Origin: Caldimonas caldifontis
GTDB lineage: Bacteria > Pseudomonadota > Gammaproteobacteria > Burkholderiales > Burkholderiaceae_C
Length of the DNA: 64,000 nucleotides
Assembly: GCF_002930615.1 (NCBI RefSeq)
Contig: NZ_PSNX01000002.1
Location: 248,001-312,000, forward strand
Reading direction: 5' to 3'
Shown here piece after piece: positions 1 through 64,000 of this stretch. The notes beneath the pieces are model-generated. The model had not been told where the DNA came from and did no database searches. It saw nothing but the letters and a program-made list of their open reading frames with translations. Position 1 is the stretch's first letter. Each line of letters opens with the position of its first letter. Made by a program: the position numbers and the translations under genes.

Positions 1-1632
1 GATGAACTCGATTTCCTTGGGGTACTCATAGGGCGCCAGCCGCCCGCGCACGTGCTGCTGGAGGTCTTCAACGAGGGTTGCGCCCCCCACATGGCCGGGG
101 GCCAGTACCACATAGGCCTTGACCACTGCCCCACGCTCCGGGTCGGGCTTGGGCACCACGGCCGCGTTGGCCACGGCCGGGTGCTTGACCAGGCAGTTCT
201 CGATCTCGCTGGGCCCGATGCGATAGCCCGCGGCCTTGAACACATCGTCGCTGCGCCCCTGGTACCAGAGGTAGCCCTCTTCATCCATCACCGCGGTGTC
301 GCCGGTGCGGCACCAGGCGTCGTCGGGATCGCCGGTGAACTTGGCGCGCGTGGCCTCCTCGTTCTTCCAGTAGCCGAGGAAGAAGATCGGGTCGGGATCG
401 CCATGGATGTCTCGGCGGTGCACCGCCACGTCGCCCGGCACGCCCGGCGGGCAGACCTGACCGTTGTCATCGATCACCGCCACGCGGTGGCCCGGGTAAG
501 GCCGGCCCATGCTGCCCGGCTTGGCTGGCCAGCCCGGGTGAACCCGCCCGGCAGCATCCACGAACTCGCCACAATTGCCGACGATGTAGTTGATCTCGGT
601 CTGGCCGAACATCTCGTTGATCGTCACGCCCAGCTGATCCCGGCCATAGGCAAACACCGCGTCGCCCACCGCCTCGCCGGCGCTCATGATGGCGCGCAGC
701 GCCAGCCGGTAGCGCTCGCGCGGCGCAGGCACGGCCTTCATCATCGCCTTGAGGGCGGTGGGGAAGAGGAAGGTGTTGGTCACCTTGTAGCGCTCCATCA
801 GCTCGAAGGCCTTCTCCGGGCTGAACCGGCCCTGGTAGGCCACGATGGGCTGGCCGAAATAGAGCGTGGGCAGCAGCGCATCCATCAGCCCTCCCGTCCA
901 GGCCCAGTCGGCCGGTGACCAGAAGACGTCGCCTTCGCGGGGAAACCAGTTCTGGCTGGCCACGAAGCCCGGCAGGTTGCCGATCAGCGCCCGGTGCGGA
1001 ATGAGCGCTCCCTTGGGCGGGCCCGTGGTGCCGCTGGTGTAGATCAGCACGGCCGGATCGTCTGCCCGGGTGGCCTGCGCCACATAGAGGGCCGACTCAC
1101 GGGCAAGCGCCGCCTCCCAGTCGACATCACCCTGGCCGCAGGCGTCACCCACGGCCACGATGTGGCGCAGCGCCGGGCATTCGGCACGCGCCTGACGCAG
1201 GTTCGCGATCGAGGTCTCATCCACGATGGCCACCACCGCCTCGCTGTGGGACAGGCGGTAGGCCAGGGCCTCCGGCCCGAAGAGCATGGACAGCGGCATC
1301 GCCACCGCGCCCATCTGGTAGACCGCCATGTGCGCAATGGCGGTCTCGGGGCGCTGCGGCATCACCAGGGCCACGCGGTCGCCCGGCTGCACGCCCAGCC
1401 GCTCCAGCGCATGCGACAGCCGGTTGGCCTGGGCCAGCAGATCGGCATAACTCAGCGTGTCCCGCCGGCCAGATTCATGTTCATAGACGATGGCTGTGCG
1501 CCCTCCTCCGTCCTTTGCCCAACGGCGGCAGCAGGCCTGGGCGATGTTGAACGACGGCGGCACCTGCCAGCGAAATCCCGTGTGCAGGCGGGTGTGGGTG
1601 TCGGAAAGAAAGGACGGTCGGGAGCGTGTCAC
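1..1632 (-). CDS. Acyl-CoA synthetase (AMP-forming), 3' end outside window
   Basis: Adenylate-forming enzyme that would activate a carboxylic acid to acyl-AMP and then acyl-CoA. 544 codons are open from a GTG at 1632 to the left edge, so the C-terminus is missing. The AMP-binding signature YTSGTTGPPKG is near residues 194-204; a TGD motif and the hinge region FKAAGYRIGPSEIE follow in the last 110 residues. The sequence stops at YEYPKEIEFI, before the usual catalytic lysine near the C-terminus. The start is the GTG with AGGA about 8 bases upstream and the N-terminus TRSRPSFL; no ATG serves this frame. It is divergent from the lipid exporter at 1763. The style fits acetyl- or medium-chain acyl-CoA synthetases; the substrate cannot be read from the sequence. 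Confidence 0.85.
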   Translation of the reverse strand, partial: MTRSRPSFLSDTHTRLHTGFRWQVPPSFNIAQACCRRWAKDGGGRTAIVYEHESGRRDTLSYADLLAQANRLSHALERLGVQPGDRVALVMPQRPETAIAHMAVYQMGAVAMPLSMLFGPEALAYRLSHSEAVVAIVDETSIANLRQARAECPALRHIVAVGDACGQGDVDWEAALARESALYVAQATRADDPAVLIYTSGTTGPPKGALIPHRALIGNLPGFVASQNWFPREGDVFWSPADWAWTGGLMDALLPTLYFGQPIVAYQGRFSPEKAFELMERYKVTNTFLFPTALKAMMKAVPAPRERYRLALRAIMSAGEAVGDAVFAYGRDQLGVTINEMFGQTEINYIVGNCGEFVDAAGRVHPGWPAKPGSMGRPYPGHRVAVIDDNGQVCPPGVPGDVAVHRRDIHGDPDPIFFLGYWKNEEATRAKFTGDPDDAWCRTGDTAVMDEEGYLWYQGRSDDVFKAAGYRIGPSEIENCLVKHPAVANAAVVPKPDPERGAVVKAYVVLAPGHVGGATLVEDLQQHVRGRLAPYEYPKEIEFI

Positions 1633-1762
1633 GGAAGAATCCTGAGGCTGCAAGCTGGGTCGATGGTGCCAGCCCTGCGGGCGGGCTGCACCTCGGACTT
1701 GCCCCGGCCCCGCCCCCGGTCAAGGCACAATGCCCCCTCGCGCCCGCCCCGACTCGACCTGC

Positions 1763-3493
1763 ATGAGCCTGAAAACCGTTGCCAAGCGTCTGCTGAGCTA
1801 TGTTCTGCCCCACAAGGCGGGGGTGAGCCTGGGCGTGGTCTGTTTTTTCCTTTCAGCGGCCGTCGAGCCCCTGGTGCCGGCCTTGCTCAAGGTGCTGCTC
1901 GACAGCGGCTTCAAGGCCGAGCTGGGCTTCCCGCTGTGGGTGGTGCCGCTGGCCGTCATCGGCCTGTTCGCCGTGCGGGGCCTGCTGGCGTTCTGTGGCA
2001 CCTATCTCTTCAACTGGTCGGTGTCGCACGCGGTGCTGTCGCTGCGCTCCGACCTCATGCGCGCCGTCATGCGCGCCGACGCGAGCCTGTACAACCGCAT
2101 GAGCCCGGGCGTGGCCGCGGCCAAGGTCATCAACGACCCGCAGACGGCCACCGCCTCGCTGTCGCGCGCCCTGACCACGGCTTTGCGTGACGGCACCACC
2201 TTCTTCGCGCTGCTGGGCTACCTCGTCTACCTGAACTGGAAGCTCACGCTGCTGTCGCTGATCATCATGCCCCTGCTGGCCTTCGTGGTGCGCAAGGTGC
2301 AAAGGCGCGTGCTCTCGGTGGGCACGCAGGCCTACGAGTCGCAGATCCGCCTGGTGCGCATCGTCGATGACATCTCGCGGGCGTGGCGCGTGGTGCGCAC
2401 CTTCGACGCCGGGGAGTTCGAGCGCAAGCGCTTCGACGCTGAGGCGCAGCGGCTGCGCCGCACTACGCTGAAGAACGTGGCGGCTGCGGCCACCATGACG
2501 CCGCTCACCCAGGTGGTCGCCAGCCTGGGGGTGGCGATCATCCTCACGCTCGCGCTGGTGGAGGCCCACCGCGGCGAAGCCACCGTGGGCGAGTTCGTGG
2601 CCTTCATCGCGGCCTTGCTGATGACCATCTCGCCGATGCGCCATCTGACCGACGTGATGCAACCCATCATCGGCGGCCTCATCGGGGCTCGGGCCTGCTT
2701 CGAGCTGATGGACACTCCGGCTGAGCCCGACCCTGGCACACGGGAGCTCGACCCGGCCCAGTGCCGCGGCGACATCCGCTTTGACCAGGTGCAGATCGTC
2801 TACCCTGGCAGCGAGCAGCCCGCCTTGCGCGACCTGACGATGCATATTCCGGCCGGCCGCACGATCGCGCTGGTCGGCCCCTCCGGCTCGGGCAAGACGA
2901 CCGCTGTCAATGCAATGCTCGGCTTCGTGGCCCCCAGCAGCGGCCGCATCCAGCTCGACGGCCTGGACATCCAGGAGATCCGCAAGACCTCGCTGCGCCG
3001 GCAGTTTGCCGTGGTGTCGCAGGACATCGTGCTCTTCGACGGCTCCATTGCCGAGAACGTGGCCTACGCCCAGGCGCCCGATCGCCCTCGCATCGAGGCC
3101 GCCCTGCGGGCAGCCAACCTGTGGGACTTCGTGCAGGCCCAGCCCGAGGGCCTGGACGCCAACGTCGGCGCCAACGGCAGCAAGCTCTCAGGCGGTCAGC
3201 GCCAGCGGCTGGCCATCGCGCGAGCACTCTACAAGGACGCCCGCATCTGGGTCTTCGACGAGGCCACCTCGGCACTCGACACCGAGTCCGAGCGCATCGT
3301 GCAGCAGTCCATCGAGCAGTGGCACGGCGAAAAGACCCTGGTGCTCATCGCCCATCGTCTGAGCACGGTGCGCAACGCCGACTGCATCTATGTGCTCTCC
3401 GACGGACGGGTGGTCGAGTCCGGTCGCCATGACGAGTTGATGGCCCAGGGCGGGCTCTACGCCGGCATGGTGCGCGCCCAGGCGATGGAGTGA
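1763..3493 (+). CDS. msbA: MsbA-like lipid A/phospholipid ABC exporter (fused permease-ATPase)
   Basis: Half-transporter that dimerises in the inner membrane and flips lipid A-core or similar lipids using ATP. Predicted 576 residues, the usual length for MsbA. The N-terminal half is a six-helix type 1 exporter domain (about residues 15-310). The ATPase half shows Walker A GPSGSGKTT near 370, signature LSGGQRQRL near 474, Walker B IWVFDEATSALD near 494 and switch histidine in IAHRLSTV near 529. I prefer the ATG at 1763 (MSLKTVAKRLLSYV), which matches the family N-terminus. An in-frame ATG at 1730 would add 11 Arg/Pro-rich residues, and CACAAT there may be part of a promoter. The next gene overlaps its stop codon. 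Other type 1 exporters of lipids or peptides look alike, so the symbol is likely but not certain. Confidence 0.8.
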   Translation: MSLKTVAKRLLSYVLPHKAGVSLGVVCFFLSAAVEPLVPALLKVLLDSGFKAELGFPLWVVPLAVIGLFAVRGLLAFCGTYLFNWSVSHAVLSLRSDLMRAVMRADASLYNRMSPGVAAAKVINDPQTATASLSRALTTALRDGTTFFALLGYLVYLNWKLTLLSLIIMPLLAFVVRKVQRRVLSVGTQAYESQIRLVRIVDDISRAWRVVRTFDAGEFERKRFDAEAQRLRRTTLKNVAAAATMTPLTQVVASLGVAIILTLALVEAHRGEATVGEFVAFIAALLMTISPMRHLTDVMQPIIGGLIGARACFELMDTPAEPDPGTRELDPAQCRGDIRFDQVQIVYPGSEQPALRDLTMHIPAGRTIALVGPSGSGKTTAVNAMLGFVAPSSGRIQLDGLDIQEIRKTSLRRQFAVVSQDIVLFDGSIAENVAYAQAPDRPRIEAALRAANLWDFVQAQPEGLDANVGANGSKLSGGQRQRLAIARALYKDARIWVFDEATSALDTESERIVQQSIEQWHGEKTLVLIAHRLSTVRNADCIYVLSDGRVVESGRHDELMAQGGLYAGMVRAQAME

Positions 3494-4410
3494 GCGTGAC
3501 CCCGTCGAACCCTTACGTTGCCCGCCGTCCCTCCCGCCCGGCGTGGATCCCCATCCGCGGCCTGCGCTACCACGTGCACCGCTGGGGCTCACCCGAGTGG
3601 ATCACGCCGGACACGCCAGCCCTGGTGATGCTGCATGGCTGGATGGACGTGGGCGCCTCCTTCCAGTTCGTGGTCGATGCCATGGCCGTGCAGCGCTACG
3701 TGATCGCCCCCGACTGGCGCGGCTTCGGACAAAGCGAGGCTCCGCGGGCCGACAGCTACTGGTTCCCCGACTACCTCGGCGACCTCGACACCCTGCTGGA
3801 CCACCTGCTGCCCGACCAGGCCGTGGACCTGCTGGGCCACAGCATGGGTGGCAATGTGGCGATGCTCTATGCCGGCATCCGACCCCAGCGCGTCCGTCGG
3901 CTCGTCAACCTCGAAGGCTTCGGTTTGCCCGCCACCCGGCCCACCAGCGCGCCGAAGAACTACGCTGCCTGGCTGGATGAACTCAAGACCCCGCAGGAAC
4001 TGCGCCCCTATCCCAGCCTGGAAGCCGTGGCGCAGCGCCTGCGCAAGAACAACCCCCTGCTGCGACCCGAGTTCGCCGACTGGCTCGCTCCGCACTGGGC
4101 GCGACAGCGGGAGGATGGTCAATGGGAGATCCTGGGCGACCCCGCCCACAAGCGCCGCAACCCGGTGCTCTACCAGAAGGACGAGGTGCTGGCCTGCTGG
4201 GCCGCCATCGCCGCGCCGGTGCTGTGGGTGGAAGGCGACCGCACCGACGTGGCCAAGTGGTGGGGCGACCGCTACCCACGCGCCGATTTCGAATCCCGGC
4301 TCCAGGTGGTGAAACAGCTCGAGCGGCGGGTGCTTTCCCCCGCCGGTCACATGCTGCACCACGACCAGCCCGAAGCCCTGGCCGCCCACCTCGACGCCTT
4401 CCTGGCCTGA
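3490..4410 (+). CDS. Alpha/beta-fold hydrolase
   Basis: 306-residue serine hydrolase of the alpha/beta fold. The nucleophile elbow is GHSMGG with Ser118, the oxyanion HGW motif is at residues 50-52, and a likely catalytic histidine sits in [12 protein letters not shown] near the C-terminus. It starts with GTG inside the exporter stop (GTGA, 4-base overlap), so the two are translationally coupled and share a transcript. The substrate is unknown. The coupling to an MsbA-like lipid exporter hints at an ester or lipid substrate, but that is inference from position only. No signal peptide is visible, so it probably acts in the cytoplasm. Confidence 0.85.
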
Positions 4411-4515
4411 ACGCCGCCAGCACCGCCTCCCGTGCGAAAATGCCCGTTTTCGCGGCAGCAGCCGCGTCGGGCCGGCCTTGGCGCCTCCCCGCCCCGCACG
4501 AACAAGGACAGCACC

Positions 4516-5620
4516 ATGGAAGCAGAACGCATCAACCTCATCGGCACCACCCTGGAAGACCTGCGCCAGCGCACCGCCGATCTACGGAGGTATCTTTGAC
4601 TGGGAACACAAGTCCATCCGCCTGAGCGAGGTCAACGCCGCGCTGGAAGACCCCGCTGTCTGGAACGACCCCAAGCACGCCCAGGAACTGGGTCGCGAGA
4701 AGAAGGCGCTCGAGGCTGTGGTCGAGACGATCTCCCGCCTGGAGCGCGAGCTGTCGGACAACCTTGAGCTCTACGAGATGAGCAAGGCCGAGGACGACCA
4801 TGACGGCCTGCAGGCCATCGAGGCCGAGACCGCATCGCTCGCGCACGACGTCGAGGCGCTCGAGTTCCGGCGCATGTTCAGCAACCCGGCCGACCCCAAC
4901 AACTGCTTCATCGACATCCAGGCCGGTGCCGGCGGCACCGAGGCCTGCGACTGGGCCAGCATGCTGCTGCGCCAGTATCTGCGCTACTGTGAGCGCAAGG
5001 GCTTCAAGACCGAAGTGATGGAGGAGTCCGAGGGCGATGTGGCGGGCATCAAGAGCGCCACCATCAAAGTCGAGGGTGACTATGCCTTCGGCTACCTGCG
5101 CACCGAGACCGGCGTGCACCGCCTGGTGCGCAAGAGCCCCTTCGATTCCGCCGGCGGTCGGCACACCTCGTTTGCCAGCGTCTTCGTCTACCCCGAGGTG
5201 GACGACTCCTTCGAGATCGAGATCAACCCTGCCGACGTGCGCACCGACACCTACCGCGCCAGCGGTGCGGGCGGCCAGCACATCAACAAGACCGATTCCG
5301 CGGTGCGCCTGACGCACATCCCCACGGGCATCGTCGTCCAGTGCCAGAACGACCGCTCGCAGCACCGCAACCGCGACGAGGCCTGGCAGATGCTGCGCTC
5401 GCGCCTGTACGAGCACGAGATGCGCAAGCGCATGGCCGAACAGCAGAAGCTCGAAGACAGCAAGACCGACGTCGGCTGGGGCCACCAGATCCGCTCCTAC
5501 GTGCTCGACCAGAGCCGCATCAAGGACCTGCGCACCAACGTCGAAATCTCCAACACCCAGAAGGTGCTGGACGGCGACCTGGATGCGTTCATCGAGGCCA
5601 GCCTCAAACAAGGCATCTGA
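4516..5620 (+). CDS. prfB: Peptide chain release factor 2 (made by programmed +1 frameshift)
   Basis: RF2 recognises UGA and UAA stop codons and triggers peptide release. The gene is in two frames: 27 codons from ATG 4516 run into an in-frame TGA at 4597-4599, and the remaining 340 residues are read in the +1 frame from GAC at 4598. The product is about 367 residues (E. coli 365). The stop-recognition tripeptide SPF is at residues 207-209 and the catalytic GGQ at 252-254, close to their places in E. coli RF2. A ribosome site AAGGAC lies 6 bases before the ATG. This is a normal, autoregulated gene and not a pseudogene. The long open frame starting upstream at 4478 is not the real N-terminus. 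Confidence 0.96.
4586..4600 (+). promoter_or_regulatory. RF2 programmed +1 frameshift site
   Basis: The internal Shine-Dalgarno-like GGAGG (4586-4590) is followed after three bases by CTT TGA C (4594-4600). This is the classic RF2 recoding signal. When RF2 is scarce, the ribosome pauses at the poorly read UGA and slips from CUU to UUU, then continues with GAC. It gives autogenous control of RF2 level. Confidence 0.96.
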
Positions 5621-5631
5621 GAAAGAAGACC

Positions 5632-8304
5632 ATGCGTGAAGGCAGTTCCCCCCTGATCCGCCGCGAGGATTACACCGCGCCGGCCTACTGGATCCGCAGC
5701 GTTGACCTGACATTCGACCTCGACCCGGCCAAGACGCTGGTCGTCAACCGCATGCAGGTCGAGCGCAACCCGGCCGTGGCGGCCCAGGCGTTGCGCCTGG
5801 ACGGCGAGGAACTCAACCTCACGCGCGTGCTGGTCAACGGAGACTCCGTGTCCTTCCGGGTGGAGAACCAGCAACTCGTGCTGGACAACCTGCCCGAGAC
5901 GCCGTTCACGCTGGAGGTGCGCACCACCTGCGCGCCCGAGAAGAACACCCAGCTCTCGGGCCTGTACACCTCGGGCGGCGGCTTCTTCACGCAGTGCGAA
6001 GCCGAGGGCTTCCGCCGCATCACCTACTTCCTCGACCGCCCGGACGTGATGGCGACCTTCAGCGTCACGCTCAAGGCCGACGCCACGAAGTACCCCGTGC
6101 TGCTGTCCAACGGCAACCTCGTCGAGCAAGGGACGCTCGACGGCGGCAAGCACTACGCGAAGTGGGTGGACCCCCACCCCAAGCCCAGCTACCTCTTCGC
6201 CCTGGTGGCTGCCAACCTGGTGTGCCGCGAACAGAAGATCCGCGCCCGCTCGGGCCGCGAGCACCTGCTGCAGGTGTACGTGCGCGCGGGCGACCTGGAC
6301 AAGACCGAACACGCGATGAACTCGCTCATCGCCTCGGTGGCCTGGGACGAAGCGCGCTTCGGCCTCTCGCTCGACCTCGACCGCTTCATGATCGTGGCGG
6401 TGAGCGACTTCAACATGGGGGCCATGGAGAACAAGGGCCTCAACATCTTCAACACCAAGTACGTGCTGGCCAACCCGGCCACCGCCACCGATGCGGACTA
6501 CGCCGGCATCGAAAGCGTGGTGGGCCACGAGTACTTCCACAACTGGACGGGCAACCGCATCACCTGCCGTGACTGGTTCCAGCTCTCGCTCAAGGAAGGG
6601 CTCACCGTCTTCCGCGACCAGGAGTTCAGCCAGGATCTGGTGCACAGCCCCAGCGCCCGGGCCGTCAAGCGCATCGAGGACGTGCGCACGCTGCGCCAGC
6701 ACCAGTTCCCCGAGGACGCCGGCCCCATGGCGCACCCGGTGCGGCCCGACAGCTACGTCGAGATCAACAACTTCTACACCGCGACCGTTTACGACAAGGG
6801 CGCCGAGGTGGTGCGCATGATGCAGACCCTGGTGGGCCGCGACGGCTTTGCCAGAGGGATGACGCTGTACTTTCAGCGCCACGACGGCCAGGCCGTGACC
6901 TGCGACGACTTCGCCCAGGCCATCGCCGACGCCAACCCGGGCAGCGCGCTGGCCACCCACCTGGCCATCTTCAAGCGCTGGTACAGCCAGGCCGGCACCC
7001 CGCGCGTGCAGGCCCGCGGCCACTACAACGCCGATGCGCGCACCTACACGCTGGAGCTCTCCCAGCAGGGCCTGCCCTCGCCCGGCCAGCCCACCAAGGA
7101 GCCCTGGGTCATCCCGGTGGCCATGGGCCTGATCGGCCCGCGAGGTGAGCACCTGCCCCTGCAACTCGTGGGGGAAGACGCCCCGGTGGGCACGGAACGG
7201 GTGCTCGTCCTGCACGAAGAACGCCAGCGCTACGAGTTCACGGGCCTCGATGTCGAACCGGTCCCGTCGCTGCTGCGCGGCTTCTCCGCCCCCGTGCTGC
7301 TGGAAGACCACCTCAGCGATGCCGACCTGCTGCACCTGCTGGCGCACGACGCCGACCCCTTCAACCGCTGGGAGGCCGGGCAGCGACTGGCACTGAACCG
7401 TCTGCTGGGCGCCATCCGGACCGGCCAGGCCCTGCACCTGGATGCGGCCTACATCGAGGCCATGCGCAGCGTCCTGCGTCATCCGACACTCGATGCCGCC
7501 TTCAAGGAGCTGGTGCTGACCCTGCCCAGCGAGGGCTATCTGGCCGAACAGCTCGAAGAGGTCGATCCGCAGCGCATCCACCAGGTGCGCGAAGCCGCGC
7601 GACTGCAGCTGGCCCAGGCTCTGCACCACGACTGGGAATGGGCCTTCGAGACCCACCAGGTGCGTGGCGGCTACTCGCCCGACCCCGTGTCGGCGGGCCA
7701 GCGCGCCCTGGCCAACCTGGCGCTCGCCTATCTGTGCCTGGGAGCCTCGGTCACGCACGACCCGGTGTGGCCGGGCCGCACCTACCAGCGCTTCAAGGAC
7801 GCCACCAACATGACCGACCGCCTGGGCGCCCTCAGCGCGCTGGTGAACAGTCACGCCGAACTGGCCGAAGCTGCGCTGCAGCGCTTCCATGCCCTGTTCC
7901 GCGACGAGGCCCTGGTGATCGACAAGTGGTTTGCGCTGCAGGCCGCCGCCAGCGAAAAGGACGGCCGGGTGTTCGCTCGGGCCCGTCAGCTGCTCTCGCA
8001 CCCCGACTTCTCGCTGCGCAACCCCAACCGGGCCCGCAGCCTCATCACCGCCCTGTGCTTCATGAACCCGGCCGCCTTCCACCGCACCGACGCCGCCGGG
8101 TATGTGTTCTGGGCCGATCGCGTGCTGGAGCTCGACGCCATCAACCCGCAGCTGGCCGCCCGCGTCGCCCGGGCCATGGACCGCTGGAAGCAGCTCGCCG
8201 AGCCTTACCGAAGCGCAGCGCGCGAAGCCATTGCGCGCGTGGCCGCCCGGGCCGAGCTGAGCAACGATGTGCGCGAGATCGTCACCCGCGCGCTCGCCGA
8301 CTGA
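5632..8304 (+). CDS. pepN: Aminopeptidase N (M1 family zinc metallopeptidase)
   Basis: Cytoplasmic aminopeptidase that removes N-terminal residues from peptides in the late steps of protein breakdown. Predicted 890 residues (E. coli PepN 870). The exopeptidase motif GAMEN is present (NMGAMENKG near residue 262), as is the zinc site HEYFHNW with His299, Glu300 and His303 and the third ligand in the LKEGLTVF segment about 19 residues later. The C-terminal helical domain typical of PepN follows. The start is the ATG at 5632 behind GAAAGAAG, 11 bases after the prfB stop. The frame stays open upstream through prfB, but that stretch is antiparallel noise. It is probably cotranscribed with prfB. Confidence 0.95.
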
Positions 8305-8330
8305 TTTCGCAGAACTTCGAGGAACACGAC

Positions 8331-9338
8331 ATGGGCAAGAGAGTCAGCCTGACCCAGTACCTGGTCGAGCAGCAGCGCATGCACGGCCACATTCCTGCAC
8401 AGCTGCGCCTGCTGATCGAGGTGGTGGCACGCGCCTGCAAGCGCATCGCCATCAGCGTCAACAAAGGCGCCCTGGGCGACGTGCTGGGCAGCGCCGGCAC
8501 CGAGAACGTGCAGGGCGAGGTGCAGAAGAAGCTCGACGTCATCTGCAACGAGGTGCTGATCGAGGCCAACGAATGGGGCGGCCACCTGGCGGCCATGGCT
8601 TCGGAGGAAATGGATGGCATCTACCTGGTACCCAACCGCTTCCCCCAGGGCGAGTACCTGCTGATGTTCGACCCACTCGACGGTTCGTCGAACATCGACG
8701 TCAACGTGAGCATCGGGACGATCTTCTCGGTGCTGAAGAAGGACGACGCCCACGCCGGCGTGAGCGAGCAGGACTTCCTGCAGCCCGGCTCGAAGCAGGC
8801 CGCAGCCGGCTACTGCATCTACGGGCCCCAGACCACCCTGGTGCTCACCGTGGGTGACGGCGTGGCCATGTTCACGCTCGACCGGGAGCAAGGCTCGTGG
8901 GTGCTCACGCAGGATGGTGTGACCATCCCCGAGGACACCAGGGAATTCGCGATCAACATGAGCAACATGCGCCACTGGGCCCCGCCGGTGAAGCGCTACA
9001 TCGACGAATGCCTGGCCGGCAAGGACGGCCCGCGCGGCAAGGACTTCAACATGCGCTGGATCGCCTCGATGGTGGCCGACGTACACCGCATCCTCACCCG
9101 CGGCGGGATCTTCATGTACCCCTGGGACAAACGCGAGCCCGACAAGCCCGGCAAGCTGCGGCTGATGTACGAAGCCAACCCCATGAGCTTCATCGTCGAG
9201 CAAGCCGGCGGTGCAGCCACCAATGGCCACCAGCGCATCCTGGACATCCAACCCACCAAGCTGCACGAGCGTGTGAGCGTCATCCTCGGATCAAAGAACG
9301 AGGTTGAGCGCGTCACCGCCTACCACCGCGACAGCTGA
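8331..9338 (+). CDS. fbp: Fructose-1,6-bisphosphatase class I
   Basis: Hydrolyses fructose 1,6-bisphosphate to fructose 6-phosphate in gluconeogenesis (and in the Calvin cycle where present). 335 residues, the normal class I length. The metal and substrate loop [14 protein letters not shown] is near residue 112. Further family segments include the motif [15 protein letters not shown] and the stretch GGIFMYPWD. The ATG at 8331 follows GAGGAACACGAC, which holds a good ribosome site. It lies 26 bases after pepN, so it may share its transcript. No CBB-cycle genes flank it, so a gluconeogenic role is the simpler reading. Confidence 0.95.
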
Positions 9339-9387
9339 CGCCGACCCGCCGGGCCAGTGCGGAAGTCACGAAAGGCCCGGCATCCAC

Positions 9388-9459
9388 GCAACGTTGTGGC
9401 GACCGCACAACGTTGCCGTTTTCTGCAGCACCCCGGCCGCTGACAATCCACAACGCTGC
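9388..9459. repeat. Three-copy 11-base repeat before the ParA-like gene (possible operator)
   Basis: A perfect inverted repeat has arms GCAACGTTGTG (9388-9398) and CACAACGTTGC (9406-9416) around a 7-base spacer. A third copy, CACAACGCTGC (9449-9459), differs at one base and is in direct orientation, 43 bases from the second copy (about four helical turns). The pair could form a hairpin ending fbp, since CGTTTTCT follows. The third copy argues for a protein-binding site controlling the ParA-like gene at 9497. Confidence 0.6.
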
Positions 9460-9496
9460 ACCCGCCGGGTGCAAGGTCGGGTGCGAGGGGAATCTC

Positions 9497-10408
9497 ATGC
9501 CGGTCGTGGCGGTCGTCAATCGCAAGGGAGGCAGTGGCAAAAGCACACTGGCCACACACCTTGCCGCCCACTGCGCCAACCGGGGCATCCCCGTCATGCT
9601 GGGCGACGTGGACCGCCAGCAGTCCACCCTGACCTGGCTGCGTCTGCGCAGCACCCAGACCTTGCCTCGCCAGCGCGCCCCGATCACCAGCTGGGTGGTC
9701 GATGCCCGCAACGTGCTGCGTCCGCCCACAGGCATCCGGCACCTCATCCTCGACACCCCCGGGGGGCTCAAGGACAGCGACCTCGCCCGCGTGGTGATGG
9801 CGGCTGACGCCATCGTCATGCCGCTGTGCGACTCCGTCTTCGACCGCGATTCGGCCGCCCAATGCCACGCCGAGCTCATGAACCTGCCGCGTGTGGCCAG
9901 CGGGCGCTGCAAGCTCGCCGTGGTCGGCATGCGTGTGGATGCGCGCACCAAGGCCGGCGACGTGCTGCGGCAATGGGCCGACGACCGCGGTCTGCCCTTC
10001 CTGGGCGTGCTGCGCGACACCCAGGCCTATGTGCGCTGCATCGAGCACGGGCTCACCCTGTTCGACCTGCCGCCTTCGAAGGCCGAGGCCGACATGCAGC
10101 AATGGGCCCCCATCCTCGACTGGCTGGAGCCGGTGTTCCTGAACCCGGCGCCGGTCAGCTCCCCGGAGGACATGCCCTTGCAGCCGGTCCGCCCGATCGC
10201 CACCGCCGACTCGCCCCGCCCCACCGCCACCGCCCGCGCCACCACCCGCCATGGCGGCAGCGCCGAGGAAAGCGCGTCCCGGCTGGCCGCCCACATGGAC
10301 GAACTGCGTCACAAGCCGCGTTTGGCCAGCGCTGCGGCCCCCGTCCGTCGAGGCGCTTGGTGGCAAGACCTCCTGTCCCTCCCTCGCTTCCTGCAGCGCA
10401 ACCCATAG
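9497..10408 (+). CDS. Orphan ParA/MinD-family ATPase
   Basis: 303-residue P-loop ATPase of the ParA/MinD group. The deviant Walker A motif is KGGSGKST at residues 10-17 with the extra lysine K10, and LILDTPGG supplies the Walker B region. Such proteins position plasmids, chromosomes, chemotaxis arrays or cell-division proteins. The last 80 residues are a Pro/Thr/Ala-rich linker and a basic tail ending WWQDLLSLPRFLQRNP, which could form an amphipathic helix. No parB, minC/minE, chemotaxis or cellulose gene is adjacent, so the cargo is unknown. The start is ATG 9497, eight bases after GAGGGG; an upstream in-frame ATG at 9413 would cut into the repeat and lacks a ribosome site. The repeats at 9388-9459 may regulate it. 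Confidence 0.85.
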   Translation: MPVVAVVNRKGGSGKSTLATHLAAHCANRGIPVMLGDVDRQQSTLTWLRLRSTQTLPRQRAPITSWVVDARNVLRPPTGIRHLILDTPGGLKDSDLARVVMAADAIVMPLCDSVFDRDSAAQCHAELMNLPRVASGRCKLAVVGMRVDARTKAGDVLRQWADDRGLPFLGVLRDTQAYVRCIEHGLTLFDLPPSKAEADMQQWAPILDWLEPVFLNPAPVSSPEDMPLQPVRPIATADSPRPTATARATTRHGGSAEESASRLAAHMDELRHKPRLASAAAPVRRGAWWQDLLSLPRFLQRNP

Positions 10409-10434
10409 TCTTCCCCGAGCGGGTTTTCCATGGC

Positions 10435-10440
10435 TATAAT
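10435..10440 (+). promoter_or_regulatory. -10 element of the tRNA-Thr promoter
   Basis: A perfect TATAAT lies 11 bases before the tRNA 5' end. No clear TTGACA-like -35 box is visible at the right distance, so this is a one-box call. Confidence 0.6.
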
Positions 10441-10451
10441 GGAAGGCTGTC

Positions 10452-10527
10452 GCCGGTGTAGCTCAGTTGGTAGAGCAGCGCATTCGTAATGCGAAGGTCA
10501 CCAGTTCGAATCCGGTCACCGGCACCA
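10452..10527 (+). tRNA. tRNA-Thr (anticodon CGU)
   Basis: 76 bases with encoded CCA. The acceptor stem GCCGGTG pairs with CACCGGC, the D arm is GCTC/GAGC, the anticodon loop TTCGTAA carries CGT, and the T loop contains TTCGAAT. It closely resembles E. coli thrW. It reads ACG codons. A -10 box precedes it and a hairpin terminator follows. Confidence 0.97.
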
Positions 10528-10541
10528 GACACACCCAGCAC

Positions 10542-10570
10542 AAGGGCCTGACGCACGTCAGGCCCTTTGT
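10542..10570 (+). terminator. Terminator after tRNA-Thr
   Basis: A perfect 12-base inverted repeat AAGGGCCTGACG/CGTCAGGCCCTT (10542-10553 and 10556-10567) is followed by a short T-rich tail. It lies between convergent tRNA-Thr and the CorC-like gene and may serve both strands. Confidence 0.75.
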
Positions 10571-10590
10571 CTTATGGCAGAACAGGGTTT

Positions 10591-11925
10591 TCAGCCCTGC
10601 CTTCGCGGTTCGGTTCCGAACACCTCGTCGGCGAGCGTGTCTTCGGGCAGCTTCGTCGCCAGCACTTTGTCCACGCGCTTGCCGTCCATGTCGATGATCT
10701 CGAAGCGCCAGCCGCCCCACTGCACCACGTCGGCCGTCTGCGGCAGACGGCCCAGCATCAGCATCACCATGCCGGCCAGGGTGTTGTAGCGCCCGCGGTC
10801 CTCCTCCGGCAGTTCCTTCAGCCCCAGCCGGTCTTTCAGCTCCGGCACTGGGATGAGACCGTCGATCAGCCACGAACCGTCTTCGCGCATCACGGCCCAG
10901 GCGTCCTCGGGCTCGGCCGTCTTGAACTCGCCCGTGATGGCCTCCAGCACGTCCTGCAGGGTGATCACGCCCTGGATCTCGCCATACTCGTCCACCACGA
11001 ACACCATCTGCATGGTCGAGGCGCGGAAACTCTCCAGCAACTCCATGCCCGTCAGCGTTTCCGGCACGAAGACCGGCGCCTGCAGGTGATCGGTGAGGCT
11101 GATGTCCTGCCCCTGCGCCATCTGCTGCAGCAGCTGGCGGGCCGTGACGATGCCGATGACGTCGTCCAGACCGCCCCGACACACGGGGTAGCGAGAATGC
11201 TCGGCCTCGGCAATCCGGGCCAGCGCCTCGGACACGGGCGCCTCGGCATCGAGCCAGACGATGTCGCCACGCGGGATCATCATCGACGTGATCTGTCGCT
11301 CGTCCAGCCGGAACACGTTGCGCACCATCTGATGCTCGTGCGCCTCGATCACGCCGGCATCCAGACCTTCCTCCAGGCTGGCGGCGATCTCTTCTTCCGT
11401 GACGGACCGGTTGGGTTGATCGGTGATGCCCAGCAGTCTGAGCACCGTACCGGTCGCCCACGACAGCATCACCACGAATGGGCGCGCGGCCAGCGAAATC
11501 CACTCCATCGGCCGAGCGACGAGGCGCGCCACCGTCTCCGGGTACATCTGCCCCAGCCGCTTGGGCACCAGCTCACCGAAGATGATGGTGAGGAAGGTGA
11601 TGACCACCACCACGAAGCCGGTCGAAACGACGCTGGCCACCGTGGGTTGCAGGCTCCAGTCCTCAACCATCCACTCGGCCAGCGGCACGGCAAAGGCCGC
11701 CTCGCCCACGATGCCGTTGAGGATGCCAATGGATGTGATGCCGATCTGCACCGTGGACAGAAACTTGGTGGGATTCTCGTGCAGCGCCATCGCCGCCGGG
11801 GCCCCCGATGCCCCACTTTCCACCAACACCTGCAGGCGTGCCTTGCGCGCCGCCGTCAGCGCCATCTCCGACATGGCAAAGGCGCCGTTGAGCACGATGA
11901 GGAAGGTCAGTATCGCAACGTCCAT
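10591..11925 (-). CDS. CNNM/CorC-HlyC family membrane protein (hemolysin-like, TlyC type)
   Basis: 444 residues. The N-terminal CNNM (DUF21) domain has about four membrane segments (roughly residues 1-180, beginning MDVAILTFLIVLNGAFAMSEMAL). A pair of CBS domains follows at about 200-320, then the CorC_HlyC domain (about 335-425, with GEFKTAEPEDAW). The family is linked to magnesium and cobalt efflux or homeostasis; the hemolysin name is historical. It runs convergent to tRNA-Thr and is divergent from apaH. Family membership is firm. Whether it transports Mg2+ here cannot be seen. Confidence 0.92.
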   Translation of the reverse strand: MDVAILTFLIVLNGAFAMSEMALTAARKARLQVLVESGASGAPAAMALHENPTKFLSTVQIGITSIGILNGIVGEAAFAVPLAEWMVEDWSLQPTVASVVSTGFVVVVITFLTIIFGELVPKRLGQMYPETVARLVARPMEWISLAARPFVVMLSWATGTVLRLLGITDQPNRSVTEEEIAASLEEGLDAGVIEAHEHQMVRNVFRLDERQITSMMIPRGDIVWLDAEAPVSEALARIAEAEHSRYPVCRGGLDDVIGIVTARQLLQQMAQGQDISLTDHLQAPVFVPETLTGMELLESFRASTMQMVFVVDEYGEIQGVITLQDVLEAITGEFKTAEPEDAWAVMREDGSWLIDGLIPVPELKDRLGLKELPEEDRGRYNTLAGMVMLMLGRLPQTADVVQWGGWRFEIIDMDGKRVDKVLATKLPEDTLADEVFGTEPRRQG

Positions 11926-11996
11926 GCGGCCCCCCGCAGGCGCTGCCGACGGGGTGAGTTGTTACAGGAGTGAGGGAGCGTAGCAGAATCGGGGCC

Positions 11997-12818
11997 ATGA
12001 TCTACCTCATCGGCGACCTGCAGGGCTGCTGCGATGCCCTGGACCGGCTGCTGGCCGACATCGATTTTTCCCCGTCACGCGACCGCCTCTATGCCCTGGG
12101 CGACCTCGTCAACCGGGGCCCGCGTTCGCTGGATGTTCTTCGGCGCCTGGCCTCCTTCGAAGAGTCGGCCACCTGCCTGCTGGGCAACCACGACCTGCAC
12201 CTGCTGGCCGTGGCCCATGGGGTGCGCAAGCCCCATCGCAACGACACGCTGGGCCCGATCCTCGACGCACCGGACCGCGAGGCCTGGCTCACCTGGCTGC
12301 GCCAGCAGCGGCTGGCGGTGCAGGCTCATGGCTGGCTGATGGTGCATGCGGGCGTGGTGCCGCAGTGGGACGCCGCCCAGACCCTGGCCCTGGCCGCCGA
12401 GGCCGAGGCACACCTGCGCAGCGACGCGCTGGGCGAGTTCCTGCAGGTGATGTACGGCAACGATCCGGCGCAATGGCACGACGACCTCGCCGGCCACGAC
12501 CGCCTGCGCTTCGTGATCAACACCTTCACCCGCATCCGCTACTGCACAGCGGACGGCCGCCTGGAGTTCGCCACCAAGGAAGGCCTGGACGCCGCCCCGG
12601 CCGGCTACTTCCCCTGGTTTGAAGCCCCCGGACGCCGCACCGCCGGCACGCCCATCGCCTTCGGCCACTGGTCCACGCTCGGCCTCATCAACCGCCCGGA
12701 CTTGCTGGCCATTGACACCGGCTGCGTCTGGGGCGGCCAGCTCACTGCGGTTCGCATCGACGGCGGAAGGCGCGAAGTCATTCAGGTGGCTTGCGAGCCG
12801 GCCCAACGCCCCGAATAG
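11997..12818 (+). CDS. apaH: Symmetrical diadenosine tetraphosphatase
   Basis: Cleaves Ap4A into two ADP, removes Np4 caps from RNA, and is linked to stress and motility phenotypes. 273 residues (E. coli 280). Metallophosphoesterase motifs appear in order: GDLQGC near residue 6, GDLVNRGP near 37 and GNHDLH near 65. The ApaH-typical C-terminus WGGQLTAVR is present. The start is ATG 11997 (MIYLIGDLQG), the standard N-terminus; an in-frame GTG at 11970 would add nine residues. It is divergent from the CorC-like gene and is followed 28 bases later by tRNA-Ser. Confidence 0.95.
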   Translation: MIYLIGDLQGCCDALDRLLADIDFSPSRDRLYALGDLVNRGPRSLDVLRRLASFEESATCLLGNHDLHLLAVAHGVRKPHRNDTLGPILDAPDREAWLTWLRQQRLAVQAHGWLMVHAGVVPQWDAAQTLALAAEAEAHLRSDALGEFLQVMYGNDPAQWHDDLAGHDRLRFVINTFTRIRYCTADGRLEFATKEGLDAAPAGYFPWFEAPGRRTAGTPIAFGHWSTLGLINRPDLLAIDTGCVWGGQLTAVRIDGGRREVIQVACEPAQRPE

Positions 12819-12846
12819 AGGGCGGCGCTAGAATCGAATCCCTCTC

Positions 12847-12934
12847 GGAAGCGTGGCAGAGTGGTCGATTGCACCGGTCTTGAAAACCGGCAACGGGCAA
12901 CCGTTCGTGAGTTCGAATCTCACCGCTTCCGCCA
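12847..12934 (+). tRNA. tRNA-Ser (anticodon UGA)
   Basis: 88-base class II tRNA with encoded CCA. Acceptor stem GGAAGCG pairs with CGCTTCC. The anticodon stem ACCGG/CCGGT encloses a loop with TGA, a long variable arm (CAACGGGCAACCGTTC region) follows, and the T loop has TTCGAAT. Its 3' end is 28 bases from the toxin-antitoxin pair. Confidence 0.96.
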
Positions 12935-12962
12935 GAATGAGCATTGACCGTGCTGGCTAACG

Positions 12963-13478
12963 TCACGGCCCCACCGCAACCCTCAGGTCGGCGACCGTCA
13001 CCATCAGCGTCATCGGATCGAGCGGCGATTCTTCCAGGCCGAGGCGCAGGTAGAAGGTCTTGGCCTCTTCAGACAAAGCGTGGACGACCAGGCCACGGAT
13101 GCCGATGGCGTCGGCGGCGTGGAGGACGCGCAATGCGGCGTCCTGGAAGAGTGCGCGACCAAGCCCCTGCCCTCGATGACTTGTGGCGACGGCCAGCCGC
13201 CCGAGCACAACGACCGGGACAGGATCGGGCATGTTGCGACGAAAGCGGCCGGGGGCGGCCGCAGGGGCGACCGCGCTGGACGCCAGGGCGTAGTAGCCGA
13301 CCACCTTGTGGCCATCACACGCGACGAAGGTGCGTGAGGCGCCGCTGGCCTGGTTCGCCGCCGCGCGGCGTGCGAGCCATTGGTTGAGCGACGGGACTCC
13401 GCAATCGAAGCCGTCGATGTCGTGGTCTGCAGTGAACGGTTCGGGGGCGCGCAGCATCCGCTTCAGGCGGTGCGCCAA
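12963..13478 (-). CDS. GNAT acetyltransferase toxin (TacT/AtaT-like)
   Basis: 171-residue GNAT-fold acetyltransferase. Toxins of this kind acetylate the amino group of aminoacyl-tRNAs and stop translation. The acetyl-CoA binding segment reads VLGRLAVATSHRGQGLGRALFQDA (R/Q-x-x-G-x-G/A type, residues about 91-114), followed by the YLRLGLEESP motif typical of TacT-type toxins. The gene starts inside the DUF1778 gene (16-base overlap), the usual antitoxin-first order. ATG 13478 is used here; an in-frame ATG seven codons later is also possible. Family and pairing are clear; the tRNA target is not predictable. Confidence 0.9.
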   Translation of the reverse strand: MAHRLKRMLRAPEPFTADHDIDGFDCGVPSLNQWLARRAAANQASGASRTFVACDGHKVVGYYALASSAVAPAAAPGRFRRNMPDPVPVVVLGRLAVATSHRGQGLGRALFQDAALRVLHAADAIGIRGLVVHALSEEAKTFYLRLGLEESPLDPMTLMVTVADLRVAVGP

Positions 13479-13753
13479 GGTGCCTTGCTGCGCATCGTCC
13501 GCCGCAACGGCTCGTTGGGCTGTGCCGGGCGGTCAAGCCGTTTCAGGAATTCGCCATAGGCCTCGGGACTGACCACCATCAGGGCGCGATCCAGGAGCGC
13601 CTCTTCGGCCGCGCGGCGTGCGGCTTCCAGGATGAAGTCCGTGCGGGTCTTGCCGGCCGACTCCGCGGCACGATCGATCAGGTTGCGCTCGGCCGGCGGA
13701 ATGCGCAGATTCAGCGTGTCCCGGCGTGTCTTAGTGGTGCTGGCGGTGGTCAT
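13463..13753 (-). CDS. DUF1778 antitoxin (TacA-like, ribbon-helix-helix)
   Basis: 96 residues. The N-terminus RRDTLNLRIPPAERNLIDRAAESAGKTRTDFILEAA is a ribbon-helix-helix fold of DUF1778 antitoxins, which bind the operator as dimers. The C-terminal tail would wrap and inhibit the GNAT toxin. The ATG at 13753 gives MTTASTTKTRRDTLNLR; nine more residues would be read from 13780, with no better ribosome site. Two palindromes sit just upstream and suit conditional autoregulation by the toxin-antitoxin complex. Confidence 0.9.
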   Translation of the reverse strand: MTTASTTKTRRDTLNLRIPPAERNLIDRAAESAGKTRTDFILEAARRAAEEALLDRALMVVSPEAYGEFLKRLDRPAQPNEPLRRTMRSKAPWRTA

Positions 13754-13772
13754 GCGCGGTCTCTGAGGTCTC

Positions 13773-13812
13773 AGGTCCACACAATAACACGCCGTAACGA
13801 CGAAGTCATTAC
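13773..13812 (-). promoter_or_regulatory. Putative operator of the toxin-antitoxin pair
   Basis: There are two palindromes. CTGAGGTCTCAG (13773-13784) has perfect 5-base arms. GTAACGACGAAGTCATTAC (13794-13812) has 8-base arms with one mismatch. They fill the space before the antitoxin ATG, where RHH antitoxins usually bind. Confidence 0.5.
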
Positions 13813-13826
13813 ACCCCCCTTCGGGG

Positions 13827-15659
13827 TCACGCCACGCAGGTCCGGTTCTTCCCCGTGCGCTTGGCCTCGTAGAGCGCCTCGTCGGCGCGGTCCAGGGTTT
13901 CTTCCAGTCGCTCGCCGGGGCGGAACAGAGTGACGCCGGCCGAGAAGGTCACGAAGACCTGCTGCTCGTTGTGCATGAAGAAGTTGGCGGTGAGCGTGCG
14001 CTGCAGCCGCGTGAGCACGACGCTGGCTTCTTCGGTGGTGGTCTGGGGCAGCAGCACGACGAATTCCTCGCCGCCGTAGCGGGCCACGGTGTCCATGGGA
14101 CGCAGGGCCTGCTTGACGTGGTTGGCCAGGAATTTCAGCGCCTCGTCGCCGGTCTGGTGGCCCAGGGTGTCGTTGAGCTTCTTGAAGTTGTCGATGTCGA
14201 GCAGGCCCACGGCCAGTTCACCGCCCTGGCGCTGCATGCGCGCATGTTCCACCTCGAAGGCCTGGATCAGGCCGCGGCGGTTGGCGATTTCGGTGAGCTG
14301 GTCGGTGGACACCTCGGTGGACAGGCGCTGCAGCTCGGCTTCGAGCTCGCGCACGCGGGTCTGCAGGGCCTCGGCCTGGGCGTGTTCGGTGCGCAACTGT
14401 TCGTGGGTGTCCTGCACCGCGCTTTGCACGCTGCGGGTTTCGTCCACCAGTTCCTTGACGACGCCAGCCAGGCTTTCGAGGGTGTCGGCCTGCTGGATGA
14501 CCTGGACGTAGCGGTCCATGCTGCTCTGGTAGCTGCCGGTGCGCGCGCCCAGTTCGCCGATGCGCTGCACCATGCTGTTGATGAGCTGCTTGAGCATGTC
14601 GCGCGAGCGCGCCCGCTCGGCCTTGATCTCGCCCTGGCGCTCGCGGGTGGCGTGCAACAGGTGGCTCACCGAGCGAACGGTGCGCGCGGTCAGCCCCTCC
14701 TGGAGTCGCGCGCGCATCATCTCGCTCTGCCCTTGCACCCAGCTGCCGTCTTCCGCCAGGTCGCCCAGGCTGGCACTGAGCTCGTCGCACAGCCCCCGCA
14801 ACTGTTCGGTGAGGTGCTGGCGGTGTTCGGTCAGGCGCTGGGCGTCTGCGGCCCAGCCTCGCCAGTCGGCCGCCAGGTCGTCGTCGGGCTGTTCGGCCAG
14901 CGGGGCCAGCAGGTCGGCCAGGCGGGCCTTGAGGCGGGTGCAACGCGGGTCGTCGTCGGGCAGCGCCGCCGCGATGGCCTGCGCCAGATCCGCCACCACC
15001 TCGGCCCAGGTGGGACCCAGGCCCTCGCCCTCACCCGCCGGGGATTCAGGCCGGGATGGCTCATCCAGCGGGGCCGGCTGCGTGAGCAGGGGGGCGGGTC
15101 CGGAGGCCATGGCCTCGGCCAGGACCGGATCATCGAGCACGTCCGGGGTGTCGCCGGCGGTGTCGCTGTCCCAGCCTGCCACCAGCTGGGAGAGGCGCTG
15201 CTGAAGACGCCCCGGGTCGCTGCGGCTGCCGGCGAGCACGCGCTGCAGGCTGTCCTTCTTGCGGGCGCTGGTCCATTGACGTCCGCCACGCTCCACCCCC
15301 TTGACGAGGCGGCCGATGAGCTGGGCCCAGGTGTTGGCGTCGGAGCTGCCGGCGGCCGGTGCCACCGTGGCCAGCCAGCGCTCGGCCTGGTCGTAGCGCC
15401 CCTTGGCCACTGCCTCCATCAGAGGCCCCGCATCGGGCAGGCGCTGGGCCAGCCGCTCGACGAGCCGCTGCACGGCCAATGGCATCGTCACCTCCGGGAC
15501 GGGCTCGCCGGCCTCGGTGCGATAGGCCTTGAGATAGTTCTCGGGCGTGGGCTCCAGGCGCTCCAGCGCAAGTCGGCGCAGCGCCGCCTTGGCCAGCTGG
15601 GCAGGCGTCTGGGGACCGCCCAGTGGCGCGGGCTGGGTGGGCTGGGGGGAGGTGCTCAT
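13827..15659 (-). CDS. Diguanylate cyclase with long helical N-terminus
   Basis: 610 residues. The C-terminal GGDEF domain has an intact active site GGEEF (near residue 528) in VARYGGEEFVVLLP. An RxxD inhibitory site (RPMD) lies five residues before it, so it should make c-di-GMP with product inhibition. The first 430 residues are Ala/Leu/Gln-rich and helical, with a coiled coil just before the GGDEF, and no recognised sensor. No membrane segment is visible. The start is ATG 15659 (MSTSPQPTQP), two bases after the stop of the upstream REC-GGDEF-EAL gene; 38 further upstream codons are unlikely. It is the last gene of a signalling operon. Confidence 0.9.
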   Translation of the reverse strand: MSTSPQPTQPAPLGGPQTPAQLAKAALRRLALERLEPTPENYLKAYRTEAGEPVPEVTMPLAVQRLVERLAQRLPDAGPLMEAVAKGRYDQAERWLATVAPAAGSSDANTWAQLIGRLVKGVERGGRQWTSARKKDSLQRVLAGSRSDPGRLQQRLSQLVAGWDSDTAGDTPDVLDDPVLAEAMASGPAPLLTQPAPLDEPSRPESPAGEGEGLGPTWAEVVADLAQAIAAALPDDDPRCTRLKARLADLLAPLAEQPDDDLAADWRGWAADAQRLTEHRQHLTEQLRGLCDELSASLGDLAEDGSWVQGQSEMMRARLQEGLTARTVRSVSHLLHATRERQGEIKAERARSRDMLKQLINSMVQRIGELGARTGSYQSSMDRYVQVIQQADTLESLAGVVKELVDETRSVQSAVQDTHEQLRTEHAQAEALQTRVRELEAELQRLSTEVSTDQLTEIANRRGLIQAFEVEHARMQRQGGELAVGLLDIDNFKKLNDTLGHQTGDEALKFLANHVKQALRPMDTVARYGGEEFVVLLPQTTTEEASVVLTRLQRTLTANFFMHNEQQVFVTFSAGVTLFRPGERLEETLDRADEALYEAKRTGKNRTCVA

Positions 15660-15661
15660 GC

Positions 15662-17902
15662 TCAGCCGGCCACCCGGGTGGTCTGAGACCGAGGCGCTGA
15701 CGGCAGCGTCTCGCCCTTGCCCGTGTTGCTGATCCATGGAGCCTTGCGCGGCAGCACGGTCTGGCGCAGCCATGACTCCAGATCGGCCGCAGGCAAGGGC
15801 CGGCTGAACAGGAAACCCTGCATGACGCTGCAGCCCAGGCGGTTGAGCACTTCCATCTGGAGCATGGTCTCCACGCCCTCGGCGATCACGCGCAGGCCCA
15901 GCGACCGCGCCAAGGCGATGATGGCGGTCACCACGGCCACGCTCTCCGGCCGGGCGCCCAGATCGCGGATGAAGGAGCGATCGATCTTGAGCTCACCGAT
16001 GGGCAGCGTGGTGAGGTAGGCCAGCGACGAGTAGCCGGTGCCGAAATCGTCGATGGAGATTTCCAGGCCCAGCTGGTTCAACCGCTTGAGCGAGGGCATG
16101 ACGTTCTGGAGATCCTTCATCAGGCCGGTTTCGGTGATCTCGAGCTGCAGGCAGGAGGCTGGTGCCTGGAGTTCGGCCAGCTGGGCCTGAAGACTGTCGA
16201 TCAGGTCGGTGCGCAGGAACATGCGGCTGGGCAGGTTGACAGCCACCGGCAGCGGCATGCCCAGCGACCGCTCCCACTGATGAGCCTGACGGGCCGCTTC
16301 GTGCAGCGCCCAGTAGCTCATGGGAACGATCAGGCCGGTTTCCTCGGCCAAGGGGATGAAGTCGGCCGGCGAGATGAGCTGGTCGCCGCGCTGCCAGCGC
16401 ATGAGCGCCTCGGCGCCGGTCATGGTGCCGGTGCTCACGTCGATCTTGGGTTGGTAGTGCAGCACAAGCTCGCCGCGCTCCAGGGCCTTGTGCAGGGCCG
16501 ACTCGAGTTCGAGCTTCTCGCGACCCATGCCGGCCAGCTCGGGCGAGTAGAGGGCGGAAGCGTTGCGACCCTGGTTCTTGGCGGCGTACATCGCCACGTC
16601 GGAGTTGCGCTGCAGGTCGGCCACCGTGGTGCCATCGCGCGGGAACAGCGCGATGCCCACGCTGGCCGTGACGAAGCACTCCTGCCCCCCCACGAGCACC
16701 GGCTCGCGCAAGGCCTCCAGGATGCGCTGGGCCACCCGCTGCGCATCGCGCTCCCCGCCCACTTCGGGCAGCAAGGCCACGAACTCGTCGCCACCCAGAC
16801 GCCCGACGGCCTCCAGCGTGCGGTGGGCCCGCGACCCCAGGGCATCCAGCGGTGCATCGATGACCTGGTCGGAGTGGCGGACGCAGGCGCGCAGGCGGCG
16901 CGCCACCTCCATCAGGAGCTCGTCGCCGGCCGCGTGGCCCAGGGTGTCGTTGATGATCTTGAAGCGGTCGAGGTCGATCAGCAGCAGGCCCACCTCGTGA
17001 TGGAGCTGCTTGGCATGCTCGATGGCACGTTCGGCCCGCCAGATGATCTGGCGCCGGTTCGGCAGTCCGGTGAGGGAGTCGAAGTTGGCCAGGTGCTTGA
17101 TCTTGTCCTCGGCAATGCGCCGGTCGGTCACGTCCTGGACGATGCCGTTGTACACGCTGAGGTTGCCGTGTTCGTCGAACTCCGGCTCGGCCTCGACGTG
17201 AACGACTCGCTGGCGGCCATCCACCAGATTGACGGGGATGTCGGTGCACAGCACGGTGTTGTGGCGCAGCACCTCGCGCAGGATGGCGATGAACCCCTTG
17301 CGTTCGTCGGCCGGGACCATGTGCAGCACGTCGCGCAGGTTCATGTGGTCGCCGGGCCCCAGACCGAACACACGCAGGCCTTCCACCGACAGGGCCAGAG
17401 TGCCCTTGTCCACGTGCCAGTCGAAGCTGCCCATGCGGGCCAGGTCCTGGGCGCGGGCCAGCTGGGCCTTGCTGCGCTCGAGTGCCTGCCGGGTGCGCGA
17501 GGAGCGCAACAGGTAGCGCAGCCGGCCTGAGAGCAGGCTCCACTGGGTGGACTTCACGAAGAAGTCGGTGGCTCCGGCCTCGTAGGCGCGGGTGATGGAG
17601 GCGTCGTCGTCGAGCCCGGTGAGCATGAGCACCGGTGTGGCATGGAAGCCCGGCAGCGCCCGCAGCTCGCGGCAGGTGGTGAAACCATCCATGCCGGGCA
17701 TGATGGCGTCGAGCACGATCACATCGGGCGACCAGTCGGCCAGCATGCGCAGGGCTTTCTCGCCGCTGGACGCCTCGGTGATCGCAAAGCCACGCTCGCG
17801 CAGCGCGATCGAAGTCAACAGCAGGTTGACCTCGTCGTCGTCGACCAGCAGCACCTTGGGCTGCTCGAGGTCGATGTCGTCGGAGGGCGCGGCGTAGCTC
17901 AT
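15662..17902 (-). CDS. Response regulator REC-PAS-GGDEF-EAL (c-di-GMP turnover)
   Basis: 746 residues. REC domain with phosphoacceptor Asp65 (VIVLDAIMPGMDG) and acidic triad DDD at 21-23. A PAS-like domain lies at about 145-260. GGDEF (intact, near 369) is preceded by a long loop; EAL (EAL in GAEALMRW near 496) keeps DDFGTGYSS, KIDRSF and AEGVE. Both catalytic sites look intact, so net output cannot be predicted. The gene starts four bases after the stop of the hybrid kinase, the likely phosphodonor through its HPt domain, and is followed two bases later by the diguanylate cyclase. The last 25 residues beyond the EAL domain are unstructured. Confidence 0.92.
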   Translation of the reverse strand: MSYAAPSDDIDLEQPKVLLVDDDEVNLLLTSIALRERGFAITEASSGEKALRMLADWSPDVIVLDAIMPGMDGFTTCRELRALPGFHATPVLMLTGLDDDASITRAYEAGATDFFVKSTQWSLLSGRLRYLLRSSRTRQALERSKAQLARAQDLARMGSFDWHVDKGTLALSVEGLRVFGLGPGDHMNLRDVLHMVPADERKGFIAILREVLRHNTVLCTDIPVNLVDGRQRVVHVEAEPEFDEHGNLSVYNGIVQDVTDRRIAEDKIKHLANFDSLTGLPNRRQIIWRAERAIEHAKQLHHEVGLLLIDLDRFKIINDTLGHAAGDELLMEVARRLRACVRHSDQVIDAPLDALGSRAHRTLEAVGRLGGDEFVALLPEVGGERDAQRVAQRILEALREPVLVGGQECFVTASVGIALFPRDGTTVADLQRNSDVAMYAAKNQGRNASALYSPELAGMGREKLELESALHKALERGELVLHYQPKIDVSTGTMTGAEALMRWQRGDQLISPADFIPLAEETGLIVPMSYWALHEAARQAHQWERSLGMPLPVAVNLPSRMFLRTDLIDSLQAQLAELQAPASCLQLEITETGLMKDLQNVMPSLKRLNQLGLEISIDDFGTGYSSLAYLTTLPIGELKIDRSFIRDLGARPESVAVVTAIIALARSLGLRVIAEGVETMLQMEVLNRLGCSVMQGFLFSRPLPAADLESWLRQTVLPRKAPWISNTGKGETLPSAPRSQTTRVAG

Positions 17903-17906
17903 GGGG

Positions 17907-21638
<3,732 letters not shown>

Positions 21639-21805
21639 GGGCAGGATGGGCGGACCCTCCCATCCGTGGGAAGGCACTTGTCAGGTCTTCGGCGCGCGGT
21701 GCGGCGACTTGAGGGCCGATGTTCGGGCATCTGAGGCCCCAAGCTTGCGGGGAACCGGGAGAAACGAGAAACAGTTGGCAAAAACACGTCCTTACAATGC
21801 CGGCC

Positions 21806-23563
21806 ATGAGCGAACGGCCTGCCGCACCCGCCCCCTTCCCCGCCACGCGCCCGCCGTCCGTCCAGGCCGTCCATCTGTTGCTCGCGGCCGGCCTGGGCGC
21901 CGCATTGACCCTGATCTGGCTTGGCCTGAGCCTTGCCGGTGCAGCCTGGGTGCATGCGTCCTGGGCCGAGGGCGTGCGGGCGGTCGTGGGCTCCGATCTG
22001 TTGCTGATGGTGCTCGCCATCGGTCTGGCCCTGAATGGCGCCCTGGCCTGGTGGTTCGTGCAACGACACGAAGCGGCGAGAAAGGCTGAGCAGCGTGCCC
22101 GCGCCCAGCACCGCGAACTGCTTGAACTGCTGCCGTTCTGGTACTGGGAAACCGACCCCTCCCACCGTCTGACACGGCTGCGACCGCCCCCTCAGGCTCC
22201 CGCGGGCCAGTGGCAGGTGCAGTCCCGGCTGGGACGGCCGTTGTGGGAAGACTTTGTCAGTGAGGCGGGCACCTGGGAGGCCTACCGCGGCATGCTCGAC
22301 GCACAGCGCCCGTTCACCGGCCTGCCCACCCACCGAAACGAGCCCGAGGGCCGCACCAGCCTGTGGCTGCTCAGTGGTCGCCCGCGGTTCGACGAGCAGG
22401 GCCGCTTCACCGGCTACCTGGGGACGGCCCGCGACGTCTCGGCCCGCGTGGAACTCCAGTTCGACCGCCAGATCGGCTTGCACCTGCTCGACACCGTGCC
22501 GAGCGCCGTGTTGCTGGCCGAAGCCGCTGAAGGCGCTGGAGCCCCTTACCGCATCCGGCACGTCAACGAAAGGGCGGCGCAATGCATCGGCCAGTCGGCG
22601 GCGCTGCTGCCCGGGCAGGAGTTGCTGGCCACCGTGCGCAGCGTGGCGTCATGGCCTGTGCAACCCCTGCTGTCCGCGCTGGGACAACCGACGCCCCCCC
22701 AGGATGCTGAGTCGCCGGAGATGGCCCGCCGCTGGGAGATGCGAGTGGAGCCCTTCCTGTTTGAGCATGGGGGATCCCAGCGCAAGGCTCTGCTGGTGGT
22801 ATGCACCCCGGCGGCCTCTGCCGCCGATGAAGCCGCCCAGGCGGAGCGGCTCGCGGTCGAGCGCGAGCTGGAATCGTTCAGCTATACGGTTTCTCACGAC
22901 CTGCGCGCGCCCATCCGCGTGGTCGAGGGCTTTGCCAAGATCCTCAAGGAGGATTACGCCCACGCGCTGGACCGCATCGGCAACGACCACCTCGACCGGG
23001 TGCTGGGGGCCGCGGCGCGCATGAACGGCATGATCGATGCGCTGCTGGCCCTGTCGCAGCTCACGGCCAAGCCCATCGCGGCCCAACCCGTGAACCTGAG
23101 CCAGCTCGCCCACTACATCGTGGAAGATCTGCGCCGCCAGGCGCCGCAACGGCGTGTCGAGGTGCACATCCAGGAAAACCTCGTGGTGCAGGGCGACCCC
23201 ACGCTGATGCGTGTGGTGCTGGAGAACCTGCTGGGCAATGCCTGGAAGTACTCGGCCCGCTCGGACCCCGCACGCATCGAGCTGGGTGCCCGCCAGGACA
23301 CCGGGCGCTGCGTGTACCACGTGCGCGACAACGGCGCGGGTTTCGACATGCGCTTTGCAGACAGGCTGTTTGGCGTGTTCCAGCGCCTGCACAGTGCCAA
23401 CGACTTCCCCGGCACCGGCGTGGGCCTGGCCACGGTGCAACGCATCGTGCGCCGTCACGGTGGGCAGATCTGGGCCGAATCGGAGGTGGGAGCGGGGGCG
23501 TGCTTCTACTTCACGCTGAACGAGGCGGCCACTGCCGCCCCCCTCACGCGCCCGGCGCGCTGA
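21806..23563 (+). CDS. Membrane sensor histidine kinase
   Basis: 585 residues. Two N-terminal membrane segments (about residues 18-45 and 60-85) enclose a short periplasmic loop. Two PAS-like regions follow, then HisKA with His near 364 (SYTVSHDLRAPIRVVEGF) and HATPase with ENLLGNAWKYS, DNGAGFD and GTGVGLATV. The phosphoacceptor block resembles phytochrome-type kinases (SHDLRAPLR). No response regulator follows on this strand; the convergent REC-ANTAR gene ends 20 bases from... its own stop at 23544, overlapping this gene's 3' end by 20 bases. I start at ATG 21806 (MSERPAAPAP). TACAAT at 21793-21798 looks like a -10 box, which would make the message nearly leaderless. Confidence 0.88.
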   Translation: MSERPAAPAPFPATRPPSVQAVHLLLAAGLGAALTLIWLGLSLAGAAWVHASWAEGVRAVVGSDLLLMVLAIGLALNGALAWWFVQRHEAARKAEQRARAQHRELLELLPFWYWETDPSHRLTRLRPPPQAPAGQWQVQSRLGRPLWEDFVSEAGTWEAYRGMLDAQRPFTGLPTHRNEPEGRTSLWLLSGRPRFDEQGRFTGYLGTARDVSARVELQFDRQIGLHLLDTVPSAVLLAEAAEGAGAPYRIRHVNERAAQCIGQSAALLPGQELLATVRSVASWPVQPLLSALGQPTPPQDAESPEMARRWEMRVEPFLFEHGGSQRKALLVVCTPAASAADEAAQAERLAVERELESFSYTVSHDLRAPIRVVEGFAKILKEDYAHALDRIGNDHLDRVLGAAARMNGMIDALLALSQLTAKPIAAQPVNLSQLAHYIVEDLRRQAPQRRVEVHIQENLVVQGDPTLMRVVLENLLGNAWKYSARSDPARIELGARQDTGRCVYHVRDNGAGFDMRFADRLFGVFQRLHSANDFPGTGVGLATVQRIVRRHGGQIWAESEVGAGACFYFTLNEAATAAPLTRPAR

Positions 23564-24155
23564 GGGTTTCGAGCGCCGCCACGAAACGGCGGGCTTGCTC
23601 GTCCAGGCTCAGACCCTCATGGGTGGCCTGGCGACGCAGCCGCTCCAGCGCCTGACGGCGATCGAGCGAGAAACGGTGCATGGCGATGCCCACGGCGATC
23701 GCAACGACATCCTTCAGGGCCTCATCGTCCCCTCCGGCCGGGCGGCCGGGATCGTTGGCCGGAGCGACCGGCTCCACACGATGGGACTGCTGGTGGGCAA
23801 AGGCGGCCTCCACGGCCGGGACGATCTGCCGGATGTCCAGCGGCTTGACGAGGTAGGCCACTGCACCGAGTTCCTTGACCTTCTCGATCGTGGCATCGTC
23901 CGAGAAGGCTGACAGGAACATGAAGGGGGTGTGCAGCGAGGCGCGCAGGTACTCGGCCACGTCGAATCCGCTCTTGCCCTCCATGCGGATATCGAGCAGG
24001 GCCAGGCCGGGACGGTGCTGGCGGGCCAGCAGGATGGCATCGTCGCCGTTGTCGGCATCGATGACTTCATAGCCGGCCTGGGACAGGCCATGGGTGAGCG
24101 TGGCCAGCACCAGCCGGTCGTCATCGACCACGAGGATCTTGCCCTTGTTCGTCAC
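23544..24155 (-). CDS. Response regulator REC-ANTAR (PdtaR/AmiR-NasT-like)
   Basis: 203 residues. REC domain with acidic pair at D11-D13 and phosphoacceptor Asp55 (LALLDIRMEG), then a flexible Pro/Gly linker. The C-terminal ANTAR domain is seen as VAIAVGIAMHRFSLDRRQALERLRRQATHEG. ANTAR domains bind paired RNA hairpins and stop transcription termination, so this regulator should act on nascent RNA rather than on promoters. It starts at GTG 24155 (VTNKGKILVVDDD); the open frame further upstream is not coding. It lies 62 bases after the HisKA_2 kinase, forming a PdtaS/PdtaR-type pair. Its last 20 bases overlap the convergent kinase gene. Confidence 0.9.
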   Translation of the reverse strand: MTNKGKILVVDDDRLVLATLTHGLSQAGYEVIDADNGDDAILLARQHRPGLALLDIRMEGKSGFDVAEYLRASLHTPFMFLSAFSDDATIEKVKELGAVAYLVKPLDIRQIVPAVEAAFAHQQSHRVEPVAPANDPGRPAGGDDEALKDVVAIAVGIAMHRFSLDRRQALERLRRQATHEGLSLDEQARRFVAALETLSAPGA

Positions 24156-24217
24156 GCTGTCCCTTGTGCTGCCGGCAACATCGCAAAAGTGTATTGTCGT
24201 CCAACTACAGCCCGGCA

Positions 24218-27200
24218 TCACGCCATCAGACGCGACACCCCCGGAGGAATCAGCCGGACTGTGGCGTGCACCACACCATCGCCGCCTTCCAGGGCGAAAC
24301 GGGCGCTGCGCCGAGGCAACAGGGCACGGATCAGGCCCAGGCCGGACACCCCGGCGGGCACCTGATCCAGGGTAAACCCGGGCGGCAGGGTGCCCGGGTT
24401 GCTGACGTCGATCGTGACCACATCGGGCTCGCATTGCAGGTGGCAATGGATGTCGCCAGCCAGGCTGTGCTTGACGGCGTTCGTGAGCAGTTCGTTGAGC
24501 GTGAGGGCAATGGGAATGGACTCGGCCTCGGGCAGCACCCATTGCTGTGCACCATCGCCCGCCACGCTGAGCACGATGCTGCGGTCGAAGGTGCGTTGCA
24601 CCGAGCCCGTGATGGCCTCGACCACCTTGTGAAGGCGCAGTGGCCCTGAGGCTCCCACCTGCAGGCCGTACACATGGGCGATCGCCTGGACCTGGCCGGC
24701 GACCTCGCTGATCGGGCCGGCCATCTCGGGCTTGCGCTGGGCGATCTGCTGAAGCAAACCCGCCACCCCCTGCAGATTGTTCTTGATGCGGTGGTGAACT
24801 TCCTTCACCAGCAGCTCGCGCTGGGCGATCGCCGCCTCCAGCCGGGCCTCTTCGGCTGCCCGCTGCTCGGTCACGTTGGCCGCCACCAGCAGCAGCTGGT
24901 CGGGCGATTCGCCCGGCTGGGCCAGGGGCACGAACCGCGCATCCCACACCGTGGGCTGCCCTTTCACCCGGACACGGTATTCCTTGTGCGTCACACCTTC
25001 GCTGCGCAAGGCTTCCTCCATGTCGGCGCGGAACTGGGCGGCCGCCCGGTCGCCGTAGATGTCTTCGGGTGTGGTGCCGACCAGTTCGTCAATGCGGCGC
25101 TCGGCAATGTCGGCCGCCGTCTGGTTGATCTGCAGCACCTTGAGCGTGCGGGCGTCCCGCAGCGTGATGGCCAGAGGCGCCAGCTCGATGATGCGCTGCA
25201 GCGAGGCCTGGGCCTGGGCGATGCGGCGTTCGGCCTGGCGGCGACTGTCGATATCCAGCAGGGCGAAGGTCAGCTCGCGGCCTCCCAGGGCGTGCGCCCC
25301 AGTGACCACGGCATTGCCCACGACCCAGAAGCGCCGTCCATCCAAGGCTGCCACTTCGCATTCGAAGTTGTGAGTCTGTCCTTCGTCGAGCCGGGCCAGC
25401 AGTGCCTGGTCGCGGAAGGGATGAGACGGATCTTCGGCGGCCACGACGCTCATGGGCTTGCCCGCGAAATCGCCCAGTTCCCCGCCGAACATGCGGCGGG
25501 CCGACCGGTTCATCCATTCGATGCCATGCGGCCCGACCGTGACGATGCCCACGAACACCGAATCCAGGATGGCCCGGGTGCGCTCGGCCTGGGTGACGAG
25601 CGCCTGCTCGGCCCTGTGACGGGCATCGACGTTCACATAGGAGGCGATCACGCCGCCTTCGGGGTGACCTGGCCGGACCAGCCGCTTGCTCACCTGCACC
25701 CACTGCAGGCGCCCATCCTTGCGGCTGAGGACGCGTTCGCCCGTCCAGTGGCCCACCTCGACCAGCGCGCGCGACTCGGCGTCGTCACGCCCGGCGGGGT
25801 CCCACTCGGCGTCGAACAACGACGACTCGGGACGCTGCTCGAGTTCGTCCAGCGAGTAGCCGCTGAGCAGGCTGAAGCCCTCGTTGGCGCGCTGCACGCG
25901 ACCGTGACGCAGGAAGACGATGCCCACATCAGACAGGCTGAACATGAGCTCGCGGTCGCGCACCACGGCCTCGAGCTCCATCTGCTGGGACTTCAGCCGG
26001 GTGATGTCGGACAGCACCGCGATGGACTCCAGTTCGGGGCCGGGACTGTCCATCCGTCGCATCGACAGGGCGCACCAGCGCGCCTCGCGGCCGGGCAGAC
26101 GCACCTCGATCTCGGTCTCGAACTGGCCGGCCGAGGCCAGCGTGTTGAGCGCCTCGTCGGCCAGATCCTGCTCCTGGCCGGCATCGACCAGCAACTCCCC
26201 CAGGCGCGGCTCGAGCGTGGCGCCACCATCCAGGCCCAGCAGGCGCTCGAACTGCCGGTTGTAGCGCAGCAGGGTCTGTCCTCGCAGGTAGGCGATGCCG
26301 GCCGAAGTGCTTTCCAGGATGGTGGTGAGTTCGCGCAGCAGGCGGTCGTTGCGTTGCTGGGCCTGGTGCTGATCGGTCACATCCAGGGTGACCACCGACG
26401 TGCTGCGCTTGCCCGAGGTGAGCACACGGGGCTCAACGCGGGTGAGCAGCCAGCGCAGGCCCAGTTCGGGATGCACGATGGCATAGCGGGCCTCGGTGCG
26501 TTCGCCGCTGCGAAGCGCGCGCTGTACGCGGTCGAACTCGGCCAGGGTGTCTGAGCGCACGAGTTCCCGGCTGATGGCCTTGAGCTGGCTGGAGGGCAGC
26601 ACCTGTCCGCTGGCCGCCGCGCCCGACGGGGCAAAACGGCCTCGCTCATCATCGAACACCGCCAGCCCGGCATGGGCGGTCTCGACCAACGCACCCAGTT
26701 GCGACTGGGCCCGGTCGAGCTCGTCTTCGGCCGTCCGGTCTTCGATGACACACATGAAACGGCGCCGCCCCCGGTGGGCTTCCAGGCAGCGCACCACCGC
26801 GCGCAAAGCCCGCTCCTCACCGCCGGGGTGCTCGACCCAGCCATGGCGATGCACAGGCGCGCTGCCCGGATGCAGGCCGGCAAGCGGTCCGCCGCTGTAC
26901 CAGCCCAGCAGTTCGCGCAAGCTGTCGTGCACGTCAACCAGCGAACTCGGGAGCTCCCCGACCAGCTGGGCCAGCGCCGTATTGGCCCGCACGATCAGGC
27001 CGTCCTCGTCGAAGAGCATCATGCCCACCGGGGTGAGGTCGAACCAATGCCCGAGTTCGGTCACGGAGCGCTCGGCCGCTTCGCGGGCCAGATGCTCGCT
27101 CGTGCAGTCCTGCAGCACGGAAAACCGCCAGGGGTTGGCACCTGCCGCGCCGCGCACCAGGTGGGTGACTGCCCGGTACCAGCGGGTCTGCCCTTTCGCA

Positions 27201-27871
27201 TCGATGAGTCGGCGTTGCGAGAAGGCGGACGCTTCCTCCCCCTCGCCCAGCGCCAGGCTGAGCTGCTGGCGGCTCAGGCGCTGGGCATCGCGGTCCTCGG
27301 GATGGAGCAGCACGAGAGGGTCGAGCCCGATCAGGTAGTCCCGCGGAAACCCGGTGTAGTCGATCAGCGCCTGGTTCACATCCACCAGACGCAACTGGGC
27401 GTCCTGGACGGTGGCCGGAAAGGGAGAGTCCCAGAACATGCGGCGCAGTTCGCCCAGCGCGGGAACGTCGGCCGCCGATGCTGGCGCCGGGGGCGGCGCG
27501 GAGCGCTCCATGGCCTGCGCCAGGCTCAGCCTCAGCCACCAACGCCGGGACGGCTGCTGAGAAAGCGCCACACGCACGGCCTGCCCACCCGCCAGCATGA
27601 CGCGAGGCCCCAGCATCCAGGGCTGCGGCCCCTGGGCCGGCGGCTGCCGCCCGCCCTGCCGGAGCTGGCTCAGCACCCATTGCACGGCCCCCAGCCCCAA
27701 GGCGCCGACCAGCGACTGCACCGTCCCGCCCGGCGCCACACGCAGGCGTTCCAGCGCTGCGGCGTTGGCCGCCTCGACACGGCCAGCCTTGTCCAGCCAC
27801 AGCCCCGGGTCGGTGTGCAACTCGAAGTCGACCGCCACCTGGGGGGGCGGGTTGGCATTGACGGCGCTCAT
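24218..27871 (-). CDS. Multi-PAS HisKA_2 sensor kinase (PdtaS-like)
   Basis: 1217 residues without membrane segments. About seven or eight PAS-type repeats fill residues 20-990, several with recognisable PAC ends such as FSVLQDCTSEH and LVAANVTEQRAAEE. The dimerisation domain is HisKA_2: LVKEVHHRIKNNLQGVAGLL, with the histidine near 1023. The ATPase domain follows with TLNELLTNAVKHS and the short glycine box GVSGLGLIRALLP. This kinase class pairs with ANTAR regulators, and such a gene follows 62 bases downstream. The upstream HDOD gene is 75 bases away on the same strand. The string of PAS domains implies several cytoplasmic inputs; none can be named from sequence. Confidence 0.9.
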   Translation of the reverse strand: MSAVNANPPPQVAVDFELHTDPGLWLDKAGRVEAANAAALERLRVAPGGTVQSLVGALGLGAVQWVLSQLRQGGRQPPAQGPQPWMLGPRVMLAGGQAVRVALSQQPSRRWWLRLSLAQAMERSAPPPAPASAADVPALGELRRMFWDSPFPATVQDAQLRLVDVNQALIDYTGFPRDYLIGLDPLVLLHPEDRDAQRLSRQQLSLALGEGEEASAFSQRRLIDAKGQTRWYRAVTHLVRGAAGANPWRFSVLQDCTSEHLAREAAERSVTELGHWFDLTPVGMMLFDEDGLIVRANTALAQLVGELPSSLVDVHDSLRELLGWYSGGPLAGLHPGSAPVHRHGWVEHPGGEERALRAVVRCLEAHRGRRRFMCVIEDRTAEDELDRAQSQLGALVETAHAGLAVFDDERGRFAPSGAAASGQVLPSSQLKAISRELVRSDTLAEFDRVQRALRSGERTEARYAIVHPELGLRWLLTRVEPRVLTSGKRSTSVVTLDVTDQHQAQQRNDRLLRELTTILESTSAGIAYLRGQTLLRYNRQFERLLGLDGGATLEPRLGELLVDAGQEQDLADEALNTLASAGQFETEIEVRLPGREARWCALSMRRMDSPGPELESIAVLSDITRLKSQQMELEAVVRDRELMFSLSDVGIVFLRHGRVQRANEGFSLLSGYSLDELEQRPESSLFDAEWDPAGRDDAESRALVEVGHWTGERVLSRKDGRLQWVQVSKRLVRPGHPEGGVIASYVNVDARHRAEQALVTQAERTRAILDSVFVGIVTVGPHGIEWMNRSARRMFGGELGDFAGKPMSVVAAEDPSHPFRDQALLARLDEGQTHNFECEVAALDGRRFWVVGNAVVTGAHALGGRELTFALLDIDSRRQAERRIAQAQASLQRIIELAPLAITLRDARTLKVLQINQTAADIAERRIDELVGTTPEDIYGDRAAAQFRADMEEALRSEGVTHKEYRVRVKGQPTVWDARFVPLAQPGESPDQLLLVAANVTEQRAAEEARLEAAIAQRELLVKEVHHRIKNNLQGVAGLLQQIAQRKPEMAGPISEVAGQVQAIAHVYGLQVGASGPLRLHKVVEAITGSVQRTFDRSIVLSVAGDGAQQWVLPEAESIPIALTLNELLTNAVKHSLAGDIHCHLQCEPDVVTIDVSNPGTLPPGFTLDQVPAGVSGLGLIRALLPRRSARFALEGGDGVVHATVRLIPPGVSRLMA

Positions 27872-27946
27872 CGCGCCCCAGTGTAGAGCAGGCCCGGGCG
27901 CCTGTGATGAGCCCCACCCTCCCCCCGGCTCAGGGGGCGCGCGGCT

Positions 27947-29152
27947 TCACTCCAGCTGATTGGCCATGGTCAAGGTACCGAGCACGGCCCGGTTGACTTC
28001 CTGCAGGCTCATCAGCAGATGCTCGGCATATTCGTTGATCACCGGCGCGGTTTCGGTTTCGACCGCTCGCGCCAGCTCAAGATAGGGGTGGTGCGGACCT
28101 TCACCTTCAACCAGGGCCTGGTAGACCCGCTCGGGCACCGGGATGGTCTTGAGCAGCTCGCCGAAGGGCTTCTGGAACAGCTTGTCCAGCAGGGAGAACA
28201 CGCCGCAGATGAAGACTTCACCGCGGGTCTCATCATCCCCCGTGTGGGCCACCAGTTGCTCCATGAAGATGCCCCGGCGCACCGAGGCGAACATCACCGG
28301 GCGCATGTTGGCGTCCTTGCTGGCCGTGGCCAGCAGCAGGGCAAGCCAGCGCTTCAGACGCTTGTAGCCAAGCATCATGATGGCGTGACGGAAGGAGCCG
28401 ATCTCCACCGACAGGCCGAAGGCCGGCGAGTTGATGTAGCGCATGAGCTGGTAGGCCAGCGTGGGGTCGCGCTTGAGCACCACCTCGAGCTTGTCGATGT
28501 CTTCGCCCTCGTCCACCCGTCGGATGAGCTCGACCAGCACGGCCATGTCTGGCTGGCCGGCACGGCTGGCCGCCGGGCTCTCGGTGCTGGTGACGTCCTC
28601 GATGGGCCAGCCCAGGATGGCCAGGGCACCGCGGGCAAAGCTGTTCTCCATCTCGGCCACGGTGCGCACGTTGCTCTGAATGAAGCCCATGGAACGCACC
28701 ACCCCGGGCTCGACATGGCCGGGGATCTCGTTCTTGCGGCGGTCGTCTGCCAGGTCGATGATGGAATGCTTGAAGCACGGCAGGATCTCGCGCGGCAGCA
28801 GCGACGGAGGGCGACCATGCAACAGCAGCGTGTTCCCGTTGGCGTGCAGCTGCGCGATGACCTCGGTATTGGCCGGGTCGCAGGCGATGAAGGACGGGAT
28901 TTCCACCATGACCGACGACAGCGGCTTGGCGCGCAGCAGGTCATTGAGGAGCGTTTCACTCATGATGTTGAGCGAGACAGGCTGACCGCCCTCGGGCCAG
29001 ACCTCGGCGATGGCCGCAAGCAGGTGGTCCGCCTTGAGCGCCTCCTGGGTGCGCAGGGATGAGACCGTGAGACGGGTGGCCGTGACCTTGCGGTTACGGT
29101 CCACCATCGGAGAGTAGCTCAGCGCAATGTTGCGCAGAACGTCGTTGTCCAT
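27947..29152 (-). CDS. HDOD-domain protein with degenerate EAL-like N-terminus
   Basis: 401 residues. The N-terminal half resembles EAL-type proteins of the YuxH/CdgJ group (SLNIMSETLLNDLLRAKPLSSVMVEIPSF), but EAL and metal-binding residues are absent, so it should not cut c-di-GMP. The C-terminal HDOD domain (about 195-390) has DPTLAYQLMRYINSPAFG, HAIMMLG and KRWLALLL. Such proteins, like Vibrio CdgJ, influence motility without enzymatic activity. It follows flgL by about 50 bases on the same strand and may ride on the flg transcript. The start is ATG 29152 (MDNDVLRNIALSY); an in-frame GTG at 29191 is possible. Confidence 0.85.
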   Translation of the reverse strand: MDNDVLRNIALSYSPMVDRNRKVTATRLTVSSLRTQEALKADHLLAAIAEVWPEGGQPVSLNIMSETLLNDLLRAKPLSSVMVEIPSFIACDPANTEVIAQLHANGNTLLLHGRPPSLLPREILPCFKHSIIDLADDRRKNEIPGHVEPGVVRSMGFIQSNVRTVAEMENSFARGALAILGWPIEDVTSTESPAASRAGQPDMAVLVELIRRVDEGEDIDKLEVVLKRDPTLAYQLMRYINSPAFGLSVEIGSFRHAIMMLGYKRLKRWLALLLATASKDANMRPVMFASVRRGIFMEQLVAHTGDDETRGEVFICGVFSLLDKLFQKPFGELLKTIPVPERVYQALVEGEGPHHPYLELARAVETETAPVINEYAEHLLMSLQEVNRAVLGTLTMANQLE

Positions 29153-29204
29153 GGGCAGCGGCAGGGTTCGATGCAGTGTTTGGGCCGGCACGCCCCGCGA
29201 AGGA

Positions 29205-30413
29205 TCAGCCCAGATACTGGAACAGACTCATCCGCTGGACCGTGCCGTAGGTCTTGAGGACCGCATCGTAGCCGGTTTGCTTGTTCTGGAAGTCGGAAAT
29301 AGCTTGCACCATGTCCAAATCTTCCGCATTCGAGCGATCTACCTGGGCCGCGAGCTTGATGGAGGACAGACGATCCTCGACCCCATCGATGCGGTTCAAG
29401 GTGTCGCCCACGGCGCTGCGCACGCTCTGAAGGCGACCCAGCACGGAGTCGACGTTGCGCAGTCCGTCGGTCGTGGTCTGCACCACCTCGGCGGGGATGG
29501 CGTTGCCGTTGCGCAGACCGGCGATGGCCCGGTCCAGGGCTTCGAACACGCTCAGAGAGGGCTCGCTGGGCAGGATGCGGAACTCGTCTCCGTCAGCGGG
29601 TGTGCCGCTGATGTTGAAAGAGATGCCGTCGATCGCAATGGCAGCGCCAGAGGTGTAAGGCCCCGTGATGGCCCCCCCCACCGGGGTGCCTGTGCCGGGG
29701 TCTCGGGGCTGGACGCTGTAGGTGGTCACGCCCGCTGCCACGCTGAAGGTCACGTCATACCGCAGCCCCTGCACCTGGGCAGGGTCCGTCACTCGTCCTG
29801 AATCGATCCAGGCCGCACCGCTGACGGCGGTGCGTTGGGTCTCGAAGACGCCGTTGCCCGTGCCCGCACTCATCCAGGTCATCTGGCCATCGACAGTGGC
29901 CGGCAGCACCTCGCCGGAGGCCACCGATACGGCCCCGCCGATGCCGGTGAACTGCACCCCGCCCGGGGTGTTGATGAAAGGCGCTCCTGCAGCCCCCTGT
30001 CCCGCGAACAGGTAGTTGCCCGCGCCATCCTGCCGGTTGGCGATGGACAGCAGCTGGTCGCGATACTGCTGGAGCTGTTGGGCCAGGCCTTGTCGTTCGG
30101 CCGCGGTGTAAGTGCCGTTGCCGGCGGCCACCAGCGATTCGCGGGCGGCCTGGAGCAGGCCCACCGCATCGCCCAGCGCACTCTCGGCCAGGGTCATGGC
30201 CGTGCGGCTGGACTCCACAGCCCGCTGCGACACCGTGGCTCGCTCGGTCGTGGCCAGCGCCCGCTCGGCCCGGGCTGCGGCGGTCGGGTCGTCGCTGGCG
30301 CGCAGGACGCGCTTGCCGCTGGTGAGACGGACCTGGGCGTCGGTGAGGTCCAGCTGACGGTCCTGGAGGTTCTGGATCGCGGCCTGGTAGGCACTGGCAG
30401 TGGCGATGCGCAT
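29205..30413 (-). CDS. flgL: Flagellar hook-filament junction protein FlgL (HAP3)
   Basis: 402 residues. FlgL sits between FlgK and the filament. The flagellin-like N-terminus MRIATASAYQAAIQNLQDRQ with LTSGKRVLRASDDPTAAARA and the C-terminal helical DAVLKTYGTVQRMSLFQYLG are diagnostic. The middle (about 140-280) is the variable outer domain. It follows flgK by 28 bases and is the last structural gene of the flgB-L run. Confidence 0.95.
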   Translation of the reverse strand: MRIATASAYQAAIQNLQDRQLDLTDAQVRLTSGKRVLRASDDPTAAARAERALATTERATVSQRAVESSRTAMTLAESALGDAVGLLQAARESLVAAGNGTYTAAERQGLAQQLQQYRDQLLSIANRQDGAGNYLFAGQGAAGAPFINTPGGVQFTGIGGAVSVASGEVLPATVDGQMTWMSAGTGNGVFETQRTAVSGAAWIDSGRVTDPAQVQGLRYDVTFSVAAGVTTYSVQPRDPGTGTPVGGAITGPYTSGAAIAIDGISFNISGTPADGDEFRILPSEPSLSVFEALDRAIAGLRNGNAIPAEVVQTTTDGLRNVDSVLGRLQSVRSAVGDTLNRIDGVEDRLSSIKLAAQVDRSNAEDLDMVQAISDFQNKQTGYDAVLKTYGTVQRMSLFQYLG

Positions 30414-30441
30414 GGTGTGGTCTCGGGTCGGTCAGACAGGA

Positions 30442-32331
30442 TCAGCGGCCGGCGGTCTGCAAGATGGTGTCGAAGACTTGCTGGGCCACCTGCAGCACCT
30501 TGGCGGCGGCCTGGTAGGCCTGCTGGAACTGGATGAGCCGGGCAGCCTCCTCGTCCAGGTTGACGCCCGACAGGTTGTCGCGCGCAGCCTGGGCATCCCG
30601 GGCGATGGCCTTGGACATGTCAGCAGAGGCTTTGGCCCCCTGCACGCGGATGCCGACATCGGCGAGCACGCTGGCGTAGGCGTTGGCGATGGTCTCACCA
30701 CGCACCATGGGCTCATCGCGCAGACCCAGCAGGGCCAGGGCATTGCCGTTGTTGCTGGCCAGCGCACCGGAAACCGCCGCGGTGGAGACCACGTCGATGC
30801 GGTCACCGGCCTGCGGCACGCCGTTGAGGGTCAGCTCCCATCCGTTGATCCGGATCGGCTCGCCCGGCACCAGCGTGGTGCTGGGAGTTCCGCTCACGGG
30901 TCCGACGATGGTGAAGGTGGTCGGTGAGGTGAAGACGATCTGGACCGGCTGGGCGAGGTTGGCATCGGCCTGCTTGGGCAGCAGGGTCGTGACGCCCACG
31001 GTGCCCTGGTTGGCCGGATCGACCACCGCGGCCACCGGCGACGCGGCGGCGATGCCGTTCGGATCGGTGAGCGCGGCGCGCAGGTCGGTGCCGGCAAAGC
31101 GCACAGGCTGGATGAGGAATCGATCCCCTTCGGCGGGTGCGCCGGCCGGCACCGCGAGGGTGACCCCCGCGACCTCGGTGCCCGGTGTGTAGGCCGCCCA
31201 GCCGCCGTCGGGTATGCGACGCAGCTGCCACGCACCGCCCTGGTAGCGCAGCTCGAAATCGCTGGCCTCCAGCGCTGTGGCGCCTGTGATCGTGGCCGTC
31301 ACCTGAGCGGTGCCGGTGTTGGCCGCATGCGGCAGGGTGCGAGGCGACCCTGTGCTCAGCAGCGGCCCACCGGCATTGCCATTGAGGTCGAAACCCAGGG
31401 CCTGCTGTTCGTTCAGGCGGGCCGCCAGCACGGCGGCCATGCGCCCCACCTGGTTGATCGCCGCCGGCAGATCCTGGCTCTGGAAACGCAGCATGCCGGC
31501 CAGCGTGCCGCCACCCAGGCTGTTTTCCACCAGGGGGCGATCCACGCCGCCCTCGCGGAGGCCCAGACGCAGGATGCTGTTGTCGTAAGGATCGGCCACG
31601 AGCGTGAGCGGCAAGGCATCGTTGCCCAGCACGAGGCGCTGCCCGCCGGCGATGAAGAGACCCACGGTGCCATCGGGCGCCGGAATCTGCGTCACCTGCA
31701 GGAACTGGCTGATCTCGCCGATGAGGCGATCGCGCTGATCGAGCAGGTCATTGGGTTCGTGCCCCAGCCCCTTGACCCGTGCGATCTGCTGGTTCAGGTC
31801 GGCCACGCGCTTGGTCAGCTCGTTGACGGTGGCGATCGAGGTCTTCAGATCCTGGGTGATGCCCTGCTGCAGCGCCGTCAGTTCTCCGGCTGCCGAGCGG
31901 TACCGGGATGCAAGTTCCTCCACCCGTGACAACACCACCTGGCGCGACGATGAATCCGACGGATTGCTGGCCACGTCCACGAACGCGTTGAGCAGGTGTC
32001 CGGCCGCAAAGCCCAGGCCCGACTCCCCCATGCGAAAAGCCTGCTCCATGCGCTGCAGGTAGTCCAGCCTCGCGGCATCGCCTGCAGCCACGGCGGCGGT
32101 GTTCGATGCTTCGGCGCTGAGAAAGGCATTGTGGGCGCGCTGCACCGTGGAGATGTTCACGCCCTTGCCGAAGAAGCCCGCCCCGGTGAACTGCCCCCCC
32201 GCGGTTTCAAGCTGCACCGTCTGGCGCGAATAGCCCGGCGTGTTGGCGTTGGAAATGTTGTTCGCCGTGGTGTTGAGCTGTGCCTGCGCGGCGAACATCG
32301 TGCGCGTGCCCAGGCTGATGAGTCCGCTCAT
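30442..32331 (-). CDS. flgK: Flagellar hook-filament junction protein FlgK (HAP1)
   Basis: 629 residues. The N-terminus SGLISLGTRTMFAAQAQLNTTANNISNANTPGYSRQ carries the rod/hook D0 signature ANTPGYSR, and the C-terminus has LDEEAARLIQFQQAYQAAAKVLQVAQQVFDTIL, the matching D0 helix. Longer than E. coli FlgK (547), with the extra length in the central surface domains (about 330-500). It is exported by the flagellar type III apparatus; FlgN (40951-41370) is its expected chaperone. It begins nine bases after flgJ. Confidence 0.95.
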   Translation of the reverse strand: MSGLISLGTRTMFAAQAQLNTTANNISNANTPGYSRQTVQLETAGGQFTGAGFFGKGVNISTVQRAHNAFLSAEASNTAAVAAGDAARLDYLQRMEQAFRMGESGLGFAAGHLLNAFVDVASNPSDSSSRQVVLSRVEELASRYRSAAGELTALQQGITQDLKTSIATVNELTKRVADLNQQIARVKGLGHEPNDLLDQRDRLIGEISQFLQVTQIPAPDGTVGLFIAGGQRLVLGNDALPLTLVADPYDNSILRLGLREGGVDRPLVENSLGGGTLAGMLRFQSQDLPAAINQVGRMAAVLAARLNEQQALGFDLNGNAGGPLLSTGSPRTLPHAANTGTAQVTATITGATALEASDFELRYQGGAWQLRRIPDGGWAAYTPGTEVAGVTLAVPAGAPAEGDRFLIQPVRFAGTDLRAALTDPNGIAAASPVAAVVDPANQGTVGVTTLLPKQADANLAQPVQIVFTSPTTFTIVGPVSGTPSTTLVPGEPIRINGWELTLNGVPQAGDRIDVVSTAAVSGALASNNGNALALLGLRDEPMVRGETIANAYASVLADVGIRVQGAKASADMSKAIARDAQAARDNLSGVNLDEEAARLIQFQQAYQAAAKVLQVAQQVFDTILQTAGR

Positions 32332-32340
32332 GAGGGGTCC

Positions 32341-33207
32341 TTAACTGGTGGCGCGCTGCAGCCGCAAGGTGGTGTTGATGACCCGCGTGAGCTTGTCGGC
32401 GTAGGCGGGGTCGGTGGCATAGCCGGCGTCCTGCAGACCCTGCGCGAAGCCCTGCGCGGTGTGGCCCTGCTCGATGACACGGGCATAGCGCTGGTTGTTC
32501 TTGATCAGGCGCGCATAGTCGCGGTAGGCCTCCTGCAGCGAGTCATAGGCGCGGAACTTCTGCACCATCTTGCGCGGCTGGCCGTTCACGTATTCGGTGG
32601 TGGTCACCTCGGCAACCTTGCCCTGCCACCCGCCCGTGGCCTTGATGCCGAAGACGTTGTGCGACGAGGTTCCGTCGGCATTCCTGATCTCGCGGCGGCC
32701 CCAGCCCGATTCGTGGGCCGCCTGGGCCAGGATGAAGTGCTCGGGGATGCCGGTCTCGCGGGAGGCGATCTGCGCCGCATCCCAGTGCTCGCGCAGGAAC
32801 TCGCCCTGGGGTCCGGCCACCCGCGGGGCGGCCAGGGCCGTGGGCAGGGGGCGGGAGGCCACCGGGCCCGGCGCGGATGGCCTCACCGGGGTGCTGGAGA
32901 GCCCCATGTTGCGCTCGAGCTGGCGCGCGATCATGTCGGCCAGGCCGCCGGGCAGGCCCGCCAGCGTGGTCGCGTATTGCTGGTCGAGCAGGTCGGTGCC
33001 CATGTCGGAGCCGGCGTTGTCGGTGAAGCCGGACTTCATCGTCGTGGCGCGCATGCTCTTGATGAGTTCCTGCATGAACACCGCCTCGAACTGGCGCGCG
33101 GCTTCCTTGACCGCCGCGCGCGGGTCCTGGCTGGCGCGCGCGCGCAGCGTGTCCAGCGACTTCACATCGCCGGACAGGCCGTGCTGCAACGCCAGGGGGC
33201 TGTTCAT
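32341..33207 (-). CDS. flgJ: FlgJ: rod cap protein with peptidoglycan hydrolase domain
   Basis: 288 residues, two-domain form. The N-terminal rod-capping part (about 30-105) has ARQFEAVFMQELIKSMRATT and GSDMGTDLLDQQYA. After a Pro/Ala linker, the C-terminal glucosaminidase-type domain (about 145-288) has AAHESGWGRREI and KFRAYDSLQEAYRDYARLI, with the catalytic Glu in HESGWG. It cuts peptidoglycan so that the rod can cross. The ATG shares one base with the flgI stop (TGATG), so translation is coupled. Confidence 0.95.
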   Translation of the reverse strand: MNSPLALQHGLSGDVKSLDTLRARASQDPRAAVKEAARQFEAVFMQELIKSMRATTMKSGFTDNAGSDMGTDLLDQQYATTLAGLPGGLADMIARQLERNMGLSSTPVRPSAPGPVASRPLPTALAAPRVAGPQGEFLREHWDAAQIASRETGIPEHFILAQAAHESGWGRREIRNADGTSSHNVFGIKATGGWQGKVAEVTTTEYVNGQPRKMVQKFRAYDSLQEAYRDYARLIKNNQRYARVIEQGHTAQGFAQGLQDAGYATDPAYADKLTRVINTTLRLQRATS

Positions 33208-34340
33208 CAGATCACCTCGAGTTCGGCCTGCAAGGCGCCTGCGGCCTTCATGGCCTGCAGGATGGCCAGCAGGTCCATGGGCGTGGCCCCCAGGGAGTTG
33301 AGCGCACGCACGACGTCGGTAAGCTTGGTGCCGGCCGGCACCTCGATGAGCGAGCCGCCGTCCTGCCTGATCTGGATGTCGGCCTGCTCGGCCACCACCG
33401 TCTCGCCGCGCGAGAACGGAGCCGGCTGGCTGATGACGGGTGTGGAGCTGATGGTGACCGAGAGATTGCCGTGGGCCACTGCGGCCGGCAGCAAGGTCAC
33501 GGCCTGGTTCATCACGATGGAGCCGGTGCGGGCATTGAGCACGACCTTGGCCGCCGGTGCGGCGCCCTGCACGGGGAGGTTCTCGATATCGGCCAGGAAA
33601 GCCACGCGCTCGCCGGGCGACTGGGGCGCGCGCACGCGCACGGTGCGTCCATCCATGGCCTCGGCCACCCCTTCACCCTTGGCGCGGTTGATGGCCTGGG
33701 CGACCTGGCGCGCCGTGTGGAAATCGGCCGCATTCAGGTCGAGCTGCAGGAACTCGCCCTGGTGCAGGGGCGTGGGCACACTGCGTTCGACCGTCGCCCC
33801 GGCAGGGATGCGCCCGGCGCTCAGGTGGTTGACCTGAACTTTGCTGCCGCCGGCCGACGCTCCAGCCCCCCCGACGATGAGGTTGCCCTGCGCCAGCGCG
33901 TAGATGTTGCCGTCGGCCCCTTTGAGCGGCGTGGCGATCAGCATGCCGCCGCGCAGTGACTTGGCGTTGCCAAGCGATGCCACGTTGACGTCGATGGCCT
34001 GCCCGGGCTGCGCGAATGCCGGGAGCTGGGCCGTGACCATCACGGCCGCCACGTTCTTGAGCTGCATGTTGACGCCCGGCGGGACGGTCACGCCCATCTG
34101 CTGGAGCATCGCGGCGATGCTCTGGGCGGTGAAGGGGGTCTGGGTGGTCTGGTCGCCGGTGCCATCCAGGCCCACGACAAGACCGTAGCCGATGAGCTGG
34201 TTGGGACGTACCCCCTGCACGGAGGCGACTTCCTTGATACGCTGCGCCTGGGCCGGCAGGGGCCACCACAAGGCGGTGCTGGCCGCCAGGGCGGCCAGCG
34301 CGATCGCCATGCGCAGGAATCGGTCAGAGGGGGTGTTCAT
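33207..34340 (-). CDS. flgI: Flagellar P-ring protein FlgI
   Basis: 377 residues. A cleavable signal peptide ([23 protein letters not shown] within the first 33 residues) leads to the highly conserved mature N-terminus [30 protein letters not shown]. The end [27 protein letters not shown] is typical. FlgI polymerises in the peptidoglycan layer as the P ring around the rod, helped by FlgA. It lies 41 bases after flgH. Confidence 0.96.
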
Positions 34341-34381
34341 CGGCCAGTGTCCTCAAATCTTGAGGACATTGTTGGCCGCGA

Positions 34382-35056
34382 TCAGAAGGGGAGAACGCTC
34401 AAAAAGAAGCGTGCGAGCCAGCCAATTCCCTGCGCTTCAGCCTGCTGGCCCCGGCCGCGGTAGTCGATGCGCGCATCGGCGATCTGTGAGGAATTCACGA
34501 CGTTGCCCGGCTGGATGGCACGCGGGTCCACCCGGCCCGTGAACCGCATCACTTCGACGTTCTGGTTCAGGCCGATCTGCTTTTCGCCACCGATGACGAG
34601 GTGGCCGTTGGGCAGCACCTCCAGCACGGTGGCGCTGATGGTGCCGGTGAAGTTGTTGGCTGCCTCGGTCCCCCCTTTGCCGGAGAAGCTGTTCTCGGAG
34701 CTGCCGCCGACGCTGGCGCGGCCGAAGGAGTTGGGGTTGATGCCGGGCAAGGCGGTCACGCCGCCGCTGATGCTGCCGCTCTTCTCCACCGTGGAAGCCG
34801 AGCGCTGGCTGGCCTGCACGCGCTCGACGATGTTCACGGTGAGGCTGTCGCCCACCAGGCGGGCGCGGTGATCCTCGAACAGCGGACGGTAGCTGGCCGT
34901 CTGGAACAGGCCGCCATTGTTGGCCGGGGCGTAGGCCACGGGCTGGGGCCGGGCCGTCATGGTGTCGGGCATCTCGACCTTGGGCGCCAGGGTCTGGCAA
35001 CCGGTGAGCAGTCCAGTGGCCATCGCCAAGCCGCAGGAGATCAGGCGTCGCATCAT
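34382..35056 (-). CDS. flgH: Flagellar L-ring lipoprotein FlgH
   Basis: 224 residues. Lipoprotein signal peptide with lipobox LLTGC (Cys near residue 19). Conserved motifs include LFEDHRARLVGDSLTVNIVE, GKGGTEAANNFTGTISATVLEVLPNGHLVIGGEKQI and the C-terminal YRGRGQQAEAQGIGWLARFFLSVLPF. It forms the L ring in the outer membrane. It lies between flgG (18 bases) and flgI (41 bases). Confidence 0.96.
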   Translation of the reverse strand: MMRRLISCGLAMATGLLTGCQTLAPKVEMPDTMTARPQPVAYAPANNGGLFQTASYRPLFEDHRARLVGDSLTVNIVERVQASQRSASTVEKSGSISGGVTALPGINPNSFGRASVGGSSENSFSGKGGTEAANNFTGTISATVLEVLPNGHLVIGGEKQIGLNQNVEVMRFTGRVDPRAIQPGNVVNSSQIADARIDYRGRGQQAEAQGIGWLARFFLSVLPF

Positions 35057-35074
35057 GGGTCCTTGCAGGCAGGA

Positions 35075-35857
35075 TCAGAGCTGCGCCAGGCGCTGCAGCA
35101 TCTGGTCGGAGGTCTGGATGGCCTTGGAGTTGAGCTCGTAGGCCCGCTGGGTCTGGATCATGCCGATGAGCTCCTCCACCACGTTGACGTTGGAGGTTTC
35201 GAGAAAGCCCTGCTGCAGCGTACCCAGGCCTTCGTTGCCCGGCACGCCCGCGGCCGGTGCGCCCGAGGCGGCCGTCTCGACGTAAAGGTTCTGTCCGCGC
35301 GGCTCCAGACCGCCCGGGTTGACGAAGCTCACCAATTGCAGCGTGCCCAGCTGCACGGGCTGGGCCGAGCCGGGCACGACGGCGGTGACCACGCCACCGG
35401 CGCCGATCGTGACCGTGCTGGTGTTGGGCGGGATCGTGATGCCCGGCGCCACCAGGAAGCCGTTGTTGGTGACCAGCTGGCCGTTGGCATCCGTCTTGAA
35501 CGAGCCGTCGCGGGTGTAGGCGGACGTGCCGTCCGGCAGCTGGATCTCGAAGAAGCCATTGCCATTGATCGCCACATCCAGCGGGTTGGTGGACTGCTGC
35601 AGGCTGCCCTGGGCGAAGCTGCGCGCGGTGGCCACGGCACGCGTGCCCAGGCCCACCTGCAGCCCGGTGGGCAACTGGGCCTGTTCGGCGGTGTTGGCGC
35701 CGCTCTGGCGCAGGTTCTGGTAGATCAGGTCCTCGAACTGCGCGTTGGAGCGCTTGTAGCCGGTGGTGGCCACGTTGGCGAGGTTGTTCGAGACATGGTC
35801 CAGCTGAACTTGCTGGGCTTCCATGCCGGTCTTGGAAATCCACAGGGAACGCATCAT
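35075..35857 (-). CDS. flgG: Flagellar distal rod protein FlgG
   Basis: 260 residues, the standard FlgG length. N-terminus [47 protein letters not shown] and C-terminus [43 protein letters not shown] are classic. It builds the distal rod that passes through the P and L rings. It begins 14 bases after flgF. Confidence 0.97.
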
Positions 35858-35871
35858 GGCGAGGGGCTCCT

Positions 35872-36603
35872 TCAGGCGTTGGTCGACAGCAGCTTGGCCG
35901 ACGCGTTTTCGTTCTGCTCCGCCGTCTTGAGCATCTTCATCTGATGCTCGAACTGGCGGGCGGCGGAGATCATGGCCACCATGGTTTCGATGGCGCTCAC
36001 GTTCGAGCCTTCCAGCGCCCCGTCCTGCAGGCGGGCATTGGGGTCGGCCGGCAGTTCCTCGCCGGCGGCGTCGCGGAACAATCCGTCGAGGCCGCGCTGC
36101 AGCGGGGCTTCTGGGGTGACCATCTTCAGGCGTGCGACGGGCACCGTCTGGCCGTCCGGGTTGCGTGCACTGATCGTGCCGTCGGGGGCGATGCTGAGCT
36201 GGGCATTGGGCGGTGCCTGCACGGGGCCGCCATCACCGATCACCACGAGGCCGCCCTGGGTCATCAGCGTGCCGTCGGCCGCCACGGTGAGCGAGCCGGC
36301 ACGGGTGTAGGCCTCGGTGCCGTCCAGGGCCTGGACCGCCAACCAGGCGTTGCCCTGCAGGGCCACGTCCAGCGCCCTGCCGGTGTGTTGCACCGGACCA
36401 GGAGCCGCGTCGTAGCCGGTGGTGGTTTCGAGCGCATAGACGCGGGTGCTGGCGCCATCGCCACGCACCGGCACGGCCCGGAAGGCCTGCAGCTCGGCGC
36501 GAAAGCCGGTGGTGGACACGTTGGCCAGGTTGTGCGCGAGGACGTCCTGGCGCTGCATCGTGGCCTTGGCGCCAGACATGGCCAGGTAGATCATGCGGTC
36601 CAT
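35872..36603 (-). CDS. flgF: Flagellar proximal rod protein FlgF
   Basis: 243 residues. N-terminus [43 protein letters not shown] with the rod motif and C-terminus [44 protein letters not shown] identify FlgF. It follows flgE by 29 bases. It is a paralogue of FlgG, distinguished by its N-terminus and by the LxMSGAK motif. Confidence 0.96.
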
Positions 36604-36632
36604 GGAAGCTCCTGCGTCTCAGGCGTGGGGGA

Positions 36633-37988
36633 TCAGCGCAGGCTCACGAGCGTCTGCAGCACCTGGTCCTGGGTGCGGATGGTCTGGGCGTTGGCCTGGT
36701 AGGCGCGCTGGGCGGTGATCATGTTCACCAGCTCGGCGGTGAGGTCCACGTTCGATTCTTCCAGGGCACCGGCTTGCAGCACCCCCATGTTCCCCGAGCC
36801 CGGGGTGCTGACGGTCGGGTCGCCGGAGGCATAGGTGGCGGCCCAGATGTTGCCGCCCAGGGGTTGCAGGCCCTGCGGGTTGCGGAAGGTGGCCAGTTCG
36901 ATCTGGCCGGCCGGGCGCGACTGGCCGTTGGAGAAGCGCGCCATGATGACGCCGCTGTTGTCGATGCTCACACCCACGAGCTGCCCGGCGGCAAAACCGT
37001 TCTGCGTGAGGTCGGTCACGCCGAAGGTCGTGCCGTACTGCGTGGAGTTGCCCATGTTGAGCTGGATGCCGGCGATGGGCAGCGTGGAGCTGCCGTCCGG
37101 ACGCACCGTGGCGGGCACGTCGATGGGGATGCGCCCATCGAGCGACGTGCCGCCGCCACCCATGTAGTAGGCGATGGAGCCGCCACCGCCCGCCGTGGGG
37201 TTGCCGCCCGAGGTGGGCGGGTAGTTGATGGTGGCCACCGGCATCGCGTCGCCAGCGCCGTTGGTCATCAGCGAATTGCCATTCGCCGTGGCGTACACGT
37301 CCCAGGTGTTGGCAGCCGTTTTCTGGAAGTAGTAGGTGACCGCCACATCCTGGCCCATTGCGTCGAACAACGTCACCGAGGTGGCATTGTTGAAGGTGGT
37401 GGGGTCGTTGAAATTGATGCCTCCGGTGGCCGGCACCGTGATGGCCGAGCGCGAGTCGAGGTTGAACTCCAGGTCGATGCCGGTGGTGGCCTGCGGGTTG
37501 ATGCCGGCCGTGGGCAGCTGGATGGGGCGCGCCTGCTGCGGTGCGATCACGCCGTTGGCATCGGCCACGTAGCCCAGCAGCACCTGCTTCTGGTTGTTCT
37601 CGATGTAGCCGTTGCGGTTGACCTTGAACTGGCCGTTGCGGGTGTACATGGGCGGGCCGTCCATCGTGGGCGCGGTATTGGGCGCCGCGTTGGGGTCTCT
37701 CGCCACATCGGCCACCTGGAAGAAGCCGGCGCCGTTGATGGCCAGGTCCAGCGGGTTCTCGGTGGTGGTGATGTTGCCCTGCGTGAACTGCTGGGCCACG
37801 GCGGCCAGGTTCACGCCGATGCCGATGTTGTTCGCGCCGGTGCCGTTCATCGCGGCGGCATACATGTCGGCGAACTCTGCACGCGAGGACTTGGCCCCGA
37901 AGGTGCCCGCGTTGGCGACGTTGTTGCCGATCACATCCAGGTTCTTGCTGGAGGCGTTCAGACCGGAAAGACCTTGCTGGAAGCCCAT
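36633..37988 (-). CDS. flgE: Flagellar hook protein FlgE
   Basis: 451 residues. The mature N-terminus MGFQQGLSGLNASSKNLDVIGNNVANAGTFGAKSSRAEF is standard, so the start is ATG 37988; an open frame to 38093 adds 35 unsupported residues. The C-terminus LEESNVDLTAELVNMITAQRAYQANAQTIRTQDQVLQTLVSLR forms the D0 coiled coil. The centre carries a Gly-rich insert (NPTAGGGGSIAYYMGGGG, near 265-285) in a surface domain. The hook is the universal joint that the FlgD cap assembles. Confidence 0.96.
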   Translation of the reverse strand: MGFQQGLSGLNASSKNLDVIGNNVANAGTFGAKSSRAEFADMYAAAMNGTGANNIGIGVNLAAVAQQFTQGNITTTENPLDLAINGAGFFQVADVARDPNAAPNTAPTMDGPPMYTRNGQFKVNRNGYIENNQKQVLLGYVADANGVIAPQQARPIQLPTAGINPQATTGIDLEFNLDSRSAITVPATGGINFNDPTTFNNATSVTLFDAMGQDVAVTYYFQKTAANTWDVYATANGNSLMTNGAGDAMPVATINYPPTSGGNPTAGGGGSIAYYMGGGGTSLDGRIPIDVPATVRPDGSSTLPIAGIQLNMGNSTQYGTTFGVTDLTQNGFAAGQLVGVSIDNSGVIMARFSNGQSRPAGQIELATFRNPQGLQPLGGNIWAATYASGDPTVSTPGSGNMGVLQAGALEESNVDLTAELVNMITAQRAYQANAQTIRTQDQVLQTLVSLR

Positions 37989-38025
37989 GGTGCGGTGTCC
38001 TTGTGCGTGAGGAAATGGAAGCGCT

Positions 38026-38673
38026 TCAGTGGTAGACGACGGCCGCGACCTTGTTGTAGGCCACGGTCTTGCCGCTGAAGAGGTCGAGTTCAAGGCCGTT
38101 GGCCGTGGTGCTGATGGCGCCGACGGTCTCGCGGGCGAAGGTGTCGGCGGGGATCTCGGTCTTGCCCGAAGAGGCCGTGACCTTGAACTTCACCTGCGAG
38201 AGATCGGTGCCCCCTTCGGGCGCCCAGAAGAAGTGATGCCGGCCCTTGCCCATCGCCCCCAGGCTGAGGCGGTCGATCACCTGGCCCGAGGCATCGGTGA
38301 TCTCGACGTTGACCAGGTCGGCGTCGCCGTGCAGCTCAAAGGCCGCGCGGCCCTCGCCTTCGACCACGTTCATGTGGTTGCCCGAGACCAGCACGTCGCG
38401 CCCGATCAGGGCCGCGCCCTGCAGGGCCTGCGCCTGGTTGAATGAATAAGACATCATCTCCAGGCTGCCGTTGAGCTTCTCGATGCCGGTCACGGTCTGG
38501 ATCTGCGCCATCTGACTGGTGACCTGGGCGTTGTCCAGCGGGTTGAGCGGATCCTGGTTCTGCATCTGCGCCACGAGCAGCTTCAGGAAGCGATCCTGTG
38601 CGCCGATCTCGTTCTTGGTGGAGATGCCGTTGGCCGTGTTGGTGCCGCTACCGTTGATGCTGGCAAGGTTCAT
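38026..38673 (-). CDS. flgD: Flagellar hook cap / assembly scaffold FlgD
   Basis: 215 residues. The conserved N-terminal block reads DRFLKLLVAQMQNQDPLNPLDNAQVTSQMAQIQTVTGIEKLN. The C-terminus holds the FlgD tudor/Ig-like domains, including a segment FELHGDADLVNVEITDASGQVIDRL. FlgD caps the growing hook and is discarded later. It is 23 bases after flgC and 37 bases before flgE. Confidence 0.95.
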   Translation of the reverse strand: MNLASINGSGTNTANGISTKNEIGAQDRFLKLLVAQMQNQDPLNPLDNAQVTSQMAQIQTVTGIEKLNGSLEMMSYSFNQAQALQGAALIGRDVLVSGNHMNVVEGEGRAAFELHGDADLVNVEITDASGQVIDRLSLGAMGKGRHHFFWAPEGGTDLSQVKFKVTASSGKTEIPADTFARETVGAISTTANGLELDLFSGKTVAYNKVAAVVYH

Positions 38674-38696
38674 GATCTGCCTTCACAAAGCCGGGC

Positions 38697-39113
38697 TCAC
38701 TGGCCCATCTGCAGGGTCTTGAGCAGCAGGCTCTTGGCCGTGTTCATGACCTCGACGTTGTTCTGATACGAACGCGAGGCAGAGATCATGTTGACCATCT
38801 CCTCCACCGCGTTCACGTTGCTGTAGGTCACATAGCCCTCGCCATCGGCCTGCGGGTGTGCCGGATCGTGGACCCGACGCCCGGGGGTCTGGTCTTCGGT
38901 GACCTGGGCCACCTTCACGCCGGCGGCCGAGGCATCGCCCGACTGGGCGCCCATCAGCACGGTCTGGAACACCACCTGGCGCGCCTTGTAGGCCTGGCCG
39001 TCGGGGCCGGCCACGGTGTCGGCGTTGGCCAGGTTGCTGGCCACGGTGTTCAGCCGCTGCGACTGCGCGCTGACCGCGCTGCCGGAGATGTTGAAGATGT
39101 TGAACATCGACAT
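38697..39113 (-). CDS. flgC: Flagellar proximal rod protein FlgC
   Basis: 138 residues, normal for FlgC. N-terminus [33 protein letters not shown] and C-terminus [45 protein letters not shown] are diagnostic. The start is ATG 39113; the open frame runs on upstream through flgB in another reading and is not real. It lies 11 bases after flgB. Confidence 0.96.
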
Positions 39114-39124
39114 GGGGCTCTCCC

Positions 39125-39547
39125 TCACTGTCCGGTGATGGCGCTGAGCATGGTGCGCACGCTGCCGTTGATGAAGCGCAGCGTGGCCTCGTAGCGCACG
39201 GCGTTGTCGGCGAAGTTCGCGCGTTCGCGGTCCATGTCCACGGTGTTGCTGTCCAGGTTGGTCTGCGCTGGCCGCGCGAAGTTGAGCGTGCTGGCCACGC
39301 GCACACCCGGCGCCGGACCGATGTGGCCGGCGTGGGTGGTGGCCACCACACGAGGCGCATGCGACGCAGCCGCCCCGCCCTGTCCGGCCGTGGCCTGCTT
39401 GAGCGCGGCGGCGAAGTCCATGTCGCGCGCCACATAGCCCGGCGTGTCGGCATTGGCGATGTTGCTGGCGATCACGCGCTGGCGCTCGGCCCGCAGCACC
39501 AGGGCTTCGGACTGGAAATTCAGCGATTGGGTGAGTCGGTCGAACAT
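39125..39547 (-). CDS. flgB: Flagellar proximal rod protein FlgB
   Basis: 140 residues. N-terminus [45 protein letters not shown] has the rod signature ANADTPGY. The C-terminus [38 protein letters not shown] is typical. It is the first gene of the flgBCDEFGHIJKL run. The start is ATG 39547. The 201 bases to flgA hold the divergent control region with an FlhDC-like box. Confidence 0.96.
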
Positions 39548-39658
39548 GGCGCCATTCCTGTGCGCCCATGCGGGGCGCGGCGTCCGGCTCGGCAACCCGG
39601 TGGGGATGCAGGGCCGGCAGGTTGGAGGCCATTGTTCTGCCGGGGCCGGTCCAACATT

Positions 39659-39691
39659 AGCGGGAATAGCGGCCCAAAACGCGGCCAATTC
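39659..39691. promoter_or_regulatory. Putative FlhDC-type box between flgB and flgA
   Basis: AGCGGGAATAGCGG (39659-39672) is followed after 11 bases by GCCAATTC (39684-39691). The same two-part motif with one change in the first part and one in the second stands before flhB (61359-61390). The longer form ATTAGCGGGAATAGCG matches the enteric FlhDC half-site AATGGCAGAAATAGCG at about 12 of 16 positions. It is central in the divergent flgB/flgA region. Confidence 0.5.
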
Positions 39692-39748
39692 CCTCCCCTG
39701 CCCGCCGTCTCTCCGGCCTACAGTGCAGCCCATCACACCTCACGCCCC

Positions 39749-40504
39749 ATGACCCACACTCGCCCGCCATCGCTCCGCATCCCCCGCCGCCTGGCCGCGG
39801 CGGGCCTGCTCGCGTTGGCTGCGTGTGTCTGCCTGGGAGCGGCAGCCGCCGAGGTCGAGTTCGATCTGCAAGCCCATGTGCGCTCGATGGCACAGGCCCA
39901 CCATCAGCAACTGTCAGCCGCCGCGGGCCAGCCCGCACCCCAGGCCACCCGCATCGAGGTGGAGGTGGGCGCGCTCGACAGCCGGGTGCGCCTGGCGCCG
40001 TGTGCACGCATGGAGCCCTACCTGCCCCCGGGCATGCAAGCCTGGGGCCGCACCCGCATCGGGGTGCGCTGCCTGGAAGGACCCACGCGCTGGAATGTCT
40101 TCCTGCCGGTGACGGTGCGCGTGTTCGGTCCCGTGGTGGTGGCTGTCAGCCCGCTGCCTGCCGGCACCGAGCTGCAGCCGTCCCTGCTCACGACCCGGGA
40201 GGCCGACTGGGCCGCCGAGCGCTCTCCCGTGGTCACCAACCCCGCAGAACTGGACGGTCGGATGCTGGCCCGCGCCCTGCACGCCGATCAGCCCTTGAGA
40301 GAAAGCCATCTGCGGCCGATACAGTGGTTTGCCAGCGGTGATACCGTGCGTGTCATTGCGCGCGGCAAAGGCTTTGCCGTGAGCAGCCAGGGCCGGGCGC
40401 TCACGCCCGGCCTGGCCGGCCGGACGGCCCGGGTGCGCACGGACAACGGTCGCATCGTCACCGGCGTGGCCCGTGCCGAAGGGGTGCTGGAGGTGAATTT
40501 GTGA
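39749..40504 (+). CDS. flgA: Flagellar P-ring assembly chaperone FlgA
   Basis: 251 residues. A signal peptide (RRLAAAGLLALAACVCLGAAAA) exports it to the periplasm, where FlgA helps FlgI form the P ring. A SAF-type domain is visible in the C-terminal half: PLPAGTELQPSLLTTREADW, DQPLRESHLRPIQW and GDTVRVIARGKGFAVSSQGRALTPGLAGRTARVR. The start is ATG 39749 (MTHTRPPSLRIPRR), with the signal peptide directly after it. It is divergent from flgB and upstream of flgM, which has its own promoter. Confidence 0.94.
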   Translation: MTHTRPPSLRIPRRLAAAGLLALAACVCLGAAAAEVEFDLQAHVRSMAQAHHQQLSAAAGQPAPQATRIEVEVGALDSRVRLAPCARMEPYLPPGMQAWGRTRIGVRCLEGPTRWNVFLPVTVRVFGPVVVAVSPLPAGTELQPSLLTTREADWAAERSPVVTNPAELDGRMLARALHADQPLRESHLRPIQWFASGDTVRVIARGKGFAVSSQGRALTPGLAGRTARVRTDNGRIVTGVARAEGVLEVNL

Positions 40505-40532
40505 AAGAACGTAACATTTCCGGATGCCAGGC

Positions 40533-40559
40533 TCAAGTTGTCCGTCCAAAGGTCGATAA
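40533..40559 (+). promoter_or_regulatory. Sigma-28 (FliA) promoter of flgM
   Basis: TCAAGTTG (40533-40540), an 11-base spacer and GTCGATAA (40552-40559) match the FliA consensus TAAAGTTT-N11-GCCGATAA at 6/8 and 7/8 positions with exact spacing. It lies 39 bases before the flgM ATG and would let FliA drive its own anti-sigma factor and flgN. Confidence 0.85.
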
Positions 40560-40598
40560 GCCGATCATGTCGGACCGGACCCGGTCCAGGAGCAGGTC

Positions 40599-40901
40599 AT
40601 GAAGATCGTTCACACCCCAGACACCGCTGCCCTAGCCGCCGGCCAGGCCCGTCCTGCCGCGGCCGAGGCGCGCCCGACCGCCGCGGGCTCTCCGACGGCG
40701 GGTGCTTCCACCTCCAGCGAAAGTGCCACCGTGAAGCTGTCCAGCACCGCTGCCGGCCTCATGGCCAGCACGCCCGAATTCGACGCCGAGAAGGTGGCCG
40801 CGATCCGCCAGGCCATCGCCGACGGCACGTTCAAGCCCAACGCCGAGGCCATCGCCGACAAGCTCATCGCCAACGCCCAGGAACTGCTCCAGCGCCGCTG
40901 A
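40599..40901 (+). CDS. flgM: Anti-sigma-28 factor FlgM
   Basis: 100 residues (E. coli 97). FlgM binds FliA until the hook is complete, then is secreted through it. The N-terminal half is disordered (Ala/Pro/Thr/Ser-rich); the C-terminal half has the FliA-binding helices, with EFDAEKVAAIRQAIADGTFKPNAEAIADKLIANAQELL. AGGAG precedes the ATG. The gene has a sigma-28 promoter, which makes a feedback loop with fliA at 54927-55640. Confidence 0.94.
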   Translation: MKIVHTPDTAALAAGQARPAAAEARPTAAGSPTAGASTSSESATVKLSSTAAGLMASTPEFDAEKVAAIRQAIADGTFKPNAEAIADKLIANAQELLQRR

Positions 40902-40950
40902 GCCGGCGGCTTTGCACCCTCGTTTCACCCGACACGGAACTCGCCCACCG

Positions 40951-41370
40951 ATGCGCGCGCACGCCCCTGCCCTCGTTGCACCGACCACCGACGCCACCCA
41001 TCTCGAGCCCGCCGTGGCTGCCGTGGAGTCGCGTCTTCTCGCGCTCGGCGAGGCCCTGATGGCGCGCGATGCAGCGGCCATGGAGCGTTGCGCCAGCGAA
41101 CTCCACCGGGCGCTCACCGAGGCGGTGAACGGCTTCAGCCTGGCCGCCCGCAGCGGCGCAGCCGTCAACCCGGCCTTGCGCCAGCGGCTCGTGCAGGCCA
41201 CCGGGGCCGTGGCTGCGCAGCGCGAGAGCCTCTCGCGCGCCACCGCAGCGCTTGACCGCGCGATGGACGTGCTGATGCCGCGCAGCCCCGAGGTGGTCTA
41301 TCGGGGCGCGCCGGGTGCCTCGGCCTACGGCAATGCCGCACGCCACAGCCGGGGCTCCATCCACGCCTGA
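40951..41370 (+). CDS. flgN: FlgN-type flagellar export chaperone
   Basis: 139 residues, mostly helical. FlgN chaperones FlgK and FlgL. Sequence conservation in the family is weak; the call rests on length, helical pattern (LLALGEALMARDAAAMERCASELHRALTEAV, with a GFSLAAR-type turn) and position straight after flgM. The start is ATG 40951; a TTG at 40912 would add 13 residues and is less likely. A strong terminator follows 25 bases after the stop. Confidence 0.85.
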   Translation: MRAHAPALVAPTTDATHLEPAVAAVESRLLALGEALMARDAAAMERCASELHRALTEAVNGFSLAARSGAAVNPALRQRLVQATGAVAAQRESLSRATAALDRAMDVLMPRSPEVVYRGAPGASAYGNAARHSRGSIHA

Positions 41371-41395
41371 TCCCTGGAGCGGCACCGCAAACCTG

Positions 41396-41421
41396 ACGCC
41401 CCGCCCGCGCGGGGCGTTTTT
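41396..41421 (+). terminator. Rho-independent terminator of flgMN
   Basis: The 9-base stem ACGCCCCGC/GCGGGGCGT with tetraloop CCGC is followed by TTTTT. The T run ends on the stop codon of the convergent synthetase gene, so the two transcription units meet here. There is no T run on the minus side. Confidence 0.92.
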
Positions 41422-44400
41422 CATGGGGTGCCGCTGCCGAGGTGCTGCAGCGTGTGCCGCAGGTGGGAAGCGAGTCGATCCACGCCGGGCGGCTGCAAGA
41501 TGCTCAGGTGGTCGCCCGGCACGACACACAGGTCGAGCCTCCTGACGCAATGGTGCCAGCCGAGGTCGGGGTCCGGCGAGGGCGAATCACTGGCGCGCAC
41601 CAGCAGCACCGGGACCGTCAGCTCGCGCGGGCGGTACAGACGCCTGGCGCGCTGATAGATGCGATCGCGTGCGTGAGCCTGGGCCAGGTCCTCGCGTGCA
41701 TCAGCGTCGAGCCGGTGCATCGGCCCTAACCGGGGGGCCAGCAGGGTGCGCAGCTGACCGAGGCGCCTGGCGCCCGCGCGCCACAGGCCGGCCCAGCCTT
41801 GCGAGGACAATCGCTGATACTGCCAGCGCAGCCAGCGGCCCGCGAGCGCCCAGCGCCCCTGGGGGCAGCTCGTGTCGAACAGCATCACGCACTGCACCTC
41901 GTCACCCTGCTGGCGCAGCTGCTGCGCCATCTCATAGGCCAGCAGCCCACCGAAGGACAGGCCGGCCAGCCGGTAGGGGCCGTCCGGCTGGTGCTCGCGC
42001 AGCACACGCACGTAGTCTGCCGCGATCTGCTCCACCGTCACGGCCGCTCGCAACGGATCGCTGCGCGCATCCAGGAATCCGAGTTCTGCCGGCACGAAGA
42101 GGCCGAAGACCGGTGTGTGCGGCGCCAGGCGCTCGGCCAGCGGTTGATAGATGTGCACGCCACACACGCAGTACAGCGGCGGTTCGGTGCCCCGCGGCTG
42201 CAGGCAGACGATGCTGGCGGCCTCCACACGCCGCTGGGTGTCCAGGGCCTGGCTGAGCAGCGCCACGGTCGGATGGGCGAACAGCTGGGCGAGGCTGCAG
42301 GGCAGGCCCAGCTCCGCCTCGATGCGGTGCACGAGGCGTGCCGCCAGCAGCGAGTGGCCGCCCAGATCGAAGAAGTCTTCATGCACACCGAACTGCCGGT
42401 GCCCCAGTACCTCGGTCCACAGCGTCCACAGCGCCTGTTCGGCGCCGTTGCGAGGCAGCACGCTCGACTCCCCCCCTGACACATCGTCCGCGGGGGGCGG
42501 CAGGCTCTTGCGATCGAGCTTGCCGTTGGGCAGGACCGGCAGGTGGTCCACGAAGACGAGATGCTGCGGCTGCATGTAATCGGGCAGTCGCTCACGCAGC
42601 CGGGCCCGCAGGGCATCCCGCAGGTCATCCCGTTCGGCCGCGGGTTCGTCGCTGAGGATGTAGGCCACCAGACGGACATCGCCAGGTCGGTCCTCTCGGC
42701 GCATCACGACTGCGCGCGACACGCGGTCATGGCTGGCCAGCACGTCCTCGATCTCGAACGGCTCGATGCGGTGGCCGCGCAGCTTGATCTGGTCGTCCAG
42801 TCGACCCAGGTGCTCCAGATGGCCATCGGCGCGCCAGCGCACGCGGTCGCCCGTGCGGTACAGCCGACGGGCAGATGGGTCGAACCCCGGGCACCACTGG
42901 ACGAAGCGCTCGGCCGTGAGGTCCGGGCGCTGCCAGTAGCCCCGCGCGACGCCCTGCCCTGCGATATAGAGCTCCCCTGCGACGCCAAGGGGGCAAGGGT
43001 GGCGCTGGTCGTCCAGCACCCAGACCTCGGTGTTGTGGATGGGGCGCCCGATGTGGATCTCTTCGCGCCGTGCCGACCTGATGCGCGCGCAGGTGGACCA
43101 CACCGTGGTTTCGGTCGGGCCGTACATGTTCCATACCTCGGCGGCGCGGGTGATGAGCTGAGCCGCCAGTTCGTGCGGCAAGGGCTCGCCCCCCACCAGC
43201 GCCTTGAGCCCAGCGGTGCCGGACCATCCGGCGTCGATCAGCATCTGCCATCGCGATGGCGTGGCCTGCAGCGCGGTGATGCGGTGAACGTCGATGAGCC
43301 TGCGCAACTCGGCGCCGCTGGCGGCCTCCTCCTGGGAGGCGAGGATCACACAGGCCCCGACCGTCAGCGGCAGCAGCAGTTCCAGCACGGCAATGTCGAA
43401 GCTCAGCGTCGTCACCGCCAGCCAGCGATCGGTCGCCTCGATGCCCGGGGTGTCGCGCATGCTGGCCAGGAAGTTCACCACGCCATGGTGAGCGACCACG
43501 ACCCCCTTCGGGCGGCCCGTGGACCCGGAGGTGTAGATCACGTAGGCTGCGTCGAAGCTCCCCGGGTCGGGCGGCGTCCACGATCGCCCGTCTCCGGGTG
43601 TCAGTGACCTCAGCGCGACAACGGGAAGATCGGCCGCCCACTGCGGGCGCGTGGCGTCCACCAGCAGCAACGACAAGGCAGCATCCTCGGCCATGTCGGC
43701 CAGTCGCTGGGAGGGATAGGTCGGATCAAGAGGCACATAAGCTGCCCCGCTGCGCAGCACGCCGAGCACCGCGGCCACCAGGTCAAGGCCACGATCGAAG
43801 CACAGGCCCACCCGGTGGCCCAGGCCGATGCCCCGCTGGTGCAAGGTCTGGGCGATGGCTGCGCTGCGTTGGGCCAGTGCGCGGTAGCTCAGCGTCTGCC
43901 CCCCGCAGACCACCGCCGTGGCGTCCGCATGGGCCACAAAGGACGGCGCAAGCAGCGACCAGACATCCGGCGCCGGCAACGGCCGTGAGGGCCCCATCGC
44001 CAAGGCGTTCAGCTGATGCTGCTCCGCCGGCGACATCATCGGCAGCTCGCACACCGGCGTGTCCAGCGACGACGCCACGGCGGCCAGCAGGCGCAGGTAG
44101 TGGTCGAGCAGCCTTTCCACGCGCGACGCATCGAAAAGGTCGGTCGCGAACTCGAAGACAATCGAGCGGTCCAGCTCGGCATCCACCGTGACGGTCAGGT
44201 CGAACTGGGTGGCCTGCCGGTCGAAGTCCACACGTTCCCACTGAAGCGCGTCGAACTCGAGAGTGCCCAGTGGTGCGTTGACGACGTTGAAGAGCACCTG
44301 GAACAAGGGCGAGCGGCTGCTGTCGCGTGGCAGGCCCAGCTCGCGCACCAGCAGCTCGAACGGCATGTCCTGGTGGGCATACGCGTCCAGTGCTGTCTGG

Positions 44401-47400
44401 CGCACCTGGGTCAGCCACTCGCTGAACGGCAGGCGCGGGTCCAGCACCGATCGGAGCACCAGCGTGTTGACAAAGGTGCCCAACAGGTCTTCGGTGGCCA
44501 GGTGATGCCGATTGGCAATGGGCACGCCCAGCGCAAGGTCGCGATGCCCGGTATGGCGGTGCAGGAGCAGCTTGAACACGGCCATCATCACCATCGACAG
44601 GCTGGCCCGCTGCCGCGCCCCCAGCTCGGTGAGCGCGCGGATCAGCGACGGCTCCAGCGGCGCCCTCACCCGCGCGCCGCGGTAGCCCTGCCGCGCGGGG
44701 CGGGGGTGATCGGTGGGCAGTTCAGCCAGTTCCAGGCCGGCCAGCTGCTCGCGCCAGTAGGCCAGTTCCTCGTCATGCCGCTCACCGGCATACCACTGGC
44801 GATGCCAGGCGGCGAAGTCGGCGTATTGCCAGGACGCCGGCGCCACGGGCGAGGGGCGGCCGTGCAGGTGCCGCCCGTAGGCCGCACTCAGTTCGCGGGC
44901 CAGCACGGCGAAAGACCATTGATCTCCGATGAGGTGATGCTGCACGATCAGCAGCACGGCCTCCTCGTGACCCAGCGGCAGCAGGTGCACGCGCATCAGA
45001 GGGCCATGACTCAGGTCGAAGGGCTCGGCCGCCAGACGGGCCAGCTCGGCCTGGAGAGCCGCATCGTGCACCGATGTGATGCCCTCCGAGAGCGGCACGA
45101 CCTGCACCGGCATCGACAGCTGAGGCTGCACCCGGGGTCGCACGGCCTGCTCGTCCTGGATGAACACGGTGCGCAGGATGTCGTGGCGCGCCACGATCTC
45201 GGCAAAGGCAGCCTCCAGCGCAGGGCGGTCGAGACGCCCCGTCAGCCGGATCGCCAGGGGCATGTGGTAGGCGGTGCTCTGCGGCGCGAGCTGCTGCATG
45301 AACCACATGCGCTCCTGGGCATACGAGAGCACGGGCTGCACCGCACGGTGTCCCCAGGCCTGCATCGGCGACGGCCCTGCCTGGCCGGCCACGGTCCACT
45401 GGCGCGCAAGACCGGCGAGCGTCGGGGTTTCGAAGATCGCCCTCAGCGGCAGATCGGCACCCGCCGGGCCCCGCAGCCGGGACACCAGCTGGGTGGCACT
45501 CAGGGAATCACCGCCCAGCGCGAAGAAACTGGCCTGCGGATCCTCAGCACTCCCCGGGCCCAGGACGGCCTCCCACGCCTCGCGCAGCGCCTGAGGGATG
45601 GATGCGGCGCCGTCCAACTCGGACTCGGGAGCGCCGGAAGCCCAGGCCACCCCGGCCCATCGATCTCTCAGGTAGCGCTGCCGGGCGGCAGAACGCTGCG
45701 GCTTGCCGCTGGAGGTGCGTGGCAGGCTCCCGCTGCGCAGCAGCACCACATCCGCCACATCCACCTCGAACTCCGACGAGACCGCCCCTCGCAGGGCTTC
45801 GCGGACTTCGCGCGTGCGCGAAGGGCTCGGCTGGCCGCGGCATTCGGCCAGCAGGACCACGGCCTCTCGGCCATGGCCGTCGTCCGCACCGAAGGCCATC
45901 ACGCCATCCGGGCGCACGGCGGCATGCGCGATGGCCGCCCGGGCTTCGAGGTCGGACGGATGCAGATTGCGACCGGCGACGATGATGAGGTCCTTGAGGC
46001 GCCCGGTGACGAACACCTCCCCATCGATGAGGGTGCCCAGGTCCCCCGTGCGCAGCCAGCCCTGCGAATCCTCCGAGCCGGCGAGGCGCGCCGCGAAGGT
46101 CTGGGCGCTGGCCTGCGGCTGCCCCCAGTAGGCCTGGCTCACACTCGGTCCGCGCACCCAGAGCTCGCCCACCCGGCCCTCGCCCACCGGCATGCCGTGT
46201 TGCGGGTCCACCACGCGCACCTCCAGGGCGTCGATCGGAGTTCCGCAAGACACGAGGATCTGTGTGTCGGGCTCACCGGGTTCGCGCAGGCTCACCCTCC
46301 CCTGCTCCAGCGCTGATCTCGAGACGGTCTTCAGCACAGGGGCTTCGCACCACGGCGGCAGACTCACGGTCAGCACGGCCTCCGCCAGTCCATAGGCCGG
46401 CGCCCAGGCCTGTGGACGGAAGCCGTTGGCCTCGAAGGCGGTATTGAAGTCGCTCAGGGTGCGCGAGCGCACCGGCTCGGCCCCACAGACGGCCAGCTGC
46501 CAGCTGCTGAGATCGGCCGTCCACTGCGGCCGGCGCCGGCGCTCGGCTGCGCAGGCCGCATAGGCGAAGTCGGGCGCCCCAGTGACTGTGATGCGATGGC
46601 GCGCCACCGCTTCCAGCCAGCGCAGCGGGCGGCGCATGAAGGCCGCACGCGACATCAGGAAACACGGGACCCCCATGTACAGCGGCTGGATCAGGCCCTG
46701 CACCAGACCGTAGTCGTGGAACCACGGCAGCCAGCTCAGGATGCGCACCCCCGCCACGCGCTCCCGCAAGCGCTGCGCCAGCGCCTGGGAGTGGGCCAGC
46801 ACCTGGGCGTGGGTCAGCACCACCCCACGGGGGGTTTGTGTGGAGCCCGATGTGTATTGGAGGTAGGCCGGCGCGTGCGTTGCGGGCTGCGACTGGAAGT
46901 CCCGCGCTTCGGCCGGCGTACCCGCGCTGCGCCGCAAGGCGGCGGCCGTGATCCAGCGTGTACCGGTGCCCGAGGCCCCGACCTCATCTCCACCGTCGGC
47001 ACACACACCCAGCACGGCCTGCGCATCGCGGGCGATGCCTTGCAGCCGCTCCCAGCCACGCTCCCCCAGTCGCCGGTCCGGCGCCGGCGCGGGCACCGGA
47101 ACGATGCCAGCCACCAGGCAGGCCCAGAACAACTCGATGGTGTCGGGCCCGCCCTCGAAAGCCAGCACCACCCGCTCACCCGGCAATGCATACGCCTGCA
47201 AAGCCTGGGCCAGCGGCGTCACGCTGGCCTGCAACCCTGCAAAGGTCCAGGTCTGTGCGACGCCCCCGTCGTCATCGAGCCACGCGTAGGCCAGGGCATC
47301 GGGCTGGTCGAGCGCACGCCGCCACACGAGATCGCCGAGTCGGCTGATGCCATCAGGAGCAGGGGACGGTGTGAGACGCAGAGGCGCGAAGGTGTCAATA

Positions 47401-47414
47401 GGGGCAGCAGGCAT
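41421..47414 (-). CDS. FAAL-PCP-C-A-PCP-TE nonribosomal peptide synthetase (acyl amino acid maker)
   Basis: 1997 residues. Domains in order: fatty acyl-AMP ligase (about 20-590, [12 protein letters not shown] and [11 protein letters not shown]); carrier 1 (GGDSLSA, Ser near 635); condensation (HHLIGDQ near 823); adenylation ([13 protein letters not shown] near 1291, [16 protein letters not shown]); carrier 2 (GGHSLLA near 1686); thioesterase (GLSFGG, Ser near 1818, His in VVPGDHLS). The adenylation pocket reads D-I-L-Q-L-G-M-V-W-K by eye, close to the published glycine code DILQLGLIWK. The simplest product is an N-acyl-glycine released by the thioesterase; chain length is unknown. No ribosome site is obvious at ATG 47414. 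No phosphopantetheinyl transferase or tailoring gene is beside it. It lies 101 bases after the polysaccharide-type operon, on the same strand. Confidence 0.9.
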
Positions 47415-47515
47415 GAACGTCCAGAGGAGGACGCATGCCCCTCCCCGAACCGCGATGATCCGTCAGTGACGGCGCAATGACATCCCCATGCCCTGGGGGG
47501 CATCGGTGTCACGAG

Positions 47516-48538
47516 TTACCACAAGCCGTCGAATCGCACATCCAGCGGCAGGGCATGGATGCGCAGATGTTCGGGCAGCGGCTGCAGCGGACGCAACTTC
47601 ACCAGCAGTGACGGTGTGCGCGGCGACAGCGGGGAGACGCGCTCGGCCGGCAGTCGCTCGACGTGGGAAATGATCTCAATCACCTCGGCAGGTGCGCGGT
47701 GACCATCCGCAAAGTGCAAGGTGGCGCGGCGCCCTGGCTGCACACGCGAGGCCCTTGCGGGCTCCACGTAGGCCTGCACCAGGGCAGGAGCGGTGGACTG
47801 CAGCAGCAGGGCCTCGGTGCCTGCGGGTTGCCATTCTCCGGCGTGAAGGTAGACCTGGGCCACGCGCGCCTCGAAAGGCGCCTGAAGCTCAGCAGCGCGG
47901 GGCAAGGCAGCCGGTGTCGCTGCAGGTGCAGACGCCGCGGACCGCGCCGTCTGTGCTGCAAGATGCTCGGCCAGTTCCGCCTGGCTGCGACCGAGTTCGC
48001 CCTGCGCCTGCAGCCACAGCACACGGGCAGCCTCCACTTCCGGACGCGTGGCGGCCGACTGCGCAGCCAAGGCCTCCATGCGGACCAGTCGGTCGCGCCG
48101 CAGCTGGAGTTGCTGGGCGGCCAGGCTCACGGCCTGGCGAAGCGCCCGTTCGCGTGCCGACGACTGCCCGGCGTTCGCCTGCGAAGCCAGGGGGGGGGTG
48201 GTCGCCAACGACGCCGTCGGTGTGTCCTGAACCGGCGCCTGCATGCGCAGCACCGCAGCCCCGGCCGGCACCCGGTCGCCCACGGCCGCGATCTGCGCGA
48301 CCACGCCGGCCGACGGCACCCGCACGACACTCTGTTCGAGCACGACGGTGGCAGGCACCTGCGCCCACAGCAGGCCTGCCAGGAAGCGCAGCGCCAGGTA
48401 GGTCGGCGCCGCCAGCACCAGGGCCAGCAACAGGTACCAGCGCCAGCGCGGTACCTGACGCTTGGCCGCGGCGTAGCGCACGGCCACACCGGTGGGGTCC
48501 TGGCCTGCGCCGGGCGGGGCGTCGAAGCGGATCTTCAT
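47516..48538 (-). CDS. HlyD-like periplasmic adaptor (membrane fusion protein)
   Basis: 340 residues. One inner-membrane helix (about residues 32-58), a barrel-sandwich half motif (SVVRVPSAGVVAQIAAVGDRVPAGAAVLRMQ), a helical hairpin (about 120-200) and the second half motif (LQAPFEARVAQVYLHAGEWQPAGTEALLL). This is the HlyD/EmrA-type plan that links an inner-membrane machine to a TolC-like channel. It overlaps the TolC-fusion gene by four bases (ATGA). It also resembles the C-terminal part of alginate Alg44 but has no PilZ domain. It likely bridges the GT2 synthase and the fused outer-membrane protein. Confidence 0.88.
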   Translation of the reverse strand: MKIRFDAPPGAGQDPTGVAVRYAAAKRQVPRWRWYLLLALVLAAPTYLALRFLAGLLWAQVPATVVLEQSVVRVPSAGVVAQIAAVGDRVPAGAAVLRMQAPVQDTPTASLATTPPLASQANAGQSSARERALRQAVSLAAQQLQLRRDRLVRMEALAAQSAATRPEVEAARVLWLQAQGELGRSQAELAEHLAAQTARSAASAPAATPAALPRAAELQAPFEARVAQVYLHAGEWQPAGTEALLLQSTAPALVQAYVEPARASRVQPGRRATLHFADGHRAPAEVIEIISHVERLPAERVSPLSPRTPSLLVKLRPLQPLPEHLRIHALPLDVRFDGLW

Positions 48539-50646
48539 GGAGCGGCATCGAGATAGTGTTCAAGGGACTGCACGACCCAGCCCGCGTAGCGCGGGTGGCT
48601 CGACAGCGATCGGTGCCACGCCTGCCAACGCGCGAGAGCGGCGGCCCGGCCGCGCTGGAAGTGGCTGTGCTGCTCGTCGAGTTCCGGCTCCATGCTCCAG
48701 GCCAGCGCCACCTGCAGTCCGGCTGGAGCTGCATCCAGCGCCTGCCGCGCCAGTTGCAGCGCCCGCTCGCTGCGGGTGACATAGACCATGGCCGTGACCT
48801 CGCTGACGCCAGCATCGAGCAGCCTCTGACCCAGTCGGGCCTCGGTGAGTTCACGATAATGTGTGGTGAGGTGCAAGGGCCAGGCGGTGGCCTCCCGCAC
48901 CGCCCTCAGCGTGTCGATCACCCACACATCCCACATCCCCTGATCTTGCGCAGGCAACTGGCTGCGCTCGAGGTCCAGGTGCAGGGCGTCGAAGGGCCAG
49001 TCACCGAAGCGGCGCAGCAGCTGAAGCAAATCGGCGCGACGGTCGGGGCGCACCCAGCTGGGCTCACCGAGCAGCCATTCGACCCGCCAGCCACGCTCAC
49101 GAAGCTGGCCCAGCAGCGATCGCAGCGCCACCTGCTGCGATGGCTCGCGTGCCACGCGGTCCAGTGTGGCAGACCGCCACGACAACAGCAGACGCCCCGT
49201 GGACGGCGGCAGCCGGGTCAGCCGATCGGGGTGTGCCAGCAGCGATTCGCCATCCCACACATACCACCCCATCGGGCCCGTCGCCGGTCGTGCCATCGGC
49301 ACGATCGGCGTCATCGGCACCAGGGACAGCGCCGCCAGCACATCCTCCCCCGGAGCCCTCTCTCCGACCAAGGGGCTGCCGCAGGACGGATCCCAGGCCA
49401 GCAATTCGATCTCGGCACCATGGGCCCGGGCACGGGCATCGACATGCTCGATCACCGCCTGGTAAAGCGCATAGCGGGCCTGCACGGCGCGCTCGTATCC
49501 GTCACCTTCGAGCGCCTGGGTGCGCAGTCGGGCGATGCGCCAGGCCTCCAGGGCGGCGCTCACCCGTCGGGCGTAGATCTCCACCTCCCGTTCGCGCAGG
49601 GCCAGCTCGTCGAGCGCACGGTCGAGCGCCAGCGCCTGTTGCTCACGCTCCATCGCCAGCCGGGCTTCGGCCTGCTCGGCTGCGCTGAGCGACTGGGCCT
49701 GGCGTGCATCGTTCCAGCGGCGCCATTGCAGGGGCAGGCTCACATCCACGCCCACGAAGCTGCTGTATCCCCCGCTGCCGCCCACGTCACGGCTCAGGCT
49801 CTGCGACAGGGTGACCCCGGCCTCGATGCCGTCGAGCCGCCCGCGCTGCGCCGCGCGGCGGGCGGCCTCGCCTTCGAGCCGCGCCCGGGCCACCGCGGGT
49901 TGCGCTTCAGCCGCCGCGCGAAGTGCTTCGCGGCTGCGGCATGCCTGTGGCCAGCTCGGCCAGGCCAGCTCGCGCGCCGTCTCGTCCACCCCCTGCGCCG
50001 CCGCGCCCGCCCAGGCTCGCAATTCACGCGCGGCGTTGCGGGCGATGACGTCCTGCCGGGCCAGATCGCGCTCGACCGTGTCGGCCTGGGTCTGATAGGC
50101 CAGGTGATCGGCACCGAGAAGCAGCCCGGCGGCCTCGCGCCGGGCGAGGGCTTGCGCGACGGTCGCCTGGCTGCCCAGCCAGGCGCGTGCAGCGCTGGCC
50201 CGCTGGCGGGCGGCCACGAGGTCGAGATAACTGCGGCGGACCTGCTGGCGCACGAGCGCCTGGGCTTCGTCCACCTGCAGGTGGGCCACGGCCAGCGCCA
50301 CATCGGCCTCGTCCACTGCGCGCTGCGCGGCTTCACGGCTGCCCAGCAGGGGCCAGCGCAGGCCCACCTGGGCCTGGCCGCGTTCGTAGCGGCGCACGGC
50401 CGTGTCGGTCACGGGCTCGCGCACGCGGGCCAGCCCGGCACCCGCCTGCAGGCGCGGCCCGTCCTGGGCCCGCACGGCCTCCAGCCCCTGGCGCCGGCCA
50501 GCCAGCTCGGCCTCGCTCAGCCGCACGGCGAGGGCATGCTCGACGGCAGCCGCCTCCAGCGCGGGCAGCGGCAAGGGCTCCGAGGCCGCAACGGCACAGC
50601 CCAGGGCTGAGAGGGTCATGGCTGTGAGGAGACGCAGCAGCTGCAT
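48535..50646 (-). CDS. TolC-like outer-membrane protein fused to an uncharacterised barrel-like domain
   Basis: 703 residues. A signal peptide (MQLLRLLTAMTLSALGCAVAA) is followed by a TolC/OEP-type domain (about 25-440) with long heptad-rich helices: AQVGLRWPLLGS, DVSLPLQWRRWNDARQAQSLSAAEQAEARLAMEREQQAL. The last 250 residues (about 455-703) are not TolC. They begin GWYVWDGESLL and have alternating strand/helix stretches: FDALHLDLERSQLP, WPLHLTTHYRE, VTAMVYVTRSERAL and VALAWSMEPEL. This pattern suggests a (beta/alpha) barrel of the glycosidase kind, with acidic residues at strand ends. I do not recognise the family. The start is ATG 50646, two bases after the GT2 stop. The fusion would place a possible sugar-active domain at the channel, which I infer only. 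Confidence 0.85.
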   Translation of the reverse strand: MQLLRLLTAMTLSALGCAVAASEPLPLPALEAAAVEHALAVRLSEAELAGRRQGLEAVRAQDGPRLQAGAGLARVREPVTDTAVRRYERGQAQVGLRWPLLGSREAAQRAVDEADVALAVAHLQVDEAQALVRQQVRRSYLDLVAARQRASAARAWLGSQATVAQALARREAAGLLLGADHLAYQTQADTVERDLARQDVIARNAARELRAWAGAAAQGVDETARELAWPSWPQACRSREALRAAAEAQPAVARARLEGEAARRAAQRGRLDGIEAGVTLSQSLSRDVGGSGGYSSFVGVDVSLPLQWRRWNDARQAQSLSAAEQAEARLAMEREQQALALDRALDELALREREVEIYARRVSAALEAWRIARLRTQALEGDGYERAVQARYALYQAVIEHVDARARAHGAEIELLAWDPSCGSPLVGERAPGEDVLAALSLVPMTPIVPMARPATGPMGWYVWDGESLLAHPDRLTRLPPSTGRLLLSWRSATLDRVAREPSQQVALRSLLGQLRERGWRVEWLLGEPSWVRPDRRADLLQLLRRFGDWPFDALHLDLERSQLPAQDQGMWDVWVIDTLRAVREATAWPLHLTTHYRELTEARLGQRLLDAGVSEVTAMVYVTRSERALQLARQALDAAPAGLQVALAWSMEPELDEQHSHFQRGRAAALARWQAWHRSLSSHPRYAGWVVQSLEHYLDAAP

Positions 50647-50648
50647 GG

Positions 50649-51974
50649 TCAGAACTTGGTCTTGCGCAGCACCCACCACGGCGCCATCGAGGAATCGAGG
50701 TGCGCCTTCAGGAAAACTTCCTGCAGGGTGGACAGCGAGCAGTGCACACGGTTGACGAAGGCGAAGAGCGGAAAGAGGCACACCAACCCGAGATAACCCA
50801 GATCTTCCCGCGGGCGTTCGGACACCACCACCACGTAGAGCAGGAAAAACAGCAGCAGGGCTGCGAGATACACCAGGTACACGAAGCCCAGGATCCCGAG
50901 CACGGCCCCGGCCGGCAGCGTCCAGAACAGCAACCCGGTGTAGGCCACGATCATGAAGGGCATCACCACCTGCAGGAACAGGCCGTTGAAGGTGACGAAC
51001 AGAAAGTTCGGCCAGCCCAGCAGCCTGGGGCGCAGGTTGTGGCGGAACTTGCGCACGTAGAGGTAGAAGAGGTCACCGTCCCAGCGCAGACGCTGGCGGA
51101 AGAAGCCCATCCAGGTGTGCGGTGCGTCGGTGTGGCCCACCGCGTGCGGGTCGAAGACGATGCGCAGGCCCGGGTGGCGGCCGAAGTACTGCTTGATGCG
51201 CAGCGTCATGTCCAGGTCTTCGGCCGTGCCGGCATCCCAGCCGCCCAGGTTGCGGATGAAGGCGGTGCGGAACACCCCGAAGGCACCGGAGATGTTGTTG
51301 ACGAGGTTGAACTCCGACAAGCCCGTCTTGCCGGCACCGATGGACAGCATGTACTCCAGAGCCTGCAGCCGCGCCACGAGTGAACTCTTGGCGTTGCGCA
51401 CGCGCAGGCAGCCGGCCACGCCCACCACGCGCGGGTCATCGAAGTGCCGCGTGGCATGGCGCACCATGTCATTGTCGAAGGAGGTGTCGCCGTCCAGGGC
51501 CATCACCACCTCCCCCGTGGCCATCTGCAGGCCGGCATTGAGAGCCGACACCCGCCCGCCACGCTGCCACTTGGGCAACACGACGAGGCGTCGCCTCGGC
51601 ACGCCTTCGACGAGGTCTTGCGCACGCCGTGCAGCCTCCAGCGTGGCACGGTTCTGCACGGCACCGTCGATCATCGCGATGATCTCGATGTGACCAGGGT
51701 AGTCCTGCTGCGCCAGGCTGTGGATGGTCTTGCGCACATCCTCGCCTTCCGAATAGCAGGTGATGAGGCAGGACACACGCGGATAGCGCTCACGCTGGCG
51801 GTCGGGCCGGTGCTCGCGCAGGCCGAAGCGCACGATGCCGGCCGTCACCAGCAGGTACAGCGGCAGCTCCAGCAGCAGGACGAAAGGAAAGAACTTGAGG
51901 GCGATCTCCAGCCAGCCCTGCTCGCTGGTCGACAGGATGAGCGTACCGAAGGCATGGACGGCCTGGTCCCACAT
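50649..51974 (-). CDS. Processive family 2 glycosyltransferase (PgaC/NodC/BcsA-like)
   Basis: 441 residues. A membrane helix near the N-terminus precedes the GT-A domain. Motifs: VMALDGDTSF (DGD metal site), GTAEDLDMTLR (catalytic EDxD) and RQRLRWDGD (QxxRW). At least three more helices follow at the C-terminus, the layout of inner-membrane synthases that make and extrude beta-linked polymers such as poly-GlcNAc, chitin or cellulose. No PilZ domain is present, so any c-di-GMP control must come from another protein. It starts two bases after the zinc-ribbon gene stop (ATG 51974). The sugar cannot be told by sequence reading alone; PgaC-like is the nearest guess. Confidence 0.9.
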   Translation of the reverse strand: MWDQAVHAFGTLILSTSEQGWLEIALKFFPFVLLLELPLYLLVTAGIVRFGLREHRPDRQRERYPRVSCLITCYSEGEDVRKTIHSLAQQDYPGHIEIIAMIDGAVQNRATLEAARRAQDLVEGVPRRRLVVLPKWQRGGRVSALNAGLQMATGEVVMALDGDTSFDNDMVRHATRHFDDPRVVGVAGCLRVRNAKSSLVARLQALEYMLSIGAGKTGLSEFNLVNNISGAFGVFRTAFIRNLGGWDAGTAEDLDMTLRIKQYFGRHPGLRIVFDPHAVGHTDAPHTWMGFFRQRLRWDGDLFYLYVRKFRHNLRPRLLGWPNFLFVTFNGLFLQVVMPFMIVAYTGLLFWTLPAGAVLGILGFVYLVYLAALLLFFLLYVVVVSERPREDLGYLGLVCLFPLFAFVNRVHCSLSTLQEVFLKAHLDSSMAPWWVLRKTKF

Positions 51975-51976
51975 GC

Positions 51977-53371
51977 TCAGGCTTCTGCCAGACGCTGCAT
52001 CAGGCGTTCGCAATCATCGCCGGGGCGCACGTCCTCTGGGGCGGCCAGGCAAGTGATGCGCGCGCGCAGCGAGGCGTCGGGATCTGTTCCGGCCTGCTGC
52101 GCCAGCAGGGCCTCCACCCGCGCCGCAAGGCCGGGTGCATGCGAGAAGGGCAGGAAGAGCCACAAGCGCTCCTCGGCCGTGCGCGTGCTCACGTCGGAGG
52201 TGCGCAGCAGCTCGTGCAGGCGGCGCGCGAATTCGTCGAGCATCAGATAGGCCCGCGCCGCACCGTGGCGCTCGACGAACTCGGCGGAGTTGAGGAACTC
52301 CACCATCATCAGCCCGAATCGCATCTCGGCATGGCGCGACTGCGCGGCCAGGGCCCAGTCCACCAGCTGGCGGAACTGGGCGGGCACCACATAGTTGGCG
52401 CTGTCCAGCGCGGCCATCGACTCCTTCACCTGGCCGGCGCGCAGCGCCGCACGGCCATGGGCGCTCAGCCGCAAGGCGCTCACCTCACGCACATCCAGTT
52501 CGCTGGGCTCGGCGGTGGTCGCGCAATCGAGGCAGCGCACCACCACGGACGACTCGACAAACACATGGTGGCAGCTGGCACAGGCGAGCTGGGTGAGCGG
52601 GCGATCGTAGTCCACGCCGATGTGGCGCAGGCGCGCCGCGCACTTGGGGCAACTCAGGCCGGTGTCGCCACGGAAGTCGGCCTCGGGCGCCACATGCCCG
52701 CAGGTGAAGCAGTGCAGCGACAGCGACTTGTGGATCTCGATGCTGCTGCAGTGCGGGCAGACGTCGAGATAGTGCAGATGGGCGCTGCCACAACCCCGGC
52801 AGTGGCGGGTTCGGTCGATGAGCCGGGAAGGCTCGAGCAGCCCGCGCCGGATCAGGGCCACGACGCCGGCGCCGGCATCTTCGCCTTCGCGCGCGAGCAG
52901 CTCGATCACCGGGTGTCGGTACAGCGCCAGGCTGTGCCGGTCGCACACCGGCGCCAGTTCGGCCCCATCGCGCTGCGCCAGGAAGTAGAGCACCCGTTCA
53001 TCAAAGTGCAGGCCAGCGGGGTCCAGCCCCAGCGTGCGACGCACGGCCAGGGCGCGTTCACCGGCCTGGCGCGCCTGCTCCACGCGGCCTTCCCCGTCGA
53101 TCCAGGATGCAGCCGCCCCAGCCTCCTCCGACCACACGGGGCGGTCCCACCAGGCCGATCGGCGGATCTGCTCCACCAGGGCGCGCCGCCCGGCATCGTC
53201 CCACCCGGTCAGGTAGAACGCCAATGCCTCCACCCCCGCGGCCGTGAAGGCCTCCCATGAATCATAGGCGGCGCCACGGGTGGACGGGTCCGATGCACGA
53301 GGCCCCCGCAGGACGGCCACGTGCAGGCGGCGGGTCTCGTCGGCCGAAGCGGCGAGCAAGTCAGTGAACAA
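51977..53371 (-). CDS. Multi-zinc-ribbon (TackOD1-like) protein with degenerate GGDEF-like domain
   Basis: 464 residues, soluble. The N-terminal 185 residues contain a helical region of no known family. Residues about 190-300 hold six CxxC pairs (CRGC, CPHC, CFTC, CPKC, CASC, CLDC), enough for three zinc ribbons, as in TackOD1 output domains. The C-terminal 150 residues look like a GGDEF fold (RFGLMMVEFLNSAEFVERHGAARAYLMLDEFARRL, LWLFLPFS), but the GGDEF motif is gone, so it may sense or bind rather than make c-di-GMP. The only good start is TTG 53371, with GGAG seven bases before; no in-frame ATG lies nearby. It is the first gene of the GT2 operon. ATTGTA at 53423-53428 could be a -10 box (TACAAT on this strand). 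Confidence 0.75.
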   Translation of the reverse strand: MFTDLLAASADETRRLHVAVLRGPRASDPSTRGAAYDSWEAFTAAGVEALAFYLTGWDDAGRRALVEQIRRSAWWDRPVWSEEAGAAASWIDGEGRVEQARQAGERALAVRRTLGLDPAGLHFDERVLYFLAQRDGAELAPVCDRHSLALYRHPVIELLAREGEDAGAGVVALIRRGLLEPSRLIDRTRHCRGCGSAHLHYLDVCPHCSSIEIHKSLSLHCFTCGHVAPEADFRGDTGLSCPKCAARLRHIGVDYDRPLTQLACASCHHVFVESSVVVRCLDCATTAEPSELDVREVSALRLSAHGRAALRAGQVKESMAALDSANYVVPAQFRQLVDWALAAQSRHAEMRFGLMMVEFLNSAEFVERHGAARAYLMLDEFARRLHELLRTSDVSTRTAEERLWLFLPFSHAPGLAARVEALLAQQAGTDPDASLRARITCLAAPEDVRPGDDCERLMQRLAEA

Positions 53372-53500
53372 AGATCAGCTCCAACGACTCCGTCAAGGGA
53401 AATCTTTCAGAATTTGTGTCTAATTGTATTGAACGCCCTTCTCCCGCTTACCGCCTACATGAGGGGGCCCGCCTCAGGCCAATTGTGCGATCCATCACGG

Positions 53501-53525
53501 AAAAGGGCGCCATCTGCGCCCTTTT
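53501..53525 (-). terminator. Terminator after the fliA-chemoreceptor operon
   Basis: A perfect 10-base stem AAAAGGGCGC/GCGCCCTTTT around CATCT gives a T4 tail on both strands. It lies 9 bases after the chemoreceptor stop and also isolates the GT2 operon's upstream region. Confidence 0.92.
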
Positions 53526-53533
53526 GACTCGAA

Positions 53534-54889
53534 TCAGAACTGGTAGGCCAGCCTCAACCCTCCCCAGTGCCGCCCGTCCACCAGGATGGGCGCAGAGACT
53601 TCTTTCATCAGCACGAAGCGCCCGCCCCCCATGTCGCGGCGATAGGTCTGCAGCAGGAAGGGTCGGCGGTTGCGGGCGCTCGCCAGGCCGGTGCGGTCGT
53701 TGAAGACGCGGCGATAGCGGCTGTTCGCCGTGTTCCACACCACGTCGCCGGGGCGTTGGGGCTGGCAGTACTTGCGGTTGTGGGTGGGCACATAGCCATT
53801 GCGGTCCACCGCGATGCAATAGACGACCTTGGGCGAGAGTTCGAGCAGCTTTTCCTGAACCTGCGGGAACAGCCGATCGGCCAGTCCCACGAACCGGGTC
53901 TCCACCTGCGGCGGGTTGGTGCCGGCGATCGGACGGTAGTGCTCATCGAACAGATCGGTGGCGCTGATGGAACCGGTGCGAACGGCATCTTCCAGGAGCT
54001 TGCTGATCTGTGCGGCCGCTTGCTGGGCCGCCTGGATGTAGGGGGTGTCCTCGGTTTCGATGCCGCTGGCGGCGGTGAGTTCCATCAGGTGCTCGCTCAC
54101 CTTCAGGAAGGACTCGCTGCGTGCCATCGCCTGCTGCAGGGCCTGTGCCGCGCCGCGGGTCTCGCGCTCGATGAGCGCCATCTCCTCGTTCATGCCCTGG
54201 CTGAGCTGGCGGCTGTGGGCGGCGGCCTGGGCAATGCGGTCCACGCCTTGCTCCACCTCGGCCAACGCCACGTGGAAGGCGCCCTGCCAGCCATCCGCAC
54301 CATCGCTGCGGATCTCGCGCGCCAGGGTGCCGATGCGCGAGTCCAGCGTGCCCACGGTGCCCATGATCTGCTTGGACGAGGCCTCCACCTTGGCGGCCAG
54401 GTCTTTCACGGCATCGGCGACGACGCCAAAGCCGCGCCCGGCCTCGCCGGCACGCTTGGCCTCGACAGATGCATTGAAGGCCACCAGACGGGTCTGCATG
54501 GCGATTTGCGTGATCTGCTGGGCAGCCTCCGCCACTTCGCGCAGAGTATCGACGACACCTGCCACTTCGCGGCCCACGTCCTCCACCGCCCCGCGCGCCT
54601 TGGCCACCGACTGAAGGCTGTGCCCGGTGACCTCGCTGATGCCATCCTGGGACTTGACGATCGCCTGCAGGTGCCCGGCCAGGGTGGCCACCGCCTGTTG
54701 CTGCCGCTCGGCCCCCTTGATGCTGTCATCCAGCACCCCGCGCACCTCGGCCGCCTCTCGGCCCAGGCCGGAGGTCTCCTTTTGCAGTGATTGGATCAAG
54801 GCCTTGGCGTCCATGCCAGGCGAGGGCGTTGAGGTGGATACCTCCTGGGCAGGGCCTTGGCCCTCTCGACCACGGAACAAAGACAGCAT
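53534..54889 (-). CDS. Soluble methyl-accepting chemotaxis-type protein with C-terminal sensor
   Basis: 451 residues and no membrane segment or HAMP domain. The chemoreceptor signalling hairpin is at about 60-250, with FNASVEAKRAGEAGRGFGVVADAVKDLAAKVE as the tip (consensus [20 protein letters not shown]). The sensory part comes after it: residues about 320-451 resemble a Cache/PAS-like ligand domain (VVYCIAVDRNGYVPTHNRKYCQPQ, VFNDRTGLASARNRRPFLLQTYRRDMGGGRFVLMKEVSAPI). This order is unusual for chemoreceptors. The start is ATG 54889, five bases after GGAGAC. It follows fliA by 37 bases, so it belongs to the late flagellar/chemotaxis output; its ligand is unknown. Confidence 0.88.
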   Translation of the reverse strand: MLSLFRGREGQGPAQEVSTSTPSPGMDAKALIQSLQKETSGLGREAAEVRGVLDDSIKGAERQQQAVATLAGHLQAIVKSQDGISEVTGHSLQSVAKARGAVEDVGREVAGVVDTLREVAEAAQQITQIAMQTRLVAFNASVEAKRAGEAGRGFGVVADAVKDLAAKVEASSKQIMGTVGTLDSRIGTLAREIRSDGADGWQGAFHVALAEVEQGVDRIAQAAAHSRQLSQGMNEEMALIERETRGAAQALQQAMARSESFLKVSEHLMELTAASGIETEDTPYIQAAQQAAAQISKLLEDAVRTGSISATDLFDEHYRPIAGTNPPQVETRFVGLADRLFPQVQEKLLELSPKVVYCIAVDRNGYVPTHNRKYCQPQRPGDVVWNTANSRYRRVFNDRTGLASARNRRPFLLQTYRRDMGGGRFVLMKEVSAPILVDGRHWGGLRLAYQF

Positions 54890-54926
54890 TTTCAGTCTCC
54901 TCGATCTGGGCGCCAAGGTGGGCGTC

Positions 54927-55640
54927 CTACCACTCGCGCAGCTTCACGCGCAGGCGTGCGATCGACTGGCTGTGCAGCTGGCACACCCTCGATTCCGTCA
55001 CGCCCAGCACGGCGGCGATTTCTTTCAGGTTCATGTCCTGCTCGTAATACATGCTCATCACGTATTGCTCGCGCTCGGGCAGGGTCTTGATGGCGGCCAC
55101 CAGTGCCGCGCGCAGGCGGTGGTCATTGAGCTGACTCAGCGGATCGGCTTCCTTGTCGGCCACGTGACGGTCCAGGTAGTCCTGGTCACCGTCATCGCCA
55201 CTCATGTCTTCCAGGTACACGAGCTGGGTGCCACGCACCTTGCCCAGCAGTTCCTGGTACTCGGACAGGCTGATGCCCATCTCCTTGGCGATCTCACTTT
55301 CCATGGGCGCGCGGCCCAGCTTCTGCTCCAGCTTGTGGACGGCTGCCTCGATGGAGCGCTGCTGCTTGCGGCTGCCCCGGCTCATCCAGTCGGCGCCGCG
55401 CAGCTCGTCGAGCATGGCGCCGCGGATGCGCTGGGTGGCGAAGGTCTCGAACTGAACGCCCTGCCCCGTGTCAAAGCGGCTGAGCGCATCGTTCAGGCCG
55501 ATCATCCCGACCTGGATCAGGTCGTCGATCTCCACGTTCGCCGGCAGCTTGGCAATCATCTGGTGCGCCAGGCGGCGCACGAGCGGGCTGTACTGCTGCA
55601 GCATCGCGTTGTTGTCGAGACGGCCTTTGGCGGTGTACAT
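54927..55640 (-). CDS. fliA: Flagellar sigma factor FliA (sigma-28)
   Basis: 237 residues. Region 2 has LVRRLAHQMIAKLPANVEIDDLIQVGMIGLNDALSRFD with GVQFETFATQRIRGAMLDELR; region 4 has LPEREQYVMSMYYEQDMNLKEIAAVLGVTESRVCQLHSQSIARLR. FliA drives late flagellar genes such as flgM (promoter at 40533) and probably fliS. It is held by FlgM until hook completion. It lies 17 bases after flhG. Confidence 0.96.
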   Translation of the reverse strand: MYTAKGRLDNNAMLQQYSPLVRRLAHQMIAKLPANVEIDDLIQVGMIGLNDALSRFDTGQGVQFETFATQRIRGAMLDELRGADWMSRGSRKQQRSIEAAVHKLEQKLGRAPMESEIAKEMGISLSEYQELLGKVRGTQLVYLEDMSGDDGDQDYLDRHVADKEADPLSQLNDHRLRAALVAAIKTLPEREQYVMSMYYEQDMNLKEIAAVLGVTESRVCQLHSQSIARLRVKLREW

Positions 55641-55657
55641 GAGGGAGCGCTCCGGGT

Positions 55658-56467
55658 TCAGTTGAACGCGTGATGGGCAGCACTGGCCTGCGCCCGCAGA
55701 GCGGGGCCGGACCAGTCGTCGCCATCGCCGCCTTGCACCGAGAACGGCAAGGCGTGATGCAGCAAGGTGGTCGACAGCAGATGCAGGGCCTGTGCGAGCT
55801 CGGTCTCGGACTGCATCGCCGTGCTGGTCAGCGCGGCCAGGTGAACCGTGCCGCCGAGAAAATCCTGGACGCAGCGCGCCAGCCGCGTGGCCGCCATGGG
55901 AACGCCCAGCGTGGGGGCCGCAAGATCCATCACCACCGCATGCTCGCCGATGCCGGCGTACTGCAGGAGGATCTTGATGGCGGCATAGGCTTCGGTCAGG
56001 CTGGCCGGATCGTCGCTGGTGAGCACCAGCGGACGCACGCGGCGGTTGGCAAAGAGGCCGCTCAGGATGGCTGCGTCCGCATGGAAAGCAATGACATCGG
56101 CACTCGGGGCGGCCTCGCGCAAGGTTTCGAACAGCAGATCTGCCGAACCGGGCTCCTCACCGAACCAGGCCAGCGTCGGGCTGGCGGCCAGCACCGAGGT
56201 GTGGGCATCGAGCTCGTCGATCCACTGGCCGAGATCGAGGTCGCGCGCGATGGCCTCGGCCACGTCCACGCCGGTGGTGTAGGGGCTGGGCGCAGCATCC
56301 ACCACGAGGGTGTGCAGATCCTGCGCGGCAAAGCCCTGGCACAGCCCCTCCAGCAGCACATGGGCGCCCGGTGCATACGGATTGGCGGCCACCGGCAGCA
56401 GGTGCACGGTGTGGTGAGCAAACAGCCGGCGCAGGCCGTGTGCCTGATCGAAGGCGCGTTCAGACAT
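55658..56467 (-). CDS. flhG: FlhG/FleN homologue without a P-loop
   Basis: 269 residues. Its place between flhF and fliA and its N-terminal helix FDQAHGLRRLFA (the DQAxxLR motif that stimulates FlhF GTPase) identify it as FlhG/FleN. The nucleotide-binding site is lost: where KGGVGKT is expected it reads AANPYAPGAHVLLE, and no deviant Walker A lysines remain. Walker B-like LVVDAAPS is weak. It should still act on FlhF but not cycle with ATP as MinD-type FlhG does. The ATG at 56467 overlaps the flhF end by eight bases; an upstream in-frame start at 56491 is less likely. Confidence 0.82.
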   Translation of the reverse strand: MSERAFDQAHGLRRLFAHHTVHLLPVAANPYAPGAHVLLEGLCQGFAAQDLHTLVVDAAPSPYTTGVDVAEAIARDLDLGQWIDELDAHTSVLAASPTLAWFGEEPGSADLLFETLREAAPSADVIAFHADAAILSGLFANRRVRPLVLTSDDPASLTEAYAAIKILLQYAGIGEHAVVMDLAAPTLGVPMAATRLARCVQDFLGGTVHLAALTSTAMQSETELAQALHLLSTTLLHHALPFSVQGGDGDDWSGPALRAQASAAHHAFN

Positions 56468-58043
56468 GCACAGCCCCCATCTGGCCAGCACGCGCAGCAG
56501 GCGGTGCCGTGAAGACCAGGTTCACGTCGTCGCGGTCGAGGCGGTAGGCGGCACTGCCGCCGCCGCGCAACGCGCGATGCACCAGGGCCTGGGCCGACAT
56601 GCGGTGCCAGTCTTCCGGCACGCGCTGGCCATTGGCCACGCCCAGCACCGGCAGCTTGTGGCGGATCACGGCGTCGAGTGCGGGGCCGAGTTTCACGGCT
56701 TCGTCGATCTTGGACAGCAGCACACCCTTGCACTGGTTCGCGCGGTAACCGATGAGCACATCTTCGATCGTCTCGCCCTGGGCAGCGGCATTCACCACCA
56801 GCAGACGCTGGATGCTGCGATGGCTCACCATCTCCAGCAGCTCCTGGGTGCGGCTGTCGCGCTGGGCAATGCCGGCAGTGTCGATGAGCACCATCTTCTT
56901 GGAGGACAGCAGCTCAAGCAGGTCTTCCAGCGCCGCACGGTCATGGGCCGTGTGCACGGCCACGCCGATGATGCGGCCGTAGGCCCGCAGCTGTTCGTGA
57001 GCGCCGACCCGATAGGCGTCGAGCGTGACCAGACCGAGATTGGAGGCGCCGTACTTGGCGGCAAAGGCCGCCGCGAGCTTGGCGGTGGTGGTCGTCTTGC
57101 CCACGCCCGTGGAGCCCACCAGGGCGTACACGCCGCCCTCATCCTCCAGGGCCGGGCCGTTCTCCCCGGTGATGAGGTTGCGCTCGAGCACACCGGACAC
57201 CCAGGCATTGAGGTCACCGCCGTCATTCGGCGTGTGGGCGGCCAGTTTGCGGATCAGGGCCGGCGAAAAACCACAGTCCAGGAGCTTCTGGGTGAGCTGG
57301 GCCTGGGCCGGGTTGCGCTGCATCTTCTCCATGAAGGCCAGGGCACCGAAGCGTTCTTCGATCAGGCCCTTCATCTCACGGAGTTCGGCAATCATCGCGC
57401 GGCCTTCGGCTGCAGGGGCTGCGGCGGGTGCCGGCGCCGTCCAGGCCGCGTCGTCGGCCAGCGCAGGCACGGCCTGAGTGGCGGCCACAGGCGCCGGGGT
57501 GCGCATGGCGGGGGCCGGAGGCTGGGCCATTGCCTCCTGGGCCAGGCGCTCGGCCTTGCGTTGGGCCGCACGCTCGGCAAGGCGCTGCTCCAGCGGCAGG
57601 CTGGCAGGCGCCTTGCCCACGGGAGCCGCACTGCCAGCCGCCAGCGACGTCGGGTGCGTCGCCGCGGCAGCCGTCTGGGCCTGCTGCTGCAGGGCGGCCT
57701 GGCGGCGCTTGAGCATGCGTTCGCGCACATAGTCCTGGAAGGACAACGTGCTCATGGCCAGTTGCTCCACGTCCTTGGCGACGGCCTGCCCAGCGGCCTG
57801 CGGTGCCTGGGGGGGCGCTGGCCTGGCCTTGGGCGCCGTTGAAGCCGCCTTGCGCGACGGCGCGGCCGACGCAGGCTCGTTGAAGGTCTCCAGTGCGGCC
57901 ACGCTTTCCGGGGCCATCGCCAGCACCTCCACGCCTTCCTTGCAAGGACGGGTGGACAGGATCACGGCGTCTTCGCCGAAGGCCTGGCGCACCTGCACCA
58001 GGGCGTCTCGCGAGGTTTTCGCGACAAAGCGTTTGACGTTCAT
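56460..58043 (-). CDS. flhF: Flagellar placement SRP-type GTPase FlhF
   Basis: 527 residues. N-terminal B domain with MNVKRFVAKTSRDALVQVRQAFGEDAVILSTRPCKEGVEVLAM, then a long Ala/Pro/Gln-rich linker (about 60-215). The NG GTPase domain starts near 290 with P-loop GSTGVGKTTTTAKLA (about 309-323), LDAYRVGAHEQLRAYGRI, VLIDTAGIAQRD and SKIDEAVKLGPAL. FlhF marks the cell pole for flagellar assembly. The linker is longer than in short FlhF proteins. It overlaps flhA by four bases. Confidence 0.95.
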   Translation of the reverse strand: MNVKRFVAKTSRDALVQVRQAFGEDAVILSTRPCKEGVEVLAMAPESVAALETFNEPASAAPSRKAASTAPKARPAPPQAPQAAGQAVAKDVEQLAMSTLSFQDYVRERMLKRRQAALQQQAQTAAAATHPTSLAAGSAAPVGKAPASLPLEQRLAERAAQRKAERLAQEAMAQPPAPAMRTPAPVAATQAVPALADDAAWTAPAPAAAPAAEGRAMIAELREMKGLIEERFGALAFMEKMQRNPAQAQLTQKLLDCGFSPALIRKLAAHTPNDGGDLNAWVSGVLERNLITGENGPALEDEGGVYALVGSTGVGKTTTTAKLAAAFAAKYGASNLGLVTLDAYRVGAHEQLRAYGRIIGVAVHTAHDRAALEDLLELLSSKKMVLIDTAGIAQRDSRTQELLEMVSHRSIQRLLVVNAAAQGETIEDVLIGYRANQCKGVLLSKIDEAVKLGPALDAVIRHKLPVLGVANGQRVPEDWHRMSAQALVHRALRGGGSAAYRLDRDDVNLVFTAPPAARAGQMGAVHV

Positions 58044-60145
58044 GCGGTGCCTCCAATCACGGAGCCGATGCGGATGGTGTGAGTGTCAGGAATCTCGCTG
58101 TGGCCCAGCACGGCCAGCCGAGGAGCGGCGCGCTTGAGCAGCCGGGCCAGGGTCGGGCGGATGGCGTCGGGCACCAGCAGGCAGGCCGGCACACCCAGGT
58201 CTTCCTGCTTCTTGCTGGCACGTGCGGCCGACTGGGTCAGATGGTCGGCCACGCCGGGGTCGAGCGTGGCACCGTGCGGCGAGGTCAGGGCCTGCGTGAC
58301 GAGGCGCTCCAGTTCGGGCTCGATGGCAATCACGTCGAGCTCCTTCACCGGGCCGTAGATCTGCTGGACGATCGCCGGGGCCAGGTTGACACGGATGCGG
58401 CGCGCCAGTTCACCAGGATCGGTGACGGTGCCAGCATGTTCGGCAAGGGTCTCGACGATGGTGCGCATGTCGCGGATGTGCACCGACTCTTCCAGCAGCA
58501 TCTGAAGCACTTTCTGCAATGTGGGAATCCCAACCACCTTAGGTACCACGTCCTCGATGAGCTTGGGTGCCAACTTCGTCACGTGATCCACCAGCTGCTG
58601 CACCTCCGTGCGTCCGAGCAGCTTGGCGGCATGGACTTGCATCAAGTGTGAAAGATGGGTGGCCACCACGGTCGAGGAATCAACCACCGTATACCCGGCC
58701 ATTTGGGCGCTTTCGCGTTGTGCTTCGTCGATCCACACCGAGGGCAGACCGAAGGCCGGGTCGGTGGTGGCAGTGCCGATGAGCTGCGTGCTGGCGTGTC
58801 CGGGGTTGATGGCCAGGAACATGCCGGGGAAGCATTCCCCCTCGCCCACCACGGCGCCACGCAGGGTGATCCGGTAGACGCTGGGCTTGAGCTCGAGGTT
58901 GTCGCGGATGTGCACCGAAGGCGGCAGGAAGCCCACGTCCTGCGCGAACTTGCGGCGCACGCCCTTGATGCGTGCCAGCAAGTCGCCCTGGCGGTCCTTG
59001 TCCACGAGCTGGATCAGGCGGTAGCCCACCTCCAGGCCCAGGATGTCCACGGGCTGCAGATCGTCCCAGGTGGCCTCGGCGTTCGGGCTGGCCTGCTGGG
59101 CTGCCGCCGGCGTGTGCTGGGCCTGCAGCTTGGCGCGCTCTTGCCGTTGGTGAACCCGGTAAGCGGCATAGGCCAGGCCACTGGCAATGCCCAGGAACAC
59201 CACGTGCGGCATGCCGGGGATCACCCCCATGGTGCCGATCACGGCGGCCGTGATGCCCAGGGCCTTGGGCGAGTTGAGCACCTGCCCGGTGATCTGCGTG
59301 CCGACGTCATGCTCCTTGCCCACGCGCGACACGACCATGGCAGCGGCGATGGAGATCAGCAGCGCCGGAATCTGCGCGACCAGTGCGTCGCCCACGGCCA
59401 GCAGGATGTAGGAGTTGGCCGCTTCGCCAGCCCCCAACCCATGCTGAGCCATGCCGATGACCAGGCCGCCGACAATGTTGATGATCAGGATCAGGATGCC
59501 GGCGATCGCATCGCCCCGCACGAACTTGGAGGCACCGTCCATGGAGCCGAAGAACTCGGCTTCCTCGCCCACCTCGGCACGGCGGCGCTTGGCCTCCTTT
59601 TCATCGATGAGGCCGGCATTGAGATCGGCATCGATGGCCATCTGCTTGCCCGGCATGGCGTCCAGGGTGAAGCGCGCGCCCACCTCGGCAATGCGCTCGG
59701 CGCCCTTGGTCACCACCACGAAGTTGATCACCACCAGGATCGCAAACACGATCAGGCCCACGGCAAAGTTCCCGCCAATGAGGAAATGGCCGAAGCTTTC
59801 GATCACCTGTCCGGCGGCCCCGGTGCCGGTGTGCCCATCGAGCAGCACCACCCGGGTGGACGCTACGTTGAGCGACAGGCGCAGCATCGTGGTGAGCAGC
59901 AGCACCGCGGGGAAGGCGGCGAAGTCCAGCGGGCGCACCATGTAGGCCGACACCATCATCACCATCAGCGCACAGGCGATGTTGAAGGTGAACAGCAGGT
60001 CCAGCATGAAGGGCGGCAGGGGCAGCACCATCATGGTCAGGATCATCACCACCAGCAAAGGCGCGGCCAGCACCTTCAGCGGGATGCCCCCCATTAGGTC
60101 CTGGAGCGGTCGCAGCATGGCAGCATTGGAAGCGTTGTTCATCAT
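58040..60145 (-). CDS. flhA: Flagellar type III export gate protein FlhA
   Basis: 701 residues. N-terminal half has eight membrane segments with the FHIPEP-type region (MTLDAMPGKQMAIDADLNAGLIDEKEAKRRRAEVGEEAEFFGSMDGASKFVRGDAIAGIL), diagnostic for FlhA. The C-terminal cytoplasmic domain forms the nonameric ring that docks substrate-chaperone complexes. It overlaps flhB (4 bases) and flhF (4 bases), so the three are translated together. Confidence 0.97.
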   Translation of the reverse strand: MMNNASNAAMLRPLQDLMGGIPLKVLAAPLLVVMILTMMVLPLPPFMLDLLFTFNIACALMVMMVSAYMVRPLDFAAFPAVLLLTTMLRLSLNVASTRVVLLDGHTGTGAAGQVIESFGHFLIGGNFAVGLIVFAILVVINFVVVTKGAERIAEVGARFTLDAMPGKQMAIDADLNAGLIDEKEAKRRRAEVGEEAEFFGSMDGASKFVRGDAIAGILILIINIVGGLVIGMAQHGLGAGEAANSYILLAVGDALVAQIPALLISIAAAMVVSRVGKEHDVGTQITGQVLNSPKALGITAAVIGTMGVIPGMPHVVFLGIASGLAYAAYRVHQRQERAKLQAQHTPAAAQQASPNAEATWDDLQPVDILGLEVGYRLIQLVDKDRQGDLLARIKGVRRKFAQDVGFLPPSVHIRDNLELKPSVYRITLRGAVVGEGECFPGMFLAINPGHASTQLIGTATTDPAFGLPSVWIDEAQRESAQMAGYTVVDSSTVVATHLSHLMQVHAAKLLGRTEVQQLVDHVTKLAPKLIEDVVPKVVGIPTLQKVLQMLLEESVHIRDMRTIVETLAEHAGTVTDPGELARRIRVNLAPAIVQQIYGPVKELDVIAIEPELERLVTQALTSPHGATLDPGVADHLTQSAARASKKQEDLGVPACLLVPDAIRPTLARLLKRAAPRLAVLGHSEIPDTHTIRIGSVIGGTA

Positions 60146-61305
60146 TCAGCCTCGGCAGTCCCGGCGCTCGTCTTGCCGTGATGGGGGTCCAGTTCTTCGG
60201 GCACCTGCAGCGCCGGCAGCTCGCCCGGCATGGGCCCCTGGCCCGCCATGGCCGCGCGCAGTTGGTACACATAGGCCAGCACCTGCGCCACGGCGGCGTA
60301 CAGGGCAGCAGGGATCTCGCGGTCGAGTTCGGCGTGGGCGTACAGGGCACGGGCCAGCATGGGGGCCTGCAGCACCGGCACCTGGGCATCCTTGGCCACG
60401 TCGCGGATGCGCAGGGCGAGCAGGTCGGCCCCCTTGGCCACCACGCGCGGCGCACCCATCAGTGCGTCGTCGTACTTGAGCGCCACGGCATAGTGGGTCG
60501 GGTTCATCACCACCAGATCGGCCTTGGGGACCGCAGCGATCATGCGGCGCTTCACCGCCTCGCGCATCACCGCCTTGACCTTGGCCTTGACCTCCTGGTT
60601 GCCCTCCAGCTCCTTGTGCTCGTCCTTCACCTCGCGATGGCTCATCTTGAGGCGGTTCTTGAGCAGATGACGCTGCAAGGGCACGTCGATCGCTGCGAAA
60701 GCGCCCAGCGCGAGCAGCAGCAGGGCCACGCCCCAAACGATGAGTTCCGTGGCGCGCCCGACTGCAGCCGGCAACGCCACCCCCAGCACCGCCGGAAAGG
60801 CGTCAAGCTGGCGATAGAGATAGAGCGCGCCAATGGCGCCCAGGATGATGGCCAGCACACTGGCCTTGAGCGCCTGGATGAGATTGTCCTTGGAGAACAA
60901 CTGGCCCAGGCCCTTGATCGGGTTCATCTTCGAGAACTTGGGGGCCATGGCCTTCATGGTCCAGTTCCATCCGCCCGAGAGCACTGCCCCCAGCGTGGCC
61001 ACACCCGCCACCACGATGCCCAGGGGCACCGTCACGGCCAGGAACTTCGCCACGGCGCCTGTCAGACGTTCCCCCATGCGGGCCGTCTGCTGCAGGTCGG
61101 TCGCGCCAAAGCGGAGCTCGCTGGCCATCAGATCGAGCATCCAGCCCGTCATCCAGGGGCTGGCCACCATCACCACGGCAATGCCGCCGGCCACGATGAG
61201 GAAATGCCCCAGGTCACGCGAGCGCGCGACCTGGCCGTCCTCGCGCGCCTTGCGGATCTTCCGCTCGGTGGCTGGCAGGTTGCGGTCTTGGGCGTCGTTC
61301 GACAT
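60142..61305 (-). CDS. flhB: Flagellar type III export switch protein FlhB
   Basis: 387 residues. N-terminal half has four membrane segments; the cytoplasmic half contains the self-cleavage motif NPTH (about 267-270, in VVMNPTHYAVALKY). Cleavage switches export from hook to filament substrates. The early segment NDAQDRNLPATERKIRKAREDGQVARSRD is typical. It is the first gene of the flhB-flhA-flhF-flhG-fliA-chemoreceptor operon; an FlhDC-like box lies about 54 bases upstream. Confidence 0.97.
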   Translation of the reverse strand: MSNDAQDRNLPATERKIRKAREDGQVARSRDLGHFLIVAGGIAVVMVASPWMTGWMLDLMASELRFGATDLQQTARMGERLTGAVAKFLAVTVPLGIVVAGVATLGAVLSGGWNWTMKAMAPKFSKMNPIKGLGQLFSKDNLIQALKASVLAIILGAIGALYLYRQLDAFPAVLGVALPAAVGRATELIVWGVALLLLALGAFAAIDVPLQRHLLKNRLKMSHREVKDEHKELEGNQEVKAKVKAVMREAVKRRMIAAVPKADLVVMNPTHYAVALKYDDALMGAPRVVAKGADLLALRIRDVAKDAQVPVLQAPMLARALYAHAELDREIPAALYAAVAQVLAYVYQLRAAMAGQGPMPGELPALQVPEELDPHHGKTSAGTAEAE

Positions 61306-61358
61306 GGCGATGGGCAGATTGCGTCATCGCCATTGTGGAAAGGCCGGCTGCAAACTTG

Positions 61359-61390
61359 AGCCGGAATAGCGGGGGAAATCCCGCCAGTTC
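61359..61390 (-). promoter_or_regulatory. Putative FlhDC-type box before flhB
   Basis: Read on the plus strand, AGCCGGAATAGCGG (61359-61372) is followed after 10 bases by GCCAGTTC (61383-61390). It is the partner of the flgA/flgB motif at 39659-39691: 13 of 14 and 7 of 8 bases agree, with spacing differing by one. It lies in the 99-base gap before flhB. Confidence 0.5.
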
Positions 61391-61404
61391 GCGCAGGGGG
61401 CGGC

Positions 61405-62175
61405 TCAGGAGCCGTCCAGGGCCATCAGGCGGCGCTGCTTCTGGGTCTGGTCGATGAAACGCTGCAGCGCGCGCAGCGACTCACCGCTCATGCCTTCCAA
61501 CTCGCAGCCCATGCGCACGCCCTTGGCCGTGTCGTTGACCCCCGTGATATGGGCCACGCGCAGGCTGGCATTGAAGCGGGTGTCGTCGTCCAGTTCGATC
61601 AGGGTCTGGGTGATCAGGGTGCCCGGCTCGATCAGGGGCGTGTTGTCGGGGACAAAAACGGCGATGCCGCCCAGGCTCACGTCGATGACGCGCAGGTCCA
61701 GCCACACGTCTTCCATGGCCGGGTGCCGCAGGCGCAGCGAGGGACCCGACTTGACCAGGGGCCGCACCCGGTAACTGGAGCGGCGCTGGAAGCGGAACAG
61801 CTCCTTGGGCAGACGGCCGTTGAGCGCGCTCTGGCCCTGGCCGGCGTGCACGTGCACCAGGCCGTCCAGATCGAACTGTATCTTGACGCTGTCCAGGTAG
61901 CCCACGCCCACGACTTCGTCCGAATCCAGCACACGTTCGAGCTGGGGCTCATGGGCATCGACGGTAAAACGCACCACCCCCTTGGCCTTGTTGACCTCGA
62001 AGATGGTGGTCACGAAGCTCGCCCCGCGGGGTGTGGCGATGGTGATGAGCGAGTGGTGCTCCTGCATCTGGCGCAGCAGCGACAGGATCTCGAAGGGTTC
62101 GGTGATGCGAAAGTCGTCCAGTGCCGAGCGGGCCTCGGGCTCGTCGGGCGACAGGGGCATGGGCATCGTTTCCAT
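61405..62175 (-). CDS. ycgR: YcgR-like PilZ flagellar brake protein
   Basis: 256 residues. N-terminal YcgR domain (about 20-120) with DDFRITEPFEILSLLRQMQEHHSLITI, then PilZ (about 125-240). The c-di-GMP motif has RFQRRSSYRVRP (RxxxR) and DVSLGG (D/NxSxxG). When c-di-GMP rises, YcgR proteins bind it and slow the flagellar motor. The start is ATG 62175, six bases after GGGAGG; 17 codons upstream are unlikely. It is 51 bases after fliT and could share its transcript. It connects the c-di-GMP enzymes of this window with motility. Confidence 0.93.
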   Translation of the reverse strand: METMPMPLSPDEPEARSALDDFRITEPFEILSLLRQMQEHHSLITIATPRGASFVTTIFEVNKAKGVVRFTVDAHEPQLERVLDSDEVVGVGYLDSVKIQFDLDGLVHVHAGQGQSALNGRLPKELFRFQRRSSYRVRPLVKSGPSLRLRHPAMEDVWLDLRVIDVSLGGIAVFVPDNTPLIEPGTLITQTLIELDDDTRFNASLRVAHITGVNDTAKGVRMGCELEGMSGESLRALQRFIDQTQKQRRLMALDGS

Positions 62176-62226
62176 GGCAGCCTCCCTGGCAGTGCGGCGC
62201 GTATGGAGCCCTTCGGCCCCGTGCAC

Positions 62227-62529
62227 TCAGTGCAGTGTACGCGGGGAACCGGCCAGCAGGCGGTCCAGATCGTCCAGCCAGGGTTCGGCCAGGTTGCGGA
62301 TCTGTGCATCATTGCGCAGGATGCGCGTCATCACCCGGCTCTTGGCCTTGGCCTGCTCCTCGTCGAGCTGGCGGTCGGCCGCCGCCTGCTTCAGGCGCGA
62401 GATCAGCACCGCGCAGGCTCCTTCCAGGCGCACCACGCGATCCCAATCGCCGGCTCGGGCAGCTTCGAGCATTTCCTCGCTGGCGCGCTCGATGGCCTCG
62501 TAGCAGTCCAGCAGCGCGTTGTCGTCCAT
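62227..62529 (-). CDS. fliT: Flagellar chaperone FliT
   Basis: 100 residues. FliT chaperones the cap protein FliD. Helical; the start MDDNALLDCYEAIERASEEMLEAARAGDWDRVVRLEGAC aligns with the standard FliT beginning. ATG 62529 has GGGAG six bases before it, so I prefer it; GTG 62598 (in-frame, five bases after fliS) would add 23 poorly conserved residues. Conservation is low in this family, so the call leans on position fliD-fliS-fliT. Confidence 0.85.
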   Translation of the reverse strand: MDDNALLDCYEAIERASEEMLEAARAGDWDRVVRLEGACAVLISRLKQAAADRQLDEEQAKAKSRVMTRILRNDAQIRNLAEPWLDDLDRLLAGSPRTLH

Positions 62530-62603
62530 GGCGGGCTCCCGTGCGGCGCTCGAATCGGTGCGTGCGGTGTTCAGCATGTCGTCGTGTTCCTCGGTCACGT
62601 CGC

Positions 62604-63011
62604 TCAGGGGCGCGCGGCGGGCTTCATGGCCACCCAGGCTTCACGGATGGGTGTGAGCAGCTTCACGCATTCCTGCAGCGCGGCATCGTCGTTGCGCAGG
62701 TTGGCGTGCGTCAGGCGGGCCGTGATGTACAGGTAGACGTTGTTGAGGTTCTCCGCCACCTCGCCACCTTGCTGGTGGTTCAGGGCCGCGCGCAGCCCCT
62801 CCTCGATGATGCGCACCGCCTGGCCGATGGCCTTGCCCTTGGCCTCGATGTCGCCGCGGGCCAGGGCTCCACGGGCGCGCGCCATGGCATCGATCGCGCC
62901 GTCATACAGCATCTCCACCAGCTTGTGCGGGTCGGCCCCGGAAACGCCGGTTTCGACCTGGACATGCCCATAGGCAGTGGCTTGGCTTCGGAAGGGTGCA
63001 AACATGGTCAT
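62604..63011 (-). CDS. fliS: Flagellin chaperone FliS
   Basis: 135 residues (E. coli 136). Diagnostic blocks: AYGHVQVETGVSGADPHKLVEMLYDGAIDAMARARGAL, GKAIGQAVRIIEEGLRAALNHQQGGEVAENLNNVYLYITARLTHANLRND. FliS binds flagellin's C-terminus and prevents polymerisation in the cytoplasm. ATG 63011 or the ATG two codons later could be the start. A sigma-28-like promoter is just upstream. Confidence 0.95.
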   Translation of the reverse strand: MTMFAPFRSQATAYGHVQVETGVSGADPHKLVEMLYDGAIDAMARARGALARGDIEAKGKAIGQAVRIIEEGLRAALNHQQGGEVAENLNNVYLYITARLTHANLRNDDAALQECVKLLTPIREAWVAMKPAARP

Positions 63012-63040
63012 TGCTCGCGTTGATGAATGGGTCTGCCTGG

Positions 63041-63068
63041 ATATCGGCTGCCGCAGTCCGTCACTTGA
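63041..63068 (-). promoter_or_regulatory. Probable sigma-28 promoter of fliS
   Basis: On the minus strand, TCAAGTGA (63068-63061), a 12-base spacer and GCCGATAT (63048-63041) resemble TAAAGTTT-N11-GCCGATAA; the -10 part matches 7/8. The spacer is one base longer than ideal. It lies 29 bases before the fliS start. Confidence 0.6.
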
Positions 63069-63114
63069 GACACAAATGGACGGGAATCCCCGCCAGCCTT
63101 CCCCTCAAACGCAG

Positions 63115-63135
63115 GGGGCCCGCATGGCGGGCCCC
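63115..63135 (-). terminator. Hairpin after fliD
   Basis: The 9-base inverted repeat GGGGCCCGC/GCGGGCCCC with a 3-base loop stands 25 bases after the fliD stop. The tail has only a weak T run on the minus strand, so it may attenuate rather than fully stop transcription into fliS. Confidence 0.6.
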
Positions 63136-63160
63136 TGGATGCCTGGCGCGGGACGAGACA

Positions 63161-64000
63161 CTACTTGGACTTGTTCCAGTTGCTGATGGCCGTCATCTGC
63201 TGGTTCACATAGTTGCTCAGGCTGTTGAGCTGCCCCATGCTGGCATCCAGGGCCGTGTACTGTCGCAAGAGGCGTTGTTCGACCAGTGCAATGCGGTCTT
63301 CGTAGCGTTCCTGCTGCTGCTCATTGCGACGGATCGTTGCCCTCAGTCCTTCGCTGCGCGCCGTGAGGAGGCCATCGGCACCCACAACGGCATTCGTCAG
63401 CAGGCGGAAACGTTCAGCGAATCCGTTGTTGCCGGGGTTGTCATCGTCAGAGTTGGAGAAGGCCCGAGCCAGCTCGGTGCGCTGCGTCAGCGCGTCGTTG
63501 AAGCGGGTTTCGTTCAGCTTCAGGGTGCCGTCACGCTGGAGTTCGACGCCCACGCTCGACAGAGAAGTGAACACCGATGAGGCGCCTGATGTCTGGGACA
63601 CGAGGGAGCGCAGCTGGCCGATCAGGCCGATCGCAGTGCGGTCTCCCTGAAGGCTTCCGGCCTTCTTGGTCGCCTCGTCGTAGGCCGTCTCTTTCGCCAG
63701 GTACTTGCTGATGTCATTGTAGGCATTGACGAAGTCCTGCACGGCCTTCTTCATCGCCTCGTTGTCGGCCGACACCTGCACGTTGACGGCAGACGTGGTG
63801 GTCCTTGACAGCGTGAGGGTCAAGCCCTCGACCACGTTGGTGAGGGTGTTGGATGTCGACTCGATGGCCAGGCCGTTGATGCTTGCCAGGGCATTTCGGG
63901 CGGTCTGGGTTTCGGTCACGCTGCCGCCAACGCCCTGCTCGAAGGCCAGGGCCTGCAGGCCGGCGTCGCCGACGACGTCGATGCGCGTCACTGCCGCGTC
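63161..64000 (-). CDS. fliD: Flagellar filament cap protein FliD (HAP2), 5' end outside window
   Basis: 279 C-terminal residues are visible; the gene continues past the right edge. Family blocks: NALASINGLAIESTSNTLTNVVEGLTLTLSRTTTSAVNVQVSADNEAMKKAVQDFVNAYNDISKYLAKET, GIGRLRSL-like GLIGQLRSLV, and the C-terminal coiled coil TIRRNEQQQERYEDRIALVEQRLLRQYTALDASMGQLNSLSNYVNQQM. FliD caps the filament and inserts flagellin. It precedes fliS and fliT, its chaperone's gene. Confidence 0.95.
   Translation of the reverse strand, partial: DAAVTRIDVVGDAGLQALAFEQGVGGSVTETQTARNALASINGLAIESTSNTLTNVVEGLTLTLSRTTTSAVNVQVSADNEAMKKAVQDFVNAYNDISKYLAKETAYDEATKKAGSLQGDRTAIGLIGQLRSLVSQTSGASSVFTSLSSVGVELQRDGTLKLNETRFNDALTQRTELARAFSNSDDDNPGNNGFAERFRLLTNAVVGADGLLTARSEGLRATIRRNEQQQERYEDRIALVEQRLLRQYTALDASMGQLNSLSNYVNQQMTAISNWNKSK

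Follow-up and report, generated by a model that had tools for sequence, protein, structure and literature searches.

A recurrent four-gene set joining a GT2 synthase to a TolC protein fused with a predicted hydrolase-like barrel

Several described polysaccharide systems combine a GT2 synthase with parts that recall the locus analysed here. In the XcsA-XcsB(HlyD)-TolC route proposed for cyanobacterial cellulose (Maeda 2018), a GT2 enzyme, an HlyD-like adaptor and TolC are proposed to act as a single conduit, and an endoglucanase, XcsC, belongs to the set; a review states that this route lacks validation, in part owing to the scatter of its genes (PMC12430437). In that system the synthase carries a PilZ or PCR domain, TolC is encoded elsewhere and the glucanase is a separate protein. 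An HlyD-like partner of a GT2 synthase is also described for BgsBA (PMC9495663), and Alg44 carries a membrane fusion domain (PMC8461298). Alg8/Alg44 and BgsA/BgsB both unite a GT2 with a partner whose periplasmic part is of the membrane-fusion (HlyD-like) type, and c-di-GMP is bound by the PilZ domain of Alg44 or the C-terminus of BgsA. Alginate exits via AlgE, and neither pair includes a TolC fusion. In the Pga system for PNAG, the exporter PgaA is of the TPR/porin type.

Here, we analysed a stretch of 64,000 nucleotides from Caldimonas caldifontis (the window), in which four genes follow one another on the minus strand. These are a TackOD1/degenerate GGDEF gene (51977-53371, 464 aa), coding for a predicted regulator and candidate c-di-GMP receptor; a processive GT2 glycosyltransferase gene (50649-51974, 441 aa); a TolC-barrel fusion gene (48535-50646, 703 aa); and the gene of an HlyD-like periplasmic adaptor with an N-terminal membrane helix (47516-48538, 340 aa). 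The initial annotation had placed the four genes overlapping or within two bases of each other, and this was borne out by gaps of 2 bp between TackOD1 and GT2 and between GT2 and the fusion, and by an overlap of 4 bp between the fusion and HlyD. Within the fusion, residues 1-440 (49327..50646, minus strand) make up the TolC/OEP part, with a signal-like N-terminus and the start of a linker, and residues 457-703 (48538..49278, minus strand) a C-terminal (beta/alpha)8 barrel predicted to be glycoside-hydrolase-like.

Pfam assigned TackOD1 (PF18551) to the first protein with 190 bits against a cut-off of 32, and a GGDEF domain with 22.5 bits, just under the cut-off of 23.8. The gene had been read as a zinc-ribbon regulator; the zinc-ribbon stands as TackOD1, and the description is corrected by the added degenerate GGDEF with its RxxD motif. 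Glyco_tranf_2_3 (PF13641, 82 bits) in the GT2, OEP (63 bits) in the TolC half and HlyD_3 (PF13437, 41 bits) in the adaptor were all above cut-off, and no Pfam family matched the C-terminal part of the window's fusion. Among the four proteins Pfam detected no TPR or porin domain, OEP (TolC) being there instead, and no ABC, RND or MFS transporter family; the inner-membrane enzyme of the set is the GT2, to which Pfam gave glycosyltransferase families only and no PilZ. Compared with the cyanobacterial cellulose proposal, the genes here form a single operon, the hydrolase-like domain sits on TolC and a TackOD1/GGDEF protein stands beside a PilZ-less GT2. Compared with Pga, the four-gene set has no deacetylase domain and its barrel gave no significant match to a thin GHL13 profile.

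Regarding the edges of the locus, a sigma-70 promoter scan found none. A 10-base inverted repeat with the stem AAAAGGGCGC (53501..53525, no strand assigned) was read directly between the upstream chemotaxis gene and TackOD1; it was not flagged in a terminator scan, and is perhaps a terminator marking the upstream edge of the operon. Upstream of the set (53534-58043, minus strand) lie a methyl-accepting chemotaxis-type gene (PF00015) and, as read from their translations, fliA-like, flhG-like and flhF-like genes, so that the set adjoins flagellar genes.

A scan of a species-genome collection gave 110 confirmed relatives, and the best 80 of these 110 were analysed. TackOD1, GT2, barrel and HlyD lie on one strand in 78 of these 80 loci, the remaining two (L034 and L035) being interrupted by contig ends. 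The order of the window is kept in 73, of which 52 have the fusion, 18 have only the barrel and 3 encode TolC as an ORF of its own; 5 loci, all fused, show a rotated order. Such an arrangement goes beyond chance. A processive GT2 accompanies the set in 79 of the 80, and HlyD adjoins the barrel in all 80. Fusion of TolC with the barrel is seen in 58 of the 80; this share is a biased estimate, since barrel patterns served to find the loci and the best 80 of 110 are counted. The fusion, first noticed in the window alone, thus recurs, and 43 of 46 listed proteins (the window's included) are 681-782 aa long, with room for both parts; a local frameshift or assembly artefact is therefore excluded. 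By record titles, the 80 loci belong to Pseudomonadota, Thermodesulfobacteriota, Myxococcota, Planctomycetota and Synergistota, with single MAGs labelled Bacillota and Cyanobacteriota, and these phylum labels are tentative because many of the records are MAGs. One of the loci, L011, belongs to Diaphorobacter nitroreducens DSM 15985. In a viral collection no relative of the TolC-barrel fusion was found.

The same survey bears on the gene that follows HlyD by 101 bases on the same strand (41421-47414, minus strand, 1997 aa). Its NRPS-like product has the domains AMP-binding, PP-binding, Condensation, AMP-binding, PP-binding and Thioesterase, and is perhaps a lipopeptide or lipo-amino-acid synthetase. 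This proximity would allow TolC and HlyD to serve the lipopeptide-type NRPS, with the GT2 as a bystander. Against this stand the conservation of the set of four in 78 of 80 loci and the clusters of flanking genes found in at least 4 loci, of which those named by Pfam (5, with 1 more unnamed) are not NRPS, and we consider it very improbable.

In the case of the barrel-alone loci, a GT2 tree of 87 rows, made by a quick method and with 27 open forks, placed them among fused lineages and implies 3 or more switches between the fused and the barrel-alone state. Seventeen of the 18 fall in one Pseudomonas part of the tree, and no TolC profile match (E 0.001 or better) was present in the barrel-alone loci, up to 10 kb on each side. 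Five standalone barrels were read; judged by eye, they have a signal-like start or, in the exception L084, a lipobox-like one. The simplest reading is that Pseudomonas apparently lost the TolC half and kept a secreted barrel, a general TolC presumably serving these sets. L084 itself comes from a MAG with the label Synechococcus; its GT2 groups with those of Gammaproteobacteria, and it is perhaps mis-binned or transferred. The P. putida peb and pea clusters were considered as candidates for the Pseudomonas form of the set; peb was set aside, since the genes given for it comprise an acylneuraminate cytidylyltransferase and two GT2s and no TolC/HlyD (PMC4287175).

A second sample, from 274 genomes of the class, was selected through TackOD1 instead of the barrel. 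TackOD1 matches occurred in 20 of the 274, and 12 of them were strong (E under 1e-50). Among these 12, four have the whole set (G000, G221, G182, G087), two of one genus have a divergent barrel with GT2 and HlyD (G104, G245), four have GT2 and HlyD with no recognisable barrel (G174, G100, G290, G247), one has fragments only (G306), and around the TackOD1 gene of the last (G280) 17 kb were read that contain neither a GT2 nor an HlyD gene. Two genomes occur in both samples, as G087 corresponds to the contig of L032 and G221 overlaps with L051. Altogether this indicates that TackOD1, GT2 and HlyD are the core and that the barrel is a frequent, not universal, fourth part, dispensable in the lineages whose sets are barrel-less. 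As to whether relatives occur outside any glycan context, which the initial annotation had raised, no barrel was found away from a GT2 where enough DNA was present, and TackOD1 of G280 is a partial case to the contrary. Two loci stand out. At L121 (7624-11433), genes for a response regulator and for a PhoR-like kinase come after a TackOD1/GGDEF gene with no GT2 or HlyD in 17 kb, and TackOD1 may have another role there. L126 (6680-11204) is a broken-looking copy, in which a single ORF combines pieces resembling the barrel and HlyD and a fragment of a GT2 is present; a barrel-HlyD fusion was considered for it and dropped, as the gene looks frameshifted.

TackOD1 has been described as an output domain of obscure function, chiefly archaeal and present in some bacteria (PMC5847659). 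Six CxxC motifs are found in the TackOD1 domain here. An alignment of the window's protein with 60 ORFs was made; in the row of L032, which is split, the GGDEF site cannot be read. None of the 60 readable rows has the GGDEF motif at the aligned position (the row of L020 has a loose GGDEF-like pattern elsewhere in the protein), and RxxD is kept in 59 of 61. PelD binds c-di-GMP via RxxD in a degenerate GGDEF, with one further arginine needed, and likewise adjoins a polysaccharide synthase (PMC8461298). PelD has membrane helices and a GAF domain, in place of which TackOD1 is found here. As a candidate for the third arginine, 49 of 61 rows have an R at a distance of 28 residues behind the D, and 10 rows, the window included, have one at a distance of 25, with either position filled in 58; in the window's group this arginine is thus shifted relative to PelD. 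Loss of GGDEF with retention of RxxD suggests that the TackOD1/GGDEF protein is a c-di-GMP receptor. This is only plausible, because RxxD is common in the other GGDEF proteins of the genome (19 of 25 motif strings, some of which are not true sites; the genome has 30 GGDEF matches).

Neighbouring genes were also read for c-di-GMP functions. Around the 80 loci, 3 GGDEF genes besides the set's own occurred among 1274 picked ORFs, which gives no sign of an enrichment of c-di-GMP genes. In two of four barrel-less TackOD1-GT2-HlyD loci, a PAS-GGDEF-EAL gene (L127, 11027-13069) or a REC-HD gene (L123, 9678-10676) adjoins the set, a hint towards c-di-GMP.

Turning to the synthase, the nearest NCBIfam model is PgaC/IcaA, with 148 bits against an equivalog cut-off of 422. 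Identity to E. coli PgaC is 31% over 250 residues. The protein keeps D103, DGD, AED and QRxRW, and in an alignment of the window's GT2 with 53 others the first D, both D of DGD, E-D and Q/R/R/W are each present in 54 of 54. A HexNAc polymer is our guess for the product, from the GT2 and the GH18-like pocket described below. The GT2 scores far under every equivalog cut-off, and its second match is a NodC-type chitooligosaccharide synthase (84 bits), both of which would suit a short chain or glycolipid as the product, exported by TolC and HlyD in place of a matrix polysaccharide. The best match is nevertheless a PNAG polymerase, and among solved relatives hyaluronan synthases come next after a family-2 transferase, so that we find a small product decidedly unlikely.

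The C-terminal part of the fusion had been called barrel-like and possibly sugar-active. Structure prediction gave a model with a pLDDT of 96.2 and a pTM of 0.92, and this part is predicted with confidence to be a (beta/alpha)8 (TIM) barrel with a conserved acidic pocket; neither a normal extension of TolC nor an unrelated domain devoid of such a pocket appeared. The barrel alignment holds 62 of 69 available barrels (the window and 68 of the 80 loci, 12 loci having no picked gene), after 7 near-duplicates were taken out; the protein alignment holds 44 of 47 proteins, P0002 having been left out as identical and P0008 and P0037 as short. D558 and E560 (codons D558-L-E560, 48967..48975, minus strand), at the end of strand 4, and E653 (48688..48690, minus strand), after strand 7, are invariant in 62 of 62 barrels; W464 and other aromatics do not vary either.

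In a fold search, the closest folds were Cwp19, GH18, PslG and PgaB; XIP (OsXIP), XAIP (XAIP-II), concanavalin B and the tamarind lectin (TCLL) were also close. The latter four are not known to be enzymatically active. DeoC and other non-glycosidase barrels were returned at similar E-values, so that Foldseek alone cannot tell glycosidases from other barrels. GH18 enzymes carry DxxDxDxE on strand 4, of which the barrel keeps the final DxE only (FDALHLDLE); together with MxY on strand 6, we take this to be reminiscent of GH18. PF00704 (GH18) was absent among the 25 of 35 families listed for the 62 barrel members, and Pfam matches of the other members were scattered and weak. Direct profile comparisons with GH18, GHL13, DigH and DeoC were not significant, the DigH profile (DigH alone) and the GHL13 profile (three sequences) both being thin, and the comparison with GH18 spans nine columns only (FDALHLDLE / FDGVDIDWE). 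Cwp19 was compared by fold only. Cwp19 (GHL10) shares with the barrel a W on strand 1, a W and then an R after strand 3, an acid on strand 4 and a Y on strand 6, and differs in having a glycine where the barrel has E653 (PMC5765458).

A link in sequence was obtained through a sister family. The barrel profile matched the solved 10yv ('Putative GH97 from Cellulomonas fimi') with E 0.0017. Through a weak genome match we reached a protein of 309 aa in G224 that looks secreted, and a family was built from it, its alignment taking 25 of 120 listed relatives, with 792 found in all. The barrel profile matched this 25-member family with E 2.4e-13 over 245 columns, and the family matched 10yv with E 2.3e-14, which gives a two-step profile link from the barrel to a solved 'putative GH97'. 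Pfam GH18 was touched weakly by 4 of the 25 members, at best with 0.0019, and named relatives among the family's matches were mostly 'hypothetical protein'. D558 and E560 align with the invariant D141 and E143 of the sister family, and M620 and Y622 with its invariant M218 and Y220; its invariant E253 belongs, like E653, to the strand-7 region, with the two set a few columns apart by the alignment. The supposed sugar-active nature of the C-terminal part is thus supported as a resemblance to glycoside hydrolases in predicted fold and, via the sister family, in sequence.

These residues bear on the catalytic nature of the barrel. A polysaccharide could be exported while the barrel is a non-catalytic sugar-binding domain that guides the chain into TolC, like the chitinase-like lectins; several of its nearest folds are chitinase-like inhibitors or lectins, and W464 and other aromatics are constant. 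D558, E560 and E653 are, on the other hand, kept in every one of the 62 sequences across many phyla, and acids are invariant in the sister family too; a mere binder would hardly be expected to retain every acid. We therefore judge a purely binding barrel to be unlikely, and prefer one that acts on the chain.

The surroundings of the sister barrels were read as well. In G224 the barrel closes an operon of GT2, TPR/YaiO porin, sulfatase and barrel; in G403 GT2, sulfatase and barrel share one strand, with an intervening ORF that Pfam does not name; and the short contig L202 has sulfatase and barrel. As the sister barrels of G224 and G403 are found with a GT2, the barrel accompanies GT2 synthases beyond the four-gene system. 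A search of 143 genomes with the sister-family profile found only the TolC-fused barrel of G182. The arrangement of a GT2, a TPR/YaiO porin, a sulfatase-like membrane protein and a secreted sister barrel (L193, 528-6975; L201, 5094-11443) makes up a second, apparently undescribed, operon type beside the four-gene set. It resembles the four-gene set in placing a homologous barrel beside a GT2; it differs in that the TPR/YaiO porin of L193 replaces TolC/HlyD and the barrel is unfused, and there is no TackOD1 in G224.

Taken together, we consider it reasonably probable that the four genes form a polysaccharide synthase-export machine, with TolC fused to a predicted hydrolase-like barrel that would cut or trim the polymer within the periplasm. 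Polymerisation of an activated sugar and passage of the chain through the inner membrane would fall to the GT2, and the HlyD adaptor would span the periplasm as far as the TolC tunnel. As the C-terminus of the TolC fold is on the periplasmic side, a trimer would place three barrels beside the tunnel entrance. From there they could cleave the chain, edit it or clear it away, a role ascribed to AlgL, BcsZ, PelA and PgaB in other systems. The TackOD1/GGDEF protein may act as an on-switch, by analogy with PelD, with c-di-GMP at its RxxD site. Points against a machine with a cutting barrel are the non-significant comparisons with GH18, GHL13 and DigH, the non-glycosidase Foldseek matches, the inactive close folds, the barrel-less sets, the frequency of RxxD in the genome and the absence of enrichment in c-di-GMP genes. 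The broader proposal is an undescribed and widespread secretion class, in which a TackOD1/GGDEF-gated GT2 would deliver its product through HlyD to a TolC bearing three cutting enzymes, uniting export and cutting in one particle; we regard this as a real possibility that falls a little short of probable. If true, this would make the fusion the first case of an outer-membrane factor that carries a carbohydrate-active enzyme of its own.

The pairing of a GT2 with TolC/HlyD, which had been set apart from known synthase-dependent systems, holds as a pairing and is not unprecedented, given the cyanobacterial cellulose proposal and the partners in BgsBA and Alg44 (PMC12430437, PMC9495663 and PMC8461298). 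In a search of open papers, most subscription papers being outside its scope, neither the TolC-barrel fusion nor a TackOD1-GT2 operon was found to be described. What is new is the fusion of TolC to a hydrolase-like domain, TackOD1 as a conserved partner and the four-gene operon family. These findings address the question of how sugar polymers exit Gram-negative cells with no TPR/porin exporter. They bring to light a hydrolase-like barrel family that has no Pfam entry, and bacterial TackOD1 proteins gain a first testable role. As GT2, TolC and HlyD are encoded in one operon across phyla, with channel and barrel in one polypeptide, the TolC route comes within reach of direct tests in bacteria that can be cultured.
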